This document shows positions 1 to 64,000 of a stretch of 64,000 nt of DNA, one piece after another. The position numbers and the translations under genes were made by a program. Under the pieces are notes generated by a model. The model had not been told where the DNA came from, ran no database searches, and saw only the letters and a program-made list of their open reading frames with translations. The stretch is taken from the NCBI GenBank assembly GCA_028689025.1, contig JAQTXA010000004.1:62001-126000 (forward strand), written 5' to 3'. Each line of letters opens with the position of its first letter. The stretch's first letter is position 1. Source of the stretch: Aliarcobacter sp. (GTDB lineage: Bacteria; Campylobacterota; Campylobacteria; Campylobacterales; Arcobacteraceae).

Positions 1-1161
1 ATTTGGTTTAAACTTCATTTGATTTTGGGTCTTAGTGCTGGTTTTATTTTACTTATAGTTGGATTTACAGGTTCAATGCTCTCTTTTGAAAAAGAGATAT
101 TAAGTTCTATTAATCAAAACACATATAAAGTTGCTGTTTTTGATAATCCTAAACTTTCAACAAAAGAGTTATTAGAAAAATTCCAAGAACAAAAACCACA
201 AGCAAAAATAAATGGTATTACAATTTCATCTTTTGAGGATGATTCTACTTCTATAAATGTAGCTGGTGAAGGACAAAATGCAAGAAAAGGAGTTACATAT
301 TATGTGAATCCATATACAGCAGAAATCTTACCAGAATTAAAAGGGGTGAGTTTTTTCAAAACTGTTGAGAATATTCACAGAAGACTACTTTTAAGTGATC
401 TTGGAAAACAAGTTGTAGCTCTTAGTGTAGTTTCTCTTTTAGTTTTAATGTTTACAGGAATCTACACATATTACCCAAGACTAAAAAAGAATTTTTTACA
501 AAGTTTAAAATTGAATTTTCAATCAAAAGGAAGATTTCTTTTAGCAAATCTTCATAGTGCAATTGGAATGTGGGTTATTCCATTTTATTTAGTTTTTTGT
601 TTAACTGGACTTTATTGGTCTTATGATTTTGTAAGTAATGGTTTACACTCTATAACGGGTGTTGAAAAACCTAAAAAACCACAAATGAAAGCTCCCGTTG
701 AAGGTCAAAATAAAGCACAAGGTGAAAAACAAAAAGAGCCAAGAGCTGAAATGCCAATTCAAATGGGTGAAAAAATCTCTTTTGATGATGTTGCTTTATC
801 TGTTGATACTTTTAAAAATTTAGTAAAAAATGAATACTCAAGTGCAACTTTACGATTCCCTCAAAAAGGAAGTGTTTATAGTTTTGATTATTTAACAATA
901 GATACACCACATGAAAGAGCAAAAAATAAAATAGAGTTTGATATTAAAACAAATGAAGTTTCTAAACATGAAAAATATGAAGATAAAACTTTAACTCAAA
1001 AACTAATGGGAAGTATTTTAGCACTTCATACGGGAGAATATTTTGGAGTAATAGGTCAAACACTTATGTTTTTAGCTTCACTTATGATGCCACTTTTTGC
1101 AATAACTGGTTTGATTTTATATGTAAAAAGAACCAAAAAAAAGAAATTAATAAAAGGGTAG
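1..1161 (+). CDS. PepSY-associated TM helix domain protein (5' truncated by the window edge)
   Basis: Frame is open from base 1 (IWFKLHLILGLSAGFILLIVGFTGSMLSFEKEIL...); several TM segments; typical PepSY_TM layout. Confidence 0.8.
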   Translation: MWFKLHLILGLSAGFILLIVGFTGSMLSFEKEILSSINQNTYKVAVFDNPKLSTKELLEKFQEQKPQAKINGITISSFEDDSTSINVAGEGQNARKGVTYYVNPYTAEILPELKGVSFFKTVENIHRRLLLSDLGKQVVALSVVSLLVLMFTGIYTYYPRLKKNFLQSLKLNFQSKGRFLLANLHSAIGMWVIPFYLVFCLTGLYWSYDFVSNGLHSITGVEKPKKPQMKAPVEGQNKAQGEKQKEPRAEMPIQMGEKISFDDVALSVDTFKNLVKNEYSSATLRFPQKGSVYSFDYLTIDTPHERAKNKIEFDIKTNEVSKHEKYEDKTLTQKLMGSILALHTGEYFGVIGQTLMFLASLMMPLFAITGLILYVKRTKKKKLIKG

Positions 1162-1180
1162 TTTAAAACTACTCTTTTTT
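1152..1180. terminator. Bidirectional Rho-independent terminator between convergent genes
   Basis: Hairpin AAAAGGGTAGTTT/AAACTACTCTTTTTT between convergent ORFs. Confidence 0.7.
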
Positions 1181-2891
1181 AATCTCTTTCTATATATCTT
1201 TGACGTGCAGTATCTTTTATTTTTGCAACTTCAACTAAAATAAATCCATCTATACAATCACCAAAACTATTATCAACATTAAATCCTAAGAATTTAACAC
1301 CTTTATCTTCAGCAATATCACTATATTGTTTGTAAAGTGTTGGAATAGAAACTCCAATATTTGCCAAAGTTGATTTTAGAAATTTGAAATCTTTTTTCTT
1401 ATCGTTTAAATCAAAAGTCTCTTTTATTTCACTTAGATTATTTGAGTAAGAGTAAGGAACTTTTGCCTCAACCATATTTTGATTATCACCATAATAGTGT
1501 GAATAATAAAATATCATCATATCTTTTGCAATTGTAGGAAATGAGGCACTCATAGAAACAGGTCCAAACATATATTTGATATTTGGATTAGTTCTTAAAT
1601 ACGCACCAATTCCAAACCATAAATAATCCAAAGCTCTTGTTCCCCAATATTTTGGTTGAACGAAACTTCGTCCTAACTCAATAGAATCTTTTAAATAAGG
1701 AGTAAACTCTTCATTATATTTAAATAAAGTATTTGAATAAAAACCTTTTACTCCAATATTCTTAAAAATAAAATCTGAGTTTCCAATTCTATATGAACCC
1801 ACAATTTCTAAATCATTTTCATCCCATAAAATAATATGTTGGTAATAAATGTCATATTTATCAGTATCTCTTTTTTTATTAACACCTTCACCCACTTTTC
1901 TAAAAGATAACTCTCTTAATCTTCCAAGCTCTTTTAAAACTATTGAATCTTCAGTGTAATCATATAAATAGATTTTTTTACCGTCATTAGTTTGACCAAT
2001 TAGTTTTGATTTTTTTAACTCATTTAATAAATCAATTCGGCTTACTGGATGAGCAATTGCACTTTGAGTTTCAAAAAATGACTTTTTTCCCTTTTTTAAA
2101 CTATATAGATGTTTTCTATAAAGATTTAATAGAAACTTTTTATCTATTCCTTTTGGAGCAATATTTTCATTTGGAATAATTTGTCCAACTTTTACACCAA
2201 TTCTTTTTGATTTTTTATTAAACATTTCATGTGATAATAAAAGTGTTGAAAAAGTTTTGTTAATTACAGATATTGTGTAAAAAGTTTTTGAATTTTTTGC
2301 ATCTAAAAAAATCGGTAGAATTGGTGAATTTGTATTTTGTGCAAAGTTTAAAAAACCTTTATTCCAAACTGGATCTTTTATCCCTTTTGCAGTTGCTCGA
2401 CTTACTTCACCTGCTGGAAAAATAATAATAGCTTCTTCATTATTCAAAGCTTCATATATCTTTTTTATATCAGTTTTTGATTGTCTGATTTTATAATTAT
2501 CAATTGGAATTAATAATGAATGTAAAGCTTCAAAGCCCGCTAAAAAGTCATTTGCAACAATCTTTACATCTTTTCTCACTTGAGAAATCAGTCTTAATAA
2601 ACATAAAGCATCAAGTCCACCTAAGGGATGATTGGCAATGATTACCACTTTCCCACTTGTGGGAATATTTTGTAAATCACTACTTGAAACCGTATAATCA
2701 AAATCAAAATAATCTAATACAGCATCTACAAATTCAAATCCTTTTAAGTGAGAGTTTTGTGTTAAAAATTGATTTATTGAGTCTTCGTGAACTATCTTTT
2801 TTGCAATTTTAAATAAAGATTTTTTTAGAAAGTTCTCTTTTTTGTCCATATTTGGGAATTTTTTCTCAATCTCTTTTTGAATATCTATCAT
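1179..2891 (-). CDS. Acyltransferase / GNAT (hemolysin-like, OlsBA-type) fusion protein
   Basis: PlsC-like ANHPLGGLDAL and FPAGEVSR motifs; C-terminal GNAT/OlsB-like region (ELGRSFVQPKYWG). Confidence 0.75.
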   Translation of the reverse strand: MIDIQKEIEKKFPNMDKKENFLKKSLFKIAKKIVHEDSINQFLTQNSHLKGFEFVDAVLDYFDFDYTVSSSDLQNIPTSGKVVIIANHPLGGLDALCLLRLISQVRKDVKIVANDFLAGFEALHSLLIPIDNYKIRQSKTDIKKIYEALNNEEAIIIFPAGEVSRATAKGIKDPVWNKGFLNFAQNTNSPILPIFLDAKNSKTFYTISVINKTFSTLLLSHEMFNKKSKRIGVKVGQIIPNENIAPKGIDKKFLLNLYRKHLYSLKKGKKSFFETQSAIAHPVSRIDLLNELKKSKLIGQTNDGKKIYLYDYTEDSIVLKELGRLRELSFRKVGEGVNKKRDTDKYDIYYQHIILWDENDLEIVGSYRIGNSDFIFKNIGVKGFYSNTLFKYNEEFTPYLKDSIELGRSFVQPKYWGTRALDYLWFGIGAYLRTNPNIKYMFGPVSMSASFPTIAKDMMIFYYSHYYGDNQNMVEAKVPYSYSNNLSEIKETFDLNDKKKDFKFLKSTLANIGVSIPTLYKQYSDIAEDKGVKFLGFNVDNSFGDCIDGFILVEVAKIKDTARQRYIERD

Positions 2892-3054
2892 TTTATACTC
2901 CTAATTTATCGTAATTCTATTTTCCTTTGATTACAAAGGGGTGACAAAAATATTTTTGTAACCATAATATTTTTTGTTATCAATATGTAATTCTTTATAT
3001 TTATAATTTAGAAAATATCTGCTTTATAGCTGACTAAAAATATAAGGAATAATA

Positions 3055-4935
3055 ATGAAGAAAAATTATTTAAGTTTTGTTGCGTCTGCTTTATTCGCTT
3101 CTTTAACTTTTTCAGGTTGTGGTGAAAATGGAACATTGGGTACATCTAGTATAAATAGTGGAACAAAATTAGCTTTTTCTGAACTTAGTGCACCAATTGA
3201 AGATAATGATAAAATGATAATCCGAACAACAAATAGTGTAACTTACGCAGATGGAAAAGTTGATAAAATTGGATATACAAATCTTATTTCTGCACGAGAT
3301 ACAAATAATGGTGAAATCTTTGGTGCTGTAAAAGATTATGCTGGTAAAACTATTAATACAAGTGCAAAATCTTCACCTTATATTTGTGATGGAGAAAATG
3401 GAGACGTTTTAGGTTCAGGAGTTGATCACTCATCAATTATTCAAAAAAATGGTAAATTATTTATGGTAAGTCAATTTGAGTGTCAAGTTGGTGCTATGTA
3501 TGGAATGGAATTAGAACAAGATTCTAAAGGTAAATTATCTGTAAAACCAAATACAATGAAATATATTTCACAAGCAGATGGTTTTGGTGGTTGGGTTCAC
3601 TGTGCAGGTGTAACAACTCCGTGGGAATCTCATTTAGGTTCAGAAGAGTATGAACCTAATGCTAAAAAACTTCAAGATAATTTAAACCCAACAACAATGC
3701 TTACAGGTGATAGTAAATATGATGAAGTGACTAAGTTATATTGGAAAGATGAAAATAATGCAAATGCAAAATTTAACAATAATCCTTATTATTATGGATA
3801 TATTCCAGAAGTAAAAGTTGATATAACAGCAGGAACTCCTACATACAAATATACAAAACATTTTAGTATGGGAAGAGGAGCTTGGGAATTAGCTTATGTT
3901 ATGCCAGATGAAAAAACAGCATATTTATCTGATGATGGAACAAATGTTGGTTTTTATATGTATGTAGCTGATAATGCAAAAGATTTAAGTGCAGGTAGTT
4001 TATATGCTGCAAAATGGATTCAAACTTCTGCTGTTGGAGTTGGAGCAGGAAGTGCAAATATTGTTTGGATTAAATTAGGACATGCAAGTGATTCAGAAAT
4101 TAAAGATATTGTTTCAAATCAGCCTAAATTTAGTGAAATTTTTGCTACAGATAAAGTTCAATCAAATGACACTTGTAATGCAGGATTTAGATTTGTTGAC
4201 ACAGCTACAGGAAAAGAGTGTTTAAGTTTAAAAACTGGAAAAGAAAAAGAAGCAGCATTCTTAGAAACAAGAAGATATGCAGCATATTTAGGTGCTACAA
4301 CTGAATTTAGAAAAGAAGAGGGAATTGCATTTAACAAAGATGCAAGAAAACTTTATGTTTCAATGAGTGAAGTTGAAAAAGGTATGGCTGACAAAGTTGG
4401 TGATATTCAAGTAGCGCAAAACTCTTGCGGTGTAGTATATGGATTAAAAATTTCTGCTGAAAATGAAACTATTAATGATTTTAATAAAAATAAAATCAAT
4501 AGCTCTTATGTTGTTAAAAACACAAGTGCAGAAGTTGTAGGTAACTCAACAACTTATCCAGCCAATTCAGCTTATAAATCTTATACATGTGATGTAAATG
4601 CAATTGCAAATCCTGATAATCTTACATTTTTAGAGGGAAAAGATACATTAATTATTGGAGAAGACACAAGTGCTCATCCAAATGATTTTGTATGGTCATA
4701 CGATGTACTTAGTAAAAAATTAACTAGAATAGTTTCAACTCCTTATGGTTCAGAAACTACATCACCATATTGGTATAAAGATATTAATGGATTTGGATAT
4801 TTAACTTTAGTTTCTCAACATCCATTTGGAGAAGTGAGTAAAACTGATGCTGATTATAGATTAATCTCAACTGCAAAAGAGTCACAAAAACAATCATCTG
4901 TTGGTGTTGTTGGACCATTTACTAATATAAAATAA
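3055..4935 (+). CDS. PhoX/DUF839-like secreted protein, lipoprotein signal
   Basis: Lipobox-like FSGCG; HCAGVTTPWESHLGSEEYEP motif typical of PhoX-family (DUF839) proteins. Confidence 0.75.
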   Translation: MKKNYLSFVASALFASLTFSGCGENGTLGTSSINSGTKLAFSELSAPIEDNDKMIIRTTNSVTYADGKVDKIGYTNLISARDTNNGEIFGAVKDYAGKTINTSAKSSPYICDGENGDVLGSGVDHSSIIQKNGKLFMVSQFECQVGAMYGMELEQDSKGKLSVKPNTMKYISQADGFGGWVHCAGVTTPWESHLGSEEYEPNAKKLQDNLNPTTMLTGDSKYDEVTKLYWKDENNANAKFNNNPYYYGYIPEVKVDITAGTPTYKYTKHFSMGRGAWELAYVMPDEKTAYLSDDGTNVGFYMYVADNAKDLSAGSLYAAKWIQTSAVGVGAGSANIVWIKLGHASDSEIKDIVSNQPKFSEIFATDKVQSNDTCNAGFRFVDTATGKECLSLKTGKEKEAAFLETRRYAAYLGATTEFRKEEGIAFNKDARKLYVSMSEVEKGMADKVGDIQVAQNSCGVVYGLKISAENETINDFNKNKINSSYVVKNTSAEVVGNSTTYPANSAYKSYTCDVNAIANPDNLTFLEGKDTLIIGEDTSAHPNDFVWSYDVLSKKLTRIVSTPYGSETTSPYWYKDINGFGYLTLVSQHPFGEVSKTDADYRLISTAKESQKQSSVGVVGPFTNIK

Positions 4936-4937
4936 TT

Positions 4938-4971
4938 ATAAAAGAAGAAGGCATAAGCTTTCTTCTTTTAT
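4938..4971 (+). terminator. Rho-independent terminator
   Basis: ATAAAAGAAGAAGGC-ATAA-GCTTTCTTCTTTTAT, 15-bp stem with one G-U. Confidence 0.7.
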
Positions 4972-5024
4972 ATAAGTACTTTTTTATGCTAAAATCCCAA
5001 TTATCAAAATAAGGAAGATTTAGT

Positions 5025-5732
5025 ATGAACAAATCAGATATTACAAATATAATCACCGTTTTAATCATGGCTTTTGGTTACTCAAATGGAAATGAACTAA
5101 TTTATATGGTTGGTCTATTTGCCCTAAGTGGAGCAGTTACAAATAGTTTGGCGATTCATATGTTGTTTGAAAAAGTTCCTTTTCTTTATGGAAGTGGTGT
5201 GATTGAAAGTAAATTTTCACAATTTAAAATCTCAATTCATAATCTACTTATGAACCAATTTTTTACACGTGAACATCTAACAAGATTCTTTCAAGAAGAG
5301 ATGTCAAGTGCAAAAAAAACAATAGATTTTGAAAAAATCTTAAACAAAACAGACTTCTCACCAGCTTACGAATCACTAAAAGAATCAGTAATGCAATCAT
5401 CTTTTGGTGGAATGTTAGGAATGTTTGGCGGAGAAGCAGCGTTAGAGCCTTTAAGAGAGCCATTCACAAAAAAACTGCAAGCTTCAATAATCTCAATCTC
5501 AGCTAGTGATGCTTTTCAAGATGTTGTAAATGAAGCCTTAAAATCAGAAGATTTAAGTGAAGATATATACAATAAATTAAGCAAAATCGTAAATACAAGA
5601 CTTGAAGAACTAACACCAAAAATGGTAAAAGAAATTGTTCAAGAAATGATAAAAGAACATTTAGGATGGTTAGTTATTTGGGGAGCTGTATTTGGTGGAC
5701 TTATTGGATTGGTTAGTGCGTTGGTTTCATAA
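5025..5732 (+). CDS. DUF445-like membrane protein
   Basis: ORF with N-terminal GAVTNSLAIHMLFEKVPFLYGSGVI and C-terminal TM. Confidence 0.65.
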   Translation: MNKSDITNIITVLIMAFGYSNGNELIYMVGLFALSGAVTNSLAIHMLFEKVPFLYGSGVIESKFSQFKISIHNLLMNQFFTREHLTRFFQEEMSSAKKTIDFEKILNKTDFSPAYESLKESVMQSSFGGMLGMFGGEAALEPLREPFTKKLQASIISISASDAFQDVVNEALKSEDLSEDIYNKLSKIVNTRLEELTPKMVKEIVQEMIKEHLGWLVIWGAVFGGLIGLVSALVS

Positions 5733-5763
5733 AAAAGAGAGAATTAATTTTCTTTCTTTTTTT

Positions 5764-5997
5764 CTACAGCATAAACTCAATAGCATCTTTTGCATTCCCC
5801 GTACATAGTCCCCCGTCAAAATTGTTTTCATAAAGATATTCATTATCTTCATCTTTTTCATTAGAAGAATAAATATTAATCATATATCCACCTTCAGCAC
5901 TTTCAAATATCTCATAAAATAAACTATTATATTCAAACTCTACTCTACCAACTTCTTGAAGTTTAGATGCCAATTGCAAAATTATTTCTTTTTTCAT
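5764..5997 (-). CDS. Small acidic hypothetical protein
   Basis: 77-aa ORF between convergent/divergent neighbours. Confidence 0.6.
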   Translation of the reverse strand: MKKEIILQLASKLQEVGRVEFEYNSLFYEIFESAEGGYMINIYSSNEKDEDNEYLYENNFDGGLCTGNAKDAIEFML

Positions 5998-6196
5998 AAC
6001 AAACCTTTTTATAACTATTTTTCTATTGTCAATAATATAAATATATAAAATCTTATTTTGAACTTATACAGTATATTTTCATAATAAAAACTAAAATAAC
6101 AATCTTTAACTCTGCATTTTTGATTGATTTCCTAAACCCCAAGTTAAAGCTTTTTTAACTACAATATGCTATTTTATAACAAAGGGTTTTATTATA

Positions 6197-9100
6197 ATGT
6201 TTCAATTTGGTATCTATGAACAACTAATTAATAGTTTAATTTCAAATAAATTAAACCAACTAGATACTAATAAATTTTATTTAAAAACAACTCAACTAGA
6301 TAAAAATGAAGCATCAACTGTTTTGACACAATATTTATCAAAAATATTAAATTTAGGATTAAATTTAATTAGTGGTGAAGATAGTATTGAAAAACAGATA
6401 AATCTTATTAATAAAATAATACTTTTATTAAAAGATGAAATTGAGAAACAAGACTTTGAACAAAATTTATTAGATACAAATACTTCAATTTTAAAAGCAG
6501 TGTTACCAAAAATAGATTCAAGAGTAAACAATTTTGATAATTTTATAAAAGAAATTACACCATATACCGGACTTACTCAAAGTGAACTTTTTACAGGTAG
6601 CAACGCCTGTGTATCACTAGAAAGTGAAATAAAAAAAGAGATTCTTTCAAGTGATAAAATATATTTTCTGGTTTCTTTTATAAAGTGGTCTGGAATAAGA
6701 ATTTTTGAAAAAGAGTTAAAAGAGTTTACCAATTCTGGAAAACAATTAAAAGTTATTACTACTTCATATATGGGAGCAACTGATTTAAAAGCAGTTGAGT
6801 TTCTTTCCAGTTTACCTAATACTCAAATAAAAGTTTCATATAACACAGCTAATGAAAGATTACATGCAAAGTCTTATCTATTTTTTAGAGACACAGGTTT
6901 TCATACTGGATATATTGGTTCATCAAATATTTCAAAAAGTGCACTTACAAGTGGTTTAGAATGGAATCTAAAAGTTACCTCTAGTGAAATATCTCATATT
7001 ATTAAAAAATTTGAAAAAACATTTGAAACATATTGGGAAGATAAAGAGTTTGAACTCTTTACTAAAGCAGATACTTTAAAACTTCAAAATGCATTGAAAA
7101 ATGATTCAATTATTGATAAAAATAGTGCAGTTACATATTTTGAAATAAAACCATTTCATTATCAAGAAGAAATTTTAGAAGAGTTACAAGTCCAAAGAAA
7201 AATTCATAATAGATATAAAAATTTAGTAGTTGCAGCTACGGGTACTGGTAAAACTGTAATTAGTGCATTTGATTATAAAAGATTTAAGAATAAAAATAGT
7301 ACTGCAAAACTTCTTTTTATTGCACATAGAAAAGAGATTTTAATTCAAGCAAGAGCGACTTTTCAGGGAATACTGCGAGATAATAATTTTGGTGAACTTT
7401 GGGTTGATGGTATGACTCCAATTTCAAATGAATATGTTTTTGCTTCTGTACAAACTTTACAGAATAATATAAATGAGATAAATCTGAGTAAAAATTATTA
7501 TGATTTTATAATCATAGATGAGGTTCATCATATTGCTGCAAAAAGTTATAGACCAATTTTAGAGAAGTTTGAATCTAAAATACTATTGGGACTTACTGCT
7601 ACACCTGAAAGAATGGATAATGAAGATATTTTAGATGATTTTTGTGGAGTTATTTCCTCTGAAATAAGACTTCCCGAAGCATTAAATCGGAAATTACTTT
7701 GTCCTTTTCAATATTTTGGAATAAGTGATAATGTAGATTTGAAAAATATTAACTGGCAAAGAGGAAAATATCAAGCAAATGAATTAGCTAATGCCTTTAC
7801 GACACAAAATAGAGTTCAAGATATAATACAAAAATGTGAAGAATATTTAACTAATATAAATGAAGTTATTGCATTAGGTTTTTGTGTTACACAAGAACAT
7901 GCAAAATATATGAGTGAAAAATTTATTGAAGCAGGGTTAAAAGCAGATTATTTAGTAAGTGGCAGTAATAATCGTGATAATGTAAAATCAAGATTATTAA
8001 AAAAAGAGATAAATTATCTTTTTGTAGTTGATATTTTTAATGAAGGTGTGGATATTCCTGAAATTGATACGATTTTATTTTTACGTCCAACAGAGAGTTT
8101 AACAGTATTTTTACAACAATTAGGAAGAGGTCTTAGATTTGCTGATAATAAAGAGTGTTTAACTATACTTGATTTTGTTGGAAATGCTAGAGATGAGTAT
8201 GATTTTGAAGGTAAATTTAGAAGTTTAATTGGAAAAACTACAAACTCAGTAAAAGATGAAATAGAGAATGAGTTTCCTCATTTACCATTAGGTTGCTCAA
8301 TTGTACTAGAAAAGAAAGCAAAAGAACACATTCTAAATAATATAAAAAAAGCTACATCTTTTGGAAGAAAAAAATTAATATCTAAAATTCGGGATTTTAG
8401 AAATCATACAACTTTACCATTGACAATAGATAATTTTATGAAAATAAATCATATATCATTGGAAAATTTATATAAAAATGACAGTTTTACAAAACTTTGT
8501 TATGAGGCTGGAGAAATAAAAAATTATAATGAAATTAATGAAATAGAAGTAGTAAGAACAATATCAAAAAAATGGCTTTTATCAAAATCAATAACTTATT
8601 TTGAATTTATTTTAAAGATTATTGAGAATAAATTCGATTTAAATTTTATAAAAACTGAAACAGAAAAATTAATGCTAACGATGTTGTATTATGATTTTTG
8701 GCAAGAGCCTAAGAAATTTGAATCATTAGAAGATGGAATAAAATATATAGGTCAAAATAGATTATTAGTAAATGAAATGGAACAAGTTATAAAATTATTG
8801 ATAGATAAAATAAATTATTTAGAAGATGATCTAGATTTATCTTACAACTGTCCTATAAAAGTTCATTCAAGATATACAAGGGAACAAATATTATCAGCTT
8901 TTGAACAAAATACTATAAATAAAAAATCAAGTAGCAGAGAAGGTGTTTTAAATATAAAAGAAAAGAATACAGAGTTATTATTTGTTACCTTAGAAAAAAC
9001 AGAAGATAAATATTCACCTACAACTATGTATGATGATTATGCAATAAGTGAAAAATTATTTCATTGGCAATCTCAGAATTCAACAAAACCAGATTCTTCG

Positions 9101-9325
9101 AAAGGTCAAAGTTATATTAATCATCAGAAATATGATAAAAATATAATACTATTTGTACGGGAATCAAATCATAGTAATGATAAAAAAACTATGACATATA
9201 TTTGTTTAGGAAAATGTTTTTATAAAAGTCATTATGGTTCTCAACCAATGAGTATAACTTGGGAACTTGAAAAAGAGATACCAGCATTTTTATGGAAGAA
9301 TATTGCAAAAATGGCAGTTGGCTAA
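6197..9325 (+). CDS. PLD-like nuclease / SF2 DEAD-DEAH helicase / DUF3427 protein
   Basis: HxK PLD motif (LHAKSYLFFRDTGFHTGYIGSSNIS), Walker A (AATGTGKT), DEVHH, GLTATPER, QQLGRGLR, C-terminal DYAISEKLFHWQSQNS typical of DUF3427. Confidence 0.85.
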   Translation: MFQFGIYEQLINSLISNKLNQLDTNKFYLKTTQLDKNEASTVLTQYLSKILNLGLNLISGEDSIEKQINLINKIILLLKDEIEKQDFEQNLLDTNTSILKAVLPKIDSRVNNFDNFIKEITPYTGLTQSELFTGSNACVSLESEIKKEILSSDKIYFLVSFIKWSGIRIFEKELKEFTNSGKQLKVITTSYMGATDLKAVEFLSSLPNTQIKVSYNTANERLHAKSYLFFRDTGFHTGYIGSSNISKSALTSGLEWNLKVTSSEISHIIKKFEKTFETYWEDKEFELFTKADTLKLQNALKNDSIIDKNSAVTYFEIKPFHYQEEILEELQVQRKIHNRYKNLVVAATGTGKTVISAFDYKRFKNKNSTAKLLFIAHRKEILIQARATFQGILRDNNFGELWVDGMTPISNEYVFASVQTLQNNINEINLSKNYYDFIIIDEVHHIAAKSYRPILEKFESKILLGLTATPERMDNEDILDDFCGVISSEIRLPEALNRKLLCPFQYFGISDNVDLKNINWQRGKYQANELANAFTTQNRVQDIIQKCEEYLTNINEVIALGFCVTQEHAKYMSEKFIEAGLKADYLVSGSNNRDNVKSRLLKKEINYLFVVDIFNEGVDIPEIDTILFLRPTESLTVFLQQLGRGLRFADNKECLTILDFVGNARDEYDFEGKFRSLIGKTTNSVKDEIENEFPHLPLGCSIVLEKKAKEHILNNIKKATSFGRKKLISKIRDFRNHTTLPLTIDNFMKINHISLENLYKNDSFTKLCYEAGEIKNYNEINEIEVVRTISKKWLLSKSITYFEFILKIIENKFDLNFIKTETEKLMLTMLYYDFWQEPKKFESLEDGIKYIGQNRLLVNEMEQVIKLLIDKINYLEDDLDLSYNCPIKVHSRYTREQILSAFEQNTINKKSSSREGVLNIKEKNTELLFVTLEKTEDKYSPTTMYDDYAISEKLFHWQSQNSTKPDSSKGQSYINHQKYDKNIILFVRESNHSNDKKTMTYICLGKCFYKSHYGSQPMSITWELEKEIPAFLWKNIAKMAVG

Positions 9326-9330
9326 TAACC

Positions 9331-9585
9331 TCACGAATAATGTGGATAATGCTGATTTTCATCATCTTTAAATTCTAAAACACTTTTTAATGAAATAACT
9401 TCATCTTTTAAAGTATCAACTTCTTCTTTTAAAGAGATTCTTTCTTGCTCTATTTTTTTTACTAAAGATTCTAATCTTTCCACTTCATTGTGTAATATTT
9501 CATTTCTTTTTCTTAAAATTAAAGTTTCATTTTTTGATTTTTCTGCTTCTTCTAAAGCTAGTTTACTTAATAATTCATAGTTCAT
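9331..9585 (-). CDS. Small coiled-coil hypothetical protein
   Basis: Heptad-rich sequence; start placed at MNYELLSKLALEE rather than the ORF-track start. Confidence 0.55.
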   Translation of the reverse strand: MNYELLSKLALEEAEKSKNETLILRKRNEILHNEVERLESLVKKIEQERISLKEEVDTLKDEVISLKSVLEFKDDENQHYPHYS

Positions 9586-9752
9586 TTTCAATCCTTTAGA
9601 AACCAAAATTATATAATTTATTAAATAATAACATATAAAACTCATTCTTATTATCGTTTTAGTAAAAATCCAACGATTTTATACAAGAGTGTTTACAATC
9701 AATTACAAAACTTTTATATGTTAGAATAAGCCAAAAATTTTTTGGGGTTATT

Positions 9753-10058
9753 ATGGATGGGATTGAAGTATTAGTTTTATTGGATGTAGGTGGCTTAGAA
9801 GATAAAGAAAAATTTGAAAAACATGTAAGAAGAGAAGGGTTTACTCCAGTTGAAGGTGAAGATTTTGTATATACTGCAACTTCAACGACAACTACTTTTT
9901 CTACAAAAGCTTATATTTTAGAAGTATTTAAAAAAGGACTTCAAAAAAATGTTTTCAATGATGCAAATTTAATCTTTTTATTAAATGAAACACCATATCC
10001 AACATATTATTATGATAAAGAAACAAATGATTTTGAGTTAATCCAAGAAGAGAAATAG
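9753..10058 (+). CDS. Hypothetical protein upstream of mfd
   Basis: 101-aa ORF abutting mfd. Confidence 0.6.
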   Translation: MDGIEVLVLLDVGGLEDKEKFEKHVRREGFTPVEGEDFVYTATSTTTTFSTKAYILEVFKKGLQKNVFNDANLIFLLNETPYPTYYYDKETNDFELIQEEK

Positions 10059-13045
10059 TGAAAAATATTTACGAGTTTTTAAAAAACCTAAAAAATGAGA
10101 AAAGAACAAAAGAGTGCCAATTACTAATCGTAAATGACGATAGACAAGCTCAAATTGCTTCAGATATTGTGGCATATTTGGGTTTAAAACCTTTTGTTTT
10201 ATCAGATTTTAGAGCAAATTTTGGAGATGATTTATTATCATTTTCCAATGAATTACAAGACATTACAGGAACTTTGAGTTCTTATTACTCTTACAAAAAA
10301 CAAGACAAAATCCTAATTTCACCTATTCGAACAATTTCATATCCACTTCCAAAAGAGAAATGTTTTGATAGTTTTACAATAAATTTCGCAGATACAATCA
10401 AAATTGATGAACTAAAATCAAAACTTTACAACTGGGGATATTACTTTGTAGATATTGTTACAAGTGAGGGTGAAGTCTCTATTCGTGGGGATATTATTGA
10501 TATTTGTCCACTTGGAAGTGAGTTTGGATATAGAGTTTCACTTTTTGATGATGAAGTTGAAAGTATTAGAAAATTTGATATCGAAGATCAAAAATCAACA
10601 AAAGATGAAATAGAAACTTTCACTATAAATCCAGCTTTTTTAGCCCTTGATGAAAGCTCTTTAAGTGCTATAAATGAGCAAATAGAAACTGTTTCAAGTG
10701 ATGCTTTTATCAAAGATATTCACTCTTTGGGATTTTGGTATTTAGATGAACTTGGCGAATATTTACCCCAAAATCTTAGCTCATTTATAACTCAAGATGC
10801 TTTAGATGAACTAGAAGAAGTTTATGTTTTTGAAGAAAAAAGAATAAACAAAGATAAATTTTTATTAACACCTCAAATCTACAACAGCAGAAACTATCAA
10901 GAAATTGCACCTGCAAATGTAAAAGAGTTTATCTCTTTTCACAAAGAGAAAAAAATCACAATTATTTCAGGAACTGAAGCCAAAGTAAAAGGTTATGAGT
11001 TAGATTTAAATGACAAAAATATCAAATATGTTTTTGAAAACTACATCATAAATTTAGTTGGAACAGATGAAGTAATTATCTCTCTAAACAAAGAGATAAA
11101 AAAACGAAGAAAGAAAAAAGTAAAACTTGTTCTTGATGAACTTCAATTAAACGACTACGTAGTTCATGAAAAACATGGAATCGGACAATATAAAGGAATA
11201 GAACCTGTAACTGTAATGGGTGCAAAAAGAGACTTTGTAATTGTGATGTATGCAGGTGATGACAAGCTTTTAATTCCCGTTGAAAATATTGATTTAATTG
11301 ATAGATATGTGGCGGATGGAAGCTCTTATGCAGTTGTTGATAAACTTGGAAAAGGCTCATTTGCCAAACTAAAAGAGAAAGTAAAAGATAGACTTTTTGC
11401 TATTGCAAATGATATTATCAAAATTGCAGCTGCAAGAGAACTTGTAAATGGAATTCAAATCAACACAGACAAAAAAATCCTTGAAGATTTCCAAAAAAGT
11501 GCAGGTTTTGATTATACAAAAGACCAAAAAAGAAGTATTAGAGAGATTTTTGCAGATTTAAGTAGTGGAAGAGTTATGGATAGACTTCTTTCAGGAGATG
11601 TTGGATTTGGGAAAACTGAAGTTGCAATGAACGCTATGTTAGCAGTAATTTTAGATGGTTATCAAGCAATTTTTGTTTGTCCTACAACACTTCTTGCAAC
11701 GCAACACTATCATAGCATGCAAAAAAGATTTTCAGAATTTGGAATAAATATTGCTAAACTTGATGGAAAAACACCAGCGAAAGAGAAAACTGCTATTAAA
11801 AAAGCACTTGAAAATGGTGATATAAAACTTGTAATTGGAACGCACTCACTTTTAGAAATAAAAACAAATAACTTAGCTTTAGTAATCATAGATGAAGAGC
11901 ATAAATTTGGGGTAAAACAAAAAGAAAAACTAAAACACCTAAGAGAAGATGTTCATATCTTCTCTATGAGTGCAACGCCAATTCCTCGGACTCTAAACCT
12001 TGCTTTATCAAAACTAAAAGGTATGAGCTCACTTCTTACTCCACCAACTGAGAGATTGGGAGTGCGAACTTATGTAAAAGAGTTTAGCGATAAATTAATC
12101 AAAGAGATTATTTTAAGGGAAAAAAGAAGAGGTGGACAACTTTTTTATGTGCATAATAACATAGCTTCAATTGAAGTTAAAAAAGCAGATATTGAACAAA
12201 TAGTTCCAGGAATAAAAATCCAAGTTATCCACTCTCAAATCAAACCAGACCTTGCAGAAAAAATTATAGATGCCTTTGAAAACAAAGAATTTGATATTTT
12301 ACTTGCAACTTCAATCGTTGAATCAGGACTTCACTTACCAAATGCAAACTCAATTATCATTGATGGAGCTGATAGATTTGGAATCGCTGATTTACATCAG
12401 TTAAGAGGAAGAGTTGGACGAAGTAATAAAGAGGGATTCTGTTATTACGTGGTTGAAGATAAAAAACAAATCACAGATGATGCAGTAAAAAGACTTGTGG
12501 CTCTTGAGTCAAACTCTTACTTAGGAAGTGGAACGGCGCTTGCTCACCAAGATTTAGAAATCAGAGGTGGTGGAAATATTATTGGCGAAGCCCAAAGTGG
12601 ACACATCAAACAAATCGGATATGGCTTATATCTAAAAATGTTAGAAGATGCTTTAGCAAGTCTAAGTGGCGAAAATAAACCAGAGAAAAAAACAGTTGAT
12701 ATAAAACTAGCAATTTCAGCATACATCTCAGATGATTATATCCATGAAGATAGAGTAAGACTTGAACTTTATAGAAGACTCAGTCGGGCAAGTGATATTC
12801 AAGATGTGTATAAAATCGAAGAAGAGATGGAAGATAGATTTAGTAAACCAGATATTTACACAAAACAGTTTATAGAGTTAATCATCATAAAAATCCTAGC
12901 ATTAAATCTAGGAATCCAAAGTATCAGTTCTTATGAGATGAACATTACATTCACAAAAGCCGATGATAGAAAAGAGACAATCAAATCACCAAGTAAAGAT
13001 GATGACGATATTATTGCTACTACTTTGAGGTATTTGAGAAAGTAA
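10058..13045 (+). CDS. mfd: Transcription-repair coupling factor (GTG start)
   Basis: CarD-like RNAP-interaction domain (LQLNDYVVHEKHGIGQYKGIE), GDVGFGKTEVAMNA, DEEHKFGVKQKEKLK, SATPIPRTLNLAL, RGRVGRSN. Confidence 0.97.
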   Translation: MKNIYEFLKNLKNEKRTKECQLLIVNDDRQAQIASDIVAYLGLKPFVLSDFRANFGDDLLSFSNELQDITGTLSSYYSYKKQDKILISPIRTISYPLPKEKCFDSFTINFADTIKIDELKSKLYNWGYYFVDIVTSEGEVSIRGDIIDICPLGSEFGYRVSLFDDEVESIRKFDIEDQKSTKDEIETFTINPAFLALDESSLSAINEQIETVSSDAFIKDIHSLGFWYLDELGEYLPQNLSSFITQDALDELEEVYVFEEKRINKDKFLLTPQIYNSRNYQEIAPANVKEFISFHKEKKITIISGTEAKVKGYELDLNDKNIKYVFENYIINLVGTDEVIISLNKEIKKRRKKKVKLVLDELQLNDYVVHEKHGIGQYKGIEPVTVMGAKRDFVIVMYAGDDKLLIPVENIDLIDRYVADGSSYAVVDKLGKGSFAKLKEKVKDRLFAIANDIIKIAAARELVNGIQINTDKKILEDFQKSAGFDYTKDQKRSIREIFADLSSGRVMDRLLSGDVGFGKTEVAMNAMLAVILDGYQAIFVCPTTLLATQHYHSMQKRFSEFGINIAKLDGKTPAKEKTAIKKALENGDIKLVIGTHSLLEIKTNNLALVIIDEEHKFGVKQKEKLKHLREDVHIFSMSATPIPRTLNLALSKLKGMSSLLTPPTERLGVRTYVKEFSDKLIKEIILREKRRGGQLFYVHNNIASIEVKKADIEQIVPGIKIQVIHSQIKPDLAEKIIDAFENKEFDILLATSIVESGLHLPNANSIIIDGADRFGIADLHQLRGRVGRSNKEGFCYYVVEDKKQITDDAVKRLVALESNSYLGSGTALAHQDLEIRGGGNIIGEAQSGHIKQIGYGLYLKMLEDALASLSGENKPEKKTVDIKLAISAYISDDYIHEDRVRLELYRRLSRASDIQDVYKIEEEMEDRFSKPDIYTKQFIELIIIKILALNLGIQSISSYEMNITFTKADDRKETIKSPSKDDDDIIATTLRYLRK

Positions 13046-13062
13046 TCAAATACCAAAGAGTT

Positions 13063-13377
13063 TTAGCAACACTCCAACTCACACACACTTAAAGCTTTCA
13101 TCCCTTGTTCATCTTCTGCTTTTTCAAAGAGTTCATCCAAATAAAAAGAGTTAGAACATACAAGATATAATAAAGCCTCTTTTTCATCATCTTTTGGGTC
13201 TCTTGTGTAGTAAGCTTTTGGAATCATTGGAACTACTTTTTTCCAGTAGATATTCATGTTTTTTGGATTTTCAAGAACTCTTAGCATATTGTCAATCACT
13301 AAACAAGCATTCTCAAAACAATCTATATTTTTGAAGCTTACATATCTTTCGTCAATTCTAATCTCATTGTTAGACAT
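13063..13377 (-). CDS. cowN: CowN-like N2-fixation sustaining protein
   Basis: RYVSFKNIDCFENA...YWKKVV...LFEKAEDEQGMKAL...CELECC resembles CowN (YISFKGIDC...EECC). Confidence 0.75.
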   Translation of the reverse strand: MSNNEIRIDERYVSFKNIDCFENACLVIDNMLRVLENPKNMNIYWKKVVPMIPKAYYTRDPKDDEKEALLYLVCSNSFYLDELFEKAEDEQGMKALSVCELECC

Positions 13378-13483
13378 ATACATCCCCTTGTAATATTTTA
13401 TATACAATTGTACTAGTTAATAAGTGTAACTGCTATGTTATAATCTGAAGATTTAGTGACATTTTACGAAAGAAAAGGCAATT

Positions 13484-14476
13484 ATGGCGGAAGTTTCAAG
13501 TGTTACCTTTCATTATGTGTTAAAAGCTTTAGAGAAAACAACAAATATCTCTATAGAAAAAATGTTAAATGAAGTTGAGTTATCTTCTGATGTTTTATCA
13601 AAACATGATGGCAAAATTGATAGTAAAAAACTATCTTTTATTTTTAGATATTGCATGAAAGAGTCAAACAATCCAGCTTTAGCTTTGCATATAGGTCAAG
13701 CTGTTTCTTACCAATCTTTGGGACTTTTAGGATATTTACTTTTAAATACAAATAGTTTAAAACAGATGATTGAAAAGTTTAATTATTATCAAAAAGTAAT
13801 AAGTGGATATTTTAAATTTCAGTTTTTTGATGATGGGATTTATTATAAATTAGCAATTTATATAAATGAAAATCCAATGATTCCAGTTCCTAGTTTTCAT
13901 GCTCAAGTTCATCTATCTTCAATAGTTTCAATATTAACTCAAATTTTAGGGCAAAAAGTTATTCCTGAATTTACATATTTTTCCCAAGATGTTGATGAAA
14001 ATCTAGTGGAATATCAAAAAATATTTGGAGAAAATATCTTTTTCTCAAAAGGTGAAAATGCAATATTTTTCAAAATAGATAGACTGAATATTCCAGTTAA
14101 AAATCCAAACTCTTCAATGTTGGAATATTTTGAAAATGAAGCCAAAAAGATTTTGGATGAGTTAGAAAATAAATCTTGGTATGCAAAAGTTGAAAAAGAG
14201 ATTTTAAAAAACATAGGAGAAAAAGAGGTAACAATAGATTTAATCTCTTCAAATCTAGGAACAACTCCTCGAACTTTACAAAACTATCTAAAAGCAGAAT
14301 CAAAAACTTTTAGGGATGCTTTAGGAAAAATCAGACAAAAACTTGCCCAACATTACATTGATAATACAAAAATGGATTTAAGTACAATCTCTTTTTTATT
14401 GGGATATAAAGAGCCTAGTTCATTTTTTAGAGCATATAAAAAGTGGAATAAAAAAACACCAAAACAAAGTAATTAG
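13484..14476 (+). CDS. AraC-family transcriptional regulator
   Basis: N-terminal arabinose-binding-like domain; C-terminal HTH (LGTTPRTLQNYLKAESKTFRDAL...LLGYKEPSSFFRAYKKWNKKTP). Confidence 0.85.
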   Translation: MAEVSSVTFHYVLKALEKTTNISIEKMLNEVELSSDVLSKHDGKIDSKKLSFIFRYCMKESNNPALALHIGQAVSYQSLGLLGYLLLNTNSLKQMIEKFNYYQKVISGYFKFQFFDDGIYYKLAIYINENPMIPVPSFHAQVHLSSIVSILTQILGQKVIPEFTYFSQDVDENLVEYQKIFGENIFFSKGENAIFFKIDRLNIPVKNPNSSMLEYFENEAKKILDELENKSWYAKVEKEILKNIGEKEVTIDLISSNLGTTPRTLQNYLKAESKTFRDALGKIRQKLAQHYIDNTKMDLSTISFLLGYKEPSSFFRAYKKWNKKTPKQSN

Positions 14477-14490
14477 GATTTTAAATTGGA

Positions 14491-14526
14491 ATAAAAAAGA
14501 GAAAGTATCACTTTTCTCTTTTTTAC
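14491..14526. terminator. Rho-independent terminator
   Basis: AAAAAAGAGAAAGTATCACTTTTCTCTTTTTT. Confidence 0.65.
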
Positions 14527-14655
14527 ATAGGAGAGCTTGAACGCGACGGGTATAAAAGATTAAATTATTTATTTGGGTTGCTCTAATAATAAATTGCTGC
14601 AAATTTATTATATGAGGAATTATATAAAAACAAAGTGGTCTAAAAGTGGCTTTAT

Positions 14656-15657
14656 TTAAAAAATTTCTAATTCACAAACAACTTGAGCATGATCACTACT
14701 TAAAAGTGAACCATTTTGGTTTTTTTGTAAGTGTTTATCAAAAACTTCAAATGAAGTTATTTCACCTAAATGATTTTCTCTATTTTTATCAAAGACATTT
14801 GAAACAAAAACATAATCCAAAACATTTCCTTTTCCAGCAAAATAACTTGTTGGAATTCTTTTTATCTCTTTTTGTTCGGGATGAGGATTGTAAATCTCTT
14901 TTTCATAAAAATAATAAGCATCAAGTAAGAGATAATCATCTTGTGTTAAATCTTCATCATGGTATCTTTTGTTTGTTAAAGCTTCAATTGTAATTGAAAA
15001 CTCTTTATCATTCAAATCAGTCATTAAAATAGCTGGATTTGATGTTAGTTTAATGTCTGTAAAAAGTGAACTAGCTTCACAAAGTCTTTGTTTTAGTGAC
15101 AAAGAATAGTTCTCTTCTAAAGATTTTTTAACTTTCTCTTTTTTCTCAGCTAGGGTTGAATCTTTTGTAAAAACATATTCAAATTCATTATCTCTATTTG
15201 ATTTTAAATGACAAACATAAACATCTAAATCTTTTTGATTAGGTAATGCAATAGTTGCTTTTATAGGTTCTCTAGCGAATTTAAAGAAGTCATTTAAGTA
15301 ATGTTTTTTTAGTGCTGAAAAATCTATTTCAACTCTTTTTAAATTTCTAATTGGATATTTTGAAGCAAGGGCAACAACTGTAGTTGTATAAACTTTTTCA
15401 TTTTTTTTATCTACTTTTGGACCATCGATTGTTTTAAAATATTTAAAACCTAGATCATTAAGCAGAGTTTTTAAAGCTTTTTTTGAAAAAACCTCTTGGA
15501 AACCAATAATATCACAGTTTATTTCAATGATTTGATTTTTTATCCAAGCTGTTTTTTCTTCCCATTGTTCAATATTGAATTTTTCTTTTTTTGTATACCA
15601 CGAATATGGTGGTTCAACAAATTGAAAAAGGTTAAATGTTCCTACTCTTATTTTCAT
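14656..15657 (-). CDS. Endonuclease/exonuclease/phosphatase family protein
   Basis: RVGTFNLFQF...CDIIGFQEVF...CHLKS...MTDLND...SDHAQV. Confidence 0.85.
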   Translation of the reverse strand: MKIRVGTFNLFQFVEPPYSWYTKKEKFNIEQWEEKTAWIKNQIIEINCDIIGFQEVFSKKALKTLLNDLGFKYFKTIDGPKVDKKNEKVYTTTVVALASKYPIRNLKRVEIDFSALKKHYLNDFFKFAREPIKATIALPNQKDLDVYVCHLKSNRDNEFEYVFTKDSTLAEKKEKVKKSLEENYSLSLKQRLCEASSLFTDIKLTSNPAILMTDLNDKEFSITIEALTNKRYHDEDLTQDDYLLLDAYYFYEKEIYNPHPEQKEIKRIPTSYFAGKGNVLDYVFVSNVFDKNRENHLGEITSFEVFDKHLQKNQNGSLLSSDHAQVVCELEIF

Positions 15658-15662
15658 GTTTT

Positions 15663-17771
15663 TTAAAGTATAAAAATACTATTTCTCCCTAATTTTTTAG
15701 CTTCATACAGACAATCATCTGCTTCTTTGTAAAGTAAATCACTATTTGTAATTGATTCACCTTCTTTTGAAACAATACCAATTGAAATAGTTAAATGTTT
15801 TGATACTTCACTTGTTTTGTGTTCAATTTGAAGATTTTCAATTTCATCTTTTATTAAATTAGCAAATTCAATCACTTTTTCTCTATCTAAAGTAGTAATA
15901 ATTCCAAACTCTTCTCCACCTAATCTAAAAGCAAAATCACTAGCTCTACTTGATTTTTTCTTTAAAACTGAAGCCACTTTTTCAAGGACAATATCTCCTT
16001 TTTGATGTCCATAAGTATCGTTGTATTGTTTAAAATAGTCAATATCCATAATTAAAAATGAGAAATAATTGTTTTCTCTTTTTGCTCTATTTAGCTCTTC
16101 AACAATTTTTTTATTAAAAAATCTTCTGTTATATAGTTGGGTTAATTCATCTGTAATTGATAAATACTCTACATGTTTTTTATCAGTGATATTTGTTCTA
16201 ATTGCTGTAAAACCAATGAGTTTATTATTTTTAAATATTGGTTTTATAATTGCATATACCCAATAACTTTTACCTGATTTACTTTTATTATGAATTTCAC
16301 CTTTCCAAATATTTCCATCAAGAATTGTTTTCCACATATCTTCATAAAATTTATTTGGTGTTAAAGGATGTTTCACTAATTTATGAGTTTTTCCTATTAA
16401 CTCTTCTTTGGTATATTCTGAGATTTTGCAAAAAGCTTCACTAACATCGATTATATAACCATTTATATCTGTAGATGAGATGATGATATTTTCATTTATA
16501 ATATTTATATAATCTTGTAGTTTTTTCTCTGTCTCATTTTTACTTTCAAGTGTTAAATTTAAATTATTTGCAAGTGATACAAACTCTTTATATGTTAATT
16601 TTTGTGTATCAATCTTTTTATTCTCTTTTGAAGCTTTTTCAAAAGATGAAACAAGATCATTTATATTTGTATTTATAAATTGAGCTATTTTTTTTGATGT
16701 AAGATACAAACCTATAATCATCAATATAAACATAACTAACATATAAATTAGTTGTGTATAAACAGTTTCTTTAAAAAGGTCTTCTTTTCTTGTTAACTCT
16801 TTTTCAACTTCATCTAAATATACACCACTACCAATAATCCAGTTATATTTATCATATATTTTAACATAAGAGATTTTGTCATACTCTTTTGTAGTATTTA
16901 TCTTTTTAAATTTATAAGAAAAAAATCCACCATCAGGATTCTTTGCAGTTTCAAGTTGTATTTTAAATAGAGTTTCTGATGGATGTTTTGTTGGAACTTG
17001 CATTCTTTTTCCATCAAAAACTAAAGTTTGTGCATCCGTAGTATTTACAAAAATATAATTATTTCCATCAAATCTAACACTTGCAATCCAATCTAAAATC
17101 TCATTTTGAGCTAAACTTCTTATTTCATCAATATACTCACCCATTCCAATATGCCAATTATATGGTTCAAATAATTTTATATAAGATATCTTAGAGTATT
17201 GTTTATTATCTTTAGAATCAGGTTTTACAAAAGTAGTATTTAAAAACCCCTCTTTATTCTCTAAAGCAATTTTTGATTGTTGTTGAATTATGTAGTTGCC
17301 ATTTGCATCTTTTAAATTCCAAACATCATTGTAGGTATCTAATTTTATTTTTTTATTAAAAAGTACAGCTTGACCACTATTGCTATTTATAAAAAAGTAA
17401 GTTTTATCATTCCCATAATTTGAATGGTTTAGCGCATCAGCAATTAATAATTGTATTTCTTGGGGCATTTTTTTATTTTTATTTTCTTCATAAATATTTA
17501 TTGCTAGATTATAAGCTTGATTAACTCGTTCTTTTAATTTATCTTTTATTGAATTTGTTAATATATTTTCTTTGTGCTCTATTAAATTATATACACTTAA
17601 AACTTCTCTTTTAATCTGTTCTTTTTTTACTTCAGTAAACTCTTCCCTAATATGTACTTTATCATTCTGGAAATTTTGATACTGAAAAAAAATCGAGATA
17701 ACAAATGCTAAAAAAACTGAAATAAATGCTGTTGTAAAGATAACTCTTGTTATAAAATTTGATAGTTGCAT
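15663..17771 (-). CDS. Cache-PAS diguanylate cyclase (GGEEF)
   Basis: dCache-like region, PAS (HTNITDKK), GGDEF domain with RLGGEEFGI. Confidence 0.9.
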   Translation of the reverse strand: MQLSNFITRVIFTTAFISVFLAFVISIFFQYQNFQNDKVHIREEFTEVKKEQIKREVLSVYNLIEHKENILTNSIKDKLKERVNQAYNLAINIYEENKNKKMPQEIQLLIADALNHSNYGNDKTYFFINSNSGQAVLFNKKIKLDTYNDVWNLKDANGNYIIQQQSKIALENKEGFLNTTFVKPDSKDNKQYSKISYIKLFEPYNWHIGMGEYIDEIRSLAQNEILDWIASVRFDGNNYIFVNTTDAQTLVFDGKRMQVPTKHPSETLFKIQLETAKNPDGGFFSYKFKKINTTKEYDKISYVKIYDKYNWIIGSGVYLDEVEKELTRKEDLFKETVYTQLIYMLVMFILMIIGLYLTSKKIAQFINTNINDLVSSFEKASKENKKIDTQKLTYKEFVSLANNLNLTLESKNETEKKLQDYINIINENIIISSTDINGYIIDVSEAFCKISEYTKEELIGKTHKLVKHPLTPNKFYEDMWKTILDGNIWKGEIHNKSKSGKSYWVYAIIKPIFKNNKLIGFTAIRTNITDKKHVEYLSITDELTQLYNRRFFNKKIVEELNRAKRENNYFSFLIMDIDYFKQYNDTYGHQKGDIVLEKVASVLKKKSSRASDFAFRLGGEEFGIITTLDREKVIEFANLIKDEIENLQIEHKTSEVSKHLTISIGIVSKEGESITNSDLLYKEADDCLYEAKKLGRNSIFIL

Positions 17772-17913
17772 TCTTCATTCTTATATTATATTTATAAAAT
17801 AATTATATCTAAAGATAGTTATTTTCCCCATTAAGATAGTGTTAATATTCAATTTATAAATCATTAAAAAGGCCATGTCATAATTTCACAGATTAAAAAT
17901 AAAAGGATTTACA

Positions 17914-18366
17914 ATGACAATGAAAAATAAATTAGTATCTGGATTACTGTTAAGTGCAATATTAGCAAGTGGATTATATGCAAATTGTGACATGGAACAA
18001 AGAGGTAACTTTCAAAAATCAATGATGAACAATGACAAAATGCATAATCAAAGAGGTGGAATATTTCATATGTTTAAAGAGCTTAATTTAACAGATGAAC
18101 AAAAAACAAAAATAGAACAAATCATGGATGAGAATAGAAAAAATATTAAATCAGAAAATGAAGCTTTTACAAAAGATGGATTTGATAAAGCTAAGTATAT
18201 TCAAATTATGACTGAAAAAAGAGATAATATGTTAAAATCTCACGCAGATGTAATGGAAAAAGCTTATGCAGTTTTAACTGATAAACAAAAAGAACAATTA
18301 AAAGTTCTTATTGATTTAAGAAAAGAAAAAATGAATCAAAAAATTGAAGAAAAAATAAAAGGGTAA
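17914..18366 (+). CDS. Spy/CpxP-like periplasmic protein
   Basis: Signal peptide; LNLTDEQKTKIEQIMDENRKNI (LTxxQ-type motif). Confidence 0.75.
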   Translation: MTMKNKLVSGLLLSAILASGLYANCDMEQRGNFQKSMMNNDKMHNQRGGIFHMFKELNLTDEQKTKIEQIMDENRKNIKSENEAFTKDGFDKAKYIQIMTEKRDNMLKSHADVMEKAYAVLTDKQKEQLKVLIDLRKEKMNQKIEEKIKG

Positions 18367-18369
18367 ATT

Positions 18370-19050
18370 TTGATTAAAATTGCAATGATTGAAGATGATT
18401 TAGAATTAGCAGAAATTCTAACACAATATTTAAAGCAATTTAATATGGAAGTTACTAACTATGAAGAGCCATTTTTGGCTCTTTCATCGTTGAAAATGAA
18501 TAAATATGACCTTGTAATTTTAGATTTAACACTTCCTGGAATGGATGGATTAGATGTTTGTAAAGAGATTGTTAAGAATTTTGATATTCCAATTATTATT
18601 TCAAGTGCAAGAAGTGATATAACTGATAAAGTTACTGCTTTACAACTTGGAGCTGATGATTATTTACCAAAACCTTATGATCCAAGAGAACTTGAAGTTC
18701 GAATAAAAACAATTTTACGAAGATTTAATCACTCAAATATTCAAGAAGATGAACCTGTTAATAAAACTTTTCGTTTAGATAATGAAAAAAAAGAGATTAC
18801 TAAAAATGGTAAATATATTAAATTAACAGCAGGTGAATTTGAGGTTTTATCCCTTTTATTAAAAAGAGAAGGTTTTATTATTTCAAGGGAAGATATATTT
18901 GATAATTCAGATATATTAAATCAAGATTATGAAAGTTCAGGCTCACTGGCTGTTATAATAAATAGAATTAGACATAAAATTGAAGATAATCCAAAAGAAC
19001 CACAATATTTACATACAATTCGAGGAATGGGATATAAATTTATACAATGA
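18370..19050 (+). CDS. OmpR-family response regulator
   Basis: Receiver (LVILDLTLPGMDG, KPYDPREL) plus winged helix. Confidence 0.92.
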   Translation: MIKIAMIEDDLELAEILTQYLKQFNMEVTNYEEPFLALSSLKMNKYDLVILDLTLPGMDGLDVCKEIVKNFDIPIIISSARSDITDKVTALQLGADDYLPKPYDPRELEVRIKTILRRFNHSNIQEDEPVNKTFRLDNEKKEITKNGKYIKLTAGEFEVLSLLLKREGFIISREDIFDNSDILNQDYESSGSLAVIINRIRHKIEDNPKEPQYLHTIRGMGYKFIQ

Positions 19051-20297
19051 ATAGACAATCAATATTTTTTACAATAAGCGTAAGCTTTATAATATCAATA
19101 CTTTTAGTAATAGTTAGTTTTTTAATATTAATTACCCATGATTATAGAATGCAAGAGGGACAACTTTTAGATAAGTATGTGCCAGTTATGAAAATGGTTA
19201 ATAGACAAGAGAATTCCTCTTATGATGAAGAGTTTTTAAAAAGTTTAGCAGAGATTAATTATAAACTTTTCACACAAATGGCTGATATTAATGCAATAAC
19301 ATATAATCCACAAACAAAAATCTTAGTTGAAAAAATCCATCCAAAACATGATGATATTTTTAGAATTTTAACTTTAAATGATAAAAATTATATTTACATG
19401 AAAAAAAGAGGGGAAACAATTTTAATTGAAGATAATAATACTACAAATAGTAATAGTCATATTTATATTACTTTAGTTTTTGCAATTTTATTAATTACAA
19501 TTATTTTAGTGTATTTAATTACTTTACGAAAGTTGATGCCTTTAAAAATATTAAAAGATAAAGTTAAAACTTTAGGTGATGAGAATTTTGATTTTGAATG
19601 TTGTAATTTAACTGGTAAAGATGAAGTTTCACTTTTAGCGCAAGAGTTTAAAAAATCAGCAGAAAAATTAAAAAGTTTAAAAGAAGCTAGAAATATTTTT
19701 ATTAGAAATATTATGCATGAGCTAAAAACTCCAATTACAAAAGGAAAATTTTTAACTCAATTAGAACAAAATGAAGAGAATAATGAAAAATTAAAATCAG
19801 TATTTAATAGACTTGAATCACTTATAAATGAATTTGCTTCAATTGAAGAGCTAATCTCTTCAAATAAAAATATAGAAAAGAAGTTTTATTATTTAGATGA
19901 TGTAATTGATAATGCAAAAGATATTTTAATGATTGAAGATGAACATGTTATTTCTAAATATGAGAATAAAAAATTAGAGATAAACTTCAAACTTTTTTCA
20001 ATTGCAGTAAAAAACTTAATTGATAATGCAGTTAAATATTCACCAAATAAAGAAGTTATAATAAGAACCCAAGAACAAAATATAATATTTGAAAATAGTG
20101 GAAATGAATTAAAATATCCCCTTGAAAACTATTTTGAACCATTTTTCTCAAATGAAGATAAACAAAAAGACTCTTTTGGTTTGGGTTTATATATTATTTT
20201 TAATATTTTAAAAGCAAATAACTATACTTTAGAATATGAATATCTTGATGGAATAAATAGATTTATATGCAAAAAGGATGAATCATCTACGATATAG
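19047..20297 (+). CDS. Sensor histidine kinase
   Basis: HAMP-like region, MHELKTPITKGK H-box, NLIDNAVKYSP, GLGLYI. Confidence 0.92.
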   Translation: MNRQSIFFTISVSFIISILLVIVSFLILITHDYRMQEGQLLDKYVPVMKMVNRQENSSYDEEFLKSLAEINYKLFTQMADINAITYNPQTKILVEKIHPKHDDIFRILTLNDKNYIYMKKRGETILIEDNNTTNSNSHIYITLVFAILLITIILVYLITLRKLMPLKILKDKVKTLGDENFDFECCNLTGKDEVSLLAQEFKKSAEKLKSLKEARNIFIRNIMHELKTPITKGKFLTQLEQNEENNEKLKSVFNRLESLINEFASIEELISSNKNIEKKFYYLDDVIDNAKDILMIEDEHVISKYENKKLEINFKLFSIAVKNLIDNAVKYSPNKEVIIRTQEQNIIFENSGNELKYPLENYFEPFFSNEDKQKDSFGLGLYIIFNILKANNYTLEYEYLDGINRFICKKDESSTI

Positions 20298-21433
20298 CAA
20301 TTATTGGAGCTGGAGCCAGCGCTTTGATGTTAGCTTCAAATTTGGATAAAAAGAAATACAATAATATTTGCCTAATTGATGCAAGTGCAAAAATTGGCTC
20401 AAAAATAAAAGTTTCAGGTGGAGCAAAATGTAATATTACAAATGAGCTTGTAACTTCTAATAATTATTTAGGAGATAGGGAATTTGTTGGCCAATTATTA
20501 GAGAAGTTTTCCAAAAATGATTTATTAGCTTTTTTAAATAAAAATGGTGTAATGCCTAAAATAAATCCAAAAATTGTAAAAGGAACATATTTTTGTAACA
20601 CTTCTCAAGATGTTATAGATATGTTCACAAAACTAACAACTCATGTAAAAAAACATTTAAATACAACCGTTCTAGACATAGATTTTAATAAACATTTTAA
20701 AATAAAAACTGATTCTAAATTGATTGAAGCAAAAAAAGTTGTAGTTGCAAGTGGTGGTTTATCTTATCCAGTTTTAGGAGCATCTTCGATAGCTTTTGAT
20801 ATAGCAAAAAAGTTTGAACACTCAATTATAAAACTTGAACCTGCACTTGTTGGATTTACTGTTCAAAAAGAGCAGTTCTGGTTTAAAAATCTTTCAGGAA
20901 TTTCAATGCCTGTTTTTACTTTTGTAGATGAAAAGAGTTTTGAAGGTTCACTTTTATTTGCCCATAAAGGCTGTTCTGGACCTGTTATTTTAACTAGTTC
21001 ACTCTATTGGAAAAAAGGAAAAATGGCAATCGATTTTTTACCAAAACAAAAAATTGAAACTTTCTTTCAAGGAAATAAAATCATATCATCAGCATTACCT
21101 CTTCCAAAAAGATTTATTCAAGAGTTTTTATTAAGTGTGGAACTAGAAGATAAAAATGTATCAAAATTAACAAGTGAAGAAAAAGATAAATTAAAATTAT
21201 TAAAACATTATGAATTTTCACCAGCTGGAAATTTTGGATATACAAAAGCTGAAGTTACAAAGGGTGGAATAAATACTCAGGAAATAAACCACAATAGTTT
21301 TGAAAGTCTAAAACAAAAAGATTTGTATTTTATTGGAGAGTGTTTGGATATTACAGGAGAGCTTGGAGGTTTTAATTTTCAAATAGCTTTTAGTGAGGGT
21401 ATGATTTGTGCAAAGGCATTGAATAGTATATAA
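20285..21433 (+). CDS. HI0933-like NAD(P)/FAD-dependent oxidoreductase; true start uncertain
   Basis: Frame open from after TGA 20279-20281: (ATC ATC) YDIAIIGAGASALMLASNL...KIKVSGGAKCNITNE...GGFNFQIAFSEG; first ATG in frame (20324) would omit GxGxxG. Confidence 0.8.
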   Translation: MYDIAIIGAGASALMLASNLDKKKYNNICLIDASAKIGSKIKVSGGAKCNITNELVTSNNYLGDREFVGQLLEKFSKNDLLAFLNKNGVMPKINPKIVKGTYFCNTSQDVIDMFTKLTTHVKKHLNTTVLDIDFNKHFKIKTDSKLIEAKKVVVASGGLSYPVLGASSIAFDIAKKFEHSIIKLEPALVGFTVQKEQFWFKNLSGISMPVFTFVDEKSFEGSLLFAHKGCSGPVILTSSLYWKKGKMAIDFLPKQKIETFFQGNKIISSALPLPKRFIQEFLLSVELEDKNVSKLTSEEKDKLKLLKHYEFSPAGNFGYTKAEVTKGGINTQEINHNSFESLKQKDLYFIGECLDITGELGGFNFQIAFSEGMICAKALNSI

Positions 21434-21512
21434 AAAGTTATTTTTTATATATGTTTTATTGAATTTTAGGTATTATCACGACTAATTCCCTATATATTAA
21501 AAAAGGTTATAT

Positions 21513-22919
21513 ATGTTTTTTGGAAACAACAAGAATTTAGAAGATAAAGTTTTACTTTTAGATAAAGAGATAGCTGATTTGAGAAATCAACTACTTTTAA
21601 AAGATAAAGAGAAAGAAGAGATTCAAGAGAGTTTTTCTAAACAGTTGGAAAATTTAGCTACTCAAAATGAAAAAAAGATTGAAGTGTTTAGACAAATTGC
21701 AGCCCATTCTCAAGAAGAAGGCTTAGTCGTTTTTGATAATAACAATAAACTTATTTTTTCAAATACCCTTGCTAGTTCAAATATAAAAGATTTCTCAGTT
21801 GTTTTAAATGCTGTTTTAGAAAATAGTGATCGTTTAATCCTTGAAGATTGTGAAGCTAATATTGTTGTAAAAAACTATGAAAACTATAAAATTGTTTCAT
21901 TACGAAGAACTTCAATCCATGATAATAAAGATGGTGGATTATTAGATAGACACAATAAAAATATGACTAAATCTTTAGATAATACACAAAAAACATACCT
22001 TTCTTTACTTGATGAACTTCAAGAGATGTCAAAAGAATCAAAAGAGACAGCAACTGGTTCAACAGAAGGTCTAAATTTAATTAATGAAATTGTATCTGAT
22101 ACAAATAATTTACACAAAGAGATTGAAGTAGAAAATGAAGTTGTAAATTCATTAGTTTCTAAAAGTAAAGATATAGCTCAAGTAATTAGTATAATCCAAG
22201 AAATCGCTTTCCAAACTAATATTCTTTCACTAAATGCAGCTGTTGAAGCTGCAACTGCTGGAGAAGCTGGAAAAGGATTTGCAGTAGTTGCAGCTGAGGT
22301 GCGAAATCTAGCAAATAGAAGTGCAGATGCAGCAAAACAGATAAAAGATGTTGTAACTTCAATTCAAAGCGAAACTGGAAAAATTAAAAATAGTTCAGAA
22401 ATAGTAGTATCTGTAGTAAATGAGACAAAAAATAGAATTGACATTTTAAGTAAATTAATGAATACATTCCAAAAAAATTCAAATAGATCAGTTTATGAAG
22501 TTGAAAGTATTTCAAATAAAATATTTATAAATCTAGCAAAACTTGACCACGTTATTTACAAAAATAATCTATATCAATTAATTTTTGGTGGAGAACATAA
22601 CTTTAATGCAGTTGATCACCATAACTGTAGACTTGGAAAATGGTATGACACAGGACTTGGAAAAGAACAATTTAGTTATGTTCCCTCATATAAAGGTCTA
22701 GAAAAACATCACCATATAGTTCACCATGAAGCAAATTTATTAGCAAAAGAGTGTTCAGGACATAATGTTTCTTGTTCAAAACAGTTAATTGAAGACAAAA
22801 TTGATTTAGTTGAAAATGGTAGTGAGCAAGTATTTATTTACTTAGATAGAATCTTAGAAGAAAAAAATGAAGTTCTTATGAAAGAGGCTACAAAAAAATT
22901 ATTTGATCAAGGAAAATAA
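21513..22919 (+). CDS. Soluble methyl-accepting chemotaxis protein with C-terminal CZB domain
   Basis: MCP hairpin ([43 protein letters not shown]); CZB-like [14 protein letters not shown]...HHIVHHEA; no TM segment. Confidence 0.92.
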
Positions 22920-22920
22920 A

Positions 22921-23298
22921 ATGAATAATGAAAAATACTCTATAGTTATAATTGATGATGAAACAGAAATTTTAAATGTTCTAAGTAGATATTTAACAAG
23001 AAATGCAAATTTTTCAGTTACAACTTATTCAAATCCAGTTAGTGCCTTGGGTGCCATTGGAAATTCAAAAGTTGATTTAATTCTTTTAGATATTATGATG
23101 CCTCAAATGAATGGATTGGAAGTTTTAGAAAAATTAAAAGCAAAAGACCCTGAACAAAAAGTGATTATGATGACTGCATATTCAACTTTGGATAAAGTTT
23201 TAAAATCACACAAAGAGGGTGCAACAAATTATGTTATGAAACCTTTTGATTCTTTACAAGCATTAGAGAAAAAGATATTAGAAGTTTTAAAGTCATAA
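22921..23298 (+). CDS. Single-domain response regulator
   Basis: IVIIDDETEILNVL, LILLDIMMPQMNG, KPFDS. Confidence 0.9.
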   Translation: MNNEKYSIVIIDDETEILNVLSRYLTRNANFSVTTYSNPVSALGAIGNSKVDLILLDIMMPQMNGLEVLEKLKAKDPEQKVIMMTAYSTLDKVLKSHKEGATNYVMKPFDSLQALEKKILEVLKS

Positions 23299-23302
23299 AC
23301 TA

Positions 23303-25324
23303 ATGAATAATAAAAGCCTAAGCGCTAGGTACTTTTTTTATTTTTTAATTTCACTTTTTGTAGTAATATTTATTATAAATATGTTTAAAAAAGATGAAAT
23401 AGAATACTCTTTAAATAATTACACTAAATTTGTAAATAAAGAGTATTCCAAATACTACAACGAATATAAAACTGACTCAGAATTAATCTATTTTAACGAG
23501 TTCATTAAAAATAAAGAACTTATTAAAATATTTAAAAACATTAATCAAAATAATATTGAAAATAGTAAAAAAGAGATTTATCAACATATAAAAGATAGTT
23601 ATTTTTTTTATAAAACTATGGATGTAAATGATATAACTTTTTATTCACCTTCAAATGAACCAATATTGAGTATGGAAGATAAATCTTCTGATGACAATAG
23701 TTCAAAGATTGTAAATGAAGTTATTTTAAGTAAAAAAGAGTTAAATAGTTTTAAAATAATTGATGATAATTATTACTTGGTATTTGCAAAACCAATATTT
23801 GATGAAAATTTAAATTTTTTAGGTGTATTAAATATTGAGTTTGATTTTAATTCTTTAATTAAAAAATTAGAATATAACAGTGAATTTTCATTTACAAAAA
23901 TAGTTTCTAATCAAATTAAACTCTCTAAAAACTTTTATTTTAATTTATCAAATTCTCAAAAGAGTTTAATGTTTAATAATATAGAAAAGTCAAAAGAGTT
24001 TTCATTAATCACAAAAAATCATGCTATTGATTTCCCACTTATTTTTATACCAATTTTAAAATCAACTGAAAATGATAATTTATATTTACTCGCTTACAAC
24101 ATGAATGAGGATTCTAATATTACTAAAATAGATAGATATTTTGATTTACTTTTTATAATAATTACCCTTTCAATTTTTATGATATTTTATTTTATTTACA
24201 AATTAAAATATTATAAGATGCAAAAACAGATTATAAATAAAAAGTATAAGGAGTTATATAAACAAATTGATGATTATGTAATCAAAGTTGAAACAGATTT
24301 AAATGGAATCATAACTTATGCCACAAAACCATTTTGTAAGATTTCAGGATATTCCCATAAAGAGTTAATTGGACGAAATATTAATCTTCTAAAACATCCA
24401 AATATTTCAAGTATTTTTTTTGAAAAACTTTGGAGTGAATTGAAAAAAAATAATGTTTGGGAAGGTGAAATAAAAAATCAAGATAGATATGGGAACTCTT
24501 ATTGGATAAAAGGAATTATTTTTCCAAAATATGATTTTGAAAATAAAATCATAGGTTATAGCTCAATTCGATCAAATATCACTGATACAAAACAGTTAGG
24601 GAAAATAAATAAACTTCTAAAAGAGGATTTATCAAATAAATTAAATGAGATAAAAATGAAAGACCAAACATTAATTGATAATACAAAAGTTCAATTAATG
24701 TCAAAAATCTTAGACTCCCTTGGTCATCAATGGAAACAGCCTATTTTAGACATATCATCACTAATTTATAATTTAAAAGTAATCATAAAAAATGAAGAAA
24801 ATAACAAGACAACTACTAATAAACTAGAAATAATTAAACAAACAGAGTTTGAATTAAAAAATTTATCGGAAGTTTTAAATGAAATAAAATATCTTTTTCA
24901 ACAAAATCAAGGAGAAAAATCAAACTTAATAGATGTTATAAAAGAGTCTATTTCATCTACAAAAGAGGAACTAGAACTAAATAAAATAAAAGTTATTTAT
25001 GATTTTAAAAGTCAGATTAATACAAATATTCCTTTTAATGAACTAAAAAATATTATATTTAATATGCTCAAACACACCATTGAACAAACAAAATTAAATA
25101 ATCAAGATGAAGTTCGAGTGCAAATTAGTGTTATGAAAGAAGATGATTTATTGATTAAAATTGAAGATAATATAAAAGGTGGAGATAAAAAGATAGATGA
25201 ATCTATCAATAGTTATCTATATTTAGTAAAACTTTTTGTTGAAAAAAATAAGGGTTTATTTTGGTTTGAAAATAGAACTTATAACACAACATATTTTATA
25301 AAACTAAAAGATGAGAGTAACTAA
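23303..25324 (+). CDS. Cache-PAS sensor, histidine-kinase-like with degenerate ATPase region
   Basis: PAS (GYSSIRSNITDTK), LGHQWKQPI H-box, weak N/G boxes. Confidence 0.8.
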   Translation: MNNKSLSARYFFYFLISLFVVIFIINMFKKDEIEYSLNNYTKFVNKEYSKYYNEYKTDSELIYFNEFIKNKELIKIFKNINQNNIENSKKEIYQHIKDSYFFYKTMDVNDITFYSPSNEPILSMEDKSSDDNSSKIVNEVILSKKELNSFKIIDDNYYLVFAKPIFDENLNFLGVLNIEFDFNSLIKKLEYNSEFSFTKIVSNQIKLSKNFYFNLSNSQKSLMFNNIEKSKEFSLITKNHAIDFPLIFIPILKSTENDNLYLLAYNMNEDSNITKIDRYFDLLFIIITLSIFMIFYFIYKLKYYKMQKQIINKKYKELYKQIDDYVIKVETDLNGIITYATKPFCKISGYSHKELIGRNINLLKHPNISSIFFEKLWSELKKNNVWEGEIKNQDRYGNSYWIKGIIFPKYDFENKIIGYSSIRSNITDTKQLGKINKLLKEDLSNKLNEIKMKDQTLIDNTKVQLMSKILDSLGHQWKQPILDISSLIYNLKVIIKNEENNKTTTNKLEIIKQTEFELKNLSEVLNEIKYLFQQNQGEKSNLIDVIKESISSTKEELELNKIKVIYDFKSQINTNIPFNELKNIIFNMLKHTIEQTKLNNQDEVRVQISVMKEDDLLIKIEDNIKGGDKKIDESINSYLYLVKLFVEKNKGLFWFENRTYNTTYFIKLKDESN

Positions 25325-27821
25325 GATGAGAATTCCATTTTATATTAAACTTTTTTTTACATTTATAATTTTTGCAATTTTTTTACTTGGTTTTGCTTCT
25401 TTTGCATTTAATAATTTTTATAAAATCAATAATGACAATAAAGAGAAAGAAGATATTGTAAATATTTTAAAACATCAAGAAAATAGTTTTAAAGCCTATA
25501 TAAAATCATTTGATGAGAAAATTTTTTTATTAAGTCAGAAAAACTTTTTGGAGATGGAAGATAAAGAGGAAGCAGTAGATTTATTAAAAAAAATTCTTTT
25601 TAATAATGAGAATATTTTAGAGTTTAAAGTAGTATCTTTTGATGCTCAGGAGATTCTAAAAGTAATAAATAAAGATGGAAATATAAAAATAGTTGAAGAT
25701 GATAAACTTCAAAATGTATATTCAAACTCTTATTATAAAAATGTTAGAACTTTAAAAGAACAAGAAATTTGGCATGATAATTCAAATATCGAAAAACCAT
25801 CAATTGTAAATTTTATACTAAGAGATAAAAATAATTTCTTAGTTTTAAAAGTAGATTTAAGTAATTTTTTTACAGATATTTATACGAATTTTAATAAAAA
25901 AACTTTAGTAATATCGAATAATGATATTGTAATAAATAGTGAATATAAAAGTTCTCTTATAGAAAATAAAAGATTTGAACTATATAAAAAAGAACTTTTA
26001 AATATAAAAAATAGTTATTCATATTCCACGAATGATTTTATGTCCGTAAAAACTTATTTAAACGAAAATAAGTATTTTATTTTTATTGTAAATATTGAAC
26101 ATGAAACAAATAATGGTTATTTCAAAGAATATTATAAATCAATAATTATTATAGGTTTGGTTTTATCAATTGTATTAGCTTTACTATTTTCAGAACCAAT
26201 CGCAAAACTAAATAAAAAAATGGAAGATGAAAATAAAAATCTAGATTTGAGCATTAAAAAAAGTTTTATAGAACTAACTGAAAATCAAGAGATTATTGAT
26301 AAACACATTATGTTCATTAGGATGAATAAAGATAATGTGATATTAGAAATAAGTACTGCTTTTTGCTATTTTTTAGGTTTTTCAAAGGGTGAATTAATTG
26401 GACATAATTATAAAATGTTAATTCATAAAGATACAAAACAAAGAGAATATATTAAATTATGGAAATTTGTAAAAGAGGGCAAACCTTATGTTGGTGAAAT
26501 AAAAGGAGTTAAAAAAGATGGAGAATCTTTTTGGGTTGATTTATTTATTGAGCCAAATTTCGATAGTTTTAAAAAAATAATTGGTTATACAATAATAACC
26601 TATGACACAACAAATAAGAAAAAAATTGAAGATTTATATTTGGATATAAATAATAAAGTAGAACAATATAATGCAATTTTTGAAAATGTTAATAGTGGAA
26701 TTGCACTAATTGATTTAGAGGGAAATTTTAAAAAACTAAATAGAACTTTTACAAAGTTCTTAGAGTACAAAAATGAAGAGTTATTGGATATGAAATGTAC
26801 TGATATTGTTCCTGAAACTTCAAAAGAACTTCTTTTAAAAATATTAAAAGAAGCACGTGATATTGGAGTTATTTCAAAGATTGAAAAGATTTTTATGAAA
26901 AAATATGGAAATCTTATTCATCTAGAATTATCATTAAGTCTTTTATCTGATAAAAAACATTTTGTTTTTGTGGTTAACTCTTTAGAAGATAAAAGAAAAT
27001 TACAAGAGCTAAATCAAAACCTAGAATTACGAATAAATCAAGAGGTTGAAAAAAGTGTTCAAAAAGATAAACTTCATCAACAAGAGCAGATTAAAAATGC
27101 AAAATTGACTTCTATTGGCTCACTTGCTGCCGGAATTGCCCATGAAATAAATACTCCACTAACTTATATAAAAGGTAATTTAGAGTTAATGGAGTACGAT
27201 ATTTTTGATTTACCCCAAAGTGAAATTCAAGAAAGAATGAAATTTGATAGTGAAAAAATAAAAGAGGGAATAAATAGAATTGCAAATATTGTAGAATCCA
27301 TGAGAGAAATGTCTCAAAGTAGTAAAGAAATCAAAGAGAAAATAAACATATATGCAACTTTGATAACCTCTTTAACAATGGCATATAATCGTTCTAAACA
27401 GGTTTGTAAAATATATTTAAATGATAAATTATTTGATATTGATTCCATAAATAAAAATGAGTATATCTTTTACTCAAAAATTCAAAAACAAAGAATTGAA
27501 CAAGTTTGGATTATTGTAATAAATAATGCTTTAGATGAACTTGTAAAAGTAGAAGATTATGAAAATAGATTTTTAAATATAAATGTTTTTGAAGAGAATA
27601 ATGAAGTAATTATAAGATTTAAAGATAGTGCAGGTGGAATAAAAGATGAGATTATAAATGATATTTTCGAGCCATTTATTTCATCAAAAGAACATAGTGG
27701 AATGGGTGTTGGATTAAATATTGCCAAAAAAATTGTAGATGAACAAGATGGAGTTATTAAAGCTTTTAATGAAGATAGTGGTGCTGTATTTAAAATTAGA
27801 TTGAAAAAGTGTGAAGAATAA
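25311..27821 (+). CDS. PAS-containing sensor histidine kinase
   Basis: Two PAS-like domains; AAGIAHEINTPLTYIKGN; NNALDEL; DSAGGI; GMGVGLNIAKKIV. Confidence 0.9.
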   Translation: MRVTKMRIPFYIKLFFTFIIFAIFLLGFASFAFNNFYKINNDNKEKEDIVNILKHQENSFKAYIKSFDEKIFLLSQKNFLEMEDKEEAVDLLKKILFNNENILEFKVVSFDAQEILKVINKDGNIKIVEDDKLQNVYSNSYYKNVRTLKEQEIWHDNSNIEKPSIVNFILRDKNNFLVLKVDLSNFFTDIYTNFNKKTLVISNNDIVINSEYKSSLIENKRFELYKKELLNIKNSYSYSTNDFMSVKTYLNENKYFIFIVNIEHETNNGYFKEYYKSIIIIGLVLSIVLALLFSEPIAKLNKKMEDENKNLDLSIKKSFIELTENQEIIDKHIMFIRMNKDNVILEISTAFCYFLGFSKGELIGHNYKMLIHKDTKQREYIKLWKFVKEGKPYVGEIKGVKKDGESFWVDLFIEPNFDSFKKIIGYTIITYDTTNKKKIEDLYLDINNKVEQYNAIFENVNSGIALIDLEGNFKKLNRTFTKFLEYKNEELLDMKCTDIVPETSKELLLKILKEARDIGVISKIEKIFMKKYGNLIHLELSLSLLSDKKHFVFVVNSLEDKRKLQELNQNLELRINQEVEKSVQKDKLHQQEQIKNAKLTSIGSLAAGIAHEINTPLTYIKGNLELMEYDIFDLPQSEIQERMKFDSEKIKEGINRIANIVESMREMSQSSKEIKEKINIYATLITSLTMAYNRSKQVCKIYLNDKLFDIDSINKNEYIFYSKIQKQRIEQVWIIVINNALDELVKVEDYENRFLNINVFEENNEVIIRFKDSAGGIKDEIINDIFEPFISSKEHSGMGVGLNIAKKIVDEQDGVIKAFNEDSGAVFKIRLKKCEE

Positions 27822-27870
27822 TAAAAGGTTATTTAAATACAATTATAAAAAATTTTACTAAAGAAGATAG

Positions 27871-28695
27871 ATGAGAATAGGTTTTATTGGCGATATTGTA
27901 GGTCGTCCAGGAAGAAAAATAATAAAAGATAATTTAATAAAAATTAAAAAAGAGTATGAAATTGATTTTGTAATTGGAAATGGTGAAAATGCAAGTCATG
28001 GTTTTGGTTTGACAATTGAGGGTGCAAAAGAGCTTTTAAAAAGTGGAATAGATTTAATAACTGGTGGAAATCACAGTTTCGATAAAAAGAAAGATATGAT
28101 GGTTTTACTTGAAACTGGGAATGTTTTACGACCTGATAATTATCCAGAAGGATTAGTGGGAAGTGGAGTTAAAATTTGTGAGATTCAAACGCCAAATGGA
28201 ATTGAAAAATTAGCTGTTATAAATCTAATGGGACAATATGGAATGCCAACTGTTGAAAACCCTTTCAATTGGGCTAAAAAATTAGTTTCAAATCTTCATG
28301 AGCAAGAGATTAAAAATATTTTTATAGATTTTCACGCAGAAGTAACTAGCGAAAAAAGAATAATGTTAATGATGTTTAAAAACCAAGTAAGTGCTATTTG
28401 TGGAACACATACTCATGTGGGAACAGATGACTTACAAATTTTTGAAAACACTGCATATTTAACAGATATTGGTTTAACTGGTTGTAGAGATAATGTAATT
28501 GGAATGGAGAGTAAAATTCCAATTCAAAAAGTAACAACTGGAATTGGTGGACATTTTGAAGTTCCAAACTCTTGTAAATCAATTTTACAAATGTTTGTTG
28601 TTGATATTGAAGATGGAAAAGCTCAAAGTGCATTTAAAATAAAAAAATATTGTAATAATTCAAAACTGTTTATTACTGAGGCTTTTGTTGATTAG
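27871..28695 (+). CDS. YmdB-family metallophosphoesterase
   Basis: MRIGFIGDIVGRPGRKII...GNGENASHGFGLT...GGNHSFDKK...GTHTHVGTDD. Confidence 0.9.
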   Translation: MRIGFIGDIVGRPGRKIIKDNLIKIKKEYEIDFVIGNGENASHGFGLTIEGAKELLKSGIDLITGGNHSFDKKKDMMVLLETGNVLRPDNYPEGLVGSGVKICEIQTPNGIEKLAVINLMGQYGMPTVENPFNWAKKLVSNLHEQEIKNIFIDFHAEVTSEKRIMLMMFKNQVSAICGTHTHVGTDDLQIFENTAYLTDIGLTGCRDNVIGMESKIPIQKVTTGIGGHFEVPNSCKSILQMFVVDIEDGKAQSAFKIKKYCNNSKLFITEAFVD

Positions 28696-29329
28696 TATTT
28701 CAAACTCTTATGAGCTTTTGTTATATTTAAAAAATCAAAATTTAATAGATGAAAGTTTAGAATTTTGGTGGCCTTCAAATAATGATTTTGAGATTTTAAT
28801 AGGTGCTATTTTAACTCAAAATACAAAATGGACAAATGTAGAAAAATCCCTAGAAAATTTAAAAAAATTAGATTTGTTAAATTTAGACAATTTAGCAAAT
28901 TGTGATTTACAACTTTTAATAGAAGCAATAACTCCAAGTGGTTTTAAAAATCAAAAATCAAAAAGATTAATTCAACTGTCAAAAAATATACTAAAAGATT
29001 TTGAAACTTTTGAGAACTTTTGTAAAAAAGTAAATCTTGATTGGCTTTTAAAACAAAAAGGAATTGGACCTGAAACTGCCGATGCAATTTTGTGTTACGC
29101 TTGCAAACAAGAATATATGGTTGTGGATAAATACACAGCAAAACTATTGGCAAGATTTGGCTATGAGTTTGATTCATATTACGATATACAGTCATATTTA
29201 GTATATGGAATTAATGATAATTACGATAAAATAAGCCAACTATATGGTTATGAAATCCCATTAAATAAAATTTATGCAAGGTTTCATGGCAAAATTGTCG
29301 AATTTATGAAACGAAATCCCAAAGGCTAA
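28685..29329 (+). CDS. Endonuclease III-family DNA glycosylase (MagIII-like)
   Basis: GAILTQNTKWTNVEK; HhH LLKQKGIGPETADAILCYA. Confidence 0.8.
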   Translation: MLISISNSYELLLYLKNQNLIDESLEFWWPSNNDFEILIGAILTQNTKWTNVEKSLENLKKLDLLNLDNLANCDLQLLIEAITPSGFKNQKSKRLIQLSKNILKDFETFENFCKKVNLDWLLKQKGIGPETADAILCYACKQEYMVVDKYTAKLLARFGYEFDSYYDIQSYLVYGINDNYDKISQLYGYEIPLNKIYARFHGKIVEFMKRNPKG

Positions 29330-30124
29330 TTGATGATTATAATTCCACAAACAAAAGGTGGCGTAGGTAAATCTACTGTTGCAATGCAAGTTTTAGCTCC
29401 ATATTTATATAAAAAACATGGTAAAAAAATTACATACATTGAAATAGATGATGAGAATAACGATTCAAAATCATTTACAAGAACTGAAATTGTAAATAAA
29501 AAAATGTTAGGAACAAATAGATTAAGTGAATTAGATGAACTTATCTTAATGGACGATAACCACGAAGTTATTGTCGATGTTGGTGGAAATAAAACTTCAT
29601 CTTTAGTTCTTGATGAGATTAAAAAAGTTGGCTCTTTTGGAAATGTTAAGTGGATTATTCCTTTAGGTGATGGTGAACTTGATGGGAAAAATGCAATAGC
29701 AACTATGAAAAAAATCAGAAAAATAGAAAAAAATCCAGAAGATAATATAATTTTTGCTTTAAATAGAGCTATTTCTATGGATGAAGATTATTATAATGAA
29801 CAATTTATTAACTTTTTTGGACACAAATATTTAGAGTCAAACTCTGTAATTTGTGATTTTGTAAAAGACCCAAAATATTTCCCAGTTAAAAATGACAAAG
29901 TAATTACAATGAGTAGATACTTAGGTTCAACTGTTTGGGAAATGGCTTATAATAACACTGATTTTGCAGCAAAAGCAATCCAAGCAAAAGAAGTTGGAGA
30001 TATTGAAAGTGCTAGAAAATATCTATTTTTTAGAAGAATTCAAACAGAAGCAAAAGATTATGTATTAAACACTTTAAATAAAATTTTTTGTGATTTAGAT
30101 AGATGGATTGAAATTAAAAAATGA
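29330..30124 (+). CDS. ParA/MinD-like P-loop ATPase
   Basis: Deviant Walker A PQTKGGVGKST; DVGG. Confidence 0.85.
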   Translation: MMIIIPQTKGGVGKSTVAMQVLAPYLYKKHGKKITYIEIDDENNDSKSFTRTEIVNKKMLGTNRLSELDELILMDDNHEVIVDVGGNKTSSLVLDEIKKVGSFGNVKWIIPLGDGELDGKNAIATMKKIRKIEKNPEDNIIFALNRAISMDEDYYNEQFINFFGHKYLESNSVICDFVKDPKYFPVKNDKVITMSRYLGSTVWEMAYNNTDFAAKAIQAKEVGDIESARKYLFFRRIQTEAKDYVLNTLNKIFCDLDRWIEIKK

Positions 30125-30369
30125 GTGATATGAGCTTTAAACAAGCAAAAGAGCTTGTTGAAAGAATGGAATTTTCAGAAATAGCTTTACGAAAAGCAGC
30201 TGATAATTTAGAAAAATCAACACAAAATTTTGGAATAACTTTAAAACACCAAGAAGATATTATAAATAAACTGCCTTATGCCGATAAAAAATTGTCGTAT
30301 CTGTTTATTGCTGTTGCTGTTAATATTGGATTGATTGTTGGATTAATTATAGGTAAATATATTTTATAA
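30121..30369 (+). CDS. Small coiled-coil protein with C-terminal TM helix
   Basis: ORF overlaps the ParA-like gene by 4 nt; LSYLFIAVAVNIGLIVGLIIGKYIL. Confidence 0.7.
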   Translation: MSDMSFKQAKELVERMEFSEIALRKAADNLEKSTQNFGITLKHQEDIINKLPYADKKLSYLFIAVAVNIGLIVGLIIGKYIL

Positions 30370-30397
30370 AAATAAGAAAATTAGGATAAATGTAATA

Positions 30398-31108
30398 ATG
30401 GAAAAACAAGAAAAAATCGTATCAATGTTCAATGATATTGCAGGAACTTATGATGTTGCAAATAGAGTTTTATCAATGGGAATTGATAAGTCATGGAGAA
30501 ACAAAGCTTGTAATTTAGCTTTTGATTTTTATGGTAAAAAAAGTATTAGCAAAATCGTAGATGTTGCATGTGGAACTGGTGATATGATTCTGTTTTGGAA
30601 AAAAGTTGCAAATGAAAACTCTATAAATTTAGAAAATATTGTAGGAGTTGATCCAAGCGTTGGAATGATGGAAGTTGGTAAAAAGAAACTTCCAGATGTT
30701 GAGTTTATTGAAGCTGGAGCTGCATCTATGCCCCTTGATAGTGATAGTGCTGATATTATTTCAATTTCATATGGAATTAGAAATGTAGTACAAAGACAAG
30801 AAGCTTTTGATGAATTTGCAAGGGTTCTAAAAAAAGATGGATTAGTTGTAATTTCAGAGTTTACAAAAAACAAAAAAGAGAAATTACTTGACCATTTAAC
30901 AGATTTTTATATGAATAAAATTCTGCCAGTTTTAGGTGGATTAATTTCAAAAAATAAAGAAGCATATACATATTTGCCAAACTCAATAGATGAATTTTTA
31001 ACAACTGAAAATTTATGTAAAGAGCTTAAACTTGCAGGACTTGAGCCAATTCACGTAAAAGCATTTTCAATGAATATCTCAACTTTAATAATCGCTAGAA
31101 AAATTTAG
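30398..31108 (+). CDS. ubiE: Demethylmenaquinone methyltransferase / UbiE
   Basis: MFNDIAGTYDVANRVLSMGIDKSWR; VDVACGTGDM. Confidence 0.93.
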   Translation: MEKQEKIVSMFNDIAGTYDVANRVLSMGIDKSWRNKACNLAFDFYGKKSISKIVDVACGTGDMILFWKKVANENSINLENIVGVDPSVGMMEVGKKKLPDVEFIEAGAASMPLDSDSADIISISYGIRNVVQRQEAFDEFARVLKKDGLVVISEFTKNKKEKLLDHLTDFYMNKILPVLGGLISKNKEAYTYLPNSIDEFLTTENLCKELKLAGLEPIHVKAFSMNISTLIIARKI

Positions 31109-31117
31109 TTTTCTAGC
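31094..31117. terminator. Hairpin overlapping 3' end of ubiE
   Basis: GCTAGAAAA-ATTTAG-TTTTCTAGC. Confidence 0.45.
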
Positions 31118-31125
31118 ATTAAAAT

Positions 31126-32379
31126 ATGAATAAAGCAATCTCAGTATCAACATTAAATGTTCAAATAAAATCCCTTCTTGAAACTACATTTATCCAAGTT
31201 TATGTGGAAGGCGAAATATCAAATCTTACTTATCATAACTCTGGACATATCTATTTTTCAATAAAAGATGAGAGTTCAACACTTTCATGTGTTATGTTCA
31301 AAGGAAATACAAAATATCTAAAATTCCAACTCGAAAATGGACAAAAAGTAGTAATTAATGGAAATATTACTGTTTATGCTCCAAGGGGAAATTATCAACT
31401 TTTATGTAATAAAATTGAACCCTCAGGACAAGGTGCATTGGCATTTGCCTTTGAGCAATTAAAAAACAAACTTGAAGCAAAAGGTTATTTTGATGGAAAT
31501 TATAAACAACCACTTCCTAAATATCCTAAAAAAATTGTACTTGTAACTTCTCCTACAGGGGCTGCTATTGAAGATATGAAAAAAGTTGCAAATCATAGAT
31601 GGCCTTTAGTTGAATTTATTTTAGTTCCAACTTTAGTTCAAGGTGAGGGCGCTGCTTTTGATATTGCAAACTCTATTAAATATGCAGATAAATTACATTG
31701 CGATATTATGATTGTAGGACGAGGTGGGGGAAGTATTGAGGATTTATGGGCATTTAATGAAGAGATAGTAGCAATTGCCATTCATGAAGCTAGAACTCCA
31801 ATTATTTCAGCTGTTGGACATGAAGTTGATTATCTGATTTCTGATTTTGTGGCTGATATTCGAGCTGCAACACCTTCAAATGCAGTTGAAATTGCTTTGC
31901 CAGATATAAATGAACATAGAATGTATTTAGACTCTTTGAGTAATGAATATACTAATAGATTAAAAAATATATTGTTTAACAAACAACAAGAGTTATCAAA
32001 TATGAAAAGATTATTTGAACAAAACTCAATTGAGACAAAATTTAATTATATTCAAACAGAAATAAATCTCTTAAAATCTTCATTTAAAACCGACTTATCA
32101 CAAAAGGTTTTGAGTTCTCAAAATGAACTAAATTTATTAAAAAATAGTATGAAAAATAGTTTTTCAGCTATATTTGTTAAATCTCAAAATCAAATAGATT
32201 TATTAAAATCAAATTTTGAATTAAATCATCCTGATAAAAAAGATAAAAATGGTTTTGTTCAGATTTCTAGAGATAATAAAATAATTTCTTTTGAAAATTT
32301 AAAAGTTGGTGATGAAATAGATTTACAAACGCCTAAATATATTGCTAGCTGTATTTTAAATAAAATAAGAAAACAATAA
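31126..32379 (+). CDS. xseA: Exodeoxyribonuclease VII large subunit
   Basis: VEGEISNLTYHNSGHIYFSIKD; VGRGGGSIEDLWAFN; SAVGHEVD. Confidence 0.95.
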   Translation: MNKAISVSTLNVQIKSLLETTFIQVYVEGEISNLTYHNSGHIYFSIKDESSTLSCVMFKGNTKYLKFQLENGQKVVINGNITVYAPRGNYQLLCNKIEPSGQGALAFAFEQLKNKLEAKGYFDGNYKQPLPKYPKKIVLVTSPTGAAIEDMKKVANHRWPLVEFILVPTLVQGEGAAFDIANSIKYADKLHCDIMIVGRGGGSIEDLWAFNEEIVAIAIHEARTPIISAVGHEVDYLISDFVADIRAATPSNAVEIALPDINEHRMYLDSLSNEYTNRLKNILFNKQQELSNMKRLFEQNSIETKFNYIQTEINLLKSSFKTDLSQKVLSSQNELNLLKNSMKNSFSAIFVKSQNQIDLLKSNFELNHPDKKDKNGFVQISRDNKIISFENLKVGDEIDLQTPKYIASCILNKIRKQ

Positions 32380-32451
32380 AATTTAAGTTTACTGTAGGTA
32401 AAATAATGCAAAACAAGTGAAAACTCTTGTAGCGACTAAAAGGAATGTTTT

Positions 32452-32931
32452 ATGGAAAATAATGAAAAAAAAGTTATAGATTATGCAAATACTAGTGAGT
32501 TTATGACATTTGAATTAGGGGCGATGAAATACGCTATTGAGTTACCAAAAATTAGAGAAATTTTAACGTATCCTGATAATATTACTCCATTACCTAATAT
32601 TTCTAAATGGGTAAAAGGATTAATTAGTTTAAGAGGTGAAGTTGTTCCTATTTTGGATATTAGACTTAAATTTAATACAGGTCCTGGAACTTATGATGAA
32701 AATACATCTGTAATTGCTGTAATCACTGAAGATAAAAGAATTATAGGAATAGTTGTAGATTTAGTTGATGATGTGCAAAGACTTGATACAAGCATGTTAG
32801 CTGCTGTTTCTGAAATGGGTTCAGCAATTCCATCAAAATACTTAAAAGGTTATATCAGACTTGCAAATAACGAAATGCTTGTTGTTATGGATATTGAAAG
32901 AGTTGTTGCAAAAGATGAGTTACGAGACTAA
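32452..32931 (+). CDS. cheW: CheW-like chemotaxis adaptor
   Basis: FELGAMKYAIELPKIREI; KGLISLRGEVVPILDIR. Confidence 0.9.
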   Translation: MENNEKKVIDYANTSEFMTFELGAMKYAIELPKIREILTYPDNITPLPNISKWVKGLISLRGEVVPILDIRLKFNTGPGTYDENTSVIAVITEDKRIIGIVVDLVDDVQRLDTSMLAAVSEMGSAIPSKYLKGYIRLANNEMLVVMDIERVVAKDELRD

Positions 32932-32948
32932 AATAAAAAAGTGAGTTC

Positions 32949-34301
32949 ATGAGTATAGATAAAAATTTGTTAAAAAGATTAACTCTTTTATATGTTGAAG
33001 ATGATGATGTAATTAGAGTTGAATTATCTCAATTATTATCAAATTTTTTCTCTATAGTTCATGTTGCAAGAAATGGAAAAGAGGGATTAAGAACTTATCT
33101 TGAAAATCAAGATGAAATCGATTTAATTTTGACTGATGTTAATATGCCTGAATTAAATGGCATAGAAATGCTTAAAAAAATTCGAGATTTTGATACTAAA
33201 ATACCAGTAATTCTTGCAACTGCATATTCTGATAATGAATTTTTAGCAGAAGCCATTAAATTAAGAGTTCAAGAATATATAGTTAAGCCTATTGATGTTA
33301 GGTATTTGTTAGATATTATGAATGATATTGCAAGTCACTTATATCAAGAATTTTTATTAAAACAACAACAAGATGAACTTTCAAAATATAAAGAGATTCT
33401 TGATACTAATAATATTGTTATTAAAACAGATACCCACCTAAATATAACTTACGTTAATGAACTTTTTTGTGAAATATCAGGATTTGAAAGTTCTGATTTA
33501 ATAGGAAAAGAATTAAAATATCTGAAATACCATGACATGGCAAGTGATATTTATACAAATTTATATGCAAATATTTTAAATAATAAACCTTGGCAAGGAA
33601 AACTTAAAAATATAAAAAAAGATGGAACTTCATTTACTACTGATGCATATGTGATACCCTCTCTTGATGAATCAGGAGAGATGAATGGTGCAATTTCAAT
33701 TCAAAAAGATATTACAGATGAATTAAACAAAAAAAGGGAGATTCAACTAGCTTTAATGAGAGATAAAAGTGATATCTTTATAAGAAGCAAAGAAGGAAAT
33801 TTAGAACAAAATCAAATAATTAATGATTTGAAACATAGACTAGAAAAAGCTCAAATTGAGTTAGATCAAGCTTTGAAGAATATTGAAAAATATATTTATA
33901 GTAATGAAAAATATAGGTTAGAAAATAAAAATCTCAAGACAGAAATAGGTTTATATAAGAAGAATTCAAATACTCATGTAGCATTTAAATTTTCAAAAGA
34001 GAATAGTGATTTAAGATTAGAGAACAAAAAATTAAAAGATAAGTTATTGCAACTTGAGTTAAATGAAGAAAAATCAACTTCTCAGCAAAAAGTAAATTAT
34101 GATACAAAAGTATCAGAATTAGAAGATAGAATTACAGAATTATTAGAAAAAATTGATTCTACTCAATCCGATGATGTTTTATTACAAAAATTAGAGTATT
34201 GGAAAGAAAAAGCAAAACAAGAGACAACTCGTATAGAGAATCTTGAAAAACAGATAATTGCCCATGGAGATAAAACTTTTATGAGTAAAATATTTGGTTA
34301 G
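32949..34301 (+). CDS. Response regulator-PAS-coiled-coil protein
   Basis: LYVEDDDVI, LILTDVNMPELNG, VKPID; PAS (SIQKDITDE); long coiled coil. Confidence 0.85.
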   Translation: MSIDKNLLKRLTLLYVEDDDVIRVELSQLLSNFFSIVHVARNGKEGLRTYLENQDEIDLILTDVNMPELNGIEMLKKIRDFDTKIPVILATAYSDNEFLAEAIKLRVQEYIVKPIDVRYLLDIMNDIASHLYQEFLLKQQQDELSKYKEILDTNNIVIKTDTHLNITYVNELFCEISGFESSDLIGKELKYLKYHDMASDIYTNLYANILNNKPWQGKLKNIKKDGTSFTTDAYVIPSLDESGEMNGAISIQKDITDELNKKREIQLALMRDKSDIFIRSKEGNLEQNQIINDLKHRLEKAQIELDQALKNIEKYIYSNEKYRLENKNLKTEIGLYKKNSNTHVAFKFSKENSDLRLENKKLKDKLLQLELNEEKSTSQQKVNYDTKVSELEDRITELLEKIDSTQSDDVLLQKLEYWKEKAKQETTRIENLEKQIIAHGDKTFMSKIFG

Positions 34302-34313
34302 AAAAATAAGGTG

Positions 34314-34340
34314 AATAAATCAAGAAAGTCTTGATTTATT
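34314..34340. terminator. Rho-independent-like hairpin between convergent genes
   Basis: AATAAATCAAGA-AAG-TCTTGATTTATT, perfect 12-bp stem. Confidence 0.7.
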
Positions 34341-34872
34341 GTTCTATTTTTATAGATATGATTTTTACATCTTCTAAAGGTTTGTTTCCTTCATATCTAC
34401 TTGTCGTTTGGACATTTTCAATTTTTCTTACAACATCAAATCCTTCTTTTACATAACCAAAAATTGTATGTCTTCCATTTAACCAATAAGTTGGCACTGT
34501 TGTAATAAAGAATTGACTAGCATTTGTATTTGGACCTGCATTTGCCATTGCAAGAATTCCTGCTTTATCAAATACTGCGTTTGGAGCAAATTCATCTGCA
34601 AATTTTCCACCCCAAATAGATTCACCACCAGCACCAGTTCCTGTTGGATCTCCACCTTGAATCATAAAATCTTTTATAACTCTATGAAATATTTGACCAT
34701 TGTAATAACCATTTTTTGAATGTGTTACAAAGTTTTCCACAGCTTTTGGAGCTAAATCAGCTCTTAGTTCAACTTTAATATTTCCCATTGAAGTTTCAAA
34801 TGTAGCCATAGGATTAGCTTCCAAAAGTAAAACAAATGAAAAAAGAGTAAACAATATTTTTTTCATAAACAA
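34336..34872 (-). CDS. Cyclophilin-type peptidyl-prolyl isomerase
   Basis: [27 protein letters not shown]; signal peptide. Confidence 0.93.
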
Positions 34873-35011
34873 CCCTTAATTTAGTAAATTTGGGAAATAG
34901 TACATTATTTTAGATTTAAAGAAACATAAAAAAAATATTTTTAGTTGAATTTAAAAAAAAAGTGTTAAAATTCAAAAAAATATTATAGAATGTAGATAAA
35001 AAGGAAAAATT

Positions 35012-35374
35012 ATGGAAATGCCAAGTATCCCTCAACCAACATTTTATATATTTAAATGCGAGCAGGCGTCACCTCCCGGAATGCCAAAACCATCATGTGT
35101 AAATGAGAACACAAGAGATTTATTTAATCATGCAGCTCAAACTTTAATGAAAACTGGTGTAATGGGACCTGTTCAAATTGTAAGAACTTCATGTTTAGGA
35201 AGATGCCAAATGGGACCATTAATGTTGGTAGAACCAGGGCATTTTATGTATGCTTCTCTATCTAAGGAAAAAATAGATAGAATTATAGATGAACACATAT
35301 TAGGTGGAAACCCTGTTGAAGAGTATTTGATTTCTTCACAATTTTGGGGCGAGCCTGTTAATTTAGTAAAATAA
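35012..35374 (+). CDS. Thioredoxin-like (2Fe-2S) ferredoxin
   Basis: FKCEQASPPGMPKPSC...SCLGRCQMGPLMLVEP. Confidence 0.8.
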   Translation: MEMPSIPQPTFYIFKCEQASPPGMPKPSCVNENTRDLFNHAAQTLMKTGVMGPVQIVRTSCLGRCQMGPLMLVEPGHFMYASLSKEKIDRIIDEHILGGNPVEEYLISSQFWGEPVNLVK

Positions 35375-35389
35375 AAAAGGAATTAATAT

Positions 35390-35773
35390 ATGACATTTGA
35401 TATGCTATATAGTAAAATTCATAGAGCAACTGTTACAGATGCAAATTTGAATTATGTTGGTTCAATCACTATTGATGAAGATTTAATGAAAGCCTCTGCT
35501 TTAAGAGTAGGGCAAAAAGTTGAAATTGTAAATGTTAATAATGGTGAGAGATTTGCTACTTATGTTATAAAAGGAAAAGCTGGTTCTAAAGATATGTGTC
35601 TTAATGGAGCAGCAGCAAGAAAAGTTGAAATCGGTGATAAAATTATTGTTATTTCTTATGCTTCTTATAGTGAAGCTGAACTTGAAAATTATAAACCAAT
35701 TGTAGTTTTAGTTGATGATAAAAATAATATAGAATTAATTACAAATGAATTAGTTGGAAGTGACCATGTTTGA
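35390..35773 (+). CDS. panD: Aspartate 1-decarboxylase
   Basis: [25 protein letters not shown] (GS cleavage site). Confidence 0.96.
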
Positions 35774-36086
35774 TGGAATTGATTTAAAAAACCTAAATTT
35801 AGGTGACATGTTAAATCAATTTCAAGACATGGCAAAAAATGCCAAAGATGAAAATGCTTCAAGAATTTTCACATCAAAAGCTGGTGGTGGAATGATTGAG
35901 ATTTCTATTAATGGAAATTCTGAAGTAATAGATTTAAAGATTGATGATTCTTTACTTGAAGATAAAGACTCTTTACAAATTTTATTGATTTCATGTATGA
36001 ACGATGTTATAAAACAAAGTGATGAAAACAAAAAAATGTTAGCTATGAATATGATGGGTGGACTAGGTTCTTTTGGGCAAAAATAA
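35766..36086 (+). CDS. YbaB/EbfC nucleoid-associated protein
   Basis: [21 protein letters not shown]; overlaps panD. Confidence 0.9.
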
Positions 36087-36090
36087 CTCT

Positions 36091-36951
36091 ATGGAAAAAT
36101 TACTATCTTTATTTGAAGAGTATTTATTAAATAATCTTCCTAACTCAAAAACTTTTCATCCTTATTTTGAGGATGCATTAGCAGATATGTTAAAAGCTGG
36201 TGGAAAAAGATTTCGGCCTATGCTTTTATTATCAGTTGTAAAATCAAATAAAAGCTTATTAATTCCAAATTCTTTGCCTATTGCTTTAGGTTTAGAATTT
36301 TTACATACTTATTCACTTATTCATGATGATTTACCAGCTATGGATAATGCTGATTTAAGAAGAGGTTTCCAAACTTTACATAAAAAATATGATGAAGTTA
36401 CAGCTATTTTAGTGGGAGATGCTTTAAATACAGAAGCTTTTGGTTTAATTGCAAATGCTGCACTATCAAATGATATAAAAATTGATTTAATCAAATGTTT
36501 AAGCTTTAATGGCGGAATTAATGGCATGATAATTGGTCAAGCAATTGACTGTAATTTTGAAAACCAAAAATTAGAATTATCTCAATTAGAATTTTTACAT
36601 ATTCATAAAACTGCAAGATTAATAGCTGCAAGTCTGAAAATGGGTGCAATTATTAGTGAATACGATTTAGTTACTCAAGAAAAACTTTATAATTTTGGTA
36701 TTGATTTAGGTTTGTTATTTCAAATACAAGATGATATTATAGATGAAACTTGTAGTGAAGAAGAAGCTGGAAAAACTACAAAAAATGATGAAGCAAAAAA
36801 TTCTTTTGTGAATTTATTAGGCCTTGAAGGTGCAAAAAAGAGTGCTGATGAATTAGCTTTTAAATGCACACAAATACTTAATACATTTGATGAGAATTTA
36901 AAACAATCTTTGGAAGAGTTACTTTTAAAATATATAAATAGACATAAATAA
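36091..36951 (+). CDS. ispA: Polyprenyl (farnesyl/geranyl) diphosphate synthase
   Basis: GGKRFRPML; HDDLPAMDNADLRRG; DDIIDE. Confidence 0.93.
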   Translation: MEKLLSLFEEYLLNNLPNSKTFHPYFEDALADMLKAGGKRFRPMLLLSVVKSNKSLLIPNSLPIALGLEFLHTYSLIHDDLPAMDNADLRRGFQTLHKKYDEVTAILVGDALNTEAFGLIANAALSNDIKIDLIKCLSFNGGINGMIIGQAIDCNFENQKLELSQLEFLHIHKTARLIAASLKMGAIISEYDLVTQEKLYNFGIDLGLLFQIQDDIIDETCSEEEAGKTTKNDEAKNSFVNLLGLEGAKKSADELAFKCTQILNTFDENLKQSLEELLLKYINRHK

Positions 36952-36987
36952 AAAACTTAAACTCTTAGTCAAATTAACTCAAACCTC

Positions 36988-37016
36988 TTGACAAAATTCC
37001 TGAATTTTAATAAAAT
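36988..37016 (+). promoter_or_regulatory. Sigma70-type promoter of groESL
   Basis: TTGACA (36988-36993), 17-nt spacer, TAAAAT (37011-37016). Confidence 0.8.
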
Positions 37017-37043
37017 TTAGCACTTAGAATTTATGAGTGCTAA
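37017..37043 (+). promoter_or_regulatory. CIRCE operator (HrcA site)
   Basis: TTAGCACTT-N9-GAGTGCTAA; one mismatch to TTAGCACTC-N9-GAGTGCTAA. Confidence 0.93.
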
Positions 37044-37095
37044 ATGTCTAAGTTTTAATAGAAAAAATATAATTATAATCAACAAAGGAAATACT

Positions 37096-38990
<1,895 letters not shown>

Positions 38991-39023
38991 TGAAAACTAC
39001 ACTCTCAAATACTCTCTAAAAAC

Positions 39024-39052
39024 CGTATTTCTCGAGTTCCTCGGGAAATACG
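39024..39052. other. 13-bp stem hairpin downstream of groEL
   Basis: CGTATTTCTCGAG-TTC-CTCGGGAAATACG; one T-G wobble, no T-tract following. Confidence 0.7.
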
Positions 39053-39232
39053 ATATTCGAATAACATCCATTCATACTTCTACTAACCTAATTCTACAAT
39101 ATACACTATTTTAAGATGATTGATAACATTTCTCTAATAATATATATATAGAAAACTAAGAATGTCAAATTATATTTTGACTAATCATGATATTGATGTA
39201 ATTCCTGTTGTGTTTAGATGAAAAATTGGCAT

Positions 39233-39262
39233 AAAAAAAGGGATTATGCAAATCCCTTTTTA
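39233..39262. terminator. Bidirectional Rho-independent terminator
   Basis: AAAAAAAGGGATTATGCAAATCCCTTTTT. Confidence 0.85.
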
Positions 39263-39318
39263 TTATTATTTTTTAGTGAATAAAACTTTTATTCACCAAG
39301 ATTTACTATAAAGCAAAC

Positions 39319-39366
39319 CTACTGTATATTAATTTTAACAACCATAAAAAGTGAAATATTCGTCAT
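39319..39366 (-). CDS. Candidate 15-aa small peptide MTNISLFMVVKINIQ
   Basis: ATG 5 nt after GGAGG (GGAGGTG, 39370-39376); TATAAT at 39396-39401 and TTGTTT at 39418-39423 upstream; terminator downstream. Confidence 0.4.
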   Translation of the reverse strand: MTNISLFMVVKINIQ

Positions 39367-39395
39367 TCACACCTCCAAATCGTTTAGATAATGTA

Positions 39396-39423
39396 ATTAT
39401 AACATCTTTTTAGATTAAAACAA
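39396..39423 (-). promoter_or_regulatory. Candidate sigma70-like promoter for the small minus-strand transcript
   Basis: TTGTTT-16 nt-TATAAT on the minus strand. Confidence 0.5.
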
Positions 39424-39444
39424 ACTGAATTTTATAAAAATTAT

Positions 39445-40821
39445 TTATTCTTTAAAAGATAGAGTAATTGTGGTTCCAATATTCTCATTACTACTAATTG
39501 TAATTAAGCCTTTATGTATGTCGATAATCTTTTTTACTATTGACATTCCAAGGCCAGTTCCACCTGAATTTTTGTTTCTACTTTTATCGGTTCTATAAAA
39601 TTTCTCAAAGATTTTTTCTTGTTCATTCTTTTTTATTCCTATTCCAAAGTCTTGAACTGAAATATTAAGAAATTTATCTTTTTTATAGCTTTTTACAATT
39701 ATTACAGAATTTTCATGACTAAATTGAATAGCATTTTTTAGAATATTTTTAATAGCTATTTTTAAAAGGTTAGAATAACCTTTAAATTCAATGGCATCTA
39801 CTAAATCAAATTTGATTTCTATTTGATGTAATTTTGCAAAGTTTTTAAGTTCGTTTATTGATTCGTCTATAATCTCATCAAAATATAAAATATCTTCTTT
39901 TCTATTTGTAATTAAATCTTTTTCATTTTTTGCTAAAAAAAGTAAATCATTTATAGATTGCTCAATTACTATAACTTCATCTAATGAGGTTCTTAGACTT
40001 TGTTTATATTCATCTACACTTCTATCTTTTCGTAAAGCTATTTCAATCTCACCTTTTATAATAGTAAGAGGAGTTTTTAACTCATGGGAAGCATCAGAAC
40101 TAAACTGAGATATTCTTTCGAATGAGGATTCTAGTCTTATTAATAGATTATTTATCTCTGTAATTAAAAGATTAATCTCATCTTGATTATTAGAGTTTTT
40201 TAATCTTCTTGATAAATCAGAAGCATTTATATCTTTTAATTCTTCTAAGACTTTTTGTATAGGAGAAAATGATTTGTATATTAAAAAATTACCTGCAATA
40301 ATTGAAAATATCAATATAATTGGAACAATAAAACTTAAAATATAAACAATATTTTCTAAGTTTGCCCACAGCATATCTTTTGTAGTTGCAACTTCAACTA
40401 TTATTTTCAAGGATGAATTAAAATTAATTTTTATTCTACTTATCAAATAGTTAGGTTGTTCTTCAAAGGTAATAATATTATCTTTTAAAGTATTTAAATA
40501 ATTATCATTTAGTTCTACATTACTAGGAAAATTAGGAGTTTGCATTAATGATTCATGTGTATTATTATTTAATATTCGAATATATAAAGGATCAAAGAGA
40601 TACTCTTTATCTTCATTTAAAACGTTATCAGTAACTTTACTTTTTTCTTTTAAGTCATCAGTAACATCAAGAATTATTACTTTTAATGTGGCTTGAAATC
40701 TATCTATTATAGAAATTTCTAAGGCTTTATATAAACAGTAAGAGAAAATCGAAAGAATTATAAGTTGTGCAAAAAAACTATAAAGTAAAAGTTTCTTTTT
40801 TATTGATAAATTAGTTGTCAC
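39445..40821 (-). CDS. Sensor histidine kinase
   Basis: HAMP region; SSDASHELKTPLTIIKGEIE; GGTGLGMSIVKKI. Confidence 0.93.
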   Translation of the reverse strand: MTTNLSIKKKLLLYSFFAQLIILSIFSYCLYKALEISIIDRFQATLKVIILDVTDDLKEKSKVTDNVLNEDKEYLFDPLYIRILNNNTHESLMQTPNFPSNVELNDNYLNTLKDNIITFEEQPNYLISRIKINFNSSLKIIVEVATTKDMLWANLENIVYILSFIVPIILIFSIIAGNFLIYKSFSPIQKVLEELKDINASDLSRRLKNSNNQDEINLLITEINNLLIRLESSFERISQFSSDASHELKTPLTIIKGEIEIALRKDRSVDEYKQSLRTSLDEVIVIEQSINDLLFLAKNEKDLITNRKEDILYFDEIIDESINELKNFAKLHQIEIKFDLVDAIEFKGYSNLLKIAIKNILKNAIQFSHENSVIIVKSYKKDKFLNISVQDFGIGIKKNEQEKIFEKFYRTDKSRNKNSGGTGLGMSIVKKIIDIHKGLITISSNENIGTTITLSFKE

Positions 40822-41479
40822 TTATTTTGAATCCTATTCCTCTTATGGTTTTAATTAGTTTTTTATCAAAATTTTTATCAATTTTATTTCTTAATCTATA
40901 AATATATACATTTACGACATTACTCATATTTGAATCTTCAAAAGATGAAAGAGCAGAATTTATAGCTGTTTCACTTAAAACTCTATCTCTATTTCTTATT
41001 AGATATTCAAGTAGTGCAAACTCTTTTGCTGTTAATATTATATTTTCATTGGCTCTTATTGCTGTTTTATTTAATAAATCAAGTTCTAAATCAGCAATTG
41101 ATATTTTTGTTTGAGAGCTAGTTTGAGTTCTTAGTTGAACTCTAATTCTTGCAAGTAATTCTGCAAATGAAAAAGGTTTTGGCAAATAATCATTTGCTCC
41201 AATATCTAAACCTTTTATTTTGTCTTCAATTGAATCTTTTGCTGTTAGCATAATGATTGGTGTAGGATTATTTGCATCTCTTAAACTTTTACAAACTTCC
41301 ATTCCATTTTTGACAGGAAGCATAATATCAAGTAAGATTAAATCATATTCATTTACATTTGCAAGATATAAACCCTCATCACCATTTGTTGCATAATCAA
41401 CTGTGTAACACTCTTCTTCTAAACCTTTTTTTAAAAAGTTAATTATTTTTATATCATCTTCTATTATTAAAATTTTCAT
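40811..41479 (-). CDS. OmpR-family response regulator
   Basis: ILIIEDDIKII; LILLDIMLPVKNG; KPFSFAEL; winged helix. Confidence 0.93.
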   Translation of the reverse strand: MKILIIEDDIKIINFLKKGLEEECYTVDYATNGDEGLYLANVNEYDLILLDIMLPVKNGMEVCKSLRDANNPTPIIMLTAKDSIEDKIKGLDIGANDYLPKPFSFAELLARIRVQLRTQTSSQTKISIADLELDLLNKTAIRANENIILTAKEFALLEYLIRNRDRVLSETAINSALSSFEDSNMSNVVNVYIYRLRNKIDKNFDKKLIKTIRGIGFKISDN

Positions 41480-41482
41480 AAA

Positions 41483-42211
41483 TTATTCTACACTTTTTGA
41501 TATTAATTTCACTATTGTAATTTCTGCGCTTGCTTTGTACCTAAAATTAACACCCCAAGTTCCTATTCCTTTATTTACATAAATAGCAGTATTTTTTTTA
41601 TAAAAAACTCCGGCAAGAAAGGGTTGAACAAGACGAACCAAATAGTGAAAAGGGTAAATCTGTCCACCATGGGTATGTCCGCATAAAAAAAGATTGGCTT
41701 TTGAATCAACTGCTATTTTATAATCTTTTGGTTGATGGGAGATAAAAATTGAGGGTTCATTTAAGAGATAGTTTTTTATCTTTTCCTCTTCTCTTTTTAT
41801 TTTGAAAAATTTTGAAAATCTATCAGGAAGTCCAGCTAGATGTATAATTTCATTTTTATAAATAATTACAGTGCAATTATTATCCATAAAAACAAAATTA
41901 AAAAGCTCTTCTTTTAAATCATCTAAACCATAAAATAAATCATGATTTCCACTTATATAATAAACTTTTCCTTTTAAGGTATTTAGAATTTGAAGTTTCT
42001 CTTTTATGAATTTCACTTTTGTATCTATTATATCGCCAGTTATTACAACAAAATCAAAAACTAAGTCATTACATAAAAGTACAAGCTCTTCAATTTGTGA
42101 AATAGTTGTTTTTTTATTTATGTGTAAATCACTTAAATGTAAGATTTTTAAATCATCTAGTTTTTTATTTGTAACTAATATTTCTATTGTTTGTAGATTA
42201 GAAAGAATCAC
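41483..42211 (-). CDS. Calcineurin-like metallophosphoesterase (YkuE/YaeI-like)
   Basis: ILHLSDLH; VITGDIID; YISGNHD; FLCGHTHGGQI. Confidence 0.92.
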   Translation of the reverse strand: MILSNLQTIEILVTNKKLDDLKILHLSDLHINKKTTISQIEELVLLCNDLVFDFVVITGDIIDTKVKFIKEKLQILNTLKGKVYYISGNHDLFYGLDDLKEELFNFVFMDNNCTVIIYKNEIIHLAGLPDRFSKFFKIKREEEKIKNYLLNEPSIFISHQPKDYKIAVDSKANLFLCGHTHGGQIYPFHYLVRLVQPFLAGVFYKKNTAIYVNKGIGTWGVNFRYKASAEITIVKLISKSVE

Positions 42212-42663
42212 TTAAAAATTCTTTCTAATTCTTCTTTGCTTGAGATATATTTTATATCTGTAACTTTTGCATTTTCGATTATATAAACACTAATTTTATT
42301 CTCTTGCTCTAAAAATTTTTTACTATTTTCATTATAAATTAATAAAATATCATAGTCATACTCTCTTAGTTTTGGAATAACAAACATTTTTACAATAAGT
42401 GATGAAACTTTTGAAATATTATCTATAAAAACAGTATGGTTTTTATCTAAAAAGTCACTATTTTTTGAAGATAAAAAATCATTTATTAAAGTTACATTCT
42501 CTTTTTCAGAAGTGACAATAATTTTAGATATTTCACTATTTATTGTATGGATTTTATCAAACTGATTTGGTAATGAAAAACTACTTATTTTATCATCTAT
42601 TTTCAAAGTAGACGCCCTTGCAAAAATGCAGATTAGGATTAATAAAATAAGTTTTTGTTTCAT
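42208..42663 (-). CDS. Secreted thioredoxin-fold-like protein without Cys motif
   Basis: Signal peptide; LKIDDKISSFSLPNQFDKIHTI resembles thioredoxin-like N-terminus; overlaps neighbour by 4 nt. Confidence 0.55.
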   Translation of the reverse strand: MKQKLILLILICIFARASTLKIDDKISSFSLPNQFDKIHTINSEISKIIVTSEKENVTLINDFLSSKNSDFLDKNHTVFIDNISKVSSLIVKMFVIPKLREYDYDILLIYNENSKKFLEQENKISVYIIENAKVTDIKYISSKEELERIFK

Positions 42664-43188
42664 CTATTTAGCTTCTAGAACAATATTATATGTAATATCT
42701 ATTTGATTTCTAACAGTTAAAAACATCATTGATGGTGGCTCTAGTGAAAAATCTGTTAGATTAAATGAAAAACCTCCAGTTAGCAAAATTTGATTATTTT
42801 GTTTATTAATAGAAATTTTTGCTTTAATATTTTTTGAAACACCATTTAAAGTTAAAACACCTTTAATCTCGTAATCCTCAGGAGTTTTTGTGATACTTCT
42901 AATATCAAAAGTGATTGTTTTGAATTTTTCCACTTGTAATAATTTATACATGTGTTCATCTCTAGTTTCTTTATCACTAATTAAAGATATTGTGTCAAAA
43001 TATATTTTCCCTTTGATTGATTCTATTGTATCTGTCATAGTTAAATCTGATTTAACATCTTTAGTTGTTGGATTAATTTGGCTATCTCCAAGAATTTCTG
43101 TATGAGCTATTATCTCGCCATTTTGAATAGTAAGAGTATTTGCACTTGCACCTAGGGCTAAAATTAGTATTACTAATAATTTAAACAT
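42664..43188 (-). CDS. YceI-family periplasmic protein
   Basis: Signal peptide; VEKFKTITFDIRSITKTPEDYEIKGVLTLNGVSKNIKAKI. Confidence 0.85.
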   Translation of the reverse strand: MFKLLVILILALGASANTLTIQNGEIIAHTEILGDSQINPTTKDVKSDLTMTDTIESIKGKIYFDTISLISDKETRDEHMYKLLQVEKFKTITFDIRSITKTPEDYEIKGVLTLNGVSKNIKAKISINKQNNQILLTGGFSFNLTDFSLEPPSMMFLTVRNQIDITYNIVLEAK

Positions 43189-44149
43189 ATTCTATCTCCT
43201 TGTTATTTGGTTTATATTCGCCAATCATCATTTTTAGTATTATTGCTAATAAAACAATTGGAACAAATAAAATTAGATTTGCTAAAGCTACAAAAAGCCC
43301 TGCACCAGAAGCCATCCATCCAATAGCAATCATATAAAATGTAATAGTTCTAAAATCTTTTTTTACAATAGTTTGTAAAATTACGACATTATAATATGAT
43401 ATTACTACAGGATAAATTATTGATAAAATAAATCCCTCCCTTAAAAAATAAAATAGATATGAAAGTGCAAACAAACTTATGATTAATAAGCTTTTTTGAT
43501 TTTTTTCAATTTTGAAATATAGTGCAGAAAAAACTCCAATCACATGAAATAGTGCAATTTGAAAAGTAAATCCATCTCTCCAAATTGAAAGTGTTATATC
43601 CCTTGAAAGTGATTCAAAAAGTGTTGAATCTAAAAATACCCACAAAACCATCATGAATAATGGAAACTCTTGATTTGACTTTTGACTCAGCTCTTTTGTG
43701 GGTAAAAATCTTGAAGCTATTAATGTAATAGTTGTTAGAATAATTGCAATTATTCCTCTTTCATTAACTTCATAATTAAATAATAAAGTTCCAGTTACAT
43801 ATGAAATACAAAGGGCAAATCCAAGTTCAATTAGGGTAGCTTTTTTGATTTCATTTATAATTAATGGAGCCATTGAACCAACTGCAAATCCTAAAATAAA
43901 TAGAGTTGCAAAATTAAAATCTGGGTATAAAAAACTCATTATTAATTGAATGATTAAAAACATAGATATTTTATTTTTGACATCAATTTTTATATACGAA
44001 ACTAGTAATGAGCCAATAATCCCTCCAATTGGAAGAGGTGCAATTACAAATAAATCCGATGAAAAGTATTCAACAATTCCTGTTTGTGCAATTAGAAGGT
44101 AATAACAAAGTTCACTTGCTATAAAAAATATTAAAATTAATCTTTGCAT
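43181..44149 (-). CDS. Polytopic membrane protein (MFS-like)
   Basis: Multiple hydrophobic segments, overlaps flanking genes. Confidence 0.55.
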   Translation of the reverse strand: MQRLILIFFIASELCYYLLIAQTGIVEYFSSDLFVIAPLPIGGIIGSLLVSYIKIDVKNKISMFLIIQLIMSFLYPDFNFATLFILGFAVGSMAPLIINEIKKATLIELGFALCISYVTGTLLFNYEVNERGIIAIILTTITLIASRFLPTKELSQKSNQEFPLFMMVLWVFLDSTLFESLSRDITLSIWRDGFTFQIALFHVIGVFSALYFKIEKNQKSLLIISLFALSYLFYFLREGFILSIIYPVVISYYNVVILQTIVKKDFRTITFYMIAIGWMASGAGLFVALANLILFVPIVLLAIILKMMIGEYKPNNKEIEYV

Positions 44150-45720
44150 AACTTCTCCTTTTCATAAAAAAAGATTAAATAAACAAATACAAAACATAGG
44201 TCAAATAAACAAATAGCTAGCGCTTCGTATCCTAATTTTCCATTTGCATAGAGGGCGAAAAAAACTGAACTTGCGAAGACTCTAATAATTACTGATAGGT
44301 TCATTAAAACTATTTGGCTTGATGGATTTTTTAAAGCCATATAGTGAATGATTCCAGTCATACTTACAAAAGTAAAAACCACATATTCATAAACGCCACT
44401 AAAAGTAAATCCAATTAAAGGATAGATAAAACTAGCAAGTAAAATTAAAAATACTCCTCCTAATCCATCACTTAAAATTCCAACAATATTATAAAGTTCT
44501 AATTTTGAGTAATCTTTTTTTATTTTAATAAAAGCAAATATAAAAGTTAAAGCAAAAAATCCAAAAGCAGTTCTAATTATCCATAAAACTTCACTCGAAA
44601 TATTTAAAAATCCAGCTTGTACAAATCCGGAAATACTTAAAACCGTAAATATTCCTAAAAGTGCAAATAGATAACTATTTAAATAGATAGATTTTTGAAG
44701 CTCTTTTATACTATTTATAAACATAGCAATAACCATAAAAAATACTGATATTCCCATAGCAACATGAGCATGGGCAATTATTAAATCATTTCTATGAAAT
44801 ACCCATCTAATTTCAGGAATAAATAAAATATTTCCTTCAATATCAACAAATAGAAAAGCTAATATAGAAATTAATAGAGCTTTTTTTGCATGTGGTTCAA
44901 TATTGCTATCTTTAAACCATTTATATAAAAGTGGCACATATAAAAGTGTTAAATATTGAGCAACCCACTCTTGATTGTAAGTAAGTGGTTCAAAAAAGAT
45001 TCTATATAAAACCGTTCCAAAATAAAAAACAGTTGGAATAATCCATAAAATATTCCATCTAGCTTTAAATTCACCAATATTTAATAGTTTGATAATTAGA
45101 TAATAAATAGGAATTAAAGCCAAACTCATTCCAAGAGTATTATCTCCATGAGGACCTGTAACTGTACTTTCAACTTGTCCAATAATTGGATTCATTAAAA
45201 TTAAAAGTGTAATTGGAGCGATTATTACAACTCTTAAACACACTTTAATCCATAAAGGAAGAGTGTTTTTATAAAGTCTAATAAATTTGTATAAAGCAAT
45301 AATATAAAATACACCAGCGATTGCAAGCAAGAAATTTAACTCATAAGCAAAATCATAAAAAGCTAAACCTCTATTTTTACCAAGAAGTAATGAAACCACC
45401 ATAAAAATTAAAAAAATAAACCAAATAATAGTATAAAGATTTAAATATCTTAATCCCTCTTTATCCAAACCAACTTCTTTATTTATTAATAAAAAAGGCA
45501 AATAAGAAAGCATTAATGGTACAAAACCATAAAGCATCAAAGAAATATGAATTGATCTCATATTTGCTGGATTTAAAGTTTCAGAATTTATACTAAAACC
45601 TAAAAGATTTATAGAATAGATTATTCCAAAAAATAGTCCCAACGCAAAAAACGCTAGTGATATTTTAAAGTTTCTATTTATAAAATTGTTGAAAGTTTCA
45701 AAATTATTTAAGTTTTCCAT
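44137..45720 (-). CDS. Divergent heme-copper oxidase subunit I-like membrane protein
   Basis: RSIHISLMLYG (helix II-like His), TGPHGDNTLG, IIAHAHVAMG (HxH, helix X-like); no His-His pair at expected helix VII. Confidence 0.6.
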   Translation of the reverse strand: MENLNNFETFNNFINRNFKISLAFFALGLFFGIIYSINLLGFSINSETLNPANMRSIHISLMLYGFVPLMLSYLPFLLINKEVGLDKEGLRYLNLYTIIWFIFLIFMVVSLLLGKNRGLAFYDFAYELNFLLAIAGVFYIIALYKFIRLYKNTLPLWIKVCLRVVIIAPITLLILMNPIIGQVESTVTGPHGDNTLGMSLALIPIYYLIIKLLNIGEFKARWNILWIIPTVFYFGTVLYRIFFEPLTYNQEWVAQYLTLLYVPLLYKWFKDSNIEPHAKKALLISILAFLFVDIEGNILFIPEIRWVFHRNDLIIAHAHVAMGISVFFMVIAMFINSIKELQKSIYLNSYLFALLGIFTVLSISGFVQAGFLNISSEVLWIIRTAFGFFALTFIFAFIKIKKDYSKLELYNIVGILSDGLGGVFLILLASFIYPLIGFTFSGVYEYVVFTFVSMTGIIHYMALKNPSSQIVLMNLSVIIRVFASSVFFALYANGKLGYEALAICLFDLCFVFVYLIFFYEKEKLCKD

Positions 45721-46327
45721 CTTTTACCTCGTAAGTTATATCTGCTTTTAAAGCTAATTCTTTATCGTGTGTTGCCACAATTATTGTTGTTCCTTTTTTT
45801 GCCAAAGTAGAAAAAAGTTCAAAAACATTTAATGAGTTTTTCGAATCTAAGTTTCCAGTTGGTTCATCTGCAAAGATTACTTTTGGATTGTTAATTAATG
45901 CTCTTGCAATTGCAACTCTCTGTCTTTGACCTCCTGAGATTTCATTTGGATATTTATCTATTAAATCTTCAATACCTAAACTTTTTAATAACTCAAGAAT
46001 CTCTTGTTTTGAAGCTTTTTCATTGGCAAGATTTATATTTTCTTTAACACTCAGATAATTAATCAAATAATGAAATTGAAAAATAAATCCAATATTCTCA
46101 CGTCTAAAATTATCTATATTTTTAATATCTTTGTAGTTTGTCTCATCATAAATAATATCTCCACTTGATGGTTTTAATAGGGTTGATAAAACAGATAAAA
46201 GTGTAGACTTTCCACTTCCACTCTCTCCTATGATTGCCACAAATTCACCTTTTTTTATTTCTAAATTAATATTGTCTAAGGCTAAGTCTTTATTATAATA
46301 GTGAGTTAAATTTGTAATTTTTATCAT
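45704..46327 (-). CDS. LolD/MacB-type ABC transporter ATP-binding protein
   Basis: GESGSGKST; EISGGQRQRVAIARAL; FADEPTGNLDS. Confidence 0.95.
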   Translation of the reverse strand: MIKITNLTHYYNKDLALDNINLEIKKGEFVAIIGESGSGKSTLLSVLSTLLKPSSGDIIYDETNYKDIKNIDNFRRENIGFIFQFHYLINYLSVKENINLANEKASKQEILELLKSLGIEDLIDKYPNEISGGQRQRVAIARALINNPKVIFADEPTGNLDSKNSLNVFELFSTLAKKGTTIIVATHDKELALKADITYEVKDGKLK

Positions 46328-47406
46328 ATTTTATTTCCTTGAATTAACTCAACTGGATCTGTTTTGGCAGCATTAAGTGCTGGAATTATTGAGCCAAAAA
46401 TAGCCATAAAAATTGAAGTTACAAAGATATAAAATGCCAACTCATTAGAAATTTCACCATTTACATAACCTTGTAAACTTGAAGCATTTTTTATAAAATA
46501 TAAAACTATATTTGAAAGAATAAATGCACTAATAAAACTAAAAACTCCCAAAATAAAACTCTCAATCATAATTGAATAAACAATTTTTGAAGTACTTATT
46601 CCTAAAGCTCTTTTGATTCCAAATTCAGATCTTCTTTGATTTATTGTGATACTCATGAGACTCACAATTCCTAATAATCCCATAGAAAAAGCAATAAATG
46701 AAATAACATTTGATGAAGTTTTTATGATTTTAAATTGGTTGTAATTGTCCACAAAATTTTGAGTTGATTTAGCATCAATTTGTTCATCTAAAGCTTTTAT
46801 TTCCTTGATAATATTTTCAACATTCGAGTTTAGAGTTGTATTTACCATTATCATAGAAGCTGATTTATTAAATATTTCCCCCGCATCTTGAATTGTTAAA
46901 ACAACTCCACCATTTTCAAAACCAATTTCACTTTTAAATACACCAGAGATTTTGAAAGTTTTGTTTGCAATTTGAATTTCATTTTTATTAATTAATTGCT
47001 CATGTACAGATTTCCCAACTATTACTTCATTTTTTGTTGGATTTTGACCTGCAATTAATTCGTAGTTCTTAAATCTGTTTGAACTTACTCCATATACAGC
47101 TACTATTGGAAGTTTTTCAACAGGACTTGCTCCTACAATTAAAGCCGATGACTCTTTTACGTCTTTGATTTGATTTATTCTTTCTATTAAATCTATATTT
47201 ACATTTGAAAAAAATGTATCTGAGATTTTAGCTTGTGTGATAATAATATCTCCATCACTTTTTAACATAGATGAATACATAGTTATTATTCCATTTGAAA
47301 TGGAGCTAATTAAAAAAATAGAAACTATTGAGAAAATTAGGCTTAGATAAATAAGTATAGTTTTTAATTTATTAGCCATTAAAGCTTTAAACGCGAATGC
47401 AATCAA
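46324..47406 (-). CDS. MacB/FtsX-type ABC transporter permease
   Basis: N-terminal TM, periplasmic domain, NQRRSEFGIKRALGIS, three C-terminal TMs. Confidence 0.92.
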   Translation of the reverse strand: MIAFAFKALMANKLKTILIYLSLIFSIVSIFLISSISNGIITMYSSMLKSDGDIIITQAKISDTFFSNVNIDLIERINQIKDVKESSALIVGASPVEKLPIVAVYGVSSNRFKNYELIAGQNPTKNEVIVGKSVHEQLINKNEIQIANKTFKISGVFKSEIGFENGGVVLTIQDAGEIFNKSASMIMVNTTLNSNVENIIKEIKALDEQIDAKSTQNFVDNYNQFKIIKTSSNVISFIAFSMGLLGIVSLMSITINQRRSEFGIKRALGISTSKIVYSIMIESFILGVFSFISAFILSNIVLYFIKNASSLQGYVNGEISNELAFYIFVTSIFMAIFGSIIPALNAAKTDPVELIQGNKI

Positions 47407-47522
47407 AGATTATCCTTTTATATTTTCATTAGTTTATTCTTTGAATATGAATAAAGAGTGAATTAAATATGAATTTTTGTTCATAATTGGATAGAATAAC
47501 AAAAAAAATGATTGGTTGAAAA

Positions 47523-48296
47523 ATGAAAAAAGATTTAATAGAAATAATAAAAGAGGCTGGAAAGATTTTAAAAAAAGGATATTTTTCAAATAAAGATATT
47601 ACTTTTAAAGCAAAAAAAGATTTAGTAACAGAGTTTGATGTTGCAGTTGAAACATATTTAAAAAAGAAATTTTCAAAGAAATTTAAAAAATTTAATATTA
47701 TTGCCGAAGAATCAGATAATGCAAATAAAGAGTTTAATAATTCAATAATAATTGACCCAATAGATGGTACAACAAATTTTGTAAACGGTGTTCCTCATAC
47801 TGCTATTTCAGTTGGAGTTTATAAGAACAAAAAACCATATTTAGCAGTTGTGTATAATCCAATTTTAGATGAATTGTACACGGCAAAAATAGGCAAAGGT
47901 GCATTTTTAAATGGTAAGAAATTAAAAGTAAGCCTTGAAGATAATTTTCAAAAATCGCTTTTAGCAACAGGTTTTCCATATACAAGTGGAACAGATGAAA
48001 ATGACTTAAACGATGTGGTTAAAAAAATAAAAGATGTACTTCCTCTTTGTCAAGATTTAAGAAGATTAGGTTCGGCGTCACTTGATTTATGTTATGTTGC
48101 ACGTGGTGTTTATGAGGGATATTATGAGATGAATTTAAAAGCTTGGGATGTAAGTGCTGGAATTTTAATACTTACAGAAGCAGGTGGACAAATTTCAAAC
48201 ATAAATGGAGAAGAATATACTTTATTTGAAGATAAATATTTAGTTGCTTCAAACGGTAAAATTCATGATGAGTTTATAAAAAATTTAAATTTATAA
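47523..48296 (+). CDS. Inositol monophosphatase family protein
   Basis: IDPIDGTTNFVNGVP; LKAWDVSAGILILTEAGG. Confidence 0.93.
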   Translation: MKKDLIEIIKEAGKILKKGYFSNKDITFKAKKDLVTEFDVAVETYLKKKFSKKFKKFNIIAEESDNANKEFNNSIIIDPIDGTTNFVNGVPHTAISVGVYKNKKPYLAVVYNPILDELYTAKIGKGAFLNGKKLKVSLEDNFQKSLLATGFPYTSGTDENDLNDVVKKIKDVLPLCQDLRRLGSASLDLCYVARGVYEGYYEMNLKAWDVSAGILILTEAGGQISNINGEEYTLFEDKYLVASNGKIHDEFIKNLNL

Positions 48297-48379
48297 AATA
48301 ACAAAAAAGTGCGAAAAGCACATATTTAGTAACTATTAAATATAATAATTACATTAAAATTTGATAAAAGGTTTTTTTG

Positions 48380-50182
48380 ATGTGTGGAATTGTTGGTTAT
48401 ATCGGTAAAAAAGAGACTACAAAAATATTATTAGATGGCTTAAAAGAGTTAGAGTATAGAGGTTATGATAGTGCTGGAATTGCAGTACTTAAAAATGACA
48501 GAATTGATGTTTTTAAAGCTTTAGGAAAACTTGTTAATCTTGAAGAAAAAGTAAATACAACTGCATCAACTGATTATGAACTGGGAATTGGTCATACAAG
48601 ATGGGCAACCCATGGTAAACCAACAGAGTTAAATGCTCACCCACATTTAGGTGAATACTCTTATGTGGTTCATAATGGAATTATTGAAAACTATAAAGAG
48701 TTAAAAGAAGAATTAACAGCAAAAGGACATAAGTTTGTATCTCAAACAGATACAGAAGTTATTGTTCATCTATTTGAAAACTTTTATAATAAATTAAACG
48801 ACACAAAAAAAGCTTTTCAAGATACTATTTCAAGACTTGAAGGTGCTTTTTCAATTTTATTAATTACAAAAGCAGACCCAACAAAAGTATTTTTCTTTAA
48901 ACATGGAAGTCCATTAATCGTGGCAAAGGGAAATGAAAAAGAAGAAGTTTTATTTGCATCTTCTGATGCTCCTTTAATTGGCTTAGCTTCAAGTGTAGTT
49001 TATTTAGAAGATGGAGTTGGTGGAATTGCGAGTGCTGAATCAATAGAATTTTTTAATGATAATTATACTTGGTCAAGTTTACCAACTTCAAAACAATTTG
49101 CTCAAAAAGATGGATATAGATTTTTTATGGAAAAAGAGATTTATGAGCAAAGTAGCGTTGTAAGTGATTGTATGCTCGGAAGAATAAAAGATAATGAGAT
49201 TTTATTTGATGAAATTGAATCTTCAATAATTGAAGGAATCAATGAAATAAAAATTTGTGCTTGTGGAACTTCATATCACGCAGGATTAACAGCATCATAT
49301 TTATTTGAAAGACTTTCAAAAGTTAAATGTAATGTAGAAATTGCAAGTGAATTTAGATATAAAGATCCACTTTTAACAAAAGATACTCTGTTTATCGTAA
49401 TTTCTCAAAGTGGAGAAACTGCTGATACTTTAGAAGCTTTAAAAATGGCAAAAAAAGCAGGATTAAAAACTTTAGTTGTTTGTAATGTGGATAACTCTTC
49501 AATGACAAGAGTAGCTGATGCTACTATTTTAACACGAGCTGGAATTGAAAAAGGAGTTGCTTCAACAAAAGCATTTTCAACTCAAACAGTTGTTTTATGG
49601 ATGTTAGCTTTATATTTTGCAAAAGCAAAAAATGTGATTTCAAATGAGCTTTTACAAAATGAATTACATACTTTAAGAGAAGTTCCAAAAACTCTTTGTA
49701 TTAGTGATAAAATTCATGAAAAAATGAAAAGATTATCAAAAAGATATTTACATGGACATGGATTTTTCTTCATCGGTCGAGATGTATTTTATCCATTAGC
49801 TTTAGAGGGTGCTTTAAAATTAAAAGAGATTTCATATCTACATGCTGAGGGTTATCCAGCAGGTGAAATGAAACATGGACCAATTGCACTTGCTGACCCT
49901 GAACTTTTTACAATTGCATTAATGCCACAAAACTTATTATATGATAAAATAAAATCAAATGTAGAAGAGTTAAGTGCCAGAGATAGTACAATTTGTGCAA
50001 TATCACCACTTGATTTTGACTTAGCAGATGATTTTGTAAAAATAAGTAGTTGTGACCATTATATGTTGGAATTTTTTGAAATGTTGATTGTATTACAATT
50101 ATTTTCAATGGAAATTTCAATAAGACTTGGAAATGATGTTGATATGCCAAGAAATCTTGCGAAATCAGTAACGGTAGAATAG
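48380..50182 (+). CDS. glmS: Glutamine-fructose-6-phosphate aminotransferase
   Basis: MCGIVGYIG; LEYRGYDSAGIA; C-terminal AKSVTVE. Confidence 0.97.
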   Translation: MCGIVGYIGKKETTKILLDGLKELEYRGYDSAGIAVLKNDRIDVFKALGKLVNLEEKVNTTASTDYELGIGHTRWATHGKPTELNAHPHLGEYSYVVHNGIIENYKELKEELTAKGHKFVSQTDTEVIVHLFENFYNKLNDTKKAFQDTISRLEGAFSILLITKADPTKVFFFKHGSPLIVAKGNEKEEVLFASSDAPLIGLASSVVYLEDGVGGIASAESIEFFNDNYTWSSLPTSKQFAQKDGYRFFMEKEIYEQSSVVSDCMLGRIKDNEILFDEIESSIIEGINEIKICACGTSYHAGLTASYLFERLSKVKCNVEIASEFRYKDPLLTKDTLFIVISQSGETADTLEALKMAKKAGLKTLVVCNVDNSSMTRVADATILTRAGIEKGVASTKAFSTQTVVLWMLALYFAKAKNVISNELLQNELHTLREVPKTLCISDKIHEKMKRLSKRYLHGHGFFFIGRDVFYPLALEGALKLKEISYLHAEGYPAGEMKHGPIALADPELFTIALMPQNLLYDKIKSNVEELSARDSTICAISPLDFDLADDFVKISSCDHYMLEFFEMLIVLQLFSMEISIRLGNDVDMPRNLAKSVTVE

Positions 50183-51954
50183 TGAAAAAGTATTTAGCAT
50201 ATATTCTATTATTACTTTTGTGTTATTTACTTTACGTAAATCAAGACTCAAAATATATAGTTGCAGGTGTTGGTATTTTTATCATTGGAATGCATTTTAT
50301 GGAGGAAGGATTTAAGCTTTTTAGTGGAGGAATACTTGAAAAAGTAATTTCTAAAAGTACAGATAATATTCCTAAATCTATTGGATTAGGTGTAGTTGCT
50401 ACTGCAATACTTCAAAGTTCATCTTTAATTTCTATTATTATAATCTCTTTTTTATCTGCAAAATTGATTAGTTTATCCGGAGCCATTGGAGTTGTATTTG
50501 GCTCAAACGTTGGAACAACTGCAACTGCTTGGATAGTTTCTTCTTTTGGTATGAAAATAGATATTGCAGCTTTTGCACTGCCAATGATAATTTTTGGTGT
50601 AATTTTTAGATTTTTTAAACAAAAAAATACACAAGGAATTGGAAATATATTTTTAGGTTTAGGATTCGTCTTTTTAGGTATTGGATATATGAAAGATGGA
50701 TTTGAAGATTTAAAACAAGGAATCGATTTAGCTCAATTTTCAGTTGAAGGATATTATGGAATTTTGATTTATATAGTTGTTGGTGCATTAGCTACAGTTA
50801 TTATACAATCAAGTAGTGCAACTTTAGCCCTAACAATAACTGCACTTGCAGCTGGTCAAATAATATATATAAATGCAATTGCAATAGCAATTGGTGCAAA
50901 TATTGGTACAACAATAACTGCTGTTATGGGTGCAATGGTTTCAAATGCAAATAGTAAAAGAATGGCTGTTTCACTACTTATATTTAATAGTGTAACCGCT
51001 TTTATAATTGTAATAATAATGTATCCTTTTATAGATTTAATAGATTATTTAGCTAAATTATTAGGTATAAATAATGATGATTATTCTATGAAATTATCAC
51101 TTTTTCATACTGTTTTTAATATTTTAGGATTAGTTATATTTTCATTTTTTATTCCAAAACTAGTAACTTTCTTAAAAAAATTATTCGTTGAAGATGTGGA
51201 AACATATATTCAAAAAACAAAATATCTAGATATGCAAGTTGTAGCTGTTCCATATGCAGCATTAAAAGCAACAAGAAAAGAGACTATTCATTTATATGAT
51301 AATGCAACTGAAGTTTTAAGTCATGCGATTATGTTACATAGACATAGATATTTAGGTAAAGCAGATTTATCATTAGTTGTAAAAGAGTCAACAGATATAA
51401 TAGAATTAAATATTGAAGATTTCTATCAAACTAGAATTAAATCTCTTTATAGTGATATAATCGATTATTCAACTTATTTTATAAATGATTTAGACGATGT
51501 TGAAAAAATCTATTTATATGATTTAAGAACTGCTTGTAGAGATATAGCAGAAGCTGTAAAAAATACACAAGAGTTACAAGAAAATATAAGTAAATATCTT
51601 TTAAGTGATAATAATTATATAAAAGATGAATATAACTATATTCGAGAAGCAATAGCAAAAACTATGAACACTATCAATGAAATAAAAAATAGTAAAGATG
51701 AGATAGATGTTCTTGCTAAAGCTGAGCTATTAAAAGAGTATTTGAAAAGTTTGGATGTTATTGCAACTGGAAGAATAGATATATTAATTAGAGAGAAAAG
51801 AATTGATAAAAGAATGGCGACTACATTATTAAATGATAGTGCCCATGCTAATATTGTAATCAACAAGTTGATAAATGTTGCTAAAGTGTTATGGATAGAA
51901 GATTTAACTATTAAACAATTAGGAGAAGATTATGAAGCTGGAAAAGATTTATGA
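50182..51954 (+). CDS. Na/Pi-cotransporter family protein with PhoU-like C-terminus
   Basis: TAILQSSSLISIIIISFLSA and VIIQSSSATLALTITALA repeats; GANIGTTITA. Confidence 0.93.
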   Translation: MKKYLAYILLLLLCYLLYVNQDSKYIVAGVGIFIIGMHFMEEGFKLFSGGILEKVISKSTDNIPKSIGLGVVATAILQSSSLISIIIISFLSAKLISLSGAIGVVFGSNVGTTATAWIVSSFGMKIDIAAFALPMIIFGVIFRFFKQKNTQGIGNIFLGLGFVFLGIGYMKDGFEDLKQGIDLAQFSVEGYYGILIYIVVGALATVIIQSSSATLALTITALAAGQIIYINAIAIAIGANIGTTITAVMGAMVSNANSKRMAVSLLIFNSVTAFIIVIIMYPFIDLIDYLAKLLGINNDDYSMKLSLFHTVFNILGLVIFSFFIPKLVTFLKKLFVEDVETYIQKTKYLDMQVVAVPYAALKATRKETIHLYDNATEVLSHAIMLHRHRYLGKADLSLVVKESTDIIELNIEDFYQTRIKSLYSDIIDYSTYFINDLDDVEKIYLYDLRTACRDIAEAVKNTQELQENISKYLLSDNNYIKDEYNYIREAIAKTMNTINEIKNSKDEIDVLAKAELLKEYLKSLDVIATGRIDILIREKRIDKRMATTLLNDSAHANIVINKLINVAKVLWIEDLTIKQLGEDYEAGKDL

Positions 51955-52162
51955 AAAAGCTAAAAGTTACTTGTCACTAACATCTGAAGATGAGATAAAA
52001 GAAAAAAAGATAGAAAAACTTCGTGACAAAATTGAAGAAAAAATTAAAAAATTAGAAAAAAAAATTAAAGATACAAAAGATATAGAAGAGAAGTCTAAAT
52101 TAAAAGACGAGAAAGAGATGCTAAAGAATTTTAGAAAGCAATTAAAAGAAAAAAGTAAATAA
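51932..52162 (+). CDS. Lys/Glu-rich coiled-coil hypothetical protein
   Basis: 76-aa ORF overlapping the preceding CDS; RBS GGAGAAG region. Confidence 0.65.
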   Translation: MKLEKIYEKAKSYLSLTSEDEIKEKKIEKLRDKIEEKIKKLEKKIKDTKDIEEKSKLKDEKEMLKNFRKQLKEKSK

Positions 52163-52250
52163 CAGCTATTTTTAGCTAAAATTTGAAACTTTTTGTCTTT
52201 ATGGCAAATTGAATTCTTTAAATTTTTATTTTAAATTTCTTAACAAATAT

Positions 52251-52343
52251 AGAAAACAAAAAAATGGAAAACAAAAGATGGAAAACAACTCAAGATTATT
52301 CTTGTGGAAAACAAAGGATGGAAAACAAAAATGGAAAAACAAA
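52251..52343 (+). repeat. Imperfect repeats of (A/G)TGGAAAACAAA upstream of and overlapping metK start
   Basis: Copies at 52251, 52264, 52278, 52304, 52318 and 52331. Confidence 0.85.
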
Positions 52344-53542
52344 CACAATACTTATTTACAAGTGAAGTTGTAAGCCCTGGACACCCAGATAAATGCGCAG
52401 ATATAATAGCTGACTCTATCGTAGACAAATTAATAATTGCAGACAAAGATAGTAGAGTAGCTTCAGAGGTTTTTGTTGCAGGGAAACATGTTGTAATTGG
52501 TGGAGAAGTAAAATCATCTGCTCAATTATCAAATAAAGATTATGAAAAGATAGTAAAAGATGCATTAGCAAAAATCGGTTACGATGGAAAATCGGCTTTT
52601 ACAAAAGAACAATGTTTACATCCAGATGATGTACAAGTTCAAGTTTTATTAAATCAACAATCACCTGACATTAATCAAGGTGTTGACCAAGTTGATGGAG
52701 AAATTGGAGCTGGAGATCAAGGAATCATGTTTGGTTTTGCTTCAAGTGAAACAGCTGATTATATGCCAGCTGCAATTACATATGCCAGAATGTTATGTGA
52801 TAAAGTTTATAATTATGCACTAAAACATAATCAAAAACTAGGTGTTGATATTAAAACACAAGTTACAGTTGATTATGGAACAAAAGCTAATTTTGAAAAT
52901 TGTAATCCTCAAAAAATTCATACAATAGTTGTAAGTGCACCTTCAGTTGAAGGAATGCCAATCGAAGAAGTAAGAGAATTAATCCAAGGATTAATTGATG
53001 ATGCTGGGCTTCCTACAAATATGTATGATAAAAATTCAACTATTATTCACATTAATCCAACAGGAAGATATGTAAATCACTCATCTTTACATGATAGTGG
53101 ATTAACAGGAAGAAAATTAATAGTAGATTCATTTGGTGGATATTCACCAATTGGTGGAGGAGCTCAAAGTTCTAAAGATTATACAAAAGTTGATAGATCT
53201 GGACTTTACGCAGCACGTTGGATTGCAAAACATATAGTTGCATCTGGACTTGCAAAAAAAGCAGTTGTACAAATCTCATATGCAATTGGAGTAGCACGAC
53301 CAACGTCTGTTTCAGTTGATACAATGGGTTCTTATACAAAATTTGATGATGATAAATTATCACAATTTGTAATGGACACTTTCCCTCTAACTCCAAGATG
53401 GATTACGCAAAAGTTTAATTTGGATAAACCAAGTGAACAAACTTTCCTTTATGCAGATGTTGCAGCACGAGGACAAGTTGGTCAAAGTGATTACCCTTGG
53501 GAAAAACTTGACGAATTAGAAAAATTTGAAAATATTCAGTAA
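52331..53542 (+). CDS. metK: S-adenosylmethionine synthetase
   Basis: YLFTSEVVSPGHPDKCADIIADSIVD; GAGDQGIMFG. Confidence 0.97.
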   Translation: MEKQTQYLFTSEVVSPGHPDKCADIIADSIVDKLIIADKDSRVASEVFVAGKHVVIGGEVKSSAQLSNKDYEKIVKDALAKIGYDGKSAFTKEQCLHPDDVQVQVLLNQQSPDINQGVDQVDGEIGAGDQGIMFGFASSETADYMPAAITYARMLCDKVYNYALKHNQKLGVDIKTQVTVDYGTKANFENCNPQKIHTIVVSAPSVEGMPIEEVRELIQGLIDDAGLPTNMYDKNSTIIHINPTGRYVNHSSLHDSGLTGRKLIVDSFGGYSPIGGGAQSSKDYTKVDRSGLYAARWIAKHIVASGLAKKAVVQISYAIGVARPTSVSVDTMGSYTKFDDDKLSQFVMDTFPLTPRWITQKFNLDKPSEQTFLYADVAARGQVGQSDYPWEKLDELEKFENIQ

Positions 53543-53560
53543 ATTGATTAAAGGATTATT

Positions 53561-54427
53561 ATGGATTTAAGAAACTTATTTAGCAAAATATCTTTTGATA
53601 CAAAATCAAAAGAACAGCCAACAAAAAAAGATGCACCAAGTCACTGGATTAAGTGTCCTGAGTGTAATGCATTAATGTTTTTTAAAGAGGTAGAATCTCA
53701 AGACAATATTTGTCCAAAATGTAATTTTCATATGAGAATTGGGGCAAAAAGAAGAATTGAGATTTTAACTGATAAAGATAGTTTTGTTGAGTTTGATGCT
53801 GAGTTAAAACCTAATGATCCACTAAAGTTTGTTGATAAAACTTCTTATAAAAAAAGAGTAGAAGAAGCACTTAAAAACACTGGACGTACATCTTCAGTTG
53901 TAAGTGGTGAAGCTACAATTAATCAAATACCTGTTCAATTAGTTGTATTTGATTTTGCTTATATGGGTGGAAGTTTAGGTTCTGTTGAGGGTGAAAAAAT
54001 TGTTCGTGCAGTAAATAGAGCAATGGAAAAACATCAAGGTGTAATTATTATTTCAGCATCTGGTGGGGCTAGAATGCAAGAGTCAACTTTTGCTTTAATG
54101 CAAATGGCGAAAACTTCTGCAGCTCTAAAAAAACTTGACCATGCAAAACTTCCATATATTTCTGTATTAACAGATCCAACAATGGGTGGAGTTTCTGCTT
54201 CATTTGCATTTTTAGGTGATATTATTATGGCTGAACCAGGTGCATTAATAGGATTTGCCGGTCAGCGAGTTATTAAACAAACAATTGGTGCTGATTTACC
54301 AGCAGGATTCCAAAGAGCTGAATTCTTACTTAAAAATGGTTCAATTGATATGGTTGTAAATAGATCTGATATGAAACAAACATTAACAGATTTATTAAAT
54401 ATGTTTAAAAAAGAAAAGATTAGTTAA
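53561..54427 (+). CDS. accD: Acetyl-CoA carboxylase carboxyltransferase subunit beta
   Basis: WIKCPECNALMF...NICPKCNFHMRI; SASGGARMQES. Confidence 0.97.
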   Translation: MDLRNLFSKISFDTKSKEQPTKKDAPSHWIKCPECNALMFFKEVESQDNICPKCNFHMRIGAKRRIEILTDKDSFVEFDAELKPNDPLKFVDKTSYKKRVEEALKNTGRTSSVVSGEATINQIPVQLVVFDFAYMGGSLGSVEGEKIVRAVNRAMEKHQGVIIISASGGARMQESTFALMQMAKTSAALKKLDHAKLPYISVLTDPTMGGVSASFAFLGDIIMAEPGALIGFAGQRVIKQTIGADLPAGFQRAEFLLKNGSIDMVVNRSDMKQTLTDLLNMFKKEKIS

Positions 54428-54430
54428 TAA

Positions 54431-55042
54431 TTGATGTTATCAAATCTTGAAAAAGCTTTGGGTTTTAAACTCGAAGCTTTTAATCTCTTATATGTTTTAT
54501 GTGATTATGAAACACTTCTAAAAAAAAATATCTCACTGGAAAAATTTGTAGATTTATGTAAAATAAAAGACGTAAAAATAGTTCAATACAGAGATAAAAT
54601 CTTATCTTTAGAAGAGCAAAAAACAAATCTTTTATATCTAAAATCACAACTTAATATTCCAATAATAATAAATGACAAAATAGAACTAATTGAGTTTGCA
54701 GATGGTTTACATTTAGGACAAGAGGATTTAGACAAAATTCATAAAGATAAAAAATTAGCAGTAAAATTAGTTAGATTAAAAATAAAAGATAAACTTCTTG
54801 GAATCTCAACCCACAATGAAATAGAAATTTTAGAGGCTAATGAATTATCAATAGATATGATTGGACTTGGTGCATATAAAAATACAAGTACAAAAGATGT
54901 ATCAACAATTTTAGGTTCTAAAATTTCATATTTAGCAAAAATATCAAAACATCCAGTTTGTGCTATTGGTGGTGTAAAAATTGAAGATATTATCGAAAAT
55001 ATAAACTTTAATGTTGTAGGAAGCGGATTTTATGATGATTAA
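54431..55042 (+). CDS. Thiamine phosphate synthase (ThiE)-like protein
   Basis: IVQYRDK; DGLHLGQEDL; GIS(T)H; GLGAYKNTSTK; CAIGGV. Confidence 0.8.
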   Translation: MMLSNLEKALGFKLEAFNLLYVLCDYETLLKKNISLEKFVDLCKIKDVKIVQYRDKILSLEEQKTNLLYLKSQLNIPIIINDKIELIEFADGLHLGQEDLDKIHKDKKLAVKLVRLKIKDKLLGISTHNEIEILEANELSIDMIGLGAYKNTSTKDVSTILGSKISYLAKISKHPVCAIGGVKIEDIIENINFNVVGSGFYDD

Positions 55043-55053
55043 AAGGAATCCCT

Positions 55054-55512
55054 GTGGGTAAAATTAATATTTATTCAATAATAAAACCATCAAAAGATGA
55101 GTTTGATGTTTTAATAAAAGAGTTTATAAAAATGTCTTCAAAATATGCAAAAGTTGAAGTATTTTATATATTCAATAAAAACATAGCAAAAGCTCAAACT
55201 ATTGGAGAAAAAGAGGCTCAACAATCTTATAGTGAAACCTACGAGCCTTTGCTTAAAGGCTATAATATAGCCTTAGATGTTTTAGGAAAAAAAGTTGATA
55301 CCTATGCTTTTTCAGCACTACTTGAAGATAAAAATGAAGTTAACTTTTTTATAGGTGGAGCTTATGGTTTTCAAAGGGAATTTTTAGCTAAATGTGATAC
55401 AACAATCTCTTTGAGTGATTTAACAATGGCACACAAAGTTGCCAATGTAGTTTTAACAGAACAGATATTTAGAGCACTAAGTATTCAAAATAATCATCCG
55501 TATCATAAGTAA
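55054..55512 (+). CDS. rlmH: 23S rRNA (pseudouridine1915-N3)-methyltransferase
   Basis: INIYSI; NFFIGGAYGFQREF; ISLSDLTMAHKVANVVLTEQIFRA. Confidence 0.92.
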   Translation: MGKINIYSIIKPSKDEFDVLIKEFIKMSSKYAKVEVFYIFNKNIAKAQTIGEKEAQQSYSETYEPLLKGYNIALDVLGKKVDTYAFSALLEDKNEVNFFIGGAYGFQREFLAKCDTTISLSDLTMAHKVANVVLTEQIFRALSIQNNHPYHK

Positions 55513-55575
55513 TTTATAAACATTTTTGTATAATGAAAGAATAAATAAGAGTTCATAATAAAAAAAGGATAGAAA

Positions 55576-56589
55576 ATGGGTTTTAAGAAATATTTTATTT
55601 TCTCAATAATCTTAATTGTAGCCGTATTTGGTTTTGCATATAGCTTAGAGTTAGGTGATTACAATTTTACAATGTTTGATTATTCACTTACGTTACCAGT
55701 TGCAGCATGGTTAATAATACCAATATCTTTACTAGCACTTGCTACTTTTGTACATATCTTATGGTATGGAATGATTAACTATTTTAAACATAGAGCAGTA
55801 CTTAAAGATCATGAAACTATCATTAAAATGATTAAATCAAATTTACTAGAAAAAGATGAAACATATAAATTCAAAACAAAAGAGTTTAAAAATCTTTCTT
55901 CTATTCTTTCTCAACTTAAAATTGATGTTCAAGCTAATAGATTTACTTCTTCAGATGAAGAATTAAATAAAATAGTTGCTGGAATTCAAGATATAAAAGA
56001 TGGAAAATATGTTAGTGAAAAAGTAATTAAGATAAATGAAACTACAACATTAGCTAATTTAAATATGATAAATAAAGTAAATGAGCAAATAGATTTTGCA
56101 GTTGATGTTCTTAAAAAACCAGAAAATTTTTCTTCAAATGTAGTTTTACAATCTTTTGAAAATGTGTTAAAAGATAAAAGTATGACAACAATAAAAAAAC
56201 TTTATAAAAATGTAAAATTAGATAAAGAGATGGCAAAAAAACTTTTTGAAAAAGATGCTGCAAATAATGAATTTGGTTTTACAACAGAAGAGATTCTAAA
56301 AATTGTTAAAGAATTAGATTATAAAAATGATGATTTTATAATGTTAGCAAAAAATTATGAAACGATTTTAAAACCAGACCAAATTATTGAATTATTTGAA
56401 AAACTTTCAGTTGAACTTGAAGATGCAACACCTGCATATTTACATGTATTATTTGAATATGAAATGATTGATAAAGCAAGAGAAGTTTTAGCAAATACAA
56501 AAGAGAGTGAATACTCACCATTTAAAGCTCTTTTAGATTTAAAAGAAGCTGGAAAACACTACAATTTAGAAGCGATATCTTACAAATAA
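55576..56589 (+). CDS. Membrane-anchored hypothetical protein
   Basis: Two N-terminal TMs and a long helical soluble domain. Confidence 0.75.
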   Translation: MGFKKYFIFSIILIVAVFGFAYSLELGDYNFTMFDYSLTLPVAAWLIIPISLLALATFVHILWYGMINYFKHRAVLKDHETIIKMIKSNLLEKDETYKFKTKEFKNLSSILSQLKIDVQANRFTSSDEELNKIVAGIQDIKDGKYVSEKVIKINETTTLANLNMINKVNEQIDFAVDVLKKPENFSSNVVLQSFENVLKDKSMTTIKKLYKNVKLDKEMAKKLFEKDAANNEFGFTTEEILKIVKELDYKNDDFIMLAKNYETILKPDQIIELFEKLSVELEDATPAYLHVLFEYEMIDKAREVLANTKESEYSPFKALLDLKEAGKHYNLEAISYK

Positions 56590-57521
56590 TGAATAAAAAA
56601 CTTGATTTTAGCCGACCCCTTATGGTGTTGGCGCCACTTGCTGGTTATACTGATTTACCCTTTCGTTCTGTTGTTAAAAAATTTGGGGCTGATTTAACTA
56701 TTTCAGAAATGATTTCATCAAATGCCTTAGTTTATAAATCTGCTAGAACTCTTAAAATGATAGAAAAATCTCCAACTGAAGATCCTTATTTTGTTCAAAT
56801 AGCTGGAAATAGTGTTGAACTTGTTCGTGATGCTGTTTTACTTTTAAATGATGTTGAAGGAATTGATGGGATTGATTTAAACTGTGGATGCCCAGCTCCT
56901 AAAGTATTTAATCATGGTTCGGGTTCAAATCTTTTAGGGGATTTGAAAAAACTTGAAGAAATTCTTTCAACAGTTAAAAAATATTCAAAAAAACAATATA
57001 CAAGTGCCAAAGTTAGAATTGGTGTAAATGATAAAATTCCAGTTGAAATAGGAAAAGCAGTTGAAGCTTGTGGGGCAGATTTTGTTTCAGTTCATGGACG
57101 AACAAGAGCTGGAAAATATAAAGCCCCTGTTGATTATGATGCAATTAAAGCTATGAAAGAAGCCATTTCAATTCCTGTTATTGCAAATGGTGATATTAAA
57201 GATTATGATAAAGCTAAAGAAGTTTTAGCTTATACAAATGCTGATGGTGTAATGATAGGTCGAGGTGCAATTGGAAAACCTTGGGTATTTTATCAATTAA
57301 AACATGGCATTGAAGATATTTCAAGCGAAATGAAAAAAGAGATTATTTTAGAACACTTTGATGCAATGTTAAAATTCCATGGACCACATGGTGCGATTAT
57401 GTTTAGAAAATTATTACACTCTTATTCAAAAGGCTACACTGGTGCCAATGAATTTAGAGATATTATAAATAAAATCTCTGATATTGATGTAATGAGAGAT
57501 ATGATAGAAAACTTCTTTTAA
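56589..57521 (+). CDS. dusB: tRNA-dihydrouridine synthase
   Basis: LAPLAGYTDLPFRSVV; DLNCGCPAPKV; VSVHGRTRAGKY; IANGDI. Confidence 0.94.
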   Translation: MNKKLDFSRPLMVLAPLAGYTDLPFRSVVKKFGADLTISEMISSNALVYKSARTLKMIEKSPTEDPYFVQIAGNSVELVRDAVLLLNDVEGIDGIDLNCGCPAPKVFNHGSGSNLLGDLKKLEEILSTVKKYSKKQYTSAKVRIGVNDKIPVEIGKAVEACGADFVSVHGRTRAGKYKAPVDYDAIKAMKEAISIPVIANGDIKDYDKAKEVLAYTNADGVMIGRGAIGKPWVFYQLKHGIEDISSEMKKEIILEHFDAMLKFHGPHGAIMFRKLLHSYSKGYTGANEFRDIINKISDIDVMRDMIENFF

Positions 57522-57610
57522 GCTTTTAATATAATTCAAAAGTTATTTGGATAAAATATTGCACTTTATATAAATAAAGAAATTATATATTGTTTTAATA
57601 AAGGAAATAT

Positions 57611-58429
57611 TTGTCTAAATACTATTTTGAATTAACCCTTAAACCAGATAATAACTACGAACTTTTTTTAGATTTATTAAATGCTGTAACTACTGATGCT
57701 ATTGAAGAACTTGATGGAACTTTGATAGTAAGAAGTGAAGATGAGCTTGATGATTTAATTTTTGGTGTAAAAGAATTTATAACTGCCCTTGATACAAAGT
57801 GCGAATTAACTTATGAGAAAAAAGAGAATATTGATTGGATAAAACAGTACCAAGAATCAGTTAAAGCTGTAGAAGTGGGAAGTTTTTATATCAGACCATC
57901 TTGGGAAGAGAAAAAAGATGGGAAAATTGATATTATAATTAATCCAGCTTTATCTTTTGGTTCAGGTCATCATGAAACTACATCTTCATGTATTGAAGCT
58001 ATTGATGAATTTGTAAATGAGAAACAAACTGTTTTAGATGTTGGAACTGGAAGTGGTATCTTAGCAATTGCAGCTGCGAAAAAAGGTTGTATTGTTGATA
58101 TTTGTGACACGGATGAAGTTTGTGTTGTCGATACAAAATCAAATTTTGAATTAAATGGTGTAACAATTAATGATTCATGGGTTGGTTCAACAAACAAAAC
58201 AACAAAAAAATATGATGTGGTAATCGCCAATATTGTTGCTGATGTTTTAGTAATGATTGCCTCTGATTTGAAAAAATGTTTAAATGAGAATGGAATTTTG
58301 ATAATTTCAGGTATATTAGATAAACACATTAATAGAGTTTTGAGTAAATTTAATGATTTAGAACAAATCAAACTTATCCATAAAAATGAGTGGATGAGTG
58401 TTGTATTTAAAAATAATAAGGAGTTTTAG
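57611..58429 (+). CDS. prmA: Ribosomal protein L11 methyltransferase (TTG/upstream start)
   Basis: NPALSFGSGHHETTSSCIEAI; VLDVGTGSGILAIAAAKKG. Confidence 0.93.
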   Translation: MSKYYFELTLKPDNNYELFLDLLNAVTTDAIEELDGTLIVRSEDELDDLIFGVKEFITALDTKCELTYEKKENIDWIKQYQESVKAVEVGSFYIRPSWEEKKDGKIDIIINPALSFGSGHHETTSSCIEAIDEFVNEKQTVLDVGTGSGILAIAAAKKGCIVDICDTDEVCVVDTKSNFELNGVTINDSWVGSTNKTTKKYDVVIANIVADVLVMIASDLKKCLNENGILIISGILDKHINRVLSKFNDLEQIKLIHKNEWMSVVFKNNKEF

Positions 58430-58432
58430 TTT

Positions 58433-60487
58433 ATGGCTAAAAAACAACAAAATAATAACAATTTTAATAATAGTAACAACAGTAATAATAACAAAAACAA
58501 TGAAAATGGAAACAATTTTTTTAACAACAATCCATTATTGATTTTTGTAATTTTTTCAATAGTTACAATATTTGCATTTAAAGCTATTTTCCCTGAAGAT
58601 CAAATGGGTGGAGATGCAACTAATTCAAATATGCAAGCATTTGGACAAAGTTCTAATAAAACAATAGCTTATTCAGATTTAAAAAACTTACTAAGTACTG
58701 GAAAAATTGAGTATGTAGGTATTGGGAATACTCAAATTAAAGCTGTTTCTAAAATGGGAACAGGGCAAGTTACAACATTTACAGCAAGAAGAGTTGTTCC
58801 TGATGAGACTTTAATTCCTGAATTAGAGAAAAATTCAATTGCCTATGGTGGAATAAACGAAGAAAATATCCTAGCTGATATTTTATTTGGATGGGTTTTA
58901 CCAATTTTTATTTTCTTTGCTATTTGGATGTTTATTGCAAAAAGAATGCAAAAATCTATGGGTGGAGGTTCAGGTGGAATTCTTGGAATTGGATCATCTA
59001 AAAAGATGATAAATTCTGAAAAACCAAATGTAACTTTTGATGATATGGCTGGAAATAAAGAAGCTAAAGAAGAGGTACAAGAAATTGTAGACTTCTTAAA
59101 ATCACCAGATAGATATGTAAGACTTGGAGCTCAAATTCCAAAAGGTGTTTTATTAGTAGGACCTCCAGGTACAGGAAAAACACTTTTAGCAAAAGCAGTT
59201 GCTGGTGAAGCAAATGTTGAGTTTTTATCAGTTTCTGGTTCTGCATTTATTGAAATGTTTGTAGGAGTTGGAGCTTCAAGAGTTAGAGATTTATTCGAAC
59301 AAGCTAAAAAAGTTGCACCTGCTATTATTTTTATTGATGAAATAGATGCTATTGGTAAAAGTAGAGCCTCAGGTGGTCCAATGGGTGGAAATGATGAGAG
59401 AGAACAAACTTTAAATCAGCTATTAGCTGAAATGGATGGTTTTTCGACTGAATATGCACCGGTTATTGTATTAGCAGCAACTAATAGACCAGAAGTTTTA
59501 GATCCAGCACTTTTAAGACCAGGAAGATTTGATAGACAAGTTTTAGTTGATAAACCTGATTATGAGGGTAGAGTTGAAATTTTAAATGTACATATCAAAG
59601 GTGTAAAACTTGGCAAAAATGTAGATTTAAAAGAGATTGCAAAAATGACAGCAGGACTTGCAGGTGCAGATTTAGCAAATATTATTAATGAAGCTGCATT
59701 ACTTGCTGGTCGTGCTTCAAAAGATCAGGTAGATCCAAGTGATTTTAAAGAAGCAGTTGAGAGACAAATTGCTGGTTTAGAGAAAAAATCAAAAAGAATT
59801 TCTCCAAAAGAGAGAAAAATTGTGGCTTACCATGAATCTGGACATGCATTAATTGCAGAAATTACAAAAGGTGCAAATAAAGTAAATAAAGTATCAATTG
59901 TTCCACGAGGACTTGCAGCTTTAGGATATACACTTAATACGCCAGAAGAGAATAAATACTTAATGCAAAAACATGAGCTTATTGCTGAAGTTGATGTTCT
60001 ATTGGGTGGAAGAGCTGCTGAAGAAGTATTTATTGGTGAAATTTCTACAGGTGCTGGAAATGACCTTGAAAGAGCTACTGGTATTATTAAATCAATGGCT
60101 ACAGTTTATGGTATGAGTGACATTGCAGGACTTATGGTTTTAGAAAAAAGATCAAATCAATTCCTTGGTGGTCAAACTCAAAAAGATTTCTCTGATGCAA
60201 TGGCAAAAGATTTAGATGATCACACTAAAAATCTATTAAATGAAAGATATCAAATTGTCTTACAAAAATTAAAAGATAATAGTGTTTCTATTGAGCAAAT
60301 GACAGCTGAATTATTAGAAATTGAAGTAATTTCAGGTGAAAGAGTTAGAGAAATAATCACATTAAATGGTGGAGAAGTTTTCACTGATGGAGATTTACAC
60401 TCAGATGCAATTGTTGAAACACAAGAAAAAGAAACTGTTGTTGAAGATATTTCAGCTAATGGTGATGAAACTACAGAAAATAAATAG
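58433..60487 (+). CDS. ftsH: ATP-dependent zinc metalloprotease FtsH
   Basis: [22 protein letters not shown] region; HESGHALI. Confidence 0.98.
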
Positions 60488-60505
60488 CTTACTATTTACT
60501 TTTTA

Positions 60506-60531
60506 GGGTAAAAAACTATAGTTTTTTACCC
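60506..60531. terminator. Perfect 26-nt palindrome downstream of ftsH
   Basis: GGGTAAAAAACTATAGTTTTTTACCC. Confidence 0.65.
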
Positions 60532-60668
60532 TCTCTTAAACATTCTCAATCAAATACTATTTTTATAAATATAAGTTATAATTGAGTAGTAATAAATATT
60601 ATATAGGAACACAATGAGTAAATTTTATATATTTTTTTATCAAAATATTAGTTTAGAGGATAATTATA

Positions 60669-61757
60669 ATGTCTAAAATATTTAGAAGAGTGTTTATATT
60701 AAATTTTATAATATCATTAATTGGCCTTTTATTATATTCACAATTAACTCTAATGCCTTTTGAAAAAGAGTTTTTTTATTTGGCTATTGTTTTACTTTTA
60801 TCTTCAATTATTATCTCTTTTTTAGTTTCTAAGATTATAGTTTTACCTATATATATGAATTTAAAGAATAACCAAGAAGAGTTTGAAAAATCTAATAATG
60901 ATATGAAAAATATTACTCATCAAAAATCTTTTGAATTAGAATTAGTAAATACTGCATTACAAGAAAAATATAAAGAACAAAAAGAGTTAGCTGAAACTCT
61001 ACAAGAAAAATTAACATTGGAAACTTTAAATAGAGAGAAAAAAGAGCAATTATTAATTCATCAATCAAGATTAGCTGGAATTGGAAAGATTTCTATAAAT
61101 ATGCTCAATGAATCTGAAGAATTAATATCTAGTTTGAATTTTATCTTGCAAAATATTAATACAATTCATAAGCAAATCGATTTTAAAAACGAGTTAGTAA
61201 CTAAATCAATGGAACAACTGCATAGAGTTGTAGATGAAATGAATATGAAAAATAAGGAATTAAAAAACTTTATCAATCCAAATGAAGTAAAAAAAGAGTT
61301 TTATTTAGATGAAATTGTAATGGAATCTTTAGGTGTATTAGAAAAAACTTTTATGAATCACAACATAAAAATCGATTATAATTTTAGTAAATCAATAAGT
61401 CTCTTTGGTTTTCCAACAGAATTCTCACAAGTTATTTTTAATATTCTTCAAAATGCAAAAGATGCACTTATTGAGAAAAATATCACACCTAAAAAAGTTT
61501 TTGTTAGTATAAAAAAAGATAATGAATTTGCATACGTATTTATTGTAGATAATGCAGGTGGAATTAGTCAAAATGTTATTGATAGCATATTTGAACCATA
61601 TTTTACTACTAAATCACATAGAAAAGCCTCTGGTTTAGGACTTTTCATTTCTAAGATTATTATTGAAGAGAATATGCAAGGTAATTTAGAGTTTGAAAAC
61701 GCAAGTGAAGGCGCTAAATTTATTATAAAAATTCCTCTAAAAGATGAAGAAAAGTAG
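60669..61757 (+). CDS. Histidine-kinase-like sensor without an obvious phosphoacceptor His
   Basis: Two TMs; RLAGIGKISINMLNESEE at H-box; FNILQNAKDAL; VDNAGGI; ASGLGLFI. Confidence 0.82.
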   Translation: MSKIFRRVFILNFIISLIGLLLYSQLTLMPFEKEFFYLAIVLLLSSIIISFLVSKIIVLPIYMNLKNNQEEFEKSNNDMKNITHQKSFELELVNTALQEKYKEQKELAETLQEKLTLETLNREKKEQLLIHQSRLAGIGKISINMLNESEELISSLNFILQNINTIHKQIDFKNELVTKSMEQLHRVVDEMNMKNKELKNFINPNEVKKEFYLDEIVMESLGVLEKTFMNHNIKIDYNFSKSISLFGFPTEFSQVIFNILQNAKDALIEKNITPKKVFVSIKKDNEFAYVFIVDNAGGISQNVIDSIFEPYFTTKSHRKASGLGLFISKIIIEENMQGNLEFENASEGAKFIIKIPLKDEEK

Positions 61758-61777
61758 AGTTTTAATTAAAAACTCTA
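61755..61777 (+). terminator. Rho-independent terminator
   Basis: TAGAGTTTTAATTAAAAACTCTATTT. Confidence 0.65.
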
Positions 61778-61786
61778 TTTCAAGTA

Positions 61787-61815
61787 TTGACAAATAAAAA
61801 TTTATTAATTATACT
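61787..61815 (+). promoter_or_regulatory. Sigma70-type promoter of leu leader/leuA
   Basis: TTGACA (61787-61792), 17-nt spacer, TATACT (61810-61815). Confidence 0.8.
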
Positions 61816-61848
61816 TAAACACTTTAAAACAAAAACAAGGAGAGATAT

Positions 61849-61926
61849 ATGAAAATATTTAATTTTTATAATAACCATTTCATCAAAAGTGTTAACTCTC
61901 TTCTGCTTCTTTCTTTTTCTCTCTAA
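61849..61926 (+). CDS. Leucine-rich leader peptide MKIFNFYNNHFIKSVNSLLLLSFSL
   Basis: AAGGAG SD (61837-61842) 6 nt upstream of ATG; CTT CTG CTT CTT run and CTC just before stop; ~100 nt upstream of leuA. Confidence 0.8.
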   Translation: MKIFNFYNNHFIKSVNSLLLLSFSL

Positions 61927-61943
61927 TTATAAATTTTTATAAT
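61924..61943 (+). promoter_or_regulatory. AT-only hairpin starting at the leader stop codon
   Basis: AATTATAAA-TT-TTTATAATT immediately downstream of the leucine codons. Confidence 0.4.
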
Positions 61944-62028
61944 TACAATCACAACAAAATAATCAAAACACAGTTTTTCTTTTTTTATTTAAAAAAAGAT
62001 ATAATAAATAACATTTTAAAAGGTTAAT

Positions 62029-63585
62029 ATGATGGATAAAAATAAAATTATAGTATTTGATACAACATTAAGAGACGGTGAACAAAGTCCTGGTTGTTCT
62101 ATGAACACTGAAGAAAAAATTAAAATAGCTTTACAATTAGAAAAATTAGGTGTAGATGTAATAGAAGCTGGATTTGCAGCTGCTAGTCCTGGAGATTTTG
62201 ATGCAGTAAGTAGAATTGCAGAAATAATTAAAAATTCAAGTATATGTTCATTAGCAAGAGCAATTGATAATGATATAAAACAAGCTGGATTAGCTGTTAG
62301 ACATGCACAAAAACATAGAATTCATACTTTTATCGCAACTTCACCAATACATATGAAATATAAATTAAAAATGAGTGAAGAAGAAGTAATTAAAAGAGCA
62401 ATTCATGCAGTTGAATATGCAAAAACTTTTGTTGATGATGTTGAATTTTCTTTAGAAGATGCAGGAAGAAGTGAAATCTCTTTTATGAAAGAAGTTATGG
62501 ATGCAGTTATTGGAGCAGGTGCTAGAACTATTAATTTACCAGATACTGTAGGATATAGATTACCAACAGAATTAGGTGCAATGGTTAAAGAATTAAGTGC
62601 TTTTGCAGGAGATAGAGCAATTATTTCAGTTCATAACCACAATGACTTAGGATTAGCAACTGCTAATACTTTAGCAGCTGTTTTAAATGGTGCTAGACAA
62701 ATAGAAGTTACAATTAATGGTTTAGGTGAAAGAGCAGGAAATTCTGCTTTAGAAGAAGCTGTAATGGCTATTAAAACACGAAAAGATGCTTTTGGTGATT
62801 TATATACAACTATTAATACACCTGAAATTTATGCAACTTCAAGATTAGTTGCAACGGTAACTGGTGTTGAGCCACAACAAAATAAAGCGATTGTTGGTAA
62901 AAATGCATTTTCTCATGAAAGTGGAATTCACCAAGATGGTGTTTTAAAACACCAAGAAACATATGAAATTATGAAACCTGAAGATGTTGGAGTATTTAAA
63001 GAATCTACTTTAATTTTAGGAAAACACTCTGGTCGAGCAGCATTTAGAGATAAAATTATTCATTTAGGATTTGATAAAGTAAGTGACGAAGAATTAAATG
63101 CTGCTTTTGAAAAATTCAAAAATTTAGCTGATAAGAAAAAAGATGTAACAGATGATGATATTAGAATGTTAATTACTGATGAGTCATTAAATCAAGACAA
63201 AACTTATGAGTTAATTGGATTACAAATATCAGATTGTACAGCAGGAGTTCCAACAGCCGCTGTGGCAATCAAATATAAAGATGAAATAATTAAAGACGCA
63301 GCTATTGGCGATGGAACAATGGATGCTATTTTTAAAACTATAGATAGATTAACAGGTTATACTGGAGAATTAAAAGATTATAAAGTAACTTCTGTAACTG
63401 AAGGAAAAGATGCACTTGCAAAAGTTACTACAAGAGTTTCTTTTGATCAAACAAGTCCTTCTTTTGTTGGACATGGATTAAGTATTGATACAATGCTTGC
63501 AACTGCTAAGGCATATTTAGGAGCATTAAACTCTTATCTTTCTCAAAAAGAGAGATTGTCTAAAAATAGCGAACACCAAATCTAA
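62029..63585 (+). CDS. leuA: 2-isopropylmalate synthase
   Basis: [38 protein letters not shown]. Confidence 0.97.
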
Positions 63586-63589
63586 TAAG

Positions 63590-63616
63590 ATGTAAAGTAG
63601 TTTAACTACTTTACAT
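63590..63616. terminator. Hairpin downstream of leuA
   Basis: ATGTAAAGTAGTT-T-AACTACTTTACAT. Confidence 0.6.
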
Positions 63617-63625
63617 TAAGTTCCT

Positions 63626-64000
63626 ATGACTAAATATATAATTTCATTAGCATACAAACTAGAAACATCTACTAAATATAAGAGATTCAAAGAATTTACT
63701 TATAATATATTAGAAAATAATTCATATCATTACAAAAAATATTTTGATATGGCAATGATTTTTTTAGTTCTGAGTACCATTGGAATTTTAATATTTGAAG
63801 TAAATCACAAAAATTTAGCTTTTTTAACTGATTATGAACTTTTTGCAGTTGTTATTTTCGCAATAGAATATATAGGAAGGTTATGGATTAGTTCTGATAT
63901 ACATTCTATAATCATAGAAGATTATGAAAATAATCAACTATTAAATAAAAAATATAAAATAAGTAAATCAATAAAAAAAGTTATTTCAAAAAAAATTGAT
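63626..64000 (+). CDS. Voltage-gated ion (K+) channel-like protein, 3' truncated by window edge
   Basis: MTKYIISLAYKLETSTKYKRFKEFTYNILENNSYHYKKYFDMAMIFLVLSTIGIL...YELFAVVIFAIEYIGRLW (S1/S2-like); frame open to window end. Confidence 0.65.
   Translation, partial: MTKYIISLAYKLETSTKYKRFKEFTYNILENNSYHYKKYFDMAMIFLVLSTIGILIFEVNHKNLAFLTDYELFAVVIFAIEYIGRLWISSDIHSIIIEDYENNQLLNKKYKISKSIKKVISKKID

Follow-up and report, generated by a model that had tools for sequence, protein, structure and literature searches.

A conserved LeuL leader peptide upstream of leuA in Arcobacteraceae and a candidate mechanism of attenuation

How leucine might control leuA in a genome where no GC-rich terminator precedes the gene is a question raised by one locus of Aliarcobacter sp., which lies in a 64,000-nucleotide stretch of DNA (the window, meaning the whole stretch that was analysed; the parts of the leader and leuA described below are on its + strand). 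The gene codes for 2-isopropylmalate synthase (62029..63585; TIGR00973 leuA_bact, 669 bits, cut-off 599) and is preceded by the SD sequence AAAAGG (62018..62023). Two ATG codons open it (62029-62034), of which the second (62032) is the likelier start because many relatives keep only that one and its SD spacing is better. Upstream lies a 25-codon ORF, leuL (61849..61926, MKIFNFYNNHFIKSVNSLLLLSFSL), which has its own SD (AAGGAGAG, 61837..61844, core AAGGAG) and carries five Leu among the last eight of its 25 residues. Both the ORF, with five Leu codons near its end, and its AAGGAG SD had been pointed out from the letters of the DNA, and both are indeed present. leuL is the only ATG ORF of 15–40 amino acids in the window that combines an SD with at least four CTN codons among its last ten. 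Neither Rfam (no leader match up to E 10) nor Pfam and NCBIfam gave a match to leuL, and short models of this kind have limited reach. The gene upstream of leuL (60669-61757) resembles a sensor histidine kinase, with no NCBIfam match at the cut-off.

The analysis described below indicates that the short ORF leuL ahead of leuA is real and conserved and is a further instance of the reported LeuL system, and that it probably senses leucine through the speed at which ribosomes read it. Our main reading, to which we give roughly even odds (about 0.5), is that leuL encodes a leucine leader peptide that would attenuate leuA transcripts started at its own promoter P1, with a helix (H1) shutting off re-initiation and Rho as the most likely terminating factor.

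We searched leuA upstream regions from 107 genomes of the same family. The sequence-only reading had pointed to Arcobacter, and the nearest named relatives are indeed Aliarcobacter/Arcobacter. The leader pattern MKIFxFxNNHFIKSVN(S/T)LLLLxxSL preceded leuA in 78 genomes, which belong to 13 genera of Arcobacteraceae. Diverged leaders, still with the Leu run, were present in two genera (g7 and g12), and in three genera (g5, g8 and g20; L100-L103, L082-L085, L086, L093 and L095) leuA had no recognisable leucine leader. A lack of conservation of the Leu-codon run in related species would have spoken against the sequence-only reading; the run is kept across 13 genera, and the reading was not refuted by this check. 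It is further backed by published work on Campylobacterota. LeuL was reported in 2013 upstream of leuABCD of C. jejuni, with rare leucine codons, and in most Epsilonproteobacteria that have leucine genes (Porcelli et al., PMC3847290); translation of C. jejuni LeuL was seen by Ribo-seq in 2025 (PMC11955535). Other families of the order also had a leader before leuA, with different peptides, such as SIKFLPKIEIKNALL (family f19) and SRKFLPKIEIKNSLLLLLR (one genus of f9). Leaders from these families were chosen by a score on SD and leucine codons, which favours the presence of an SD and a run, not their match, and swap controls were used for this reason. In some Campylobacter-type genomes (L261, L262 and L231), leader and leuA were >220 nt apart and seemed to be separated by an insertion.

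The five Leu codons of leuL are, in order, CTT, CTG, CTT, CTT and CTC. In the 56 long ORFs of the window, from which alone codon usage was taken, Leu is encoded by TTA (60%), CTT (20%), CTA (10%), TTG (8%), CTG (1.3%) and CTC (1.1%), the share of CTC and CTG together being 2.4%. With this usage, the chance of finding CTN at all five positions is 0.0036. The claim that every one of these codons is of the CTN type in a mainly TTA-using genome is thus borne out for the window, and the codons are of a rare type, although three of the five are CTT. The first four (Leu18-Leu21, CTT CTG CTT CTT, 61900..61911) are the presumed control codons; Leu at these positions was retained in 61, 67, 70 and 67 of 71 leaders, mostly as CTN. 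The last Leu codon, which adjoins the stop codon (61921..61923), was CTC in all 78 Arcobacteraceae leaders, and CTC is the rarest Leu codon of the window. As TAA, TAG, CAA and GAG are the anticodons of the tRNA-Leu genes detected in the genome, CTC is probably decoded by tRNA-Leu(GAG). Pairing of an SD with the C-terminal codons was tested as the cause of this invariance and was not supported.

Constraint on leuL extends to the peptide upstream of the leucine codons. Measured as raw proportions with synonymous sites near saturation, pN/pS was 0.18 over codons 2-16 and 0.09 over codons 10-16, which encode HFIKSVN in Arcobacteraceae (pS 0.63, pN 0.056); for the leucine part of the Arcobacteraceae leader the ratio was 0.62. 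The motif LPKIEIKN of other families had a ratio of 0.056 (pS 0.88, pN 0.050), and the corresponding ratios for leuA on the two sets were 0.063 and 0.077. LPKIEIKN, which lay just ahead of the Leu run, was nearly invariant, and its codons showed many synonymous differences (in L129, L135, L147, L250, L263, L264 and others); it occurred at most once per genome in 41 searched genomes of one family. Judged by these ratios, HFIKSVN and LPKIEIKN are constrained as amino acids about as strongly as the enzyme leuA, which neither RNA pairing alone nor codon counting alone predicts.

One explanation is that leuL senses both codons and nascent peptide, such that residues before the Leu run, situated in the upper ribosome tunnel, would favour arrest and the peptide would help to set the response. 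The low ratios and abundant synonymous change described above argue for this, as does the position of the two motifs, both of which end 1-2 residues before the Leu run; amino-acid conservation near a putative stall site, as expected for arrest peptides, is found in HFIKSVN. However, the peptides differ between families, and both motifs are missing from g7, from C. jejuni-type leaders and from other genera, and we regard this explanation as tentative and on the improbable side. A more elaborate version, in our view doubtful but worth stating, is that LeuL of Campylobacterota might be a hybrid, in which clade-specific motifs (HFIKSVN in Arcobacteraceae and LPKIEIKN in several other families) would cause arrest when charged tRNA-Leu is short, and the Leu codons would serve as a switchable anti-SD for the leader. 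If the peptide-level selection does reflect ribosome arrest, the amino-acid leaders of Campylobacterota would be more than codon counters.

In the predicted fold of the leader RNA, the leuL SD is paired with the beginning of the leucine run in helix H1, whose 5' arm overlaps the SD (61838..61845) and whose 3' arm extends from the Ser17 codon to the start of the Leu19 codon (61897..61904), being complementary to the SD with one G-U pair. The predicted fold of this RNA in the window was no better than that of shuffles (z -1.35), so that structural claims rest on comparison. In other families, CTCTCCT is a frequent form of the Leu run and is complementary to the leader SD AGGAGAG. To tell covariation from shared consensus, we calculated a matrix of duplex energies for all combinations of SD and Leu run, centred it by row and by column, and set the native pairs against permutations. 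The native pairs were better (z -6.2, 91 dereplicated leaders), also when one leader was taken per peptide cluster (34 leaders; median z -4.7, worst p 0.0003). Examples of such pairs are GGAGGATAGA with TCTATCCTCC (L123), AGGAGCA with TGCTCCT (L092) and AAGGAGT with ACTCCTT (L141). No swap-test signal was seen for the leader SD with N-terminal codons, for N-terminal codons with the Leu run, or for the leader SD with the post-stop segment. By this test, the leader SD covaries with the start of the leucine-codon run across the other Campylobacterota families. Within Arcobacteraceae, random CTN runs pair with the leader SD as well as native runs do, and since SD and run hardly vary there, H1 in this family rests on its stability (mean -10.6 kcal/mol) and on the evidence from other families. 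For trpL, base pairing between the ribosome-binding site of the leader and a segment further downstream has been put forward as a way to limit leader synthesis. Two further pairings noticed by eye in the window (KSVN codons with a CACAG segment, and SFSL codons with an A-tract) were not kept in relatives on inspection.

The same complementarity bears on translational attenuation, which the sequence-only reading had offered as an alternative. Here, a different fold would hide the leuA SD once the leader is fully translated, as has been proposed for the LEU element of Actinobacteria. The anti-SD-like Leu codons, the LEU precedent and the short spacers without terminator in other families are in line with it. 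However, pairing between the Leu run and the leuA SD was not supported (swap p 0.07 overall and 0.36 in Arcobacteraceae), nor was a pairing between leuA SD and post-stop segment, for which no covariation was seen, and the predicted partner of the Leu run in the window is the leader SD. We therefore consider translational attenuation unlikely.

The interval between leuL and leuA contains two AU hairpins. H2, the AT-only hairpin said to begin at the stop codon, was located there (61924..61945; 9 bp, -3.9 kcal/mol), and H3 is a T/A hairpin (TCTTTTTTT-ATTT-AAAAAAAGA, 61978..61999) inside a T-tract that begins at 61974. In an arm-swap test on a single genome from each of the 13 genera, hairpins that combined the 5' arm of one genome with the 3' arm of another folded worse than native ones. 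The median z values were -4.35 for H2 and -4.52 for H3; they are not exact probabilities, the permutation treating genera as independent. H2 was not predicted in several genera. On the basis of this test, H2 and H3 covary within Arcobacteraceae. No terminator-like site and, as had been claimed, no GC-rich terminator was located between leuL and leuA. The description of the locus as a classic ribosome-mediated attenuation layout thus holds for the leader ORF and its control codons, but not for the remainder, as no terminator/antiterminator pair was found in this interval.

Between H2 and the T-tract is a G-free spacer (61946..61972), a candidate Rho loading region by composition. In 78 genomes, the segment from the stop codon to the T-tract had 2.5% G and 12.9% C, i.e., a C/(C+G) of 0.84, compared to the window's co-directional intergenic DNA, where it was 0.52; outside Arcobacteraceae the bias was weaker (0.65), and spacers of just 45-70 nt were frequent. 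A rho gene is present in the genome. The G-poor, C-containing spacer and the rho gene fit a role of Rho, and are suggestive of it, composition being no reliable indicator of Rho sites.

Termination without Rho would require RNA polymerase to stop at the T-tract and H3, which would then act as an unusual AT-rich intrinsic terminator. Both elements are conserved and covarying, and C. jejuni LeuL RNA ends shortly past the stop codon (PMC3847290), which counts for our main reading as well. On the other hand, the U-tract precedes the hairpin rather than following it, and the H3 stem, nearly all A-U, has a predicted energy of about -4.9 kcal/mol. Such a terminator appears improbable to us, and Rho-dependent attenuation remains the reading that we follow below.

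Two promoters may serve the locus. P1, a sigma-70-type promoter of leuL (TTGACA-17-TATACT, 61787..61815), matches the consensus at 11 of 12 positions. A promoter scan found promoter-like sites no more often in the real sequence than in shuffles, and the call for P1 therefore rests on conservation: of the 78 Arcobacteraceae leaders, 75 have the pattern TTGAC[AT]-17-TATA[AC]T, with a spacing that is invariably 17 nt, in agreement with the consensus promoter that had been claimed. In addition, a candidate -10 box of a second promoter, P2 (TATAAT, 62000..62005), is located before leuA, abutting H3. It was found in all 78 genomes (TACAAT in one, otherwise TATAAT), in 74 of them at 30-35 nt from the start, and a conserved TATAAT at this place is what a sigma-70 -10 box would look like. 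Outside Arcobacteraceae, exact TATAAT was not enriched (10 of 77 vs 14.4 in shuffles), and a looser -10 set was enriched (52 of 77 vs 32.0 in shuffles, sd 4.2), which is weakly supportive of P2. Since H3 is situated where P2 would have its -35 region and spacer, the T/A tracts may also act as DNA, or may do so instead of acting as RNA. Inspection by eye of C. jejuni-type leaders L243, L244 and L253 showed a short hairpin directly before the -10-like TATAAAAT or TATATAAT. leuA is not mentioned in the main text of the published start-site map of C. jejuni.

With a separate promoter for leuA, leuL could be mainly an independent short transcript or a functional small peptide, P2 driving leuA. The -10 box in 78 of 78 genomes, the peptide constraint and the existence elsewhere of a trans-acting leader peptide, peTrpL, would agree with this, but control in cis explains the Leu run with its rare codons and the constant position of leuL ahead of leuA, and we consider an independent leuL very unlikely.

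Under the attenuation mechanism that we favour, a pioneer ribosome would begin leuL before the leucine codons are transcribed. When charged tRNA-Leu is plentiful, this ribosome would finish quickly and depart, and the leucine-codon segment could then fold onto the leader SD to form H1, such that new initiation would be blocked and the downstream RNA would be free of ribosomes. Transcription would then halt in the G-poor spacer or the T-tract before leuA, most likely by the action of Rho. When leucine is short, ribosomes would stall on the CTN codons, perhaps chiefly on the invariant last CTC; stalled ribosomes would hold H1 open and cover the stop-codon region of the RNA, and transcription would continue into leuA. 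P2, directly before leuA, would provide unattenuated basal expression. The response to leucine, Rho as the terminating factor, the part played by H1 after the pioneer ribosome and the activity of P1 and P2 are what we infer here.

leuL of leuA represents no new kind of regulation, and parts of its layout can be recognised in several known systems. The enterobacterial leu attenuator has a GC-rich terminator hairpin followed by a U-tract, plus a competing antiterminator. Compared to the leuL attenuator of E. coli and Salmonella, the leader of the window has no Rfam or Pfam match and no terminator/antiterminator hairpins. Leaders of the E. coli tnaC type are Rho-dependent and are controlled by free ligand. 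They share with the window leader a short ORF, C-containing and G-poor RNA past the stop codon and the absence of an intrinsic terminator, but control in the window would be by charged tRNA-Leu rather than free ligand, and arrest and Rho are putative. In the Actinobacteria LEU element, a pseudoknot is proposed in which leucine codons are paired with the SD of leuA (PMC1262725). It is similar in having a Leu codon run upstream of leuA that serves as anti-SD, whereas the run of the window would, by prediction, pair with the SD of the leader itself, its pairing with the leuA SD being unsupported. LeuL of C. jejuni and other Epsilonproteobacteria, as far as the published main-text descriptions go, is likewise a short SD-preceded ORF before leuA with rare C-terminal CTN codons and no reported GC-rich terminator. 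Compared to C. jejuni LeuL, the peptide sequence is different and the distance from stop codon to leuA is longer in the window. H1-H3, the invariant CTC, the peptide constraint and P2 are absent from the main-text descriptions in PMC3847290 and PMC11955535, and the literature searched offers no worked-out mechanism. The observation in the window is thus placed in a named, phylum-wide system, to which comparison of genomes adds the covariation of H1 in other families and of H2 and H3 in Arcobacteraceae, the invariant CTC, the peptide constraint, a candidate second -10 box and a G-depleted spacer. Among these, the SD:Leu-codon helix, the invariant CTC, the two covarying hairpins and the second -10 box are offered as testable elements of LeuL.
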